Source of the DNA: Polyangiaceae bacterium | GTDB lineage: Bacteria; Myxococcota_A; Polyangia; Polyangiales; Polyangiaceae | NCBI GenBank assembly: GCA_029261965.1 | Contig: JAJDAH010000424.1 | Coordinates: forward strand, 1-46,050 | Length of the DNA stretch: 46,050 bases | Direction: 5' to 3' | In this document: one piece after another, positions 1 to 46,050 of the stretch | Position numbering within the stretch: position 1 is the stretch's first letter | Layout of the letters: each line of letters begins with the position of its first letter | The notes under the pieces: generated by a model | Databases searched by the model: none | Seen by the model: the letters and a program-made list of their open reading frames with translations, nothing else | Told to the model about the DNA's origin: nothing | Translations under genes and position numbers: made by a program

Positions 1-1500
1 TCCGCCGCAGTCGGTGCAGTCGGTGCCGCTGGTGCAAAGGAAGGGCTCGTCGCACGTGAAGTTGTTGGCGGTGCCGCACGAATCGTCGCAGAGCGGTGCG
101 CCGCCCATGCCCGCGCCACCACTCATGCCGCCCATGCCGCCGGTGCCACCCGTGCCTCCGGTACCGCCGGTACCGCCCGTGCCGCCGGTGCCACCCGTGC
201 CTCCGGTCGCGCCACCGGTGCCACCCGTGCCTCCGGTCGCGCCGCCGGTGCCACCCGTGCCTCCGATGCCGCCGGTTCCGCCCGTGCCCGCAGAGATGCA
301 GTTGCCGGTGTCGAAGTTACAGAACCCATCACAGAAGAGCGTTCCTATCGGGCGAATGCCGCCGGTGACGCTGTCGCAGTCCTCGAAGTTGAGGTCGCTC
401 CCATCGCACTGCTCGCCGGGATCCGCGACGCCATCACCACAGAAACCGCCTCCGCCGCCGGTGCCGCCGGTGCCCGCCGAGAAGCAACTGCTGGTGTCGA
501 AGGTGCAGGAACCGGTGCAGAACAGCTGCCCCAACGGCAGCACCCCGCCGGTGACGCTGTCGCAGTCCTCGAAGTTGAGGTCGCCGCCGTCACACTGCTC
601 GCCGAAGTCGACGAAGCCGTTACCGCAATCTCCACCCGCGCCGCCGGCACCGCCCATACCTCCGGGACAGTTCGGGCCACCGACACCGGGAATGCCCGGC
701 TCCACCTCCGCTTGACGCGGCCGACATTCGGCCTCGCCGCCACTACCTGGTCCGAGGCCGAAGAAAATCCGGCACTCCTCGTTCGTTTCGCACCCAACGT
801 CGCGGCAGGCACCGTCGATGCACTTTCGGAAGTTGTAGGCCTCCGCGTTGTCGCATTCGATGTCGGCTTTGCACCGCAGGCGGCACTCGTTGCCGTCGCA
901 GAAGGCCAGAACGTTGTTCAGCGACGCGATGCACTCGCGGTCCGTCGAGCAACCGACGTCCACGCACTCGGAATTTTGGCACTGCGAGAACGCGGGACAA
1001 TCCGCGTCTCTCTGGCATTCACCGACACACCGGGCGTCGCGACAGACCTGGGAGCCGGAGCACTGCGCGTCGCATGCGCATTCGACACAGCGACCGTCGC
1101 TACAGACGGTGCCCGGATCGCACGGGTTCGACGAGTCGCACATTTGCCGGCACCGGTCGCCCTCGCAGGTGCTAGTGCACCGGCACAGCTGATCGCGCTG
1201 GTCACACGCGAACGTGTCCCCCATCGCGCACTGGTCCTCGAGGGACTGGCAGATGGGCGGCGGGTCCGGGCAACAGTCGGCGTTCGAGCGGCATTGCACC
1301 TGGGCGCATTCGTTACCGGTCGGCTTGAGGTCGAATTCCCTGTCAGTGCAGGCACCTGCGAGACATGCCAGGCCACTCGCGCAATTATCGCGCGTCTCGC
1401 ACGACTCTCCGCGTTGCCCTTTTTTTGCTCCGGAGCAGGCTGCGAACGAGCCGGCCAGGATGAGAACTGCGCTAAGTATCCAAGTAGGTCTTATTTTCAA
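1..1500 (-). CDS. Cys-rich lipoprotein with duplicated repeat and Gly/Thr linker (3' end outside window)
   Basis: Five hundred codons are open to the left edge and no stop is reached, so the C-terminus is missing. The start is TTG at 1500: the next upstream in-frame codon of note is a TGA and no ATG or GTG lies between, and a GGGGG tract sits just upstream. Residues 1-22 form a lipoprotein signal ending SFAAC, so Cys22 is the likely lipidated residue. About residues 25-260 are packed with regularly spaced cysteines. Two homologous repeats follow at about 288-345 and 350-402, each carrying GEQCDG, DLNFEDCD and SVTGG, reminiscent of the DUF4215 type of myxobacterial surface repeat. A GGTGG linker occupies about 402-466, then more Cys-rich sequence. 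A surface-anchored protein is likely; its ligand is unknown. The antisense strand shows a misleading Pro-rich frame. Confidence 0.85.
   Translation of the reverse strand, partial: MKIRPTWILSAVLILAGSFAACSGAKKGQRGESCETRDNCASGLACLAGACTDREFDLKPTGNECAQVQCRSNADCCPDPPPICQSLEDQCAMGDTFACDQRDQLCRCTSTCEGDRCRQMCDSSNPCDPGTVCSDGRCVECACDAQCSGSQVCRDARCVGECQRDADCPAFSQCQNSECVDVGCSTDRECIASLNNVLAFCDGNECRLRCKADIECDNAEAYNFRKCIDGACRDVGCETNEECRIFFGLGPGSGGEAECRPRQAEVEPGIPGVGGPNCPGGMGGAGGAGGDCGNGFVDFGEQCDGGDLNFEDCDSVTGGVLPLGQLFCTGSCTFDTSSCFSAGTGGTGGGGGFCGDGVADPGEQCDGSDLNFEDCDSVTGGIRPIGTLFCDGFCNFDTGNCISAGTGGTGGIGGTGGTGGATGGTGGTGGATGGTGGTGGTGGTGGTGGTGGTGGMGGMSGGAGMGGAPLCDDSCGTANNFTCDEPFLCTSGTDCTDCGG
108..296 (-). repeat. 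GGT-type low-complexity linker tract
   Basis: Degenerate 9-base units, read on the minus strand as Gly-Gly-Thr with occasional Ala or Ile, repeat through this stretch inside the Cys-rich lipoprotein gene. The tract probably spaces the C-terminal Cys-rich part away from the repeats. It is slippage-prone and should vary in length between strains. Confidence 0.8.
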
Positions 1501-1584
1501 GGTAACCCCCGAATCACCCGAGTCTTGCCGCCGACGGCAGCAATGTCAAACCCGGCAACCGGGCCCGACCGAGAAGAGCGTGCC

Positions 1585-2139
1585 ATGAATATTTTCGAGC
1601 ATCTGGGCCATCAGCACCGAATCATCGGCACGACCCTCGACGCCCTGCACGGCTACGCGGCGAAGGTCGAAGCGGGAGTCGATCCGAGCCATCACGACCT
1701 CACGCGCTTCGTTCTCTTTTTTCGTGAGTACGCGCACCAGCGACACCGTGACGCCGAAGAGGAAGTTTTGTTTCCGCTTTTGACGAAACACGGCTTCTCG
1801 ATGACCGTCGGCCCGCTGGCCCACATCCGGCAACAACACGATGAAGAAGGCCTGCTCCTGGTACGGCTCATGAAGGTCGCCGCGCGACGCAACCTCTGGT
1901 CTCGAGATGAAGCCTCGGAGCTGTGCGCCGTCGCTCGCGAAATCGTGCATTTCGAGCGAGTCCACCTCGAAAAAGAAAACGAGCTCCTGTTCCCCAAGGC
2001 CCAAGAGCAGCTCACCGACGAGGAGCTGGAGCAGGCGGCCAAGGGGCTCGCCAAGCTGGAAAAAAAGCACGGCGACGCGGCGTGGCTCGAAAAACTCGCG
2101 AGCGAGCTCATCGCCGACTACGTGCCGAAAAAAGACTGA
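1585..2139 (+). CDS. Hemerythrin HHE-domain protein
   Basis: A 184-residue, largely helical protein rich in His and Glu. It shows the hemerythrin-type cation-binding pattern: an N-terminal EHLGHQH, then YAHQRHRDAEEEVLFP, HIRQQHDEE and HFERVHLEKENELLFP. These motifs supply the His and carboxylate ligands of a di-iron site in the HHE family (PF01814). Family members bind oxygen or sense or scavenge iron, oxygen and nitric oxide species; which applies here cannot be told. No signal peptide, so cytoplasmic. ATG at 1585 is chosen because GAAGAG precedes it at good spacing; ATG at 1543 would add 14 residues with no conserved motif. It diverges from the lipoprotein gene starting at 1500, and its 3' end lies 6 bases from the convergent lipoprotein gene at 2146. 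Confidence 0.9.
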   Translation: MNIFEHLGHQHRIIGTTLDALHGYAAKVEAGVDPSHHDLTRFVLFFREYAHQRHRDAEEEVLFPLLTKHGFSMTVGPLAHIRQQHDEEGLLLVRLMKVAARRNLWSRDEASELCAVAREIVHFERVHLEKENELLFPKAQEQLTDEELEQAAKGLAKLEKKHGDAAWLEKLASELIADYVPKKD

Positions 2140-2145
2140 AGGAGC

Positions 2146-2847
2146 TCAGTCCACTTGCTCGCAACCGTTGCAAGCGTCGCCGTCCGCGTCGCTGCGACCA
2201 GACGGGCAAACGGTGATGACGCATTGACCACCGACGCACTCGGTGAGGCCCGCATGGGGGATCGTCCCGCCGCAGTCGTCGACGCACACGAGAAACGCGG
2301 GCTCGTCGACATCGCCGTCGCAGTCGTTGTCGAGACCGTCACACGTTTCGTCGGACGGGCGGCCGAAGTCGACGCATTCGATGCTGCCGCCCTCGCAGCT
2401 CGTGACGCCGTCGGCGCACACTCCCGCGGCCGCCGGGTCGCGGCAGGGCTGGCCCGCCCGCTGCGTATCTTCATCCACAGCGCCGTCGCAGTCGTCGTCG
2501 ACGCCGTTGCAGATCTCTTCGGTGCACGGCATGCCGGCTGTTCCGCCCGAGCCGCCGCCGCCGCCCGAGCCGCCGCCGCCGCCCGAGCCGCCGCTGCCGC
2601 CCGAGCCGCCGCTGCCGCCCGAGCCACCGCTGCCGCCCGAGCCACCGCTGCCGCCCGAGCCACCGCTACCGCCGGAACCGCCGGAGCCGCCACTGCCGCC
2701 CGAACCGCCGCTACCGCCGCTGGCGGAAGATCCCCCCGCACCGTCGTCGCCCACGCTGAGTGAGTCGGTGGTTTTTCCGCCGCACCCGCTTGCCATCCAG
2801 GCGGCGCCTACCAGCAGCATCGCCGTCGCCGACCTCGGCCGCCTCAT
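2146..2847 (-). CDS. Lipoprotein with Gly/Ser linker and MopE-like metal-binding motifs
   Basis: A 233-residue protein. The signal ends MASGC, predicting lipidation at Cys22. Residues about 38-104 are a Gly-Gly-Ser repeat linker. The C-terminal part has CNGVDDDCDG near 113 and CDGLDNDCDG near 169, each followed by xVDE, plus DADGDACNGCE near the end. These match the putative metal-binding motif (PF11617) first seen in the copper-associated MopE proteins and abundant in myxobacterial surface proteins; the Asp ladder suggests calcium binding. It lies downstream of, and in the same direction as, the thioredoxin-like gene (50 bases between), so the two may be cotranscribed. The cargo or partner is unknown. 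Confidence 0.88.
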   Translation of the reverse strand: MRRPRSATAMLLVGAAWMASGCGGKTTDSLSVGDDGAGGSSASGGSGGSGGSGGSGGSGGSGGSGGSGGSGGSGGSGGSGGSGGSGGSGGGGGSGGGGGSGGTAGMPCTEEICNGVDDDCDGAVDEDTQRAGQPCRDPAAAGVCADGVTSCEGGSIECVDFGRPSDETCDGLDNDCDGDVDEPAFLVCVDDCGGTIPHAGLTECVGGQCVITVCPSGRSDADGDACNGCEQVD

Positions 2848-2897
2848 CCCGTCAGTCTACCGACTCGACCGCCATCGAGCGTGGAGTTTCTCCTTCC

Positions 2898-3422
2898 CTA
2901 GAGCGCGGTCCGAAGAAGCCAGCTCGACAGCTCTTCGGGATCCGGGCGCGGGTTCATGCTCGCCACGCGTTTCCACTCTCGGGGCGGCGTCTCGCATTCG
3001 TTCGGCTCCACCAACGTCCAGTACGGGATGGCTCGGGCGCCGAGCTCGAGACGCACCGCATCCAGATCTCGTCCGTCGCCGATGTTCATCACGACAGGCT
3101 CGACCCGCGACAGGGCCTCGTCGACATCGGCATCTATCGCGCTCTTCACCTTCTGGCACTGCTCACACCACGGCGCGGAAAACTCCACCAGCAACAGTCG
3201 CTCGGCGTTCCGGGCACGCTCACAAGCGCGCCTGAGCTCGGCGCGGGCGGCCACATCGCCGAGCGCACGCGGCCAGTCGCCAACGAAGGCATGTCGACCC
3301 GGCTTCCAAGGCTCGAACGCGACGACTACGGCGGCGCTGAGCGCCACCAGAGTAACTCCGATGCCCAGACGCCGTGCTACGACCTTCAGCAAGGGGTCAC
3401 GATTGTAGCGACCTAAATCCAA
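2898..3422 (-). CDS. Membrane-anchored thioredoxin-like protein
   Basis: From the TTG at 3422 this gives 174 residues. A single hydrophobic helix (about 20-36, after basic residues) should anchor the protein with the C-terminal domain outside the cytoplasm. The thioredoxin fold is recognised by EFSAPWCEQCQ (Cys86 and Cys89 forming CxxC) and by the cis-proline region AIPYW (Pro133). The CEQC active site and export suggest a periplasmic disulfide reductant or a cytochrome c/DsbD-like helper. The start is uncertain: TTG 3422 has GGGG 7 bases upstream, TTG 3392 would give a shorter N-terminus, and GTG 3446 would overlap the divergent gene at 3425. All keep the membrane helix. No ATG is available near the true N-terminus. 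Confidence 0.75.
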   Translation of the reverse strand: MDLGRYNRDPLLKVVARRLGIGVTLVALSAAVVVAFEPWKPGRHAFVGDWPRALGDVAARAELRRACERARNAERLLLVEFSAPWCEQCQKVKSAIDADVDEALSRVEPVVMNIGDGRDLDAVRLELGARAIPYWTLVEPNECETPPREWKRVASMNPRPDPEELSSWLLRTAL

Positions 3423-3424
3423 CG

Positions 3425-3946
3425 ATGCGCCCCAGTTTTCTTGCACTCGTCGCGCTAGGCCTCTGCTCCGCCTGCGAAAAACCGACCGATGCGCCCACGG
3501 CGGCCTCGAAGGGCGCATCAGCGGTACCCGACCCGCCGCGTCCTTCTCCTCAAAGTCGAGCCAGCGCAGTGGTCGGCAAGCTCCACCCGGCGTGCGCCGC
3601 GATGACGATGCACGAATCCGATCCGCTGATGCGCTGGGGGGGGGCGTTCGCCGTACATCGCGGGGGCACCGTGCTCGTGATCCCTCACGAATCCCGAAAA
3701 GCCGCCGAGGCATGGATCGACGAGCACCGTTTGCGAGGAACCGAGATGACCGCCTGCAGTTTGGCCATCGTCTGGTGGACCCCGGGGGTGGACGAAGCCA
3801 AGGCCTTCGTCGATTCCGTCCCGAAAGTAGTCGGGATCATCGAGGCGGAGCATTTCGCACCCATCGATGAGGATTCCGCGGCGGCGCTCTGCAAAAGCGG
3901 CCGACTCGCCGCCGTTCATTGCCGAGATCTCGCGACACGGCGCTGA
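3425..3946 (+). CDS. Small putative lipoprotein of unknown function
   Basis: A 173-residue protein. The N-terminus is a short hydrophobic signal ending CSAC, so Cys17 may be lipidated, although Cys at -3 makes a weak lipobox. A Ser/Pro/Ala-rich linker runs to about residue 55. The remaining domain begins near HPACAAMTMHESDP and contains alternating strand and helix-like segments (GGTVLVIPHESRKAAEAW, ACSLAIVWWTPGVDEAKAF). I do not recognise the family. Coding sequence includes a run of nine G at 3636-3644 (Trp-Gly-Gly). The gene starts divergently within a few bases of the thioredoxin-like gene. No clear ribosome binding site precedes the ATG. Confidence 0.75.
   Translation: MRPSFLALVALGLCSACEKPTDAPTAASKGASAVPDPPRPSPQSRASAVVGKLHPACAAMTMHESDPLMRWGGAFAVHRGGTVLVIPHESRKAAEAWIDEHRLRGTEMTACSLAIVWWTPGVDEAKAFVDSVPKVVGIIEAEHFAPIDEDSAAALCKSGRLAAVHCRDLATRR
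3636..3644. repeat. Homopolymeric G9 tract inside a coding region
   Basis: Nine consecutive G bases encode the end of a Trp codon, two Gly codons and the start of an Ala codon in the small lipoprotein gene. A one-base slip would shift the frame in the middle of the protein. As written the frame stays open to a sensible stop at 3946. Confidence 0.95.
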
Positions 3947-3992
3947 GCACCGCGTCCAGCCATCCTGCGAGGTCTGCGCTAAGCTCGTCACT

Positions 3993-3997
3993 GGAGG
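3993..3997 (+). promoter_or_regulatory. Ribosome binding site deciding a GTG start
   Basis: A perfect GGAGG lies five bases before GTG 4003. It favours this start over the in-frame ATG at 3919, whose extra 28 residues look like noise and would overlap the end of the preceding gene. Confidence 0.8.
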
Positions 3998-4002
3998 CCA
4001 AC

Positions 4003-4515
4003 GTGGACGAAGAAGCGTGGCGCAAGTGCAGCACTTGCAAAAATCCGATCGCACACTCGATCGTTTTCTACGAGTGCAGCGTCTCGACGTGTAACCGAAA
4101 GCGCCTACCGCTCTTTTTCTGTTCCGTCGAATGTTGGGACGCCCACGTTCCGATGATGCGCCACCGAGACGCCTGGGCGATCGAGAAAACGTCGCCCAGC
4201 AAGAGCGACGTCGCCCGCGAAACCGAGGCGGCCGACGCGGCAGCGAAAAAGAAGGAAGCCCCGCGACGAATCGTCACCGAGGCGGCGACGAACGGCGACG
4301 TGCCACAGGACGTGCTCATCATCGCGTCCAAGCTCAAGTCGTACATCAAAGCACGAAGCGGCATGAACACGTCCGACGGCGTCATGCGCGCTCTTAGCGA
4401 TCACGTTCGCCAGATCTGCAACGAGGCCATCCGCAACGCCGCGCGCGACGACCGAAAAACCGTGCTCGACCGAGACGTGGCGAAGGTGGCGCGAAGCGGC
4501 CCCCCCGGGGGCTAG
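4003..4515 (+). CDS. MYND-like zinc finger plus histone-fold protein
   Basis: A 170-residue protein from GTG 4003. Residues 9-54 hold eight potential zinc ligands: Cys9, Cys12, Cys25, Cys30, Cys40, Cys44, His48 and His54, spaced like the cross-brace MYND/HIT zinc fingers (note FFCSVECWDAH). A charged Ala/Lys-rich linker spans about 62-98. Residues about 100-163 look like a histone fold: helix VLIIASKLKSYIKA, loop, a long central helix from SDGVMRAL to RNAARDD, then RKTVLDRDV, which parallels the archaeal histone ending RKTVKAEDI. Archaeal and some bacterial histone-fold proteins bind or wrap DNA; here the zinc finger could recruit a protein partner. Function is inferred. The Ser/Thr kinase gene follows 117 bases downstream on the same strand. 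Confidence 0.82.
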   Translation: MDEEAWRKCSTCKNPIAHSIVFYECSVSTCNRKRLPLFFCSVECWDAHVPMMRHRDAWAIEKTSPSKSDVARETEAADAAAKKKEAPRRIVTEAATNGDVPQDVLIIASKLKSYIKARSGMNTSDGVMRALSDHVRQICNEAIRNAARDDRKTVLDRDVAKVARSGPPGG

Positions 4516-4632
4516 CCCGCACGGTTTTCTCCTGCGAGCGGTCGCGATCCAGCGCCGATTTCCGCGCGTCCGTTCGTGCGCCGCTCAAGCCACGCTGGAC
4601 GCGGACGCGGGCGGCCCTAAGATGCGATCCTC

Positions 4633-6546
4633 GTGCCGTCAGAGGAGGAGCTTCAGCGGACCATCGAGGCGTGCTGGGCATCGATTCAGCCTCGGGCGTC
4701 GGAAGTCGAGCGCCACCCGAACTCGACCATCGAGCCGGTTCGCCTCGGCGGCGACACCGCGGCTGACCGCGCCGTCGGCCTCTTGAAATCGCTCGCGCCG
4801 GCGGACACCGCCCGGTTCGAGCTCGGCGCCACGCTCGGCGAGGGCGGCATGGGCATCGTGCGCCTCGCCACGCAAGCCACCGTCGGACGGCAAGTCGCCA
4901 TCAAAACCCTCAAGCCCGACGTCAAAGATGCCGACGCCATGATGCGCCTGCTGCGAGAAGCCTGGGTCACGGGCATGCTCGAGCACCCCAACATCATCCC
5001 TATCTACGACGTCGGCATCGACCGCGACGGCCGCCCACAAATCGTTCTGAAGAAGATCGAGGGCGTCGAATGGGGCGCGCTCCTGCACGACAAGAACCTG
5101 CTGCGCGAGCACGTCGGAAAAGTCGACCCCCGAGAGTGGCACCTTCGCGTTCTGATGCAGGTCTGCAACGCGGTTCATTTCGCCCACAGTCGAGGCATCG
5201 TCCATCGAGATCTCAAGCCCGAGAACGTGATGATCGGAGAGTTCGGCGAGGTCATCGTCGTCGACTGGGGCATCGCCGTGAGCCTGCGCGACGGCGAAAG
5301 CGAAGGGCGCATCCCACAGGCCAGCCAGTCGCGCGACATGGCGGGCACGCCGGCGTACATGGCGCCGGAAATGCTCGGGGGAGATCCACCGAGACTGAGC
5401 GAGCGGACCGACGTCTATCTGCTCGGCTCGATGCTCTTCGAGATCTTCGCCGGCCGACCGCCTCACGAGGGCAACGATCTGCGCGCCATCTTGGTGAGCG
5501 TCCTGAAGTCGCCACCCAAGATGACGACGAAGCTGCCGTCGGAACTCGCGCGAGTCTGCACGAGAGCCATGGCCGCCGAGCCCGCCGACCGGTACGAGTC
5601 CGCGGAGGAGTTTCGAATCGCGATCGAAGAGTATCTCGAGCACCGCGGCTCGATGCGACTCGCCGAGAGCGCCCAGAGCAGGCTCGGAGACCTGTTCGAA
5701 GAAATCGACGAATGCGGGGTCACTGGGAAGAAGAGCCCCAGAGTCTACGAGCTCTATCGCGAATGTCGCTTCGGTCTGCTTGCGGCGATCGACGCTTGGG
5801 CGGACAACGCCGCCGCGCGCGGTAGCCTGACGTTGGCCACGACCCGCCTCGCCGAGCTCGAGCTCGCGCAGAAGGACCCACAGGCCGCCGCTACGCTTCT
5901 CTCGGAGCTCGAAGAGCCGCCGCCGAACCTGGTGAAGAAGGTCGAGCAAGCCCTATCGGAAAAGAACGCTGAATCCGCGCGGCTCGAAGCGATGCAGCGC
6001 GACCTCGACCCCATGATCGGCTCGCGCACGAGAACCTTCGGCACCCTCGTCATGGGAAGCCTGTGGACGGGGCTACCCATCGCCGCACAGTTTTTGATCG
6101 GCAAGCCCGACCACGACATCGGCGTCGTCATTTCGATCTTCTTTCTCCTCGTCGCAGTGGGCTTCGGGTATTGGGCTCGAGAGTCGATGGGGAAGACGTC
6201 GCTCAACCGCACCGTGTTCTGGGCGATCGTCTTCACGATGCTCAGCCAAGTAGGCATCCGCGTCGGCGCACACCTCGCAGGAATCGATGCGACGTTGTCG
6301 ATGACGTTTCACTTCCTGCTGTGGCTCGCTTGCGCGGGTTTCATGACCATATTCGTCGACCGTCGCTTTGCCCCGATGACCGTGGGGTACATGCTCGGTT
6401 TTTGGGCAGCCGCGGCATGGCCCGACTACGTGTTTCTCGTCGCGGGTCTCTCCCACGGTGTTCTCACCATCAACACGGTTTGGCTCTGGGCCCCCCTCGT
6501 GCAAAAGAGTCGCGAGACGGAAAACCGTGCCGAGCGCGCGCTCTAG
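4633..6546 (+). CDS. Transmembrane Ser/Thr protein kinase (PknB/Hanks type)
   Basis: A 637-residue protein. The kinase domain spans about 62-335: glycine loop GEGGMG (69-74), ATP-binding Lys91 in VAIK, catalytic HRDLKPEN (193-200, Asp195), magnesium motif DWG (213-215, in place of DFG), and activation-loop end GTPAYMAPE. All catalytic residues are present, so it should be active. A helical linker follows, then from about 470 to the end five or six hydrophobic segments form a polytopic membrane tail rather than the usual single helix with an external sensor. This tail could sense a membrane state. The start is GTG 4633, with no strong ribosome binding site. The lipoprotein gene begins 14 bases after the stop, so the two are almost certainly one operon. 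Confidence 0.93.
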   Translation: MPSEEELQRTIEACWASIQPRASEVERHPNSTIEPVRLGGDTAADRAVGLLKSLAPADTARFELGATLGEGGMGIVRLATQATVGRQVAIKTLKPDVKDADAMMRLLREAWVTGMLEHPNIIPIYDVGIDRDGRPQIVLKKIEGVEWGALLHDKNLLREHVGKVDPREWHLRVLMQVCNAVHFAHSRGIVHRDLKPENVMIGEFGEVIVVDWGIAVSLRDGESEGRIPQASQSRDMAGTPAYMAPEMLGGDPPRLSERTDVYLLGSMLFEIFAGRPPHEGNDLRAILVSVLKSPPKMTTKLPSELARVCTRAMAAEPADRYESAEEFRIAIEEYLEHRGSMRLAESAQSRLGDLFEEIDECGVTGKKSPRVYELYRECRFGLLAAIDAWADNAAARGSLTLATTRLAELELAQKDPQAAATLLSELEEPPPNLVKKVEQALSEKNAESARLEAMQRDLDPMIGSRTRTFGTLVMGSLWTGLPIAAQFLIGKPDHDIGVVISIFFLLVAVGFGYWARESMGKTSLNRTVFWAIVFTMLSQVGIRVGAHLAGIDATLSMTFHFLLWLACAGFMTIFVDRRFAPMTVGYMLGFWAAAAWPDYVFLVAGLSHGVLTINTVWLWAPLVQKSRETENRAERAL

Positions 6547-6560
6547 AAAAAGGAACGAGC

Positions 6561-8234
6561 ATGACTTCGATTCGACACCGCGTTCTGCCCCCCGCCGTGG
6601 GGTGCGTGTTTCTGGCGGCGGCTTGCGGAGGGGGTTCGAGCGATGGCACTTCTGGCACAGGCGGTGCTTCCGGCTCGACGAGTACCGGTGGCTCGGGCGC
6701 CGCGGACGCGTCGGCGACCGGCGGTTCGGGCGGAAGTGGCGGCTCGGCTGGGAGCAGCGGCTCGGGCGCAAGTGGCGGCTCGGGCGGAAGTGGCGGCTCG
6801 GGTGGGAGCAGCGGCTCGGGCGCAAGTGGCGGCTCGGGCGGCAGCAGCGGCTCGGGCGGCAGCAGCGGGGCGTCGGGAGCCGGCGGCAGCGGCGGCCAAG
6901 CCGACCCCGGTTCCCTCGTTTGGCAGGTCGAGATGGGCGACTCGTTTGCCGGTGACCTCCACGTGTCGAACACCGACTCGGTGCTCGTCACCGGGAGCTT
7001 TTCGCAACCACTCAGCGTCGGGGGTTTCAACCTCACGAGCAACGGCGGCTCCGACATCTACTTCGTCGGCATCGACGACACGGGCACGGTGACGTCGGCC
7101 CTCAACTACGGCGGCACCTCCGCCGATTTCCAAATCGGTTTCGATGTCGACGGCGCCGACTTCGCGCTCGGGGGTCTCTACAACGGCGTCGGCAACGTCG
7201 GCGGCAGCGATCTGCCCGCGTTCATGGGGAGCGCCAACCGGTTCGATCCGTACGTCGCCCGTTTCGGCCTTTCGGCGAGCCACACCTGGTCCGTCGCTTT
7301 CAACACGACCGCGGAGGGCGGCATCTCCGTGCCCGCGATGAACGGCGCGACGATCTTCGTCGGGGGAACGTTCCAGGGCGACATCACCATCGGCACCGAC
7401 GTGCACACGAGCGCTGGCGGAAACGACGTCTACCTCGCGATGCTCGACAGCTCGAACGGCACGCCGAGCTTCAGCTTGGCGTTCGGCGGCACCGGCGACG
7501 ACCGCGGCACCGGTGTTTTTTTCGTCGGTGGCGACGCCTTCCTGGTCGGGCATTTCAGCGGATCGGTGACTTTCCCGACAGCCCCACCGAGCAATCTCGC
7601 GAGCAACGGGGGTGACGACATCTTCATCGCCCGCGTCGACACTTCCGGCGTCATGCAATCGGTCGTTCAGGTCGGGGGCATCGGCGACGAACGCCCGCTC
7701 GTCGTCGAAACGGCGGCGAACGGCACCGGGCTGCTCATCGCCGGCATCTACTCGAGCTCGACCCTCGATTTCCCGGGCGTGCCGAGCCTGTCGAACGCCG
7801 GGGGCGACGACATCTTTCTCGCCGAGCTCGACATGACCGGTGCGGTGGTGCGGAGCAACACCTACGGCGGGGTCGGCAACGACCGACCTCGATCGGTGAC
7901 CGTCGGAGGACCAACCGGCTCGGAGACCATCGCCATCACCGGCGAGTTCGACGGCACGCTCAGTCTGGGCGGCAGCACCTTTTCCGCCACGGCCGGGGAC
8001 GCCGGAGCGGCGGTCATCGACATCTTCATCGCCAAGCTCGCGCTCGATGGCTCGCACGTTTGGTCGCGCGCCTTCGGCGGCGTCGGGCCCGACCGCGGCC
8101 TCGGCACGGCCATGGGAGCCGATGGCTCGGTCTACATGAGCGCCGCCTATCAGGAGTCCGTCGACTTCGGGGCCGGTGTTCTCGACACCGGCGCGGCGAC
8201 CTGGAACAGCGTGGTTCTGAAACTAGCTCCCTGA
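6561..8234 (+). CDS. Surface lipoprotein with Gly/Ser linker and beta-propeller-like repeats
   Basis: A 557-residue protein from ATG 6561, preceded by AAGGA. The signal ends FLAAAC, predicting lipidation at Cys22. Residues about 25-112 are a Gly/Ser/Ala linker containing an exact-looking 54-base duplication. The rest is built from repeats of about 60 residues centred on FGGxGxDR or YGGxGNDR (GGTGDDRGTG, GGIGDERPL, GGVGNDRPR, GGVGPDRGLG) with a DIFIA or DVYLA strand between, the pattern of SBBP-type beta-propeller repeats. This predicts a closed propeller held away from the outer membrane. Its start 14 bases behind the kinase gene suggests the kinase controls or responds to it. The 3' end overlaps the convergent methyltransferase gene by 12 bases. 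Confidence 0.9.
   Translation: MTSIRHRVLPPAVGCVFLAAACGGGSSDGTSGTGGASGSTSTGGSGAADASATGGSGGSGGSAGSSGSGASGGSGGSGGSGGSSGSGASGGSGGSSGSGGSSGASGAGGSGGQADPGSLVWQVEMGDSFAGDLHVSNTDSVLVTGSFSQPLSVGGFNLTSNGGSDIYFVGIDDTGTVTSALNYGGTSADFQIGFDVDGADFALGGLYNGVGNVGGSDLPAFMGSANRFDPYVARFGLSASHTWSVAFNTTAEGGISVPAMNGATIFVGGTFQGDITIGTDVHTSAGGNDVYLAMLDSSNGTPSFSLAFGGTGDDRGTGVFFVGGDAFLVGHFSGSVTFPTAPPSNLASNGGDDIFIARVDTSGVMQSVVQVGGIGDERPLVVETAANGTGLLIAGIYSSSTLDFPGVPSLSNAGGDDIFLAELDMTGAVVRSNTYGGVGNDRPRSVTVGGPTGSETIAITGEFDGTLSLGGSTFSATAGDAGAAVIDIFIAKLALDGSHVWSRAFGGVGPDRGLGTAMGADGSVYMSAAYQESVDFGAGVLDTGAATWNSVVLKLAP
6729..6836 (+). repeat. Tandem duplication of a 54-base Gly/Ser-coding unit
   Basis: Copies at 6729-6782 and 6783-6836 appear identical except for one base (GCT versus GGT in the third 9-base unit). 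Each encodes 18 residues of the linker in the surface lipoprotein. The near identity suggests a recent expansion by unequal crossing-over or slippage. Confidence 0.9.
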
Positions 8235-9149
8235 CGTCGCCGGTTTGTCGGCCGTGACGATCAGGTAGTCGTTCATGCGCCCGAAGCGGTCCCAGTCCTC
8301 GACGCCGCTGCAGTTGTCGATCTCTTCTTTGCTGAGCTCGACGACCGCGTCGTCCATCGAGCGGCCCTTGCGTCGGAGTTTCATGTACCGGTCCATGCCG
8401 GGAAACACGTAGTTGCGAATCGACTCGACCTCGACGTTCTCGAAGCCCTTTTGGCGCAGCTTGTCGGCGTACTCGTCTCGGTCGTAGAAGTTCACATCGG
8501 GGATCGCCAGGGCGCGCAACACCGTCTTGTCGAAGGCGCTGGCAGGCCCACTGCCCGGCACCGGCGCGAAGTCGGCCAACGCTAGTCGCCCACCGGGGCG
8601 CAGCACGCGAAACGCTTCCTCGAAGAAGCCTTCGCGCGGATCGAAATGGAAGGCGCTCTCCAGCGCGAGCACACGGTCGAACGACGCGTCCGCGAGCTCG
8701 ATGTTGGTCGCCGAGCCGAGCCCGAGGCTGATGCGGTCGCCGAGGCCGCAGTGCGCCACCCGCTCGGAGGCTATTTTGACGTGAAGCGGCGTGATGTTGA
8801 TGCCCGTGATGTGTTTGACCTCACGGGTTTTCACCCAGTGAATGTCCTGCTCGCCGTATCCAAAACCGACGTCGAGCACCTCGTGGCCGGGTTCGAGCCG
8901 CGCGGCATCCGCGAGCATGTCGGCCAGCGCGACGCACGCCTCTTTGTAAGTTCGCGCCGTGCCCCAGTGCCCGAAGTTGAGCCAGAGTGCCTTGTCGGTA
9001 TTGGTGAAACCCTGGTCCTCACCGAAGACCACGTCGTCGCCGTACGCTTCGTAGAACTTCGCCACGTCCTTCTGGCGGTAGAAAACGACGAGCTGGTAGA
9101 GCGTCTTGAAAGGCTTGCCCAGCCTCGTCACGGATTCGATGAAGCTCAT
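8223..9149 (-). CDS. Class I SAM-dependent methyltransferase
   Basis: A 308-residue protein with a Rossmann methyltransferase core. Motif I is EVLDVGFGYGEQ, followed by the ALES(A)FHFDPREGFFEEAFRVLRPGG region typical of small-molecule C- or O-methyltransferases of the sugar and macrolide type (Methyltransf_11-like). The N-terminal helical part (FYEAYGDDVVFGEDQ, LWLNFGHW) resembles the substrate cap of those enzymes. The substrate is unknown. ATG 9149 is chosen; an in-frame TTG at 9170 would add seven residues and sits only 10 bases after the permease stop. Gene order suggests cotranscription with the permease gene upstream. Confidence 0.85.
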   Translation of the reverse strand: MSFIESVTRLGKPFKTLYQLVVFYRQKDVAKFYEAYGDDVVFGEDQGFTNTDKALWLNFGHWGTARTYKEACVALADMLADAARLEPGHEVLDVGFGYGEQDIHWVKTREVKHITGINITPLHVKIASERVAHCGLGDRISLGLGSATNIELADASFDRVLALESAFHFDPREGFFEEAFRVLRPGGRLALADFAPVPGSGPASAFDKTVLRALAIPDVNFYDRDEYADKLRQKGFENVEVESIRNYVFPGMDRYMKLRRKGRSMDDAVVELSKEEIDNCSGVEDWDRFGRMNDYLIVTADKPATSGS

Positions 9150-9180
9150 CGCGTCTGCGGAGCCTATCAAACCCGCCAGA

Positions 9181-11745
9181 TCACTCGTAGCTCAGTGCGT
9201 CCTGAACATCGATTCTCGCTGCGCGTCGGGCCGGCAAGAGGCCCGCAATCGCCGAAGTGACGATCACGAGCAGCCCGACCCGAAGCGCTGTTTGCACGGA
9301 AAAGACGTAATCCAGCCGCCATTGTGCCGCCGGCCCAACGACGCTCTCGAGCACGATGGCCCCCTGGAGAGTTCCGCAAAGCACACCGAGAGTCGCCGCC
9401 GCAAAACCGAGCACGGCGGCTTCGGCGGTGACCGACGCGGCGATCTGACCCCCCGTCGCCCCGATCGCGCGAAGGACCCCGAGCTCTCGCGTCCGGTCGA
9501 GCACGACGGCGAGCATGGTACCCATCACGCCCATTAGCGCGACGATGAGTGCGATGAGCTCGATCGACCTCGCGTACCCGAAACTCTGAGTGATGGTGCG
9601 AAGGAGCTCTTGCTGCACCTCACGAGCGGGAGTCACGAACAGCGATTCTCCTCCCCCGAGTCGATCTCGGACGGCAGAGACGACGGTGGACACGTCGGAA
9701 CCGTCGGCGAGGAACACGCCAATCGAATCGATGCTTTCGTCGTTCCAATGCTCGGCGACCCACTTGCGGTCGAGCAAGATCGCCGGTCGGTCGAGGAAAT
9801 AGTCGCCGATGACCGCCCACACCTCGAACTCGACCTTTCCGGTGGGCGCTAGCAACTCGATCTTGTCACCGGCGCCGAGCCCCAGAATGCGTGCCGCCGC
9901 GTCGCTCAAGACGACCCGCGGTTCTTGGTACAAGTCGTCGGTTCCGATCGACGCCGGGCCCGCGACGACCTCGAAGTGTCGGTCGCGAAGCTCGGCCATC
10001 CTCGAATACGCCCGGGTGTCGAAGCTCGAGACGACGAACTGGACCCCGTCGAACGACCGGTTGAGGAAGCGGTAAGGAATCGCGGCGACGATCCCGTCCA
10101 CGCCGTCGATCTTCCCGAGCGCCTTTTCACTGAAGGGAATGTTGTACTGGTCGTTGAGGGGTGAACCAGCACTGACGACGACGTCTCCCGCGAGCGAGTT
10201 CTCGAACCAGTCGGCGACCGACTTCTGCATACTCTCGACCCAAATGCCCATGGTGAGACTCGCGGTCACCGCGCTCATCAGTGCGACGACGTTCACGGCG
10301 CTTCGTCCGAGGTCGCGGCTGACGTTGACGAGCGCGAGCTTGCCCGTCGCCCCGAGAAGCGAGCGCTCGCCGGCGAGCAGGTGACGAAGACCCACGAGAA
10401 ATGCGGGCGCAAAAAGCGCCGCCGCAAAGAGCACCACCACCGAGGCGACGGCCCCGACGGCCACGTTGCGGACGAACATGCTCGCTACCACCAGAAGCGT
10501 GAGCACGACACCGACCGCCAACAGTGACCAAGGGTTCACACGACGCCCGCCGGCGCCGAGGGACGCGCTCCGAAGCGATGCAGCCGGATCGATCTGCGCC
10601 GCACGCCCCGCCGGCAGGAGCGCCGCCAGAACCGTAGCCACCAAGCCGACCGCAATCGCTTCGAGGGCGAGCTCGGGCGTGATGTCCGGAGGCGGTGGCC
10701 GAAGCGGTACATAAAGCTGAGCGATCGACGGAACCGTCTGCTCCATCGCGAAACGAGCGAACACTCCGCCGAGCAGGATGCCGAGCACACAGCCAGGCAA
10801 GGCCAATACGACCGACTCCACACAAAAGAAGAGCACGACACGAAGGCGGGTCGTGCCGAGGGCCCGAAGCACGCCGATCTCCTTTCGACGTTGGGCGACC
10901 GCGATGCCAACGGCGTTGTAGATGAGAAACATCGCGACGAAGAGCGCGAGCACCCCCGAGAGATTCAAGGTCAGCTGCACGGGACCCAGCAACTCCACGA
11001 TGCGCTTGGTTCGCGCCTGAGGCAGCTCGACCTCGCCCTTTTCACCGACGATCTCCCGCACCTCCGCGAGTGCTGCCTCCTTGTCGACGCCTTTCTCGAA
11101 GGCCAGCTCCACGCGGTCGACGTTGTATCCGCGGGCGAACGCGACTTGCGCCGCGTCGAGAAACATGACCGCCACCTGCCCGTCGAAGGCCGCGGCGGGA
11201 CCCGAATCGTCGAGGATCCCGCGCACGTGGAACTTGGTCGGCCCCTCGGATGCCATCAACTCGAGATCGTCACCGACTTTCACGCCACGCCGGTCGGCGA
11301 AGGTCTTCGACAACAAGATGGCGTGCGGGTCGTTGACGAACGCCAGTGGGTCGTCGACGACCTTTTTTTCTCCCTCCTCGACATCGAACGGCAGAAAGTA
11401 CGGGTCACCGAGAAAGTCCACGCCCAAAATGAGCAGCGGCCGAAGCGACTGCTTCTCGCGGAGCGTGATTTCGACGACCGCGGACGCGTGAGCGACGGTG
11501 TCGAGGTCCATGATGTCGGCAACGAGCTCGCCGGATACCCCGCCCCCGCGACCGTGAATCGTCGCGTCGGCTTTGCCGCTGACGTGTTGAATCATCTGCT
11601 CGAAAGCCACCACCAAACTTCGACTGGTTGCCCGCGTGGACACGAGTAGTGCGACACCCAGCGCGATGCCGAGGACGACGAGCAACGACCGAAAGGGTGC
11701 GCCGGCGAAGTGTCTGACGGAAATGCGGCGGAGAACGGTCAGCAT
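9181..11745 (-). CDS. ABC transporter permease with two FtsX/MacB modules
   Basis: An 854-residue membrane protein. The N-terminal helix (about 18-38) is followed by a large external MacB-like domain, then three helices with RRKEIGVLRALG, the FtsX signature where the permease contacts its ATPase. A second module repeats this plan: two hydrophobic segments, another helix (NVVALMSAVTASLTMG), an external domain of about 230 residues, then RTRELGVLRAIG and three final helices ending ARRAARIDVQDALSYE. Such double FtsX permeases usually move lipids or lipoproteins or perform mechanotransmission. ATG 11745 is chosen: upstream codons look non-coding. No ATPase gene is adjacent; a LolD-type ATPase lies at 20746-21417. 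Confidence 0.92.
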   Translation of the reverse strand: MLTVLRRISVRHFAGAPFRSLLVVLGIALGVALLVSTRATSRSLVVAFEQMIQHVSGKADATIHGRGGGVSGELVADIMDLDTVAHASAVVEITLREKQSLRPLLILGVDFLGDPYFLPFDVEEGEKKVVDDPLAFVNDPHAILLSKTFADRRGVKVGDDLELMASEGPTKFHVRGILDDSGPAAAFDGQVAVMFLDAAQVAFARGYNVDRVELAFEKGVDKEAALAEVREIVGEKGEVELPQARTKRIVELLGPVQLTLNLSGVLALFVAMFLIYNAVGIAVAQRRKEIGVLRALGTTRLRVVLFFCVESVVLALPGCVLGILLGGVFARFAMEQTVPSIAQLYVPLRPPPPDITPELALEAIAVGLVATVLAALLPAGRAAQIDPAASLRSASLGAGGRRVNPWSLLAVGVVLTLLVVASMFVRNVAVGAVASVVVLFAAALFAPAFLVGLRHLLAGERSLLGATGKLALVNVSRDLGRSAVNVVALMSAVTASLTMGIWVESMQKSVADWFENSLAGDVVVSAGSPLNDQYNIPFSEKALGKIDGVDGIVAAIPYRFLNRSFDGVQFVVSSFDTRAYSRMAELRDRHFEVVAGPASIGTDDLYQEPRVVLSDAAARILGLGAGDKIELLAPTGKVEFEVWAVIGDYFLDRPAILLDRKWVAEHWNDESIDSIGVFLADGSDVSTVVSAVRDRLGGGESLFVTPAREVQQELLRTITQSFGYARSIELIALIVALMGVMGTMLAVVLDRTRELGVLRAIGATGGQIAASVTAEAAVLGFAAATLGVLCGTLQGAIVLESVVGPAAQWRLDYVFSVQTALRVGLLVIVTSAIAGLLPARRAARIDVQDALSYE

Positions 11746-11876
11746 CGAAGGCAGGTCGTGGCAGAGCTCGTCGGAAAAACTCGACGGCCCGGCAGGCCGC
11801 CAGACATGAGTACCGAACCTCCGACCGTGAAGCCATGGGCAATGTGGCCCGCACACTCGTGTCCACGTGAGACGGC

Positions 11877-11897
11877 GCGCCCCGAGAGGCGGGGCGC
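11877..11897 (-). terminator. Hairpin after the photolyase gene
   Basis: Seven-base arms GCGCCCC and GGGGCGC with a 7-base loop begin two bases past the photolyase stop. No T tract follows on the minus strand, so it may stabilise the transcript end or act only as a weak terminator before the permease gene. Confidence 0.4.
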
Positions 11898-11898
11898 C

Positions 11899-13266
11899 TC
11901 AGGCCGCGAGGGTGTCGAACGCCACGAGCGCGCGCTTTCGTGCCTCGCCGTGATCGACGATCGGCGGCGCATACTCGGCGGTTCCCACCTCGGGCACCCA
12001 GCGAGCGACGTAGGCTCCATCGGGATCGAACCGCTCGCCCTGCCGCGTCGGGTTGAAGATGCGAAAGAACGGCGCCGCGTCCGCACCACAACCCGCACAC
12101 CACTGCCAACCGAGGGTGTTGTTCGCGAGGTTCGCGTCGACCAGCGTGTCCCAGAACCAGCGGGCACCCTCTCGCCAATCGATGAGCAAGTCCTTCACGA
12201 GGAAAGACGCCACCACCATGCGCACGCGGTTGTGCATCCAGCCGGTGCCCCAGAGCTCGCGCATTCCCGCATCCACGATGGGGTAGCCGGTGCGACCGCG
12301 CTGCCAACTCCGGAGTGCCCGAGCATCTGTCCGCCAAGGAAAATCGGCGAACGCCGACCGAAGCGGCTCGTCGGGGGTTTTGGGGTGGTGGCAAAGCAGG
12401 TGATGCGCAAACTCACGCCAACCCAGTTGCCGTAAGAGCGCGGCGCGGCCGGGCGTCGGTCTGCCACCCGAAAGCGAATACCAAACGTGGCGCGGGCTGA
12501 CTTCACCGAACGCCAGATGCGGAGATAGTCGCGAGGTGCCCTCGATGTCTGGCCGATCTCGGAGCTCGTCGTAGCGTCGAACGCGGCTTCGTAGCCGCCG
12601 TACTTTCTCACACGCGGCGGCCTCGCCGAACTTCCAGTCGGCGCGTATGCCCGACGCCCAGTCCACAGCCGGCTCGAGCCCGAGCTCACCGAGCGACGGA
12701 CTCCGGGGCCAGCGGCTTGGCTTCGCCAAAGCGTTCGGCCGTTCGAGCGGCTTCGGCGGTTGATGTTCCGATTCGACACACGCGCGCCAGAACGGAGTGA
12801 AGACACGATACCGACCGCCAGCGACGGTGCGAACCCGCTCGGGGTCGAACAGAAGATCGCCGGTGAACACTCGGGCTTCGAGACCCGAACGTTCGAGTTT
12901 GCCCACGATGAGATCGTCACGGCGCGACAGCGCTGGCTCGTATCGACGGTGAAAGAAGACGCTCCGAGCCCCCGTCTCACGCGCCAGCTCCTGAAGAGCT
13001 TCGAGCGATGGACCGCGGCGATACACCAACCGGCTTCCCATCGATCGTAGGTCGCGATCGAGCGCAGAAAGCGACTGGCAGAGCCAGTACCTGGATGCCG
13101 CTCCCGGCTCCCACGGCTTTTCTTCCTCGGGGGCCCAAATGAAGCAAACGAGCACTGGTCCGCGCCGCGAAGCCTCGAGCAGCGGGGCGTGGTCCGTCAG
13201 CCGCAGATCTCGATGCAACCAGACGATCGTTGGCGCCGCCGACTCCGGGATATGACGAGCACCCAT
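11899..13266 (-). CDS. phrB: Deoxyribodipyrimidine photolyase (class I CPD type)
   Basis: A 455-residue flavoprotein that uses blue light to split cyclobutane pyrimidine dimers. The N-terminal antenna domain opens with TIVWLHRDLRLTDHAPL. The FAD-binding domain has GTSRLSPHLAFGEVSPRHV, QLGWREFAHHLL, GYPIVDAGMRELWGTGWMHNR and the strongly conserved WDTLVDANLANNTLGWQW with the RIFNPTRQGERFDPDG tail. Length and motifs fit class I photolyases. The Trp residues of the electron-transfer chain appear present, so it should be active. Start ATG 13266. Its place between a sulfatase and an ABC permease seems incidental. A cryptochrome role cannot be excluded but the motifs favour repair. Confidence 0.95.
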   Translation of the reverse strand: MGARHIPESAAPTIVWLHRDLRLTDHAPLLEASRRGPVLVCFIWAPEEEKPWEPGAASRYWLCQSLSALDRDLRSMGSRLVYRRGPSLEALQELARETGARSVFFHRRYEPALSRRDDLIVGKLERSGLEARVFTGDLLFDPERVRTVAGGRYRVFTPFWRACVESEHQPPKPLERPNALAKPSRWPRSPSLGELGLEPAVDWASGIRADWKFGEAAACEKVRRLRSRVRRYDELRDRPDIEGTSRLSPHLAFGEVSPRHVWYSLSGGRPTPGRAALLRQLGWREFAHHLLCHHPKTPDEPLRSAFADFPWRTDARALRSWQRGRTGYPIVDAGMRELWGTGWMHNRVRMVVASFLVKDLLIDWREGARWFWDTLVDANLANNTLGWQWCAGCGADAAPFFRIFNPTRQGERFDPDGAYVARWVPEVGTAEYAPPIVDHGEARKRALVAFDTLAA

Positions 13267-13373
13267 GGCTCAGGTGTCGAGCGCGACCCCCGCACGTCAA
13301 CCCCCAATCCCACCGCGAGCAACGAATACGAGCGCCAACCTCCGAGGTCGTCAGCTTCGAGACGCGGTCGATC

Positions 13374-15617
13374 CTAGGACCGAAGGTCGCAGGCGCGCTC
13401 CAGCCCGCGGAGCAGGCCCTTGGCCCGAGCACGAAGAGCTCGAGACACACCGGCACGATAAAGAAGCGCACCAACTGGCCCAGCGGCCATTCGAGTGTGC
13501 ATGAGCAGGCTCACTCGAGTGCCACCGTCGGCGGCGTCTTCCAACTGCCAGCTCGTACGCGAACTGGAGATGATCGCGGGAAGCCCTTCGATGTCGTACG
13601 CGAGGGCCCGTTCCGGCTCCCAGGCCACCACCGTTTCGACCAGCGCGAGCTTGCCTACTTGAACGCGGCGCTCGGCGCCGACGCCTTGGCCCCGCTCGGT
13701 CAACAGCGACGAGTGCTCGGCCTCGGTAAACCACCGAGCCAAACCGCCGAAGTCGGAAAGCACGTCCCAGACGCGTGAGCGGCTCGCGAGGATACGCCGA
13801 GAGCTCTGAAGCGCCCGCGCCGGCGCTGCCGCTTCGAGCGGCAGCGGGTCGGGCCCTCGAGCCGCGCTCGCGTACGGCCAAGGCTCGTGTCGTCTCGGAA
13901 CCAGGAGACGTTGCTCGGTTTGAAGACGGCCTTTCAAATGAGCCAGCACCTCGGCGAACACAGGATCGTGCGCTCGGTTTCGTCCTTCGGCCGGATCGCG
14001 GTCGAGGTCGTAGAGCTCCCAAGCGTCCACCAGAACTCGACTTCGGTAGCGTGCGCCGTTCGGCAACCGCCGGACGAGCTGCCGACCTTCGGGCTCGGTC
14101 CACGTAGCGGGATCGTCGAAGGTACGCACCAGCTTCCAGAGGCGCCCGGTGTCCGGCGGCCTCTGCTCTGCGGGCACGCGTGCGACGAGGGCCTCGACGT
14201 TGGTGCCCACGTACGCCGGAACCTCGGCGCCCAGGGGCACGAAGGGCAGCTTGCTTCCGAAGAGGCGGCCACCGACGCTCAGGCCGTCGTCTCCCTCGGC
14301 GATGTTGTCTCGTGTCATGAGATACACGGTGCGCTCGAGGTCGCTAGCGTCTTTGCCGGTGACGAGGCCTGCCAAGTCTCGGCCTGGCAGCGGATGTACC
14401 TCGGTGTGAGTCGCTTCGAGTCGACTCGCCAGCTCGTTCTGATCGCCCCCGGCCAATCCGATGAGCGTGGGCAAGAGGTCGACGTGGGAGGTGAGCTGCT
14501 CGTCGTTCACCGCGCCCTTTGGACCGACGCTCCCGCCGTGAGCAATGACAAACGGGACGCGGACGCACTCCTCGTAGAGATTCATCCACTTTTGATGAAG
14601 GCCTCCGTGGGCGCCCAGGAGCTCGCCGTGGTCGGAGGTAAGAACCATGATGGTGCGGTCGGCTCGGCACCCCTCGAGGATCTCGGCACGCACTCTTTCG
14701 ATCTGGCGGTCGACTTCGAGATGCAACCGCATGTAGGTCCTGCGATACCGTTCGGCTTGCTGCTCATATGCGCGTCGAATCAGTCCCGGGGGGCCGTACA
14801 TCGCATAGTACGCGTCGCGATACGCGACCTGCGTCGCCGGTTTGTCCCGAAGGTCTTCGTACTGGGTCGGCGCCTCGGGCACCGTCGGCGGATGCTCCGG
14901 ATCTGGCGCCAGCGGATCGCGCATGGCGAACCGCGGCCACAACACGATGTCGTGTGGGTTCACGAAGCTCACAAACAACAAGAGCGGGCGGAGGGCCTCA
15001 GGATCACCCTCGCGCCGGCGTCGCTCGCGGTCTCGAAGGAGCGCCACCGCCTGATCGGCGTAGAGACGATCGCGAACGAGTCCGCTGTTGGCAGGGTGCG
15101 CCCCATGCGGCTCGGGGCCAATCCACCCCGAGAAGCCAAAGGGTTGGAGCACGTTCGCCCGCTCGTACGCTCGAACCCCGTCGACGATCACCTCGCCGGT
15201 CTCGGTGTTCGTCGCCACCGTGCGACCCCGCTCGTCGTGAAGGTCCTCGTGGCTCGCATGCCACTTGCCCACGTAGAACGTGTCGTAGCCCAGCAAGTTG
15301 AACCAATGCCCAACGGTGGGCACCTCGCCCGGCCGTAGCCAACGCATTCGGGGCTCGCCGGAGACCTTGCCTGTGCCGTCGGTCTGAGTGGCGCCGTGCA
15401 CGTCTGGGTACTGCCCCGTGAGCAGGGTCGGGCGACTGGGCACACACGCGGTGGCGCCGGTGTAGTGCCGATTGAAGGACGTGCCGTTGAGACGAAACCA
15501 GCGATGCGCCCTGAGGGACTGTTCCCGCCAACGGCTCAGATCTGGCGATTCGTAGGCGGGTGCCGCCCGCTCCTGATCGGTCAGAAAGACGACGAGATCC
15601 GGTCGGTCGGCAGGCAT
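13374..15617 (-). CDS. Sulfatase fused to a C-terminal SRPBCC domain
   Basis: A 747-residue protein. Residues about 6-560 form a type I sulfatase: PDLVVFLTDQ at the N-terminus, TACVPSRPTLLTG with Cys58 in CxPxR (the residue matured to formylglycine), YVGKWH, and VLTSDHGELLGAHG with the metal-binding Asp and His. Residues about 605-747 are an SRPBCC/polyketide-cyclase-like domain (RVWDVLSDFGGLARWF, VVAWEPERALAYDIEGLP, TSWQLEDAADGGTRVSL). SRPBCC domains bind hydrophobic ligands, so the fusion may present a lipid or sterol sulfate to the active site; this is inference. No signal peptide is evident, so it may be cytoplasmic, unusual for a sulfatase. ATG 15617 is chosen; GTG 15677 would add 20 residues. 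Confidence 0.9.
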   Translation of the reverse strand: MPADRPDLVVFLTDQERAAPAYESPDLSRWREQSLRAHRWFRLNGTSFNRHYTGATACVPSRPTLLTGQYPDVHGATQTDGTGKVSGEPRMRWLRPGEVPTVGHWFNLLGYDTFYVGKWHASHEDLHDERGRTVATNTETGEVIVDGVRAYERANVLQPFGFSGWIGPEPHGAHPANSGLVRDRLYADQAVALLRDRERRRREGDPEALRPLLLFVSFVNPHDIVLWPRFAMRDPLAPDPEHPPTVPEAPTQYEDLRDKPATQVAYRDAYYAMYGPPGLIRRAYEQQAERYRRTYMRLHLEVDRQIERVRAEILEGCRADRTIMVLTSDHGELLGAHGGLHQKWMNLYEECVRVPFVIAHGGSVGPKGAVNDEQLTSHVDLLPTLIGLAGGDQNELASRLEATHTEVHPLPGRDLAGLVTGKDASDLERTVYLMTRDNIAEGDDGLSVGGRLFGSKLPFVPLGAEVPAYVGTNVEALVARVPAEQRPPDTGRLWKLVRTFDDPATWTEPEGRQLVRRLPNGARYRSRVLVDAWELYDLDRDPAEGRNRAHDPVFAEVLAHLKGRLQTEQRLLVPRRHEPWPYASAARGPDPLPLEAAAPARALQSSRRILASRSRVWDVLSDFGGLARWFTEAEHSSLLTERGQGVGAERRVQVGKLALVETVVAWEPERALAYDIEGLPAIISSSRTSWQLEDAADGGTRVSLLMHTRMAAGPVGALLYRAGVSRALRARAKGLLRGLERACDLRS

Positions 15618-15717
15618 GATTTCGGTGGCTAGATACGCCGACGTTTCGCGCGCCCGGAGGAGATCCCGGAAGCCCACCCCGTTCTAGCTCATTTCGCAAT
15701 GGCGGGGGTCAGCCCGT

Positions 15718-16188
15718 TCAGAGCGTCGTCACCTTGCCGTCCGCCCGAACGGTCACCTGGTCTTGCAATATCTCGCGGCCATTCTCGTGAGTCGCGCTCA
15801 CGATGAAGGAGATCGCCATCACCGGTCTGTCGACGGTTCCGACGTTGATGGGGTTGCCGACGCTGGGAACGACAATCGCGTAGCTCTCGTTCTTGGTCAC
15901 CGTGACTCGGATCTGGGAAACGTACCTTCCGCTGGTTTTCGGATCGGTCACCGTGTCCACCAGCACGTCCGCCTTGGCCTCGCCGCCGCCGACGACGATG
16001 CTCTCCTTGAACGACGTTTTGGGTGCGGCGCCGAGTCGCGCCGCTGCCTCATTCGGAAACTCCGCACTCAGATTCCTGTCGAAAACCTGCACGCCTTCCG
16101 GAGTCGGCGGTGGACCCGACCGACAACCCGTGACGCCGGCGACCGCAACGAGTGCGCCCAAGAGCAGCCACCGACGAGTCAGCAGCAC
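15718..16188 (-). CDS. Small lipoprotein of unknown function
   Basis: A 156-residue protein. Residues 1-22 form a clear lipoprotein signal, with paired Arg, a hydrophobic stretch and VTGC (Cys22). The mature domain seems mostly beta strand (SFKESIVVGGGEAKADVLVDT, VSQIRVTVTKNESYAIVVPS, VMAISFIVSATHENG), suggesting a small sandwich. I do not recognise the family. It sits 33 bases downstream of the zinc-ribbon methyltransferase gene and 40 or 100 bases upstream of the sulfatase start, all on the minus strand, which suggests cotranscription. Confidence 0.8.
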   Translation of the reverse strand: MLLTRRWLLLGALVAVAGVTGCRSGPPPTPEGVQVFDRNLSAEFPNEAAARLGAAPKTSFKESIVVGGGEAKADVLVDTVTDPKTSGRYVSQIRVTVTKNESYAIVVPSVGNPINVGTVDRPVMAISFIVSATHENGREILQDQVTVRADGKVTTL

Positions 16189-16221
16189 CGGACCCTCCTC
16201 TCTGCCACAAAAGCAGCAGAG

Positions 16222-17184
16222 CTATTTTTTGCGTGCGACGGCATACAGAAACTCCGGAGTCAGCGGGGTAAACGGCGCGAACGGCGCCCCCATGACGCCG
16301 GCGAGCAACAAGAACGCCCAGTGGAAGCGCGCGGAATAACGCAAGCCGAGAGCCTGGTAGATGCTCGTGCCGACGTAGAACGGAATGCCGAAGCGCTTCA
16401 CGCTCACGAGTTCGAATCCGCACTGCTCGACCATTTTCCCGAGAGTGTCGGGATCGAAAAAAACGAGGTGCCGCGGAACGTCGAGGTTCCACCACGTGCT
16501 CTTGAACGTGCGAGCCGGCCATCCCGTCGGGTCCGGGATCTCGATCGCCAGGTGCCCGCCGGGTTTGAGAACTCTCTGGGCCTCGTCGAGCACGACACGC
16601 GGATCGGATTCGTGCTCGAGGTATTCGGTCATCGCGACCACGTCGACACTGCCCTCATCGAACCCGACGTCCTGCAGCGTGCCCTGCTCGATCGGCATGC
16701 CGAGCTGGCTCCTGACCCACTCGACGACCTCGGGTTTGAAGTCGACGCCGGTACCTTCGCAGCCGCGCTTCTTCTTGAGCCAATAGAGCAGCGAGTTGAT
16801 CCCACAGCCGACGTCGACAATCTGCGTGTCCGCACTCAGCCGTCCGGTCACTTTCTCGAGGTACTTGATTCGCTGGAGAGAAATTCCGCGAGTGAGCCAC
16901 TGAATGAGTGGCTCGAAGAAACCCGGCACATCGGACGGCAGGCTGTAGGCGAAGTAGTTGTCGGGGTAGTGGGCACCGAGCGCGGCGAAGGATGGGCGCG
17001 GATTCACGAAGAGAAGCGTGCACTCCGTGCAACGCACGAGGCGGTAGCCGCCGGGTCTCCCGAACAGTCGATCCTTGGCCATGAAAGCCAGCTCCGAGTC
17101 TGCCGAACCACAAACGGGGCAGGCGATCTCTTCCTGAGCCTCGCCATGCTCGATGGACTCGAAAGTGCGGACGATGTTGCTCAT
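16222..17184 (-). CDS. SAM-dependent methyltransferase with N-terminal zinc ribbon
   Basis: A 320-residue protein. Cys22, Cys25 (CPVC), Cys52 and Cys55 (CTEC) form an N-terminal zinc ribbon. The Rossmann core follows: motif I QIVDVGCGINS at about 120-130, an acidic strand end GTGVDF, VDVVAMTEYLEH and RVLKPGGHLAIEIPDP. This arrangement is common in Methyltransf_23 proteins found in surface-polysaccharide loci. A hydrophobic segment near the C-terminus (WAFLLLAGVMGAPF) could touch the membrane. The substrate is unknown; nearby GT-C-like and methyltransferase genes suggest a glycan or lipid-linked sugar. Confidence 0.88.
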   Translation of the reverse strand: MSNIVRTFESIEHGEAQEEIACPVCGSADSELAFMAKDRLFGRPGGYRLVRCTECTLLFVNPRPSFAALGAHYPDNYFAYSLPSDVPGFFEPLIQWLTRGISLQRIKYLEKVTGRLSADTQIVDVGCGINSLLYWLKKKRGCEGTGVDFKPEVVEWVRSQLGMPIEQGTLQDVGFDEGSVDVVAMTEYLEHESDPRVVLDEAQRVLKPGGHLAIEIPDPTGWPARTFKSTWWNLDVPRHLVFFDPDTLGKMVEQCGFELVSVKRFGIPFYVGTSIYQALGLRYSARFHWAFLLLAGVMGAPFAPFTPLTPEFLYAVARKK

Positions 17185-17250
17185 GGCTCGCCGTCTAAGG
17201 TCGTGTACTCATACCGAGTGCGCCGCCGCCGAGCCATCGAATTCGGGCCG

Positions 17251-17268
17251 CAGAGCTGAACAGAGCTG
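17251..17268. repeat. Short direct repeat upstream of the zinc-ribbon methyltransferase gene
   Basis: CAGAGCTG occurs twice, two bases apart, in the 119-base gap between the Cys-rich lipoprotein stop and the methyltransferase start. Spacing of one DNA turn could allow protein binding, but eight bases is short and chance is possible. Confidence 0.35.
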
Positions 17269-17303
17269 TGTCGGTAGAAGCTCACGCCGCGCCCTCCGGC
17301 AAG

Positions 17304-18047
17304 TCAGTTACACGCCTTGCCACCCTGCTGCTGGCAGTTGCCGCTGACACAGACCATGCAAGTGCCGCACACCCCGCAGCTGATGGTGCTGCCGCATCCG
17401 TCCGACACCGTTCCGCAGGCGCGACCGGCCCCCCCGCAACCTTGGGCGGCGCACCCGCAAACGTTCTCCACGGCCCCGCCACCACACGTGCTCGGCGCGG
17501 TGCACATTCCGCAATTCAGAACATCGCCGCACATGTCCGGGATGAGGCCGCAATTTTTTCCCTGGGCGACGCACGTCGTCGGTATGCACGCATCGCCCGA
17601 GCCACCGGTCCCTCCGCCCGAGGCGCCACCGGTACCCGGCACGCCTCCGGTGGACGCGCCGCCCGTAGCTGCGCCGCCCGACCCACCACTGCCCGACACG
17701 CCGCCGGTCGCCGCTCCGCCACTGCCCCCGTTGCCCGACGTACCGCCCATCGCCGCGCCACCCATGCCGGACGTTCCGCCGCTGGTCACACCACCACCGC
17801 TACCCCCGGTTGCGGCGGCACCGCCGGTGGCCACAGCACCGCCCGTGGCGGCAGCACCGCCTGTAGCTGTGGCCCCACCAGTCGCTACAGCACCGCCGTT
17901 GCCGACGGTCATGCCACCGACACCGTCGGCGAATCCGCGTGGGTTGTCTTCGCCCGCCGAGCAAGATGCGAGTGCCGACAGCGCCAAGACAAAGGCGCAA
18001 GCTCCGCCGAAGTGGCGCCGCGGGGCAAAGCTGACCGAGCGAAGCAT
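17304..18047 (-). CDS. Cys-rich lipoprotein with Gly/Ala/Thr linker
   Basis: A 247-residue protein. The signal ends ALASC, predicting lipidation at Cys29. About residues 40-145 are a low-complexity linker of ATGG, GSGG and SGG units. The C-terminal 100 residues are dense in cysteine: CIPTTCVAQGKNCG, CGDVLNCGMC, CGCAAQGCGG and a final CGVCGTCMVC. The CGxIPDxCGxxLxCGxC pattern recurs in myxobacterial extracellular proteins and probably makes a disulfide-bonded knot. No enzyme motif is seen. It lies between the GT-C-like gene (54 bases upstream) and the methyltransferase gene. Confidence 0.85.
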   Translation of the reverse strand: MLRSVSFAPRRHFGGACAFVLALSALASCSAGEDNPRGFADGVGGMTVGNGGAVATGGATATGGAAATGGAVATGGAAATGGSGGGVTSGGTSGMGGAAMGGTSGNGGSGGAATGGVSGSGGSGGAATGGASTGGVPGTGGASGGGTGGSGDACIPTTCVAQGKNCGLIPDMCGDVLNCGMCTAPSTCGGGAVENVCGCAAQGCGGAGRACGTVSDGCGSTISCGVCGTCMVCVSGNCQQQGGKACN

Positions 18048-18101
18048 CTCGCGCCGGTGAGCGTACCCGAACGCTGGATGCGTCGCGACGGGTCGTTGGG
18101 C

Positions 18102-19901
18102 TCACGGCGCCGCGAATAACAAATCGACCAAGTAAACCGGGGAGCGACGGACACTCTGCCCCGGCGCCATGAGCACGTGGGGCCGGAAGCCGCCCTGATT
18201 CCACTCGAAGAACTGGTATCGCTCGGACTCGAGCGGCTCACGGAAAACGAAGTCACACACCCGGGGGCGACCGTCCGGCATCAGCTCGACGACTTCGACG
18301 GTCATCTCGCTCAGCTCGACGCGGTGTCCGACGGGCATGCGGTACATCGGATCTCGGTAATGTCGTTCGAAAATCGAGCTCAGGAATCCCTCCTCGGCGC
18401 GGACCCGCAAGCGCTGGAGTCCCATGCGAGTGATCTCGAGCTCGGAAGTGCGCGGTGCGAGCCAGTAGAGGTGTTTCGGCGCCGGCTGACCGAGCACCGC
18501 GCGACGCACCGGCAGGTAGCTGGCGAAGAGCGACACCGGCGGGTCGAGAATGACGACGGTCCTTTCGGCGACGACGGGATCCGCCGGCAAGCTCGCGTCC
18601 GCAGCGGCGAGCTGTTTGCCGAGGTTGCCCATCGACTGGGTTCGCATCGGCAGTTGCAACGGGGCCACGAGCAAGTGAGCGAACGCGAAAGCACCGACGA
18701 CGACGCCGCGGAACCGATGCCCCAGCGCCCAGAGTCCCGTCTTCAACCCAGCGCCGATGGTGGCGGCGATCAATGGGGCAGCGCCGAGGCCCACGAACCA
18801 GAGCAGTCGGTCGCTCGCCCACGTCGCGCTGACGGGCACGGCGGCGAGCACGGCACCGAGCGCCCAGAAACGCATCCGCCGGTCCGAGCGCAGAACCGGC
18901 CAAATCAACCATGCCGCAACCAACAATCCGAATACGGCTTGCGCCATCAGAACCGGTTCGAGACTCGGCGGGAAGAGCGGTCCAAAGTCCGCCGGTGGCC
19001 CACCCAGCTGACTCGCGATCAGGGTGGCCATTCGACTCGGCAAAACCGAGAGAAACCGCAACGGGTCGCCCACCGGATCGATGTAGGAGCCGAGTCCGTG
19101 AGCGCCGTAGCCACGGAGCGAGTAGATGACCCGCCAGACGACGACAATGCCGGCGTAGGGCGAAAGGGACAGCAGGCGCTTCGGCCACGGAGACTCGTCG
19201 ACGAAGACCGCGTAAGCCAGTAGATAAGCGAGCACGCCCGCGGCGAACTCGGTCGAAAGCAACCCCGCGGCGAGCGCCAGTGCCGCGAGCACTGCGCTCG
19301 ACCAGCGACCCTCTCGTCTCGCTCGGTCGTGAGCCGCCAGGGCGAGTAGGCCGCACGTCGTGGCGATGAGCGAGTTGCGGTTCGCTATCCAGCCGACGAC
19401 CGAACCGTGAGTCTCGTCGAGGGCAAAAACGAGCAGCGCAACCCCGGCCACCCACGCCGTCCCTCCGAGGCGGCGGTAGACGAGGCGCGCGGCGAAAAGC
19501 ACGGCGGCAAACCAAACGAGGTTGTGCGCGAGCTGGAGCCACGCCACCCCGGGCCACAGCACCGAATCCAACCAGTGCGTGACCGACGTGAGAGGCCGAA
19601 AAAACGCGCCCTTCGCTTCGGGATGCGTCCACCACGGCAGACCAGCTCCGCGATCGATGAGGGCGAGGTTCCGTGCTCGGTCGCCGTCGGCAAAAACGAA
19701 GAGGTCGAGCGCGCCGGCTCCAGCTCCTTCGGGACTCGCGACGTTCTCGAGCTGAGCACGAAGGATGAAGTCGTCCAACGCGAAACCCGCGACCAGCGCG
19801 GGTGACGTCAGCAACAACGCCGCGGCGATCACCACGAGTCGTGCTCGGCGGTTCTCGAGCTTCCCAAGAACCCGGTAGAGCCGCGCCGACGCCGTCGTCA
19901 T
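18102..19901 (-). CDS. Polytopic membrane protein, GT-C glycosyltransferase-like
   Basis: A 599-residue protein with about ten to twelve membrane segments in the first 430 residues and a soluble C-terminal domain. After the first helix comes GFALDDF, with an acidic pair in the first external loop as in GT-C mannosyltransferases and arabinosyltransferases; FFRPLTSVTHWLD follows, a motif common in large PMT/TMTC-like bacterial proteins. This suggests transfer of a sugar from a lipid-linked donor on the outer face of the inner membrane, but I cannot identify the acceptor. ATG 19901 is chosen, since the 89 upstream codons overlap the methyltransferase gene. It starts 26 bases after that gene's stop, so the two are likely cotranscribed. 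Confidence 0.78.
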   Translation of the reverse strand: MTTASARLYRVLGKLENRRARLVVIAAALLLTSPALVAGFALDDFILRAQLENVASPEGAGAGALDLFVFADGDRARNLALIDRGAGLPWWTHPEAKGAFFRPLTSVTHWLDSVLWPGVAWLQLAHNLVWFAAVLFAARLVYRRLGGTAWVAGVALLVFALDETHGSVVGWIANRNSLIATTCGLLALAAHDRARREGRWSSAVLAALALAAGLLSTEFAAGVLAYLLAYAVFVDESPWPKRLLSLSPYAGIVVVWRVIYSLRGYGAHGLGSYIDPVGDPLRFLSVLPSRMATLIASQLGGPPADFGPLFPPSLEPVLMAQAVFGLLVAAWLIWPVLRSDRRMRFWALGAVLAAVPVSATWASDRLLWFVGLGAAPLIAATIGAGLKTGLWALGHRFRGVVVGAFAFAHLLVAPLQLPMRTQSMGNLGKQLAAADASLPADPVVAERTVVILDPPVSLFASYLPVRRAVLGQPAPKHLYWLAPRTSELEITRMGLQRLRVRAEEGFLSSIFERHYRDPMYRMPVGHRVELSEMTVEVVELMPDGRPRVCDFVFREPLESERYQFFEWNQGGFRPHVLMAPGQSVRRSPVYLVDLLFAAP

Positions 19902-19927
19902 CGAGTGCTCGGCGCCCGACGGGCGCC

Positions 19928-20749
19928 TCAGGAATCGCCGGAAGCGCGAGGCAGCTGGCGCGTCGGGGACGCGCCGGTCACCCGTTCGGCGAACACTCGG
20001 AGGTAAACCGACATCGACTTGAGCCACCAGTTGATGGCGTACCGCGGCAAGCTGAAATGACTTTCCGGATCGGCGTCGCCCTCCGGAAACGCTTTCTGCA
20101 GGCGCGCGAACATGGCCTCGTCTTGACAGCCGAGCACCATTTCGCAAGACGTCGGCACCCAGTGGCAAAGAAACCCCTTGGCTACGGCTTCATTCACGGA
20201 GTGGCGGACTCCGGGAAACCAAAAGTCGTGCCACACGAACACCGTGTCCGGGCGAGCGTAGGGCTGTAAACCATCGAAGTCCTTGCTGACCGCCGGGTGC
20301 CCGTGGCAGCCGTCGATGAAAATCAGGTCGTAGTTCTCCGATTCGACCGCGGTCGCCAGATCGTCCGGCGACCACCCCTTCTTGTTCGTGAGAATGTCGA
20401 GCTCGAGCTTTTTTGTCAGAGCTCGGGCGATCTGGGCACAACGCTCGCCATCGCCTTCGCTCTGAGCGTCCAGCGTGATGATGCGCTCGCCACCGTGGTC
20501 CATCATGGCCTTGGCGATGTACGCCGACGAGAAACCGAAAGCGTTTCCGACGATGAAACAAGTCTTGGGCTCGAGCTCCTCGATCAAGCGGCCGAACAAT
20601 CCGCACTCGTCTTCGCCGATGCTGATTGGGCTGATGCTGCTCGCGAGGCGCCGATGGGGCCCGCCAGCGTTCATCAGTCCCTTCTCCCAAACGACGCGGG
20701 TGTCCGCCACGGCGTCCAGCGCCGCGACGACTTCTTCGACGTAGCTCAC
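19928..20749 (-). CDS. Methyltransferase of the Methyltransf_24 type
   Basis: A 273-residue protein starting at GTG 20749. The core shows CFIVGNAFGFSSAYIA in the position of motif I, RIITLDAQSEGDG with the acidic residue for the SAM ribose, and YDLIFIDGCHGHPAVSKDF, a signature of the Methyltransf_24/cephalosporin-hydroxylase-like group that acts on sugars and natural products. HDFWFPGV in the C-terminal half may contribute metal or substrate ligands. The start codon overlaps the stop of the ABC ATPase gene (GTGA), indicating translational coupling. Confidence 0.82.
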   Translation of the reverse strand: MSYVEEVVAALDAVADTRVVWEKGLMNAGGPHRRLASSISPISIGEDECGLFGRLIEELEPKTCFIVGNAFGFSSAYIAKAMMDHGGERIITLDAQSEGDGERCAQIARALTKKLELDILTNKKGWSPDDLATAVESENYDLIFIDGCHGHPAVSKDFDGLQPYARPDTVFVWHDFWFPGVRHSVNEAVAKGFLCHWVPTSCEMVLGCQDEAMFARLQKAFPEGDADPESHFSLPRYAINWWLKSMSVYLRVFAERVTGASPTRQLPRASGDS

Positions 20750-21417
20750 GACGCCTCCTCCAGGATGCGACCGTCCTTCATGGTGATCACGGCATCCGCC
20801 TGGGCGGCGATCTTGGGGTCGTGGGTCACGAGCACCATGGTCCGATCGTTACCGACGCTCTCACGAAGCAACTGCAGAATCGACTGACCGGTCTTCGAAT
20901 CGAGGTTTCCGGTGGGCTCGTCCGCCACGATGAGCGGAGGATCCATCATCAGCGCCCGGGCGATGGCCACGCGCTGCATCTCGCCCCCGGACAGTTGGTT
21001 TGGCCGGTGCGCCCGACGCTTGCCGAGGCCAACTCGATCGAGCAGCTCGTCACCCCGCGCGCGAGTGTCCTTGCCGGCGCGACCCGCAAGCTCGGCGGGC
21101 AGCACGACGTTTTCGTAGGCGCTCAACGTCGGCAACAGGTTGAAGAACTGAAACACGAACCCGATCTTCGTTCTGCGGAACAGTGTCCGCTCTCGGTCGT
21201 TCATCTTGCCGAGATCGCGCTCGGCTACCTCGATCTTACCCCGAGTAGGTCGGTCGAGCGCGCCAATCAGGTTGAGGAGAGTGCTCTTGCCGGAGCCGCT
21301 CGCGCCGATGATGGCGGTGTAGGAGCCCGACTCGATGTCGGCGGTGACCTCCTGCACGGCGTGCACGACGTTGTCTCCTTCGCCGTAGCTCCGCGAAACG
21401 TCTTCGAGCCGGATCAT
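20746..21417 (-). CDS. ABC transporter ATP-binding protein, LolD/MacB type
   Basis: A 223-residue ATPase. It has Walker [10 protein letters not shown], the Q-loop [16 protein letters not shown], signature [15 protein letters not shown], Walker [14 protein letters not shown] and the H-loop VLVTHD. The GNLDSKTG stretch and length place it in the LolD/MacB/FtsE family, which pairs with FtsX-type permeases to move lipoproteins or lipids. ATG 21417 is chosen because the domain starts there. No permease gene adjoins; the double FtsX permease at 9181-11745 on the same strand is the obvious candidate partner. The methyltransferase gene overlaps its end by four bases. The start is 108 bases from a divergent methyltransferase gene. 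Confidence 0.93.
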
Positions 21418-21525
21418 CGACGGGGTGGCCGACACTCTGGTGACGGCAGAGGGCCACGCTACCCGCCGCCCAGAAACCGCGCAAGCGCCGTCGCTGGGCA
21501 AAGATATGCGATACAAACACGGCTC

Positions 21526-22200
21526 GTGCGAGAGTTGGCAATCGATCTGGGCACGGCCACGCTTCGGCTGCTCGTGCCCGAGTCGCCACAGCGCATGATC
21601 GAGGTCGACCTGGGGGATCGCGCACGACGCGGCCTGGCACCGGGAATCGACACCGACATGCCATTTTGGGGTCGGGTCTGGCCGTCGTCGGTAGCTCTGG
21701 CGCGTGAGCTCCGAGAGCGAGACGTGCGCGACAAGCGTGTCGTCGAGCTCGGCGCCGGGCTCGGGCTCGCGGGCCTCGGCGCGGCGAGCGCTGGCGCTCG
21801 AGTCCGTTTGACCGATCGTGAACCCGAAGCCCTCGAGCTGGCCCGCCAGAGCGCCGTCCTGAACGGGTTGCTCGTCGACACGAGTCCTCTGGACTGGAAC
21901 GACCCACGGGACGAGGACGACGTGGACCTCGTGGTGGCGTCGGACGTCCTGCTCGAGGCCCGGACGGCTAAGCCGCTGGCCCGGGCAATTCGCCTGCTCG
22001 CTCGGCGCGGCCACGCCCTGATCGCAGACCCTTGGGCGCCGAATCACCCCGCGCTCGAAGCCGCCTTCGAGGCGGAAGACCTGCGCTTCAGGAAAAAGGT
22101 CATCGAATTCGACTGGAACGGGGTCAGCCACGCGACAGTCATGTTCGAGGTATTTCCCGAGAATTTCAGCGCCCGGAGCGAAAAAATCGCCGAGCGCTGA
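21526..22200 (+). CDS. METTL21-like (Methyltransf_16) methyltransferase
   Basis: A 224-residue protein from GTG 21526. Motifs: PFWGRVWPSSVALAREL, motif I VVELGAGLGLAGLGAA, RLTDREPEALELAR, then LDWND and DLVVASDVLLE. This is the hallmark of the PF10294 family, whose eukaryotic members methylate lysine in proteins; bacterial members may modify proteins such as ribosomal proteins or chaperones. The target here is unknown. Its GTG is not preceded by a strong ribosome binding site, and an ATG 20 bases earlier is out of frame. It diverges from the ABC ATPase gene. Confidence 0.85.
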   Translation: MRELAIDLGTATLRLLVPESPQRMIEVDLGDRARRGLAPGIDTDMPFWGRVWPSSVALARELRERDVRDKRVVELGAGLGLAGLGAASAGARVRLTDREPEALELARQSAVLNGLLVDTSPLDWNDPRDEDDVDLVVASDVLLEARTAKPLARAIRLLARRGHALIADPWAPNHPALEAAFEAEDLRFRKKVIEFDWNGVSHATVMFEVFPENFSARSEKIAER

Positions 22201-22266
22201 TCCATTTCGAGATGAAACGCCACTGACATGTTGGGCCGACTAAGACGGCCTCAACCCGGAGACACC

Positions 22267-22722
22267 ATGGCCCCCGATCCCGACTCCGACGCGAGATTCC
22301 AGGGCGAAATGCCGTCGGGCTTCTTCCTCAAGGGAGAACGCATCGCGCGTCGCGTCCTGGTCGTGGAGGATCAGCCGGAGATTGCGCGTGCCCTCGCGCG
22401 GTATCTTTCGATGGCGGGCTACCAGGTGGTCACCACGTCGAGCACGAGGGAGGCTCAATCTCTGCGCGAAGCCCCGTTCGACGTCGGGATCTTCGACGTC
22501 GAAATTGGTCAGGGCGACGGCATCGAGCTCGCCGAACGCCTGCTCGAAAAGGGTCGCGTCGAGTGCGCCGTGTTCTTCAGCGCGGTTTCCGACCTTCAAA
22601 CCATAGGTCGAGCCGCGAGCCTCGGCACCTTCATCGACAAAGCGCGCGGACTCGCCAAAGTGCTCGACGTCGTCGCGGCACGCTTCGACGAGCATGATCC
22701 GGTCACCGAGATCACCGACTGA
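22267..22722 (+). CDS. Stand-alone response regulator receiver
   Basis: A 151-residue protein with one CheY-like receiver domain (about 29-140). The acidic pocket Glu34-Asp35, phosphoacceptor Asp77 (GIFDVE), Ser105 (FFSA) and Lys125 (FIDK) are all present, so it should be phosphorylatable. There is no output domain, and the first 28 residues are an unremarkable extension. ATG 22267 is preceded by GGAG at five bases and is preferred over ATG 22228. No histidine kinase is encoded in the window. The 3' end overlaps the convergent glutaminyl cyclase gene by 11 bases. Confidence 0.88.
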   Translation: MAPDPDSDARFQGEMPSGFFLKGERIARRVLVVEDQPEIARALARYLSMAGYQVVTTSSTREAQSLREAPFDVGIFDVEIGQGDGIELAERLLEKGRVECAVFFSAVSDLQTIGRAASLGTFIDKARGLAKVLDVVAARFDEHDPVTEITD

Positions 22723-23650
22723 CGAATCGCACCCGGAATATCCAGGGCCACAATTTTCCGGTGACTAGGAAAGTGTCGTTCGTCGAGTCGTGTGCGATGC
22801 CGTTCAACACGTCGGCGCGGGCAGCTTCGGAAGCCGACAACAGTCCTGCCGCGTCGACGACGCCGGTGACCGTGCCGGAGCTCGGCTCGATGCGCAAGAT
22901 TTGGTCGGTCATCCAGACGTTGGCATACACGCTACCGCCGACACACTCGAGCTCGTTGAGACGCGAAACGACGACCGAGTCCGGCCGATTCACGGTCACC
23001 TGCCCGGTGCGCTGAAACGCAGCGGTGTCGCGGAACTGAAGAGTCCCGGTGCCATCGCTCATCACGATGCGGGATCCGTCGTAGCAAAGCCCCCAACCTT
23101 CGCCGGTGTAGCTGAACGTCCCCTGCTCGGTCAGCATCGCTCGGTCGTAGATGAACGCGGTGCCTTCTTGCCAAGTGAGCTGAATCACCCGTTGGTCGAC
23201 GACCGTCAGTCCCTCGCCGAAGAAGTTCGAGGCGAGCGGTACGTTGCGCACGACTGCCCCGGTCGTGAGCTCGACTTCGCGGACGGACGATTGGCCGTAC
23301 AAACCGGTGCTCTCGTAGAGGCGCCCGCCAACCAGCTCGAGACCTTGAGTGAACGCCCGAGGGTTGTGCGGCAGCTTCTCGAGCACCTCGACCGTCAGAG
23401 ATTCGAAAGGAAGGCCGCCGGCATCCGAAGCGGCAGCCGCGTCACCGCCGTCGCCACCCCCCGCGCCGCCCCCCTGGCCGCCGCTCGAGCCCCCGGCGCC
23501 GGCCCCGCCCCGAGCGCCCATGCCACCCGCCGAAGCGACCGCGCCGGTGGCACCCTGCCCTGAGCCTGCGTCGGCGGGCGCGCTCATGTTGCTCGGGCAC
23601 GCGGCCGCCAGCGGCGCGAGAAAAATCATCCAGATCCGCGCAACTCTCAT
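22712..23650 (-). CDS. Glutaminyl-peptide cyclotransferase lipoprotein (plant/papaya type)
   Basis: A 312-residue protein. The signal ends LAAAC (Cys18). A Gly/Ala/Ser linker reaches about residue 80. The catalytic beta-propeller of the Glu_cyclase_2 family (PF05096) follows: HNPRAFTQGLEL, GGRLYESTGLYGQSSVR, FFGEGLTVV, IQLTWQEGTAFIYD, YTGEGWGLCYDG and IVMSDGT. These enzymes convert N-terminal glutamine into pyroglutamate, protecting exported proteins from aminopeptidases. As a lipoprotein it would act in the periplasm or on the surface. Its start lies 6 bases after the stop of the oxygenase gene, indicating one operon. Confidence 0.92.
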   Translation of the reverse strand: MRVARIWMIFLAPLAAACPSNMSAPADAGSGQGATGAVASAGGMGARGGAGAGGSSGGQGGGAGGGDGGDAAAASDAGGLPFESLTVEVLEKLPHNPRAFTQGLELVGGRLYESTGLYGQSSVREVELTTGAVVRNVPLASNFFGEGLTVVDQRVIQLTWQEGTAFIYDRAMLTEQGTFSYTGEGWGLCYDGSRIVMSDGTGTLQFRDTAAFQRTGQVTVNRPDSVVVSRLNELECVGGSVYANVWMTDQILRIEPSSGTVTGVVDAAGLLSASEAARADVLNGIAHDSTNDTFLVTGKLWPWIFRVRFVSR

Positions 23651-23656
23651 CGTTTT

Positions 23657-24847
23657 TCAATCGTGAACCGCGTAGTCATCGCCGTAGAACTTGCTGGTCG
23701 ACCGCGTGTGAAAGGTGATCGCCTTCACCGGCGGATAGCGCGGCTCGCCGAGCCCCGGTAGCACCTCGAGCACTTCCTGCTCCCGGAGGTACACGTTCAA
23801 GGGGAACGTAGCGCGCCGCTGTCGTCCAATCTCCGGGTCGAACGGTTTGGAAACCCGGTGCGTCGTCGACGGAAAGACGTCGTTCGAGATGCGCTGCATG
23901 TAGTCGCCGGTATTGAGCACGAGCGCGCCGGGCGGTGCGTCGAGCCGAACCCACTTGGCGTTCTTCCGATTCAGCACCTGGAGCCCTTCGACGCGCGGCG
24001 CCGGGAGCAAGGTGAACAGATTGACGTCTTCGTGACCCAAAAGCCGTCCTGCGCCACTCGCGTCGTCGCTCTCGGACAAGGGCGGGTAGTAGTTGAGCCG
24101 AAGGCCGAAGCTTGGCGCCATGAGCCGTTCGTCGAAGCTCGACGGATCTTGTCCGAGTGCACCCAACAGGGCGGCCATGACGGGCAACACCAGCGCCTCG
24201 TGCGCGAGGCACAGCCGTCGAAAGATGGGCTCGAAGTCGTCGCTCGGCCAAAAGTCGCGAAGGCGCGGTGGAGCAGACAGGTCGAGCGCGAACGCTCGAC
24301 GACAAAAAACCCACCCTTCGACCAAATCCGGATGGATGTCGGAGGTCTCTCGGATCGGGAAGTAACCCTGGTTGACCGACCCATGGCGTGCCGCGCGATA
24401 GCGGAGCTTTTCTTCGAGCTCGCAATCTTCGAAGAGTCGAAACGTGGCCGCCTCGGCTTCCTGGTAGATCGCGGGATCCACGCCGGTGTCGACCAGGATG
24501 GCGAAGCCGATCTCCCGGAGGGCGGCACCGAGAGTCTCGGCGAGCTCGGCCTGCTCCGCCGCGGTTCCCCTCGCCAGCGAGAGATCGCAGGTGCGGACGA
24601 CGAAGTCGTCATCGAAGGCTTCGGACTGGTCGGACGCCTCGGCGAACCGATAGGTCTGCGGTTTGTCGACCTGGTCGTACTGAACGTACTCGCGGTTGCT
24701 GCCGTCCACCTCGCGCGCTTTCGGGCCCACGTCCGGATGGTACCGGGCTGGGCCGGCCGGCGCTCGACCCCACGATCCGGGGGTAAAATGGGTCCCGGCG
24801 GGTGGAAATGGCCCTTTCGACGGCCTATCCGAGTCGAGCGTCAGCAT
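23657..24847 (-). CDS. 2-oxoglutarate/Fe(II)-dependent oxygenase (isopenicillin N synthase family)
   Basis: A 396-residue protein. The N-terminal DIOX_N-like part (about 82-200) includes EIGFAILVDTGVD and QGYFPIRE. The C-terminal jelly roll supplies the iron ligands His272 and Asp274 (GHEDVNLFT) and His330 (STTHRV), with Arg345 in RRATFPLN as the likely 2-oxoglutarate anchor. The family hydroxylates or oxidises small molecules, amino acids or hormones. The substrate is unknown. About 80 residues precede the recognisable domain. No signal peptide. The glutaminyl cyclase gene follows 6 bases downstream, and a lipoprotein gene starts divergently 35 bases away. Confidence 0.9.
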   Translation of the reverse strand: MLTLDSDRPSKGPFPPAGTHFTPGSWGRAPAGPARYHPDVGPKAREVDGSNREYVQYDQVDKPQTYRFAEASDQSEAFDDDFVVRTCDLSLARGTAAEQAELAETLGAALREIGFAILVDTGVDPAIYQEAEAATFRLFEDCELEEKLRYRAARHGSVNQGYFPIRETSDIHPDLVEGWVFCRRAFALDLSAPPRLRDFWPSDDFEPIFRRLCLAHEALVLPVMAALLGALGQDPSSFDERLMAPSFGLRLNYYPPLSESDDASGAGRLLGHEDVNLFTLLPAPRVEGLQVLNRKNAKWVRLDAPPGALVLNTGDYMQRISNDVFPSTTHRVSKPFDPEIGRQRRATFPLNVYLREQEVLEVLPGLGEPRYPPVKAITFHTRSTSKFYGDDYAVHD

Positions 24848-24882
24848 GGTAGCTTCTCGGCCGTCCAGGAAGAGGAGACCGG

Positions 24883-25458
24883 ATGATGCGGGGAGTCAGC
24901 GCCACCCTAGTCACGAGCTCGTTGCTGCTCACAATCGCCTGCGGCTTCACGCCGACGGAGCGGGCGTGCGATCGGTTCGTTGCCTGCGGTGCGGTGGACC
25001 CGAGCGAGGAAGATCGCTGCAAGCAGACGATCAAAGCCACCTTCCGGGAGTCGAAAAAAGCGTCTGTCGCTCAGGGCCGGGCGAGGATCCGCAAGTTCCA
25101 AGGCGCGGCGCTCGACTGCACGCTCGGTAGCGGCCCCTTCGAGCCTGACAACGACGCCTGTGTGCAATCGTTGGATTGCTTCTCAAAACGAGGGTTTTCG
25201 CCGGACGCTCTTCTCGGAGGCGGCAGGGGCGGCACCGGCGGTGCGGCGGGAGCGCCGGGTACCGGTGGGTCCGCGGCTGGTGGAACCGGAGGCATGGGCA
25301 CGGGCGGCAGCGCCGGCGGCGCGATGGGTGGTGCAGCCGGTGGAGGCGGAACGAGCGCCGGCGGTGCTTCCGGAATGGGCGGCGCATCCGGCAGCGCGGG
25401 CATGAGTGCGGGTGGCGCGGCTGGTGCTAGCGGCAACGCCGGCGCCGGCGGTACCTGA
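24883..25458 (+). CDS. Lipoprotein with C-terminal Gly-rich tail
   Basis: A 191-residue protein. Start ATG 24883 follows GAGGAGA; the next codon is also ATG. The signal ends LTIAC (Cys20). Residues 25-110 form a small domain with six cysteines (ACDRFVACG, RCKQTIKA, LDCTLG, DACVQSLDC) and helical stretches. The last 80 residues are Gly/Ala/Ser/Thr low complexity with no domain after it, the reverse of the usual linker-then-domain order in this genome. Function unknown. It diverges from the oxygenase gene. Confidence 0.85.
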   Translation: MMRGVSATLVTSSLLLTIACGFTPTERACDRFVACGAVDPSEEDRCKQTIKATFRESKKASVAQGRARIRKFQGAALDCTLGSGPFEPDNDACVQSLDCFSKRGFSPDALLGGGRGGTGGAAGAPGTGGSAAGGTGGMGTGGSAGGAMGGAAGGGGTSAGGASGMGGASGSAGMSAGGAAGASGNAGAGGT

Positions 25459-25597
25459 CGCCGCTCGTTCGACGCGCGCTGCCAGACGAATTCAGGCCGA
25501 AAGAAGCCTGCCGCAGGCTCGGGGCGTGCTGCTTGCGGTGACCCGCGATCTCGGCACACTCGTCGATCCCGATTTTCATCACCCGACGAGGTTCGAC

Positions 25598-26233
25598 ATG
25601 AAGCTCTACTACAATCCGATTTCCTCCTACTCGCAGAAGGTGCTCACGGTTGCCCACGAGAAGGACATCAAGTTCGAAGGCGTGGTCGTCAACCTGATGG
25701 ACCCTGAAGCGCACGCCGCCTACAAACGGGACGTGGCTCCCATTGGCAAGGTGCCGATGCTCGATCTCGGCGACCACAAGATCCCCGAGTCGAGCATCAT
25801 CATGGAGTACCTGGACACGCACTTCGACACCGGAACGAAGATGCTGTCCGATGACAAGGACAAGGCGCGGCAAGCTCGCTTCTTCGATCGTGTCGCCGAC
25901 CTGTACCTGATGGATCCAGCCGTAGGGATCATCCTCAACTCGTTCAAACCCGACGATCAGAAGGACGCGAGCCTCGTCGAGCGAAACTCGGCGCAACTGA
26001 AAGAATCTCTCGGTCTTTTCGACAAGGGCCTCGAGAACAAGAAGTACATGCTCGGCAACGAGTTCGGCTACGGCGACGTTTCGGGACTCGTGGCCTGCAA
26101 CCTGATGACAATGTTTCTGAAGATGGACCTGCCCCCCAACGTGAAGGCCTTTCACGAGCGCTGCGCCGCGCGTGATTCGTGGCAGCACGTCCTGAAAGAG
26201 CTCGAGCCCGTCGTCAAAGCGATGATGAGCTGA
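25598..26233 (+). CDS. Glutathione S-transferase family protein
   Basis: A 211-residue protein. The N-terminal thioredoxin-like domain begins KLYYNPISSYSQKV, with Ser9, Ser10 and Ser12 as candidate thiolate-activating residues; cis-proline is in GKVPMLD, and the glutamyl-binding PESSIIMEYL follows. The C-terminal all-helical domain starts near residue 85 and includes the N-capping-box-like FGYGDVSGLVACN. The fold is secure, the substrate is not: members range from detoxification to dehalogenation and isomerisation. ATG 25598 is chosen because the domain begins there. A 140-base non-coding gap precedes it. Confidence 0.92.
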   Translation: MKLYYNPISSYSQKVLTVAHEKDIKFEGVVVNLMDPEAHAAYKRDVAPIGKVPMLDLGDHKIPESSIIMEYLDTHFDTGTKMLSDDKDKARQARFFDRVADLYLMDPAVGIILNSFKPDDQKDASLVERNSAQLKESLGLFDKGLENKKYMLGNEFGYGDVSGLVACNLMTMFLKMDLPPNVKAFHERCAARDSWQHVLKELEPVVKAMMS

Positions 26234-26310
26234 GACTCGCTCTTACCGGCGGGGTGTCTTTCCAGAAGTAGAAGACCCAGAGAGCGCCTCGCCGGGAGAT
26301 CGCATTCAGC

Positions 26311-27147
26311 TCAGCCGGAACCCGGTCCGCTGGGCGGTTGTCCCTGGCGATAGTTTTCGATCGCCAAACGCACGATGTGCGCCGAGTGGCCAGCGCCCGC
26401 GCGGGCCCAGCCCAGGAGCCTGGCAGTGGCGTGAACGACGGCCGCCCACGCGTCGTGCTCGTCGCGGAACTGGCGAACCACCTCTTCCACGTCATCCGAG
26501 TTGACGTGCGCCCGTGCGTGCTTCGGCATGCCCCGATACACGAGCTGCGCCGACGCCTGGACAACTTGGGTGAACGTTTCCGGCGTCGAATCGCGAACCG
26601 CAGTGTGAGCCTGTTCCAAGAGCAACGCGAGTCGGCCGATCTGACGCTCGGTCGACCCATCGAGCTCCCAGCCAGCCCACGCCCGCTCGATACCGGCCTC
26701 GGTCGCCGGCGGAACGTTTCCTTGCGCCAACGCCTGCCGCAGGCCAGCGATCATTCGTTGGGCGTGATGCATCCAGGCGGGGGCGTTGTCCGGGAGCTGA
26801 CCTTCGAAGTCGATACCGTCGATGGGGCGCCTCGGCGTTCGCGACCCAACCGGCGCGGCGAGCTCGACGATGTCGGCTTCCGGAGGGGGAGGGATCTCCG
26901 ACGGTTTTTTGGACCCCTCGAAGGTGCCGAGGGTAACCGTGCTCCCGAAAGACTCTCGAGGCTCGTCCGAGAGCGGCGGCATCAACGCGTGAGCAAATGC
27001 CGGGTGTTGCCCGAGGCCCATCCACTGGTTGCCTCCCTCGGGGCAAACGCTGGCGCTGACGAGCGCACCGGTGCTGATCCACTCGATGACGGCGGCTTCT
27101 TCGAAAGGCCCCTCGGGTTGGCCACGGTAGTTGACGTACCAGCGCAT
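26311..27147 (-). CDS. GYF_2-domain protein of unknown function
   Basis: A 278-residue protein from ATG 27147. Residues 1-52 match GYF_2 (PF14237): MRWYVNYRGQPEGPF, a short helix, STGALVSASVCPEGG and QWMGLGQHPAF. GYF-type domains bind proline-rich peptides. A Pro-rich linker follows (about 60-110). The C-terminal half (about 118-270) is helical, rich in Ala, Glu and Arg, with no recognised family. Many Pro-rich proteins of such genomes, including the degenerate kinase at 28041-30389 with its Pro/Ala-rich segment, could be ligands; this is speculation. It converges with the glutathione S-transferase gene. Confidence 0.82.
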   Translation of the reverse strand: MRWYVNYRGQPEGPFEEAAVIEWISTGALVSASVCPEGGNQWMGLGQHPAFAHALMPPLSDEPRESFGSTVTLGTFEGSKKPSEIPPPPEADIVELAAPVGSRTPRRPIDGIDFEGQLPDNAPAWMHHAQRMIAGLRQALAQGNVPPATEAGIERAWAGWELDGSTERQIGRLALLLEQAHTAVRDSTPETFTQVVQASAQLVYRGMPKHARAHVNSDDVEEVVRQFRDEHDAWAAVVHATARLLGWARAGAGHSAHIVRLAIENYRQGQPPSGPGSG

Positions 27148-27477
27148 GGCTCGACCGGATGGTAGCCACAGATCACGTGTCGCGGAAAGCGAGCCCGTGG
27201 TGAGCCGAATCGCCACTTTGCAAGCTGTCGTGTCCTCGCCATTGCGTGCGCTCGCGCGAGCACCCCGCGCGTCCGACGAAAACGCGGCGGTGGTCGTCGA
27301 TGACCGGGCGAGCGACCGCCGACGCGAGGTGTGAAAATTGGCGCTGGAATGCGTCAAGAATGTCCTGCTTCTGCGTCAACACGTACGCAGAAGCGCCCCC
27401 TGACCCAAAACCCAGATCCTCAGGCTGCGCCAAAACCGTGGCACTCTCGCTGCCGCAGCAACGAAGCGACGGGTGGC
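27148..27477. other. Divergent intergenic region without a gene
   Basis: This 330-base gap lies between the starts of the GYF_2 gene (minus) and the small plus-strand gene at 27478. Frames through it lack protein-like character. It holds a perfect 10-base inverted repeat (27367-27394). Promoters for both genes should be here, but I cannot assign -35/-10 elements with confidence. Confidence 0.6.
27367..27394. promoter_or_regulatory. Perfect 10-base inverted repeat, candidate operator or hairpin
   Basis: GCTTCTGCGT and ACGCAGAAGC flank an 8-base spacer. The arms are exact. Both neighbouring genes point away, and there is no T tract, so a terminator is unlikely; a dimeric repressor site or a leader hairpin for the gene at 27478 fits better. 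Confidence 0.5.
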
Positions 27478-27948
27478 ATGGAATCTGCTTGGTCCTTGGG
27501 CATGGAAGAGCCCGTCATCGTCGTCGTATTGGAGCATCAAGCACCTTGGCCCGAGCTCCAAGGAGAGACAGCGCCCCCGTCCGCTTCCGTGCAAGCCATA
27601 GAGCAACGAGCCGACGAGACACCGGAAGAGCTCGCTCGGCGCGTAGAACGTTTGCTCGACCAGATGCAACGCCAGCACCTCAGTGCAGTCATCGCGCTGC
27701 TCGCCTGCAACGACCGCGTGGATGCATCGGTGCTGAAAGGGCGAGCTTCGGTCGCCCGACACCTTCTCGCCGTCGCGCCTTCTTGCACGCTCAGTGCCGC
27801 CAAGACGTGTCATGCCCGCGCTCAGCTCGTGTCGCTCGCGCAGCAACTGAACGAGCATTGGGGCGACGAGGCCCCCCGCGTCAACGTGAGCTTCGGGCGC
27901 GCGGTCAAAACCGAGCCACCCCCGTCACGTTCGAGCGCCGCTGCTTAG
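27478..27948 (+). CDS. Hypothetical protein
   Basis: A 156-residue protein from ATG 27478 (GGGTGG upstream); ATG 27502 is an alternative that begins EEPVIVVVLEHQ. The sequence alternates strand and helix: a first strand VIVVVLEHQ, a helix ETPEELARRVERLLDQM, a strand AVIALLACN, SVARHLLAVA, then a helix ARAQLVSLAQQLNEHW. This resembles a small alpha/beta fold. I do not recognise a family and see no signal peptide or catalytic motif. It is 92 bases upstream of the degenerate kinase gene on the same strand. Confidence 0.65.
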   Translation: MESAWSLGMEEPVIVVVLEHQAPWPELQGETAPPSASVQAIEQRADETPEELARRVERLLDQMQRQHLSAVIALLACNDRVDASVLKGRASVARHLLAVAPSCTLSAAKTCHARAQLVSLAQQLNEHWGDEAPRVNVSFGRAVKTEPPPSRSSAAA

Positions 27949-27967
27949 CGCCAGCGACTCTGGAATT

Positions 27968-27984
27968 GACGGCAAACCGCCGTC
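27968..27984 (+). other. Short hairpin downstream of the hypothetical gene
   Basis: GACGGC and GCCGTC flank a 5-base loop, 20 bases after the stop of the preceding gene. There is no T tract, so a terminator role is only possible. It lies in the 92-base gap before the degenerate kinase gene. Confidence 0.3.
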
Positions 27985-28040
27985 CGTTGGTCGGCAGCTG
28001 ACGGCCGCGCCACGGCCCTGCTACGCCTAAGCCAGTCAGA

Positions 28041-30389
28041 GTGGCGGAGGAGACACAGCACCCCAGCCTGCTGCCCGGGCCAGCCCCAGGAGGGTTCGAT
28101 CACCTCACCGAGGTGCTTTCTTCGCCGCTCGGCGGCGTCTGGACATCCCGACCGTTGACTGGAGATCGTCGCGAGCTCGTGCTGACGCGCCGAATCCCCC
28201 GCGGCGAGGAGGTCGACGACGCCACGGCTGCATACGTGCTGCAGACGGTCGCCGCTGCCGCCCAACTCAACCTCACGCGAGTCGTCGCCCCCGAGCGAGC
28301 GACGCAAACGCCCGACGAGATTACGGTCGTCAGCGAGTACGTCGAAGCCGAGTTCGTTCGCGAGCTCCAGCGGTACGCGACCATCAAGCGCCTCCCAATC
28401 CCCGTCGGCGTCGCGTTGCGCATCGGTCTCGATGCGCTGATCGCTCTCCGCGGTGTTCGTGACCATTGGCGAAAGACCGGTCTCGCAGACACGGGCAACA
28501 CGCCGATGTTCGGGGGCATCGGTCCCTACACGCTGGCAGTGACCCGCGACGGCATCACCATGCTGACCGACCCCTTCGTCGCGGCGGCGCTCTCGCTCAT
28601 CGTCGGGTTCGACGAAAACCCGGGCTTGGTCGCGTACTACGCCCCGGAACAGCTCGAGGCGGACCCGGACGAGCGATCCGACGTGTTCGTGCTGGGCATT
28701 TTGCTTTGGGAGATGATCGCGAACCGCTCGTTGTTCAATACGCCGTCGCTCTTTCGAGCCAAAGGCCCCGCCCGAAACCCCCTCGAGCCCTGGCCCAGCG
28801 TCTGGGTGGTGGCTGACAAAGTGGCGGACGTGCTCATCGAGCCGCTCGACGTGGCGTCCAGAACCAGCGTGCCGACGCCCGAGCGCGTCGTCGCCCTCAT
28901 CGAGAAAGCGCTGGCTGCCGACCCCGCAAAAAGACACCAGACGTACGACGAGTTGATCGCCGACATCGAAAGCATCGGTGACATCGTCGCGCCGCGGAGC
29001 TCGGTCGCTGATGTCGTGGAACGGCTCGCCAGCGCCGAGCTCGGCAGCCGCATGCTCTCGAGCGTTCGAAGCGACGTCCCGAAAACCAGCGGCTCGAGAG
29101 CGGCGCCCAAGATCATCCACACGTTGCCGACTCCGCCGGGCGGTCATGGCATCGCCCCTCAACAGATCGTCCACGTCGACATCAACGAGGACTCCGACGA
29201 CGTCGGAGACCGGGTGACGCTGACTCACAACATCCCCGTTGGTGAAATCATGGCGGAGAGCGACTCGGCGGAGGCCAAACGTGCCGCCATCGCTGCTGCC
29301 GCCAACGATCTGCCGGCACCGAAACGAGAGGCGGCCTCGCCGGCAGCGGCCAAAAAACCCGCGTCGCAATCGCCGACGGCGCGCCCGAAGAAAGTCCAGC
29401 CGCTCAAAGCCACGCAACGAATGGGAGCGGTGAAACAACCGTCCGCGCCAGCGCATGCGGAATCCAGGACTCCGCCGGAAAAAACTGCCAGGGCCGACCC
29501 GTTGGCGTCAACGCAGCTCGTCGAGCGACGCCCCGAAAAGAAGGCGCAGAAACTCGCCTCCACGCAGCCGCTCGGGCCGAGTGACGCGCCGATTCCACGC
29601 CAGAAGCTCCAACGCACATTGCCACTCGCAACGGCGCTGCAGAACGCGGCGGGGGGAGGCGAGCACACCCCGGGCGCCGCGCCGGGGAAATCTGCGTCGT
29701 CATCCCCCAAAACTCCGACGGGTGCCGAAGCCAAGACGCCGTCGACGTCGCCGACCGCGCGTCCCGGAACGCAGAGCTCCGCGCCTCGGCCAGAGAAAGG
29801 TGACTCGTCCCGAACGCCGAGCCCGCCACCTACCCCAGCATCTAACCCAGCCACGGCAAGCTCGGGGCTGCCGCCAAGCCCAACGCCGAGCCCACCGGTC
29901 GAGCCTGTGGCTTCACCCGCACCGCAGCCGGCCGCCCGCGCGTCGACCGCGGCGCCAGCGACACCAGCGACACCAGCGGCACCAGCGGCACCAGCGGCAC
30001 CCCGACGACGCTTTCACGCAAAGACGATCATCGCGTGGGCGCTGGGCGCCGCGGTCCTCTTTTTCTGGGGTTCGATCATCCTGCGAAAGAAACCCGACAA
30101 ACCGAAGGTCCGCATGCCCGAGGCCGTCATCAGCACGAAAGCACCGGTCAGCTCTCCGCGGACGACGTCGCCACCGCGAACCGCTGTCAAGGATGCCGCC
30201 GCTGCTCCGGCGACTCGACGCCGGCCTGAGCTGCTCCCCCGGGAAAGAGCAGGCGAAAACCCAGAAGGTTTCGTTTTGAGGAACGACGCGGGCGAATGGT
30301 ACGACTGGAGGACCGGGCTGTGGCGCGAGGGTGATCCCGACGCGGGCCTCGATGGCGGAGACGCCACCGCTCCTCGCGCTCGACCGTGA
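28041..30389 (+). CDS. Degenerate Ser/Thr kinase-like (pseudokinase) membrane protein
   Basis: A 782-residue protein from GTG 28041. Residues about 20-320 follow a kinase layout but the catalytic parts are lost: no glycine loop, LVLTRRI where VAIK would be (no Lys), DHWRKTGL and TPMFGGIGP where HRDLKPEN would be, and MLTDPF where DFG would be. The C-lobe is well kept: AYYAPEQL, then DERSDVFVLGILLWEMI, then AADPAKRHQTYDEL. So the fold is likely but catalysis is not. A long Ala/Pro/Lys-rich segment (about 410-655) contains two LASTQ-type motifs, followed by a single membrane helix (about 663-681, AWALGAAVLFFWGSII) and a short external tail. It may act as a scaffold or be a substrate of other kinases. 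Confidence 0.82.
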   Translation: MAEETQHPSLLPGPAPGGFDHLTEVLSSPLGGVWTSRPLTGDRRELVLTRRIPRGEEVDDATAAYVLQTVAAAAQLNLTRVVAPERATQTPDEITVVSEYVEAEFVRELQRYATIKRLPIPVGVALRIGLDALIALRGVRDHWRKTGLADTGNTPMFGGIGPYTLAVTRDGITMLTDPFVAAALSLIVGFDENPGLVAYYAPEQLEADPDERSDVFVLGILLWEMIANRSLFNTPSLFRAKGPARNPLEPWPSVWVVADKVADVLIEPLDVASRTSVPTPERVVALIEKALAADPAKRHQTYDELIADIESIGDIVAPRSSVADVVERLASAELGSRMLSSVRSDVPKTSGSRAAPKIIHTLPTPPGGHGIAPQQIVHVDINEDSDDVGDRVTLTHNIPVGEIMAESDSAEAKRAAIAAAANDLPAPKREAASPAAAKKPASQSPTARPKKVQPLKATQRMGAVKQPSAPAHAESRTPPEKTARADPLASTQLVERRPEKKAQKLASTQPLGPSDAPIPRQKLQRTLPLATALQNAAGGGEHTPGAAPGKSASSSPKTPTGAEAKTPSTSPTARPGTQSSAPRPEKGDSSRTPSPPPTPASNPATASSGLPPSPTPSPPVEPVASPAPQPAARASTAAPATPATPAAPAAPAAPRRRFHAKTIIAWALGAAVLFFWGSIILRKKPDKPKVRMPEAVISTKAPVSSPRTTSPPRTAVKDAAAAPATRRRPELLPRERAGENPEGFVLRNDAGEWYDWRTGLWREGDPDAGLDGGDATAPRARP

Positions 30390-30453
30390 TGGGCGACGAG
30401 CATGCCGCCAGAGTCGGCGCCGCGACGCTCCACGACAGACTAGACTAGAGAGC

Positions 30454-31287
30454 GTGAACCGCACGGCCATGCTCGTCACCGGACTCGTCGTGTTCGGAGC
30501 CGCGGTCGCCGTGGTCACGATGCGACGCGAGCCGAGGGCCGCCGGCTCCTCGCCCGAGCGCGGCGCTTCTGCAGAGCTCGCGCTTTCGTCAGCGCCGTCG
30601 CCCTCGTCAACGCCGCCATCTTCTTCGGCCGCGGCCTCCGTCGCCGTTCGCACCTCGAGCGACGCCTCTACCCGAAAGAAGCCAGCCCGGCGACCGTGTG
30701 TCGTGGCGGTCGTCGGCGACTCGCTCACCGACACGAAATCCCACGGTGGCAAGTACGTCGAGTACCTGCAGCAGAAGTGTCCCCGGAGTCAGTTTCACAA
30801 CTTCGGTCGGGGCGGCAAGATGGTGCGTCAAATGCGAAGCCGCTTCGCGGACGACATTTTCGGCAAGGACTCGCCCAAATTCTCGCACCTCGTCGTTTGG
30901 GGAGGGGTCAACGACCTCATCAGCGCCAACACCGTGCGCCGCACCGTCGAGACCATCTCCGATGACCTGGCGTTCATGTACGCCGAGGGAAAAAGGGAAG
31001 GTATGCAGGTCGTGGCGATCAACGTGGCGCCATGGGGCGGTGCCGCAGAGTACGATTCAAAACGTCTGACGATGACCCTCGGTCTGAACGAATGGATCCT
31101 CGCCCAGGACGACGAAGGCAAGGTCGACTACGTCGTCGATGCCTACCGGCTCTTGTCCTGCGGCAACCCGCAGATGCTCTGCAAGAAGTACAAGTTCCCG
31201 TTTCACGACGGGCTGCACTTCGGTCGCAAAGCGCACGACGTAGTCGGCGCTGCACTGTTCGAGGGGGTCTTCAATCGATGTCTCTGA
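30454..31287 (+). CDS. SGNH/GDSL hydrolase with N-terminal membrane anchor
   Basis: A 277-residue protein from GTG 30454 (ATG 30469 is possible). A helix at about 6-22 anchors it, then a Ser/Ala/Pro-rich spacer to about 80. The SGNH domain shows block I VVGDSLTD with Ser90, block II NFGRGGK, block III WGGVNDL and block V HDGLHF with Asp252 and His255. All four catalytic positions are present. Such enzymes remove or transfer acyl groups on polysaccharide, peptidoglycan or lipid; export suggests an envelope substrate. Its last 10 bases overlap the start of a second SGNH gene. Confidence 0.9.
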   Translation: MNRTAMLVTGLVVFGAAVAVVTMRREPRAAGSSPERGASAELALSSAPSPSSTPPSSSAAASVAVRTSSDASTRKKPARRPCVVAVVGDSLTDTKSHGGKYVEYLQQKCPRSQFHNFGRGGKMVRQMRSRFADDIFGKDSPKFSHLVVWGGVNDLISANTVRRTVETISDDLAFMYAEGKREGMQVVAINVAPWGGAAEYDSKRLTMTLGLNEWILAQDDEGKVDYVVDAYRLLSCGNPQMLCKKYKFPFHDGLHFGRKAHDVVGAALFEGVFNRCL

Positions 31288-32717
31288 CCGAACGCCATTG
31301 GCCCGTCGGTGTGCTGGTCGCCACGGCCTTCGCGCATGGCGCGTGCGGCGCGCCGGCAAACGCCCCACCCAGCGCGCCCGCCGCCGAGAACCCCATCGTC
31401 GCGGCGCCCGCGCAAACGACGAAAAAGAGTGACCCCATGAGCTCGACCGCTGTCGCGCCAACAGAGCCCGCGCTCGACTGCGATCCGCTGAGCATCGAAG
31501 TCCCCGAGCTGGTGGAACACAAGAAGCTCGCGGCGCCCCTCCCCCCGATCGAAGGCGCCGAGACTCTTGCACCGTTTTTCGAACGAGCCGCCCGCTTGCT
31601 CCGAGGCCACGCGGACGACCACGTGCGAATCGGAGTCTATGGCGACTCGAATCTCACCCGAGACCAGCTCACCGGCGAAATGCGTCGCATGCTCCAGCTA
31701 CGCTACGGCGACGGCGGACACGGTTTCATCGCCCTCGGCCGGCCGTGGCGCTGGTACCTGCACGAGGACGCGCGCCACGACGGGTTGAGCGGCGCGTGGA
31801 AGAACTACGCCCCATCCACGCACCTCGTGCGCGACAAGATGTACGGGTTGGCCGGTATTTCTTCCGAAAGCGAGTACCCAAAAGCCACCGCGTATATCGC
31901 GACGGCCAAAGCGGGCGCCGAAGTCGGAACCGCGGCGAGTCGATTCGGCATTTTCTATCTCGCGCGACCCGGAGGCGGTCGCTTCAGCATCAGTGCCGAC
32001 GGGAAGAAGCTCGTAGAGATCGACACCGAAGGGCCCGAAAAGAAGGTCGCCATCCACCGTTTCGAGTTGCCCGAGGGGCCGCACCGCGTCGAGCTCGAGG
32101 TGCTCACGCGAAAGAAAGTCCGGACGATGGGCTCGTACATGGAAACGAAGAAGCCCGGCTTCATCGTGGACTCCTACGGGATCGGTGGCGTGAGCTACCT
32201 CGATCTCAGCAAGATAGAGCCAACGACCGTTCAGCAGATGATGCGACTTCGAGCGAACGATCTCTTGATGTTCTGGATCGGCACGAACCTACACGGAGCG
32301 TCGAAGAATCCAGAATCCGTTCGTCGGATAGTCAAGATCCGCCGAGACGTGGATCCCAAGTTGCCGATCCTGATCGTCTCCCCGCCGGATCACGTCAAGC
32401 GGAAGACCGACGCCCGGTCGGCGCCGCAGATCATCCGCGTCGTCGAGAAGCTGCGCGAGACGGCCAGGGAAAACGGAGTCGCCTTCTGGGACTTTCGTGC
32501 GGCCCAAGGCGGAGATGCCGCGATGGCGAAAATGGTGCACATCGGCTACGCGGCCCACGACTTGTACCACCTCACCCAGCGCGGCTCGGCGTACATGGCC
32601 AAGCGGTTGACCCGCGCGCTCTGGCTCAGCTTCGACGAGTACCTGAAGAAGCATCCGCAGGCGGGGTGCCGAGTCGCCGCGTCCGGAGCGCAGTCTCGCA
32701 AAGCCGGCCCCACCTAG
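31278..32717 (+). CDS. Second SGNH/GDSL-type hydrolase, exported
   Basis: A 479-residue protein whose ATG lies inside the end of the previous gene (10-base overlap). A signal-like N-terminus (about 8-24) ends HGAC, a weak lipobox. Block I is IGVYGDSNLT with Ser124, a later GIGGVSYLDL provides the Gly block, LMFWIGTN the Asn block, and DLYHLTQRG the Asp428-His431 pair. A beta-rich insert of about 200 residues between block I and the Gly block (RFSISADGKK, HRFELPEGPHRVELEV) resembles a carbohydrate-binding jelly roll, as in two-domain esterases acting on polysaccharides. Tight overlap suggests it works with the first SGNH protein, one perhaps removing and the other moving the acyl group. Confidence 0.87.
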   Translation: MSLTERHWPVGVLVATAFAHGACGAPANAPPSAPAAENPIVAAPAQTTKKSDPMSSTAVAPTEPALDCDPLSIEVPELVEHKKLAAPLPPIEGAETLAPFFERAARLLRGHADDHVRIGVYGDSNLTRDQLTGEMRRMLQLRYGDGGHGFIALGRPWRWYLHEDARHDGLSGAWKNYAPSTHLVRDKMYGLAGISSESEYPKATAYIATAKAGAEVGTAASRFGIFYLARPGGGRFSISADGKKLVEIDTEGPEKKVAIHRFELPEGPHRVELEVLTRKKVRTMGSYMETKKPGFIVDSYGIGGVSYLDLSKIEPTTVQQMMRLRANDLLMFWIGTNLHGASKNPESVRRIVKIRRDVDPKLPILIVSPPDHVKRKTDARSAPQIIRVVEKLRETARENGVAFWDFRAAQGGDAAMAKMVHIGYAAHDLYHLTQRGSAYMAKRLTRALWLSFDEYLKKHPQAGCRVAASGAQSRKAGPT

Positions 32718-32723
32718 TGCCGC

Positions 32724-32764
32724 GTCTCAAAGCCGCCGGCGGATACGATTGTTACTTTTGAGAC
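32724..32764. promoter_or_regulatory. Inverted repeat between the SGNH and GMC genes
   Basis: GTCTCAAA and TTTGAGAC form an exact 8-base inverted repeat around a 25-base centre that itself contains the palindrome CCGCCGGCGG. It lies 7 bases after the SGNH stop and 80 bases before the GMC start, so it may separate the two halves of the run as a terminator or an operator. Confidence 0.4.
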
Positions 32765-32843
32765 AGACCACCAGTGCAAAGACTTCTCCGCTCCGATCGG
32801 GGGCCGCTTGACGTGCCCGAGCCTCCGGCTGAAGGGTGGCGAA

Positions 32844-34400
32844 GTGAAATCGCGGGGTAGCGAGCGAGTTCGACGCCGAGATTTCCTCCGCGGCGCCGGG
32901 GTGGCGGGCTGCAGTTGGGCGCTCGGCGGCTGCGGCAGCGACGAGGCCGCGCGGACGCGGACCGAAGGCCCGGTCGTCATCATCGGTACCGGCTTCGGGG
33001 GAAGTGTCGCGGCTTTTCGCTTGGCGCAGGCGGGCATCGACACCATCGTTTTCGAACGCGGCAAGCGCTGGGACATCCAGGCGGACGGCAATACCTTCCC
33101 GACCCTCGCCATGCCGGACGGTCGCTCGTCGTGGTTGAACCCCGACTTCGACCTACCGGTGATTCCTGGTCGAGTCACCGTCGACAAGTACGTCGGAGTG
33201 CTCGAAGTCATCGAAAGCTCGGCCGGAAACATGGCGGTCGTCGCCGGAGCCGGCGTCGGCGGGGGGTCGCTGATCTACGGCGGCACTCTCGTGCAGCCTA
33301 CTGAGCGCGCGTTCCGAAGGAGCCTGCCCGCCGAAATCGACTATGGGGAAATGGACGCCGTCTACTATCCGCGAGCACGACAGATGCTCGGCGCCTCGGT
33401 CGTCCCCGAGGACATTCTGGAACACCCGAACTACCAGTGGACAAAAACGGCCGTCGCCGAGGTTGACGCCTCGGGTTTGACGAAATCACCGGCGCCAGCG
33501 GGCTTCGACTGGGACGTCGTGCGCGCAGAGCTTCGCGGAGAAGTGGTTGCTGCGTTGACGGTGGGCGAATACGCCATTGCCGGCTGCAACAGCGGCGCCA
33601 CGAACAGCACTGGTCGAAACTACCTCTTGCTCGCGGAGCAAACCGGCCGGGCCGACGTGCGCACACTACACTCGGTGCAATACGTCGAACAGACGACACG
33701 CGGCTACACCGTGCACGTCGATCACATCAGCGAAACGGGTGAAACGGTCGAGAAACTCCAGATCGAAGCGAAGCGGGTCTTCTTCGCCGCCGGCGCGATG
33801 GGCACGACGCGGTTGCTCCTGCGATCCAAGGCGCGCGGCGGTCTCGTGCTCGGCGACGAGGTCGGCCAAAGCTGGGCGACGAACGGCGACAGCCTGGCCC
33901 TCCGCTCGAACACTGGACTGATGGAAGGCGTTCACGCCGGCCCCCCGGCGGTGATGGCGAGCCGCGAAGACGACAGCGAAATCACCGGCATGGAGTACGC
34001 GAACGGACCGGGATCGTTGATGGCTACTCTGGGCATGACGGTACTCGACGAGCATGGTCGCATCACGTTCGACGAAGAGTTGGACGACATCGACTTCATC
34101 TGGCCCGATAGCGCACAAGCCCGAGTGGACGCCGCCGTACAAGGGCTTCACGACTCGGTGAACGCGGGCAACCCCGGGTCGAGCGCGATGAGCTTCGGCC
34201 GACCGAACACCTATCATCCGCTCGGCGGGGCGGTGATGGGCCAAGTCTGCGATTTTCACGGACGCGTGCTCGGGCACTCTGGGCTCTACGTCATCGATGG
34301 CGCGCTCATCCCCGGCTACACCGGCGCGAGAAACCCCGCCCTCACCATCACTGCCCTCGCCGAACGCGCGATGGACGACATCTTGGAAAAGGACGGATGA
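32844..34400 (+). CDS. Tat-exported GMC oxidoreductase lipoprotein
   Basis: A 518-residue protein from GTG 32844, preceded by AAGGG; TTG 32808 would add 12 residues. The N-terminus has the twin-arginine motif RRRDFL and a lipobox ALGGC (Cys30), so it should be folded with FAD in the cytoplasm, exported by Tat and lipidated. FAD-binding GTGFGG lies at 48-53. NTYHPLGGAVMG holds the catalytic His, and VIDGALIPGYTGARNP completes the GMC C-terminal signature. Relatives include cholesterol oxidase and other alcohol oxidases, acting on sterols or sugars. The next gene overlaps by ATGA, so translation is coupled. Confidence 0.92.
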   Translation: MKSRGSERVRRRDFLRGAGVAGCSWALGGCGSDEAARTRTEGPVVIIGTGFGGSVAAFRLAQAGIDTIVFERGKRWDIQADGNTFPTLAMPDGRSSWLNPDFDLPVIPGRVTVDKYVGVLEVIESSAGNMAVVAGAGVGGGSLIYGGTLVQPTERAFRRSLPAEIDYGEMDAVYYPRARQMLGASVVPEDILEHPNYQWTKTAVAEVDASGLTKSPAPAGFDWDVVRAELRGEVVAALTVGEYAIAGCNSGATNSTGRNYLLLAEQTGRADVRTLHSVQYVEQTTRGYTVHVDHISETGETVEKLQIEAKRVFFAAGAMGTTRLLLRSKARGGLVLGDEVGQSWATNGDSLALRSNTGLMEGVHAGPPAVMASREDDSEITGMEYANGPGSLMATLGMTVLDEHGRITFDEELDDIDFIWPDSAQARVDAAVQGLHDSVNAGNPGSSAMSFGRPNTYHPLGGAVMGQVCDFHGRVLGHSGLYVIDGALIPGYTGARNPALTITALAERAMDDILEKDG

Positions 34401-36817
34401 ATCCGACACGGTTTCGGTCCCCGGAGCTTTCTCGTCGAGACTTCCTTCAATCGGTCGGCGTGAGCACGGGCGCGGTCATGCTCGTCGGATGCGGCTCCGA
34501 CGAGGCGCTCTTGCCGGCAACGGACCCGTGGGAAGGCCTGGACCTCGCGGCGAGCGCCTACGGCCATTGGGCCCGCGACGAGACCCTACCGACGTTCGTG
34601 TACACGGCAGACCACACCGCGTTGCCGTTTGCCGAATGGGATCGGCGGCTTCTGCCTCCCACCCGCCTCATGTGGCACCTGGTGGGGAACCGAGCGATCC
34701 AGCTTCAGGCGCTCAACGACGGCACGGTCGCCCTCTTCGACGAGAGCGAAGTCTTGCGCTGGCTCGTCGCCGCTGACGACGACGGAGGCACCGGCGTCTC
34801 ACTCGTCGAAGACGATGACAGAACCTGGGGAAGCGCGTTCGCGAGCCGCCCGCCCGGCGCGACGCCGGTCCGGACTTTCGGCCCGACGTGGTTCTCGGTA
34901 TCGACGACCCATCGCGGGCTGAGCCTCGAGCGCACGGTGCTCTGTCCCGAGGGAGAAATGCCGTGGGTGCTCGTGCGGGTTCGACTCGAGCTCGCGCCCG
35001 ACGCCGATTCGCGCCCCCTGGTTCACGAAGAAAAATGGCGTCTGCGTCCGCGGTTCTTGAGCTTCTTCGAGAGTGAAACTCGACGCCAAGAGGTTTCCGA
35101 CTCGGTGAGCTACGACGTGACGATCGACCGGTTACGCGCAACCGCCGCCGAACGCTTTGCGCCGGATGGGGGCGCCATCGGCGCTCCGGCGACCCTCAGG
35201 CTCGAAGCGCTCGGCTCGACGGAGGTGGCTCTTTCGACGGACAGCTCGGCCCAACCCACTCTCCGGGCTCGCTCGAGTGTCTCGCTCGAGCCCGGTCAGA
35301 GCACGACACTGTGGTTTCGTTTCGGTCGCGCTGATGCCACCGGGGTCGACGACCCCGCGGAGCTCTTCGACCGGTCGCGACGCGCTCTCGTGGAACGCTT
35401 GCCTCAGGCGCGTAGCTCGACAGGTCCCGAGGCGGCTCTCGAAATCCCATGGCACGCCGCGGCGCTGTCTGGCGGTGCGGCGCGCGACCCCAGGCTCGGC
35501 GGGCACACTCTCGACCAGGCCTCCACCTACTCGCACGTCATCGGTTTCAACGCCGCGGTGCGAGATCCTCTCCAGCACGCACTTCCGCTCGTTTACTACG
35601 AGCCGGATCTCGCGCTCTCGGTGCTGAAGAACGTGTGCGCCTGGGGCTCACCCGACGGGGATTTACCCTACGCGTTGAGCACCGACCACGAGCCAATCAG
35701 CACCCTGTTTCGCCCGTCGGACAGCAATCTGTGGACGCTCTGGCTCGCGGCCGAATACGCCGCGGTCACCGGTGATCTCGCTTCGTTCGACGAGCTCGTG
35801 CCCTTTCATCCGAGTCACGGCGTCGACCCAGTGCCAATGCGCGAGCACTTGAAGAGACAGCTCTCGTTCTTCGAGAACGAAGTCGGCCGTGGCGCGCGCG
35901 ACCACGTACGCATCCTCAACGCCGATTGGAACGACCTCGCCATCGACGCCAGCGGCGTCCCGCCCGAGGAAATGATCGAGCGCGGCAGCTCAGTGCTCAA
36001 CTCCGCGATGGCGGCATGGGTGCTCGCAATCTTCGCCGGCCTAGCAACCCGACTCGGAGAATCCGAGATGGCCACCAGAGCCAAAACCGAAGCCGAGCGT
36101 CTTCGGCTGCTCGTAGCGGACGCGTGGAACGGCGAGTGGTTTCATCGAGCCTACGCGCGGGACGGAACGCCAGTGGGCGACGACGCGTGCTGGCTCGAAG
36201 TGCAACCTTGGGCCATTCTTTGCGGCGCGACGACCCGCGAGCAGGCCGCGAGCTTGGCCCGGCTCATCGACGAGCGGCATCGACTCGACGCCCCACTCGG
36301 CGCTCGGGTGATCTGGCCGTCGAACGCGCACGGCGCGGGGGGTGCCGGCACCGGGGTCGCCGGCGGCGCTTGGTACTCGATCAACATGACGCTCGTCTGG
36401 GCGCTCACCCGCGTGGACATGTCGCTCGCCTGGGATGAATGGCGACGGATGACGCTGTCGAGCCACACGAAACATTACCCAGAAATCTGGGAGGGCACGC
36501 TGTCGGGCCCGGACGCTTGGAACAGCCCCGAGTCCGACCGTCCCGGCCGCACGTGGACCTCTGACCAGTTTTCGATGCAGGCGTTCCCCGTCAGCAACCT
36601 GCACAGCCACGCGCAGCCGATCATCTCGTACCTCCGGCTCTTGGGTCTGCAACCAACGACCCGCGGGAGCCTCGCGGTGGGATCCGGCGGCTCGTTTTCC
36701 AGCCGCACGCTCAGTATGAACGACGACGGCAGCGGTCGACTCACCGCAATTGGAGACGTCACCGTCGAAACGATTCGAGGGACCTTCTCGGGCGGCCCGG
36801 GGCAGCTCGCCTGGTAG
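34397..36817 (+). CDS. Tat-exported GH94-like lipoprotein
   Basis: An 806-residue protein. Tat motif SRRDFL (12-17) and lipobox LVGC (Cys32) predict a folded, lipidated exported protein. Residues about 40-330 form a beta-sandwich-like domain (RTFGPTWFSVSTTHRGLSLERTV), then from about 345 an (alpha/alpha)6 barrel. Motifs such as DLPYAL, SDSNLWTLW, NADWND (508-513) and the Gly-rich GGAGTGVAGGAWYSINM parallel GH94 phosphorylases, where DWND carries the catalytic Asp. GH94 members are usually cytoplasmic because they consume phosphate, so this exported relative may hydrolyse rather than phosphorolyse; that is inference. Start codon overlaps the GMC stop, so a shared oligosaccharide pathway is likely. 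Confidence 0.82.
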   Translation: MNPTRFRSPELSRRDFLQSVGVSTGAVMLVGCGSDEALLPATDPWEGLDLAASAYGHWARDETLPTFVYTADHTALPFAEWDRRLLPPTRLMWHLVGNRAIQLQALNDGTVALFDESEVLRWLVAADDDGGTGVSLVEDDDRTWGSAFASRPPGATPVRTFGPTWFSVSTTHRGLSLERTVLCPEGEMPWVLVRVRLELAPDADSRPLVHEEKWRLRPRFLSFFESETRRQEVSDSVSYDVTIDRLRATAAERFAPDGGAIGAPATLRLEALGSTEVALSTDSSAQPTLRARSSVSLEPGQSTTLWFRFGRADATGVDDPAELFDRSRRALVERLPQARSSTGPEAALEIPWHAAALSGGAARDPRLGGHTLDQASTYSHVIGFNAAVRDPLQHALPLVYYEPDLALSVLKNVCAWGSPDGDLPYALSTDHEPISTLFRPSDSNLWTLWLAAEYAAVTGDLASFDELVPFHPSHGVDPVPMREHLKRQLSFFENEVGRGARDHVRILNADWNDLAIDASGVPPEEMIERGSSVLNSAMAAWVLAIFAGLATRLGESEMATRAKTEAERLRLLVADAWNGEWFHRAYARDGTPVGDDACWLEVQPWAILCGATTREQAASLARLIDERHRLDAPLGARVIWPSNAHGAGGAGTGVAGGAWYSINMTLVWALTRVDMSLAWDEWRRMTLSSHTKHYPEIWEGTLSGPDAWNSPESDRPGRTWTSDQFSMQAFPVSNLHSHAQPIISYLRLLGLQPTTRGSLAVGSGGSFSSRTLSMNDDGSGRLTAIGDVTVETIRGTFSGGPGQLAW

Positions 36818-36825
36818 CCGCGTCG

Positions 36826-36849
36826 AAAAAGCTTCCTACGACGGGAAGC
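36826..36849 (-). terminator. Rho-independent terminator of the sulfotransferase gene
   Basis: On the minus strand GCTTCC, a 7-base loop and GGAAGC are followed by five T. The stop TAG lies across the loop and the second arm, so the terminator overlaps the gene's own end. It is 8 bases beyond the convergent GH94-like stop. Confidence 0.75.
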
Positions 36850-37459
36850 GCGTCTGAAAATCCTGGGTGGTGTTGATTCGCGGAAAGGGCTCGCCCGGAA
36901 CTGGGCAGCCGAGAAAGTCGCAGAGTGGGTCCCAGCCCTCTTTGGGCTCGAAGACCAGGAGCTTTTCCGCCGGCACGTTGCTCTTCACCTCCGCGACGTG
37001 GCGCTCGTACACGGCGATGGCATGCGACTTGTCCTCGAATCGACCGTCGAACACTCCATCCCAGACGATTTTTCGCACCATTTTTCGATGCGCCGGAATG
37101 AAGTCTGGAGCGTCTTCGCTCGGCGGTCGAAACGAGCTCGGATAGATCGTGTCGCTGACGCTCTTGTGCCATTTGTCGGGATCTCGAGCGGTGAGGATGA
37201 CCCTCGCGTCGGGATAGACTCCGAGCAGCGGCTGGTAGAACGAGCAAACCGGCCAATCCACCGCTGCCGCAAATCCTTCGAAGATCCGATCCCAGCTAGG
37301 CTTGCCGTCGGCGACCGCATCCCACAGCTCGATGTGCTCGGGATGCTCGATGACCTCGGCCATGTGATAGCAGGGGCCGCGTCCAAGCATTTCGATCGCC
37401 ACCTTGAGCGAGAGCGTGCCGGTGCGACCAAATCCCGCGCCGATGATCGATAGCGCCAT
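36836..37459 (-). CDS. Sulfotransferase family protein (Sulfotransfer_4 type)
   Basis: A 207-residue protein starting at ATG 37459, preceded by GAGG. The N-terminus IIGAGFGRTGTLSLK is the PAPS-binding loop of the PF17784 family. Further motifs are GPCYHMAEVIEHPEHIELWDAV, VILTARDPDKWHKSV (3'-phosphate binding) and LLVFEPKEGWDPLCDFLG. PAPS-dependent transfer of sulfate to a hydroxyl or amine is expected; the acceptor is unknown. The APS kinase gene, whose family makes PAPS, starts divergently 229 bases away. Confidence 0.88.
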   Translation of the reverse strand: MALSIIGAGFGRTGTLSLKVAIEMLGRGPCYHMAEVIEHPEHIELWDAVADGKPSWDRIFEGFAAAVDWPVCSFYQPLLGVYPDARVILTARDPDKWHKSVSDTIYPSSFRPPSEDAPDFIPAHRKMVRKIVWDGVFDGRFEDKSHAIAVYERHVAEVKSNVPAEKLLVFEPKEGWDPLCDFLGCPVPGEPFPRINTTQDFQTRFPS

Positions 37460-37688
37460 GTGTTCGACCTCGTTTCCGTGGGGAGATTTGAGGGGCGTTG
37501 GAGTGGGTGAGCGCCGCGATGTCCGCGGCAATGCGCGGTGAAACTGCATCTTGCAGGCGCTCCCAGCGAATGTCGACCGTCCGGCCGACGGCAAGCGGTG
37601 AGATCGTCGTCGAGCTCAGCCTGAGCAGGCCGGGAGCCGCACGAAGCTCGGTCTCGCGCGCCGGGGGTCGCCCCGGTAGGCTCTCGCC

Positions 37689-38213
37689 ATGACGTCGAAC
37701 CCGGGAAGCGGTGCGGTGGTCTGGCTGACGGGCCTCCCGTCCTCCGGAAAAACCAGGCTCGCCAGACGAACGCTCGGTGCGTTGCGAGAGAAGAACCTGG
37801 CGGCCTGCCTGCTCGACGGGGACGAGATGAGGATGGCTGTGGTGCCTGGCCACGACTACGCCGAGGCCTCGCGCCGCGACTTCTACAAGACGCTGACCAA
37901 CTTGGCGGTCCTACTCGCGGACCAAGGGCTCGTCGTGCTCATAGCGGCGACTGCGCACTCTGCTGCGGTACGGGAGGCCGCGAGGCTTCGAGCGTCCAAG
38001 TTCTACGAAGTGTGGCTGGACGTGTCGGCGGAGGATTGCGCGAAACGCGACTCGAAGGGACTCTACCTCGCCGTGCGCGAAGGTCGGATCAAAGGGATCC
38101 CGGGCGCCGACGTCGAGTACGAAAAACCCGACGAGCCCGATGTCGTCGCCAAGAGCGGGGACGACGAAACCGCCGTCGAAGCCATCGTCGGCTCCATCCT
38201 CCGCGACCGCTAG
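37689..38213 (+). CDS. cysC: Adenylylsulfate kinase (CysC-like)
   Basis: A 174-residue P-loop kinase. GLPSSGKT (15-22) binds ATP, LLDGDEMR and YAEASRRDFYKTLTNLA are the APS kinase substrate motifs, and YEVWLDVSAEDCAKRDSKGLYLAVREGRIKGIPGADVEYEKP is the conserved C-terminal part binding APS, here given as one description of the family block. It phosphorylates APS to PAPS, the donor for sulfotransferases. It is shorter than the usual enzyme of about 200 residues, mainly at the ends. No sulfate adenylyltransferase is in the window. It ends 4 bases from the convergent PLP enzyme gene. The match is clear, but a relaxed nucleotide kinase role cannot be ruled out. Confidence 0.85.
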   Translation: MTSNPGSGAVVWLTGLPSSGKTRLARRTLGALREKNLAACLLDGDEMRMAVVPGHDYAEASRRDFYKTLTNLAVLLADQGLVVLIAATAHSAAVREAARLRASKFYEVWLDVSAEDCAKRDSKGLYLAVREGRIKGIPGADVEYEKPDEPDVVAKSGDDETAVEAIVGSILRDR

Positions 38214-38217
38214 CGAA

Positions 38218-39651
38218 TCAGGAAAACAACTCGCCGAGGAAGAGAACGAGCAGACGTTCTCGCGCCTTCGGCGACACCCCATTCAGCAGGCGATGAATGA
38301 GCGCCTGGTTTTCGGGCAAGCGACCGTCCTTCACGCCGAGCTCTCCCATCATCCCGCCCGTGTCGAAGCCGTCGACCCCGCCCTGTCCGACGGCTTCGAG
38401 CATCTGAAGCACGGCTCGGGGAGGCTCGATGGTCTCCGGCAGATCCCGAGCGGCCAGGATCAGATCCGCGACCAAAGCGTCGACGCTCGAAGCGTTGCTC
38501 GGGTCCAGGCTGAAATGGATGTGTGCCGGCGAGCGACCAAACGCGTAGGTGGGTTGCACGTGCCAGCCCTTGGCCGTGAGCCGGTCGGCGAGCTCGAAAA
38601 TGTCCCCCGTGTCGGTGGCGAGCGCGACGAGCCCCATCTGGGGACGCCCGACGACCCGGAGCCCGTCGATCGAATCGATGCCGGCGACGAGTTTTTCGGT
38701 GCTCTGCCATATCCGGCGCACCAGCTCGCGGTACCCGCTCCTCCCCAAGCGTCGGATGACGGCCCAAGCCGCGCCCATCGGTGCGACGGACTTCGAACCG
38801 AGCATGGTCGGGTTCACGATCGAATACCCGCTCCAGTCCGCGCACGCGTAGTACTGCGCGTCGCGCAGCTCTCGTCGTCGCTGCAAGATCACGCTGAGCC
38901 CCTTCGGGGAGAAACCGTACTTGTGCAGGTCCACCGACATCGACGTCACCCCGGGAACGTCGAAGTCGAACGGCGGAACGTCGACGCCAATCTCGCGCTG
39001 GAAAGGGAGGACCCAGCCGCCGATGCACGCGTCGACGTGGAAGAGCACCGACTTCTCCTCAGCGAGCTCGCCGATCTCGGCGATGGGATCGATGACGCCG
39101 TGCGCATAGCCGGGGGCCGATCCGACGAGAAGAACGGTGTTCTCGTCGAGCTTGGACCGCATCTGCGCGACCGACGCGCGCATCGTGTGCGGGTCGACGT
39201 CGATGGGAACGACGCGCACTCCGAGATAGTGCGCGGCCTTATGAAACGACGCGTGGGCAGTCTCGGGGAGCAGCATGGCCGGCTCACGAACCTCCGGTCG
39301 TGTGCTTCTTGCGTAGTCGCGCGCGGTCTTGACGCTCAAGAGCACACTCTCGGTGCCTCCAGCCGTCGCGGTTCCCACCGCGCCTTGCGGAGCCCGGAGG
39401 TGCAGCAAACACGCAGCGACGATGTCGTTTTCGAGACGGCGCGCGCTCGGGTACACGGTCGGGTCGAGACCGTTGGTACCCATGCAGCTCGCAAACGCCC
39501 GTCGAGCCAGATCGTTGACGTCTTTTCCGGCGTCGTAGACGAAGGCAAAGGCCTTCCCGTTGGATTCGAGGTCGTCTCGACCAAGTGCCGCCAACCCGGC
39601 AAGAATGGCGTCGTCGCCGATCGGTTCTTCTGGAAAAACTTCATCGGACAT
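38218..39651 (-). CDS. PLP-dependent enzyme, sphingosine-1-phosphate lyase-like
   Basis: A 477-residue group II decarboxylase-fold enzyme. GTATAGGTESV binds the PLP phosphate, His133 stacks on the ring (ETAHASFHKAA), Asp207 (VDACIGG) pairs with the ring nitrogen and Lys244 (VDLHKYGFSPKG) forms the Schiff base. SVDLHKYGF and NDIVAACL are typical of sphingosine-1-phosphate lyase relatives. That enzyme cleaves phosphorylated sphingoid bases into an aldehyde and phosphoethanolamine. Myxobacteria make sphingolipids, which makes this plausible; tyrosine or glutamate decarboxylase relatives are the alternative. It begins one base after the TetR gene stop. Confidence 0.87.
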   Translation of the reverse strand: MSDEVFPEEPIGDDAILAGLAALGRDDLESNGKAFAFVYDAGKDVNDLARRAFASCMGTNGLDPTVYPSARRLENDIVAACLLHLRAPQGAVGTATAGGTESVLLSVKTARDYARSTRPEVREPAMLLPETAHASFHKAAHYLGVRVVPIDVDPHTMRASVAQMRSKLDENTVLLVGSAPGYAHGVIDPIAEIGELAEEKSVLFHVDACIGGWVLPFQREIGVDVPPFDFDVPGVTSMSVDLHKYGFSPKGLSVILQRRRELRDAQYYACADWSGYSIVNPTMLGSKSVAPMGAAWAVIRRLGRSGYRELVRRIWQSTEKLVAGIDSIDGLRVVGRPQMGLVALATDTGDIFELADRLTAKGWHVQPTYAFGRSPAHIHFSLDPSNASSVDALVADLILAARDLPETIEPPRAVLQMLEAVGQGGVDGFDTGGMMGELGVKDGRLPENQALIHRLLNGVSPKARERLLVLFLGELFS

Positions 39652-39652
39652 T

Positions 39653-40261
39653 TCAGTTCACCTCTCGACAGGGATCTTTTTTCAGCGGAGCGAGCAGGTG
39701 CTCCCACAAGAACTCGTGCACCGGACCGAGCTCGCATCCGGTCATGACGCGCTGGACCATCAAACCGTCGACGACGCTCCGCGCGAGCCGCGTCAACGCT
39801 TGGGCGTCGCAGTCGTGCACGATGCCGAGCCGGACGCCCTCGCGGATCCGCTCTTCGAGAACCTGACGCTGTCGTTCAAAGGCGGCGTTGCCGATATCGA
39901 TGATGTGCTTCATGCGACCAGCTCCCCCGGCCGCGAGGGCCTGAGTCAGGAACACGACCCGCTCTTCTGCGCCATGATGAAATTCGTGCACTGCGCAGAT
40001 ACGCGCGTAGAGCTGGTCTATCGGGTGCTCGTGCTCGGCCATGCGCTCGACCACGAAGCGAGCTTGCTCGGCGAGCAGATCTTGGAGCGCCGCTTCGACG
40101 ATGATCGCCCGATCGGGAAAGTAGTAGAGCAAGGTCGGCCGCTTGAGCTCGAGGGCTTCGGCGAGACGGGTGGTCGAGATGTGCAACCCTTCGCGGCCGA
40201 GCACGTCGACGGCTTGTCGCGCCAATTCGACCCTCTTCTCCCTATCGACTGGCCGCGCCAT
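39653..40261 (-). CDS. TetR-family transcriptional regulator
   Basis: A 202-residue protein. The N-terminal DNA-binding domain (about 9-57) has the TetR form: DVLGREGLHISTTRLAEALELKRPTLLYYFPDR. The C-terminal helices form a ligand pocket of unknown specificity. It precedes the S1P-lyase-like gene by one base (operon) and diverges from the lipoprotein gene at 40397 over a 135-base gap that should hold its operator. It probably represses its own operon and responds to a lipid-like ligand, but this is inference. Confidence 0.9.
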   Translation of the reverse strand: MARPVDREKRVELARQAVDVLGREGLHISTTRLAEALELKRPTLLYYFPDRAIIVEAALQDLLAEQARFVVERMAEHEHPIDQLYARICAVHEFHHGAEERVVFLTQALAAGGAGRMKHIIDIGNAAFERQRQVLEERIREGVRLGIVHDCDAQALTRLARSVVDGLMVQRVMTGCELGPVHEFLWEHLLAPLKKDPCREVN

Positions 40262-40396
40262 TTCCCGACGTTTTGTCAGATAACCGTGAGACGGGCGTTC
40301 GTCAATTCGTTTCCGTCACGGCCCGCCGCTTCGCCCCAATGGCTTTCCCCCAGCACGCCGAATGCCTAAGAACCCAATACCTCAACGGAGACCCGA

Positions 40397-41020
40397 ATGA
40401 ATCGACAACGGATCAACGTCGCCGCAGCGGTTGGGCTCGTGTGCCTCGCGGGCCTCGGCTGCAAGAGCTTGACCGGTGGTGGCAAGAGCGAGCTCACCTT
40501 CACCCACAGCAAGGTCAAAGAGACCAAAGCCGAGATCAAAGCGGGCCACACCTACGCATCGACGAAAACATTCACCAAGCCCGATGGCAAAGGCGGCTAC
40601 GAACGCAATGCCGCCGCCATCATCCACGTGGTCGTGGCGAACCATCCGCTCGACTCGAGCTTCGGGCTTCGCACGCTGGGAACACTGCCCAAGGCCGCGG
40701 GCGAGGTCAAAGTCCAATTCTCCCTCGTCGGCAAAGACGGTACCTCCGGCAAGGAAAGCGATGCCGCCCCCGAGGTGGGTGTCTACACGGCCAAAGCCGA
40801 TCGTTTCATGAAGGTCGAGTCCGTCGGCATCCTCGCACACGACGGCAGTGCTGGAACGAAGAACTGGTTCAACAGCACCAAGCTCGACGGGCAAGTGGAG
40901 ATCACGAGCGCCGACGACGGGAAGATCGAAGGCAAGATCGACGTCAACGACGGTGAGGCGAAGCTGTCGGGCAACTTCGTCGCCACACTCGGCAAGGGCG
41001 CGGCGCCAGAAAAAAATTGA
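40397..41020 (+). CDS. Small lipoprotein of unknown function
   Basis: A 207-residue protein with GGAG upstream of the ATG. The signal ends AGLGC (Cys22). The mature part is beta rich and Lys rich, with an early strand block (ELTFTHSKVKETKAEI), AAIIHVVVANHPLDSS, EVKVQFSLVGKD and a final GQVEITSADDGKIEGKIDVND repeat-like stretch. I do not recognise the fold. The next lipoprotein gene starts one base after this stop. Confidence 0.82.
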   Translation: MNRQRINVAAAVGLVCLAGLGCKSLTGGGKSELTFTHSKVKETKAEIKAGHTYASTKTFTKPDGKGGYERNAAAIIHVVVANHPLDSSFGLRTLGTLPKAAGEVKVQFSLVGKDGTSGKESDAAPEVGVYTAKADRFMKVESVGILAHDGSAGTKNWFNSTKLDGQVEITSADDGKIEGKIDVNDGEAKLSGNFVATLGKGAAPEKN

Positions 41021-41021
41021 G

Positions 41022-41327
41022 ATGAAGCGACTACTCCTTCGCACGACGGTGCTGGCCATGGGTGCGCTCCTCACGACCATGCTGAGTTGTGGTGGAACGG
41101 ACACGAGCGGCTGGGAATGCGCTTCATCGCCCGACGGGGCCGCGTGCACTTGCCGTTTAATGCAGAGTCCCGGTGGCGGGCAGCCCGTGGACAAGTGCCC
41201 GCGCTTGCCCTGTTGCCAACGAACCATGTTCAGCGATGGCGCAGGCGAATGCAGCTGTTGGACGCAGTCCGGCACTGCGGACTGCGTGGCAGCGGCGGGC
41301 GCGGAGATCGTCAGCCGCTGCCCCTGA
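41022..41327 (+). CDS. Small Cys-rich lipoprotein
   Basis: A 101-residue protein. The signal ends TMLSC (Cys23). The mature 78 residues carry nine more cysteines (GWECASSPDGAACTC, CPRLPCCQ, GECSCW, DCVAAAG, SRCP), a likely disulfide-rich fold. Its ATG is one base after the previous stop, with no independent ribosome binding site needed if translation is coupled. Function unknown. Confidence 0.8.
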   Translation: MKRLLLRTTVLAMGALLTTMLSCGGTDTSGWECASSPDGAACTCRLMQSPGGGQPVDKCPRLPCCQRTMFSDGAGECSCWTQSGTADCVAAAGAEIVSRCP

Positions 41328-41354
41328 GTCGCTCGCAAGGGTTATACTCGGCGC

Positions 41355-42470
41355 ATGTCCTTGCGCGTCCAGCTCGTCATCCTTGCTTCTACTTTGGCGC
41401 TCGGCTGCGGAAGCAGCGGGAGCTCCGACGACGGGGTCGGCGGATCCGCTGGAACCTCGGGCACCGCTGGTTCTCCAGGCACCGCCGGCTCTCCAGGCAC
41501 CGGTGGCGGCACGGGCGCACCGCGGTTCCAATACGATCCCCCCGGCGAGCGCGGTCCATTCCAGGTGGGGGTGCTCGCGAAGAGCCTGGTCGACGAGTCG
41601 CGAGACGAGCGGCTCGGCATGGGCGAGAAGCGCACTCTGGCAACGGTTATTTGGTATCCGGCAGGCGAATCAGCGCGCGGCCAGCCCGGTTCGGCCGTTG
41701 GTGAAGGCGGCGTCGAGAACGCAATGATCGCCGGAGAGGGGCGCTTCCCTCTGGTCGTCTTTTCTCACGGCAACAGCGGCGTCAACATCCAGTCGTCTTT
41801 CCTCACTACCCACTTGGCGTCCCACGGGTACGTGGTGATCAGCGCGGATCACACGTTCAACACCCTCGGCAACAACCTCGCGGGGCTCACCGAGGAGACA
41901 CTCGTGGATCGCGTGGCCGACGTCAGGTTCCTCGTCGACGTGATGACCGAGCTCGATCAGAGCGACCCCGACGGCATGTTCACCGGGAGAGTCGACGTCG
42001 AGCTGGTCGGCATCAGCGGACACTCCTTCGGAGGCGTGACGACGCTGCGCGCCATGGGAGAAGACCCGCGCTTCGATGTGGGGGCGCCGCTGACCGCAGG
42101 CGGTACGACGAGCTTCCCGAACGTCGTCACGAACCCGACGATGCATTTCTTAGCGACCGACGACGCCACCGTGACCGCCGTGGGCAACCAGTTCATCGAA
42201 ACGATGTACCAAAACTCCGCGGGCCCGAAGATGCTGCTGCGGGTCGAATCCGCGGGGCACTTCTCGTTCACGATCATCTGCGAGCTCATCCCCGACTTCG
42301 GCGACGGCTGCGGCGGGCCCTTCATCGACTCGAAGATGGTGCACGACGTGACGAACTTCTACGAAACCGCACTGTTCGGCTTCTATCTCAAAGACGTGGC
42401 CGAATACGCCGACGACCTCACCTCGACGCCGTTCAACTTCGTGCAAGTCGAGCGAAGCGGAATGCCCTGA
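41355..42470 (+). CDS. Alpha/beta hydrolase lipoprotein
   Basis: A 371-residue protein. The signal ends LALGC (Cys18), then a short Gly/Ser/Thr linker to about 55. The alpha/beta hydrolase domain has oxyanion-region FSHGNSGVNIQ, the nucleophile elbow GISGHSFGG with Ser224, and a late SAGHFSF containing the probable catalytic His. The layout resembles bacterial PAF-acetylhydrolase/dienelactone-hydrolase-type esterases. The substrate is probably an extracellular ester. It starts 27 bases after the previous lipoprotein gene and likely shares its transcript. Confidence 0.88.
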   Translation: MSLRVQLVILASTLALGCGSSGSSDDGVGGSAGTSGTAGSPGTAGSPGTGGGTGAPRFQYDPPGERGPFQVGVLAKSLVDESRDERLGMGEKRTLATVIWYPAGESARGQPGSAVGEGGVENAMIAGEGRFPLVVFSHGNSGVNIQSSFLTTHLASHGYVVISADHTFNTLGNNLAGLTEETLVDRVADVRFLVDVMTELDQSDPDGMFTGRVDVELVGISGHSFGGVTTLRAMGEDPRFDVGAPLTAGGTTSFPNVVTNPTMHFLATDDATVTAVGNQFIETMYQNSAGPKMLLRVESAGHFSFTIICELIPDFGDGCGGPFIDSKMVHDVTNFYETALFGFYLKDVAEYADDLTSTPFNFVQVERSGMP

Positions 42471-42688
42471 CGGGAGCCCCGACAGGAGACACACCCCGGC
42501 CACGACCAGTCTCGGGCCGGGAGGATGTATCTGGCTTCGACGTCGGACCGAAGACGAGCCGCCTTGATGGACTCCTTCGAGATGCCCCGAAGATCGCGGG
42601 CAGCACGGCAATCGATCACGGAATCGCGTCCGCGCTGGAAGCACGCCTATTTCGGCAGCCCGGGCGCGTAGGGCCATAATGCGCCGGC

Positions 42689-44848
42689 TTGACTGACCCA
42701 CCCGGATCCGAACGTGGCGAGCCGCGCGCGCCCGGAGCGCGTCCGGCAGTGATCGTCGGCACCCCAGCGACCATCGTGCTCGGCGGGGCCGCGACGCTGT
42801 TCGTCGAGCTCGCGCTGATTCGGTACGTGCCGGGGCAGATGCGGGTGCTCGGGTACTTCACCAACTTCGTATTGCTCGCCGCGTTCCTGGGCTTCGGCGT
42901 CGGAATGATCGCCGCCCGACGGTGGCCCAGCCTGCGCTGGCTGTCGCGCCTAGCGCCCCTCGCGCTGCTCACCGTCGTCGGCATCACCGAGCTCGGCACG
43001 ACGCTTCGGGTCTTGCCGACGAGCGAGCATTTTCTTTTTGTCGAGTTTCGGGAAGCGGGGCGCGAGCTTCCGCTCGAAGTTTTTCTAGCCCTGAGCTTCT
43101 TCGTGCTCGCGTGCTGCTTTGCGCCCCTCGGGCACTACGTCGGTCGAACTCTCGACGGAGATGGACCACTCCTGCGCTATGGGCTCAACATCGCCGGCAG
43201 CCTGCTCGGCATCGCCGTCTTTTTCGTACTGTCGGCCGTCGCGAGTCCGCCTTGGTCGTGGATGCTGTTGGCCGCCTGTTTCACGCTCGTGGGTGTGCTC
43301 GACGCGCGTTCGGTCTGGCGCGCCGTGAGCCTCGTCGCCGTCGTGGCCGTCGTCGTGCTTTCGTGGCGGGCGACGCGCGACTCGACGTGGTCGCCCTACC
43401 AGAAGATCAGCACCGGAACGCTTCGTCTCGACCCGAAAGAGGGGATCGTCCCCGAATGGCAGCTGCGGACCCTGAGCGAGCAGCAGCGCCGCCGAATCGT
43501 CGAGCTGCCCAAAGAAGAAGGTTTCGTGATTCGGGTCAACGAGGACTCGTATCAGAAACCGGTGGACCTGAGCGAGCGAGCGGTGGCCAAGCACCCCGCG
43601 CTCCGGGCCACGCAAATTCAGTACGACACTCCGTTTCGGGTGAAGAAGCCCGCCGGAAGCGTGCTCGTGCTCGGCGCGGGCGCGGGAAACGACGTGGCGG
43701 CCGCGCTCAGGGCGAGCGCGACTCACGTCGATGCCGTCGAAATCGATCCCGAGATCCTCCGACTCGGCGCCGCGCACCCCGAACGGCCATATTCGGACGC
43801 CCGCGTCGAGGTGCACGTCGACGATGCCCGCAGCTTTCTGCTTCGGACCGATCGTCGATACGACACCATCCTGTTCGGACTTCTCGATTCCCACGTTCTC
43901 ATGAGCAGCCGCAGCACGGTGCGGCTCGATTCGTTCGTGTTCACCAAAGAGAGCTTCGCCCTCGCCCGGCAGAGACTCGCCCCGGGTGGCGTGATGTTCG
44001 TGAGCCACGCGGTCGGAACCCCGTGGTTCTTCGACCGAATGCGCTCGACCCTCGCCGCAGCGTTCGACAAGCGCCCCCTCGTCGTCTCGGACCACGTGTT
44101 TCATCCCATCGGTTTCATCTACGCCTCCGGCGATCCGGTCCCCGAAGGCAAACCGCTGACCGTTGGCTCGACTCTTCTCGAAGACGATTGGCCGTTCGTG
44201 TACCTGAGCCGACGCACGATTCCCGTCGACTACCTCGTCGCCATGGCGATCATGGCGCTGATCGCGCTGCTGACGGTGCGCGGCGTTTCCGGAAAGGGCA
44301 ACCGCGGGGTCGATCTTCATTTTTTCGCGCTCGGCGCTGGTTTCCTTCTGCTCGAGACCCGCGGGCTCTCGGTGCTCGCGGTTCTCATCGGCTCGACCTG
44401 GGCGGTCACTTCCGCCGTTTTCGCCGGCGTACTGACGATGGCGCTCTTGGCCACTTCTTTGGGCGCACGGCTGGCGCGCACCGGAAATACGATGCTCCCA
44501 CGGTCGGTCTACTTGGCGCTCGCCGCAACGCTCGTTCTGAGCTTCGTCGTCCCCGTCGGCAGCTTCGCCGGGTTGCCGCTGCCCATCGCGGTGCTCTCGG
44601 CCACGCTGCTCGTGTCACTCCCGCTGTTCGCCAGTGGCACCGTGTTCGCGCTGAGTCTCGACCGAACCGGGTCCGCGGATCGCGCCTTGGCGTCGAATCT
44701 CCTTGGCGCGATGGCCGGCGGTCTACTCGAATACACCTCGATGCTCATCGGGTTTCGGGCCCTGGTTCTCGTGGCCGCGTTCTTCTATGTCATCGCGCTC
44801 TTCACCGACGTGCGCGCGCGGCGGCCGTCTACAGCTTCGGCGGAGTAG
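42689..44848 (+). CDS. Polytopic membrane protein with spermidine synthase-like domain
   Basis: A 719-residue protein; the start TTG 42689 has no clear ribosome binding site and a GTG about 20 codons later is an alternative. The first 230 residues hold about seven membrane helices, the middle (about 240-500) a Rossmann domain, and the C-terminal 200 residues about seven more helices. The Rossmann part has VLVLGAGAGNDVAAAL and DAVEIDPEI, matching spermidine synthase (PF01564), but the usual GGGDG is GAGAGND and the YDxIxxDxxDP segment is TILFGLLDSH, lacking the catalytic Asp. So polyamine synthesis is unlikely; it may be a SAM-binding sensor or a different transferase. It tail-overlaps the DUF4139 gene by 20 bases. 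Confidence 0.85.
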   Translation: MTDPPGSERGEPRAPGARPAVIVGTPATIVLGGAATLFVELALIRYVPGQMRVLGYFTNFVLLAAFLGFGVGMIAARRWPSLRWLSRLAPLALLTVVGITELGTTLRVLPTSEHFLFVEFREAGRELPLEVFLALSFFVLACCFAPLGHYVGRTLDGDGPLLRYGLNIAGSLLGIAVFFVLSAVASPPWSWMLLAACFTLVGVLDARSVWRAVSLVAVVAVVVLSWRATRDSTWSPYQKISTGTLRLDPKEGIVPEWQLRTLSEQQRRRIVELPKEEGFVIRVNEDSYQKPVDLSERAVAKHPALRATQIQYDTPFRVKKPAGSVLVLGAGAGNDVAAALRASATHVDAVEIDPEILRLGAAHPERPYSDARVEVHVDDARSFLLRTDRRYDTILFGLLDSHVLMSSRSTVRLDSFVFTKESFALARQRLAPGGVMFVSHAVGTPWFFDRMRSTLAAAFDKRPLVVSDHVFHPIGFIYASGDPVPEGKPLTVGSTLLEDDWPFVYLSRRTIPVDYLVAMAIMALIALLTVRGVSGKGNRGVDLHFFALGAGFLLLETRGLSVLAVLIGSTWAVTSAVFAGVLTMALLATSLGARLARTGNTMLPRSVYLALAATLVLSFVVPVGSFAGLPLPIAVLSATLLVSLPLFASGTVFALSLDRTGSADRALASNLLGAMAGGLLEYTSMLIGFRALVLVAAFFYVIALFTDVRARRPSTASAE

Positions 44849-46049
44849 CCGACTCCACAGCCGCGTCGTTGAGCTTCAAAAGCTCGGCCTCGACTTCCTC
44901 GAGCTTCGACTCGACCGCTTCGTCGAACGTTTCGAGCTTGCGACTCAACTTGCTGAGGGAATCCTCGAGCTCGAGAATGCGAGTGACCAGGGGATTCGCG
45001 CCCGCTGGCGACCCGCTCTTGTCGCCGAGCGCCTGGAGGTGTCCCCGCATCCGCTCGAGATCCTCTTTGAGCCGGGCGATCTCCTTTTCGGTCGATTGAC
45101 GCTCCTCACGAATCTTCTCGACTCCTTCGAGCAGGTCGGCAGCTTTGCCTAGCGTCTTCTGCTCGTGTGCGGAAAGCGTGGCGATCTTCGACATCTCCCG
45201 CGTCTTTTCCGACCGAAGGCTCGAGAGTGTGGTGGAGCGCTCGAGCGCTTCGTCGATCTGAACCTGCCGCTTCACCTTCTTGCTCGGCGCCAGTTTGAAC
45301 ACCGCCAGGGGTTGGCCTTTTTCTTCGTCGAAGTCGGTGGCGTCGACGCCGGCAACGGTGGCGTTCTTCACGATGTACAGGACCACGTAGACGGTTCGGA
45401 CGGCTCCGCTTCGGTTCTCGAACTCGTACTCCCGCTCGTGGTGGCGCACGAAGTGCTCGCGGAGCCGGCCATCTTCGAATCTGACTTTGCGGATCTCGTC
45501 TTTGCTCGTCGCTTCGAGCACTTCGAACTCGACGTCGAGGTCCACACCGAACGTCACGAACGCCCGTTCGCGAGGCTTGAGCCGCCGGAGGCCGGTCTCC
45601 CCCGAAAAGCCCGTCGCTTCGTAGACCGTGACGGGCCCCGTTGGCAGGGTCTGACCCGTCAAGTTCACGACGCGTGCCGCGCTTCGTCCCTGGCCCTCGT
45701 CACCGTCGAACCAAGTCAAGCGACGCGCCTCGACCTCGGCCCGTGTGAACGGCACCAGTGCCGAGCCGTGGGCACGCAGGTCGAGCGTTTTTGCGAGCCG
45801 ATAGCTGAACAGAGCACCGCTTTCCACGCCGGTGGCCTGAGCGATGTCCGCGAGGTTCCCGATGCTGATCTCCTGACTCTCCGCTTCGCTGATGCTCGTG
45901 CGGCCCATGCGAACACGTGGTGCGCGGGTGCGGTGACTGCCGCCGAGCCTCCCGTGGCCCGAGCCGAAACCTTGTCCGGTCCCGACGCCGACGTCGTCGA
46001 GATGGTCGCCCCAGATCTGATCCGGCGTCTTGTCCGCAAGCTGCGGCAC
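44829..46049 (-). CDS. DUF4139-domain protein with C-terminal coiled coil (5' end outside window)
   Basis: The frame is open to the right edge; a GTG at 46049 is the first possible start but the family has an N-terminal domain, so the true start is beyond the window. Residues seen include LFSYRLAKTLDLRAHGSALVPFTR, TGQTLPTGPVTVYEATGFSGE and REYEFENRSG, the all-beta DUF4139 domain of mucoidy-inhibitor-like proteins. The last 150 residues are predicted coiled coil (ARLKEDLERMRGHLQAL, SKLEEVEAELLKLND). Proteins of this type are often envelope associated. Function is poorly known. Confidence 0.83.
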   Translation of the reverse strand: MPQLADKTPDQIWGDHLDDVGVGTGQGFGSGHGRLGGSHRTRAPRVRMGRTSISEAESQEISIGNLADIAQATGVESGALFSYRLAKTLDLRAHGSALVPFTRAEVEARRLTWFDGDEGQGRSAARVVNLTGQTLPTGPVTVYEATGFSGETGLRRLKPRERAFVTFGVDLDVEFEVLEATSKDEIRKVRFEDGRLREHFVRHHEREYEFENRSGAVRTVYVVLYIVKNATVAGVDATDFDEEKGQPLAVFKLAPSKKVKRQVQIDEALERSTTLSSLRSEKTREMSKIATLSAHEQKTLGKAADLLEGVEKIREERQSTEKEIARLKEDLERMRGHLQALGDKSGSPAGANPLVTRILELEDSLSKLSRKLETFDEAVESKLEEVEAELLKLNDAAVESATPPKL

Positions 46050-46050
46050 C

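Follow-up and report, generated by a model that had tools for sequence, protein, structure and literature searches.

The window analysed here is a stretch of 46,050 nucleotides, and the original prediction placed in it, at 4003-4515, a 170-residue protein in which a zinc finger is fused to a histone fold. The open reading frame, read from GTG 4003, is indeed found at these positions (Table 1); the frame stays open upstream of the GTG (TTG 3919), and the starts chosen for the homologues lie mostly just before the first CxxC. The gene has a GC content by codon position of 0.59/0.49/0.79 and, compared with three relatives, 39-48 codons differ with the residue left unchanged; hence we consider the gene to be real. 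Its product combines a zinc finger with a histone fold, the two being separated by a variable linker, and is a clear member of the ZZ histones, a family named in 2024 and thus already known. Two MAGs, L001 (Myxococcales) and L002 (Polyangiaceae), supply its closest named relatives and make a myxobacterial source of the window probable. Conservation was assessed on an alignment of 46 homologues, the window protein (L006) included, from loci that were hand-chosen (best matches plus odd ones) and form a non-random set; the alignment omits the partial or variant loci L058-L063, L075 and L076 and the duplicate or cut loci L003, L021 and L028. Further upstream in the window, the frame 712-2139 (+) carries a hemerythrin-like domain in its C-terminal part (PF01814, 1.2e-10), and the true start of this gene is probably well inside the frame.

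Table 1. Positions of the ZZ histone gene and of its parts in the window.
Feature	Position	Strand	Basis
ZZ histone gene	4003..4515	+	GTG start, 170 aa, stop TAG; homologues in other genomes
N-terminal zinc finger, residues 5-65	4015..4197	+	Invariant ligands; predicted alone, pLDDT 85.6
Variable linker, residues 66-101	4198..4305	+	Predicted helix 67-84, then low-confidence stretch; low column information
Basic RRIV motif in linker, residues 88-91	4264..4275	+	R88 in 41/46; loose pattern 40/46
C-terminal histone fold, residues 103-165	4309..4497	+	phmmer, family profile, AlphaFold2, Foldseek, VIA-align
RKTVLDRD, L2 DNA-contact loop and RD clamp (R151, D158)	4453..4476	+	R151, T153, D158 46/46; HBb R51, K52, T53, R57, D58

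The identity of the histone half is certain. Searched with phmmer against solved structures, the window protein matches the bacterial histone HBb (8cmp, 1.4e-8; 8fvx, also HBb, 1.6e-8) and HLp (9qt0, 1.1e-4), and a profile of 45 homologues reaches 2.3e-17 for HBb and 3.4e-10 for HLp. The histone models of Pfam and NCBIfam also match the window protein, at scores under their cut-offs, and PF00808 is found in 5 of 45 family members at E up to 0.01. The AlphaFold2 model has a mean pLDDT of 88.4 and a pTM of 0.51, a value which leaves the modelled placement of the finger and histone halves relative to each other loose. When the whole model was submitted to Foldseek, HBb took the first five places (prob 1.00, rmsd 1.0-1.1 Å, E 2.7e-3 to 4.9e-3), the best entry with a TMt of 0.87, an rmsd of 1.0 Å and an E of 2.7e-3; no match was obtained at E 0.001, though the sequence matches are significant. 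VIA-align gave Z 8.6 for 8fvx, with an rmsd of 1.4 over 63 residues, and Z 7.7 for HLp. HBb is thus the best match by sequence, profile and fold, and the confident model does hold the three-helix histone fold, so that the refuting outcome named in the original prediction, a confident structure lacking this fold, did not occur. The archaeal nucleosomal histone HMfB was rejected as nearest relative, with a profile value of 0.0071 against the 2.3e-17 of HBb and a Z of 7.0 against 8.6. Furthermore, the C-terminal half had been described as helix-strand-helix, which has to be corrected, as it is predicted to be helix-helix-helix (108-119, 125-148, 156-165).

Ten residues have been described as important for DNA binding by HBb, namely N22, R57, S9, T53, T8, S24, K10, K12, K52 and K16 (Hu et al. 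2024, PMC11317129). According to the phmmer alignment, in which the window residue number is the HBb number plus 100, nine of the ten are identical in the window protein (S109, K110, K112, K116, N122, S124, K152, T153 and R157), the sole mismatch being T8, replaced by A108. The stretch RKTVLDRDV, which had been singled out as a histone element, is one: its residues 151-158 are the counterpart of the L2 loop and of the RD clamp in HBb, and the RxTxxxxD motif of the clamp (R151, T153, D158) is present in all 46 homologues. Among the other positions, K112 and R157 are conserved in 45 of the 46, T123 in 44, S124 in 43, S109 in 42, N122 in 34 and K152 in 32. Moreover, R136 is invariant in the 46 ZZ histones whereas the aligned position of HBb is a Glu, and judging by the alignment this residue is a possible mark of ZZ histones.

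The eight Cys/His ligands reported for the N-terminal part (C9, C12, C25, C30, C40, C44, H48 and H54) are all invariant in the 46 homologues, and likewise in 50 of 50 finger domains. They fall into a C4 set (C9, C12, C40, C44) and a C2H2 set (C25, C30, H48, H54), and a regular expression for the ligand pattern had no match in 20,000 shuffles of the window protein. In the alignment of the 46 homologues, columns of the finger (7-62) carry on average 3.19 bits of information, those of the histone (100-161) 3.00 and those of the linker (63-99) 1.77; the finger is conserved as strongly as the histone fold and therefore probably has a function separate from it. Modelled by itself from 50 sequences, the finger reaches a pLDDT of 85.6 and a pTM of 0.64. 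With this isolated finger as query, Foldseek ranks the ZZ domain of p62 first (prob 0.97, E 0.057), followed by other ZZ domains, NosL and SMYD2, all at E 0.7 and above. With VIA-align, Z does not exceed 4.5 and ribosomal zinc proteins, p62 ZZ and NosL are tied, so that the likeness to the eukaryotic ZZ domains (p62/SQSTM1, HERC2, p300) is shared with ribosomal and other zinc folds. A ZZ-like fold is hence the best single answer for the modelled finger, weakly indicated and not firm, and the Pfam ZZ model is not among the matches of the window protein and family members. The fusion of zinc finger and histone fold, as first proposed, therefore stands; as for the MYND/HIT-like spacing suggested for the finger, the best fold match is, weakly, a ZZ domain rather than MYND or HIT. 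Neither of these two families is matched in Pfam at E 1 or better, and SMYD2 and Bcd1, which we take to represent the MYND and the HIT family respectively, are weakly present in the fold lists.

The ZZ histones were described by Schwab et al. 2024 (PMC11390915) as proteins that start with a ZZ finger, built on one C4 and one C2H2 site, and end in a bacterial-dimer-like histone, with D0LYE7 of Haliangium ochraceum as an example. Both features are found here, the N-terminal C4 and C2H2 finger as well as the bacterial-dimer-like alpha3 histone fold, and for seven of the eight ligands the published numbers equal the window numbers plus 11. The eighth is printed as C53 (profile C43) in the Fig. 4 legend of that article, where the window equivalent would be C55; in each of the 46 homologues this ligand follows C40 at a distance of four residues and, going by the printed numbers, C53 should probably read C55. 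Compared with HBb (Bd0055 of Bdellovibrio bacteriovorus), the window protein shares the histone fold, the RD clamp and the DNA-contact residues listed above. However, the PDB chains of HBb, with their 64-66 residues, consist of the histone fold alone, whereas the window protein adds an N-terminal zinc finger and thus, unlike the bacterial dimer histones of the HBb type, is not a stand-alone histone fold. HLp of Leptospira perolatii, a face-to-face histone described as tetrameric (PMC12701072), has the bacterial histone fold in common, but it is a 65-residue chain without zinc finger and its sequence match is weaker than that of HBb.

In B. bacteriovorus, Bd3044 is reported as a longer and less abundant second histone (Hocher et al. 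2023, PMC10627809), and we infer that it is the ZZ histone of this species, for which low expression is stated (PMC11390915). Deletion of Bd0055 and Bd3044 is called lethal in a review (PMC11318664), and the sections of Hocher et al. (PMC10627809) that we cite speak of deletion for bd0055 alone. As far as the literature search extended, in sources partly available, it yielded no experiment on the role of the second domain of ZZ histones and no measurement of DNA binding, zinc binding or dimerisation for any of them.

Among 377 genomes of the phylum, the finger profile matched in at least 134 and the histone profile in at least 143; among the matches listed, both domains occur in at least 121 genomes, the finger only in 13 and the histone only in 22. 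These tallies are lower bounds, at most the best 9 or 16 candidates per genome having been covered. In three of the 121 genomes (G311, G345 and G375) finger and histone lie on separate contigs, and part of the finger-only cases fall at the end of a contig or have a frame interrupted by stops. Single homologues from outside the phylum of the window are exemplified by L003-L005. When histones were searched in 20 hand-picked genomes, nine were without a histone match and all nine carry the finger. Of the 121 genomes that carry finger and histone, at least 42 show more than one histone match, not counting two tandem cases. In the genome of the window no second histone was found: profile A2, applied to all 131 candidates, found the ZZ histone only, the next match being at E 0.09. 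This profile is not blind to distant histones, since it recovered them elsewhere among the genomes searched, with values of 1e-8 to 1e-14. The Pfam histone model is a weak test for a second histone, as even the ZZ histone is under its cut-off.

The finger also occurs without a histone half. Four loci of three genera (L058-L061, in G148, G364, G305 and G317; family f5) encode a finger only, of 66-68 residues, which ends just past a conserved Ala-Pro at the linker start. The flanks fetched for these loci gave no histone, nor did the rest of the four genomes among the best 150 of 176-231 candidates, G364 being 84% complete. A tree built from 67 finger domains (18 stand-alone, 49 fused) groups the four together (support 0.81) among the fused fingers, which fits loss of the histone half; in these four the histone half has apparently been lost and the finger kept. 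The remaining 14 stand-alone fingers (L095-L107 and L062) form a separate group with a support of 0.953. The fetched loci exclude additional stand-alone or second fingers of G331, G334, G045 and G222.

In 13 of the 14 loci of this separate group, an ORF for a redoxin with a thioredoxin fold lies within ~2.2 kb. Seven loci have it upstream of the finger and on its strand, the other six downstream and on the opposite strand. Two of the thirteen redoxins were recognised by Pfam and the other eleven through phmmer with those two. Other neighbours are shared too in these loci, so the association could be largely one of descent with shared gene order. The redoxin link was rejected for the fused form, a similar ORF being found in one of 46 loci (L052, E 6e-6, 6.8 kb away). 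In the window, a thioredoxin-like protein is encoded just upstream of the ZZ histone gene at 2898-3713 (-), with a Pfam Thioredoxin match of 2.1e-5 and an APWCEQC motif, and it differs from the redoxins next to the stand-alone fingers. Its CxxC motif is present in the window only, one of the 46 loci, and in none of the other 45; this protein was thus discarded as a partner of the ZZ histone and its position taken as coincidence.

The 46 loci used for the neighbourhood comparison are not the 46 aligned homologues, as they include the window, L003, L058-L062, L063, L075 and L076; they too were hand-chosen, their flanks are of unequal length and some stop at contig ends. Among them there is no widely common neighbour family (ORFs of at least 90 aa, blastp 1e-12, five or more loci). 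A conserved operon was rejected, several neighbours being common only to L038, L039, L040, L042 and L044, and most other neighbour families are ORFs overlapping the ZZ histone gene on the opposite strand, which we take as shadows. The original prediction also drew attention to a Ser/Thr kinase next to the gene. The kinase frame lies 117 bases downstream, but the two genes form no conserved unit: related kinase ORFs (E up to 1e-12) occur in the flanks of 10 of the 45 other loci only, at varied positions, the distance between their nearest edge and the midpoint of the finger ORF ranging from ~0.3 to 5.2 kb, and the genome of the window has at least 153 kinase matches (best 150 of 211 candidates). 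A kinase partnership was rejected on these grounds, although in L055 a kinase frame is found directly upstream. Across the 46 loci, conserved neighbours thus name no partner of the finger.

Taken together, we favour, with a probability of roughly 0.62, that the ZZ histone is a DNA-binding and DNA-bending histone dimer whose finger serves as a docking module for a non-histone partner. The histone folds would pair to give a protein dimer, which would bind DNA across the minor groove with no sequence preference and bend it, like HBb. The two zinc fingers of the dimer, carried on flexible linkers, would then dock a conserved non-histone partner of the cell, so that the protein would act as a DNA-tethered adaptor and not as a bulk chromatin protein. 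A non-histone partner is favoured because the finger is kept in the nine genomes in which no histone was found. In such a protein the RRIV-like motif of the linker, going by its sequence, would possibly be a DNA arm or a docking peptide. ZZ histones matter as bacterial histones with a second domain, and the present comparison makes the role of this domain testable.

A rather doubtful alternative is that the finger is a second DNA-contact module, the protein being a compact nucleoid-associated protein without recruiting role. Indeed, the N-terminal part with the finger has a positive net charge in 43 of the 46 homologues, four basic finger residues are conserved (K13 in 42, R32 in 41, R34 in 40 and R55 in 46) and the linker adds its basic RRIV-like motif, in the loose pattern; on such features the finger itself could bind DNA. 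Nevertheless, the best solved fold for the finger, weakly matched, is p62 ZZ, a peptide-binding domain, and the low expression given for the ZZ histone of B. bacteriovorus (PMC11390915) also speaks against this role. It is just as tentative that the finger is an independent bacterial module, found on its own near a redoxin gene and here attached to a histone, which would carry redox- or partner-sensing to DNA; if true, this would be bacterial chromatin signalling without the reading of histone tails. Less probable still is a histone fold that, TAF-like, only dimerises or builds a complex without contacting DNA. Eukaryotic complexes do have histone folds without DNA roles (PMC10627809), and the low abundance reported for the B. 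bacteriovorus protein (PMC11390915) would agree with it, but few positions of the family are as conserved as its DNA-contact residues, with R151, T153 and D158 invariant and R157 and K112 close to it.

The chromatin-like recruiter first proposed is unlikely in the form that would read the tails of other histones, and a finger reading their N-terminal tails, as eukaryotic ZZ reads H3, is the most improbable reading: the ZZ resemblance (from Foldseek and from PMC11390915) and the genomes with several histone matches would suit it, but no second histone was found in the genome of the window, the finger is present in the nine genomes without histone match, and Schwab et al. (PMC11390915) state that ZZ histones do not conserve the pocket residues of the eukaryotic domains and consider tail binding unlikely. 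The conservation of the finger, its presence in genomes in which no histone was found and the stand-alone relative near a redoxin gene all point away from histone-tail reading, whereas the docking of a non-histone partner remains our preferred reading.

The new side results are the finger-only genomes, the stand-alone group with a redoxin gene nearby in 13 of its 14 loci and a form with a finger and two tandem histone folds. The latter is encoded at L063:5980-6735 (+, G110) and in L113 (G120, a 254-residue frame), where the finger is followed by two histone folds in one chain; the portions of PMC11390915 and PMC13088155 covered by our search make no mention of it. Separate histones with basic N-terminal tails were also observed in L108, L109, L110 and L114, ending in RATVRPHDL, RSTVRPYDL or RGTVRPHDL. 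They look like face-to-face histones, and three of the four are in genomes which have a stand-alone finger too (G311, G345 and G375).
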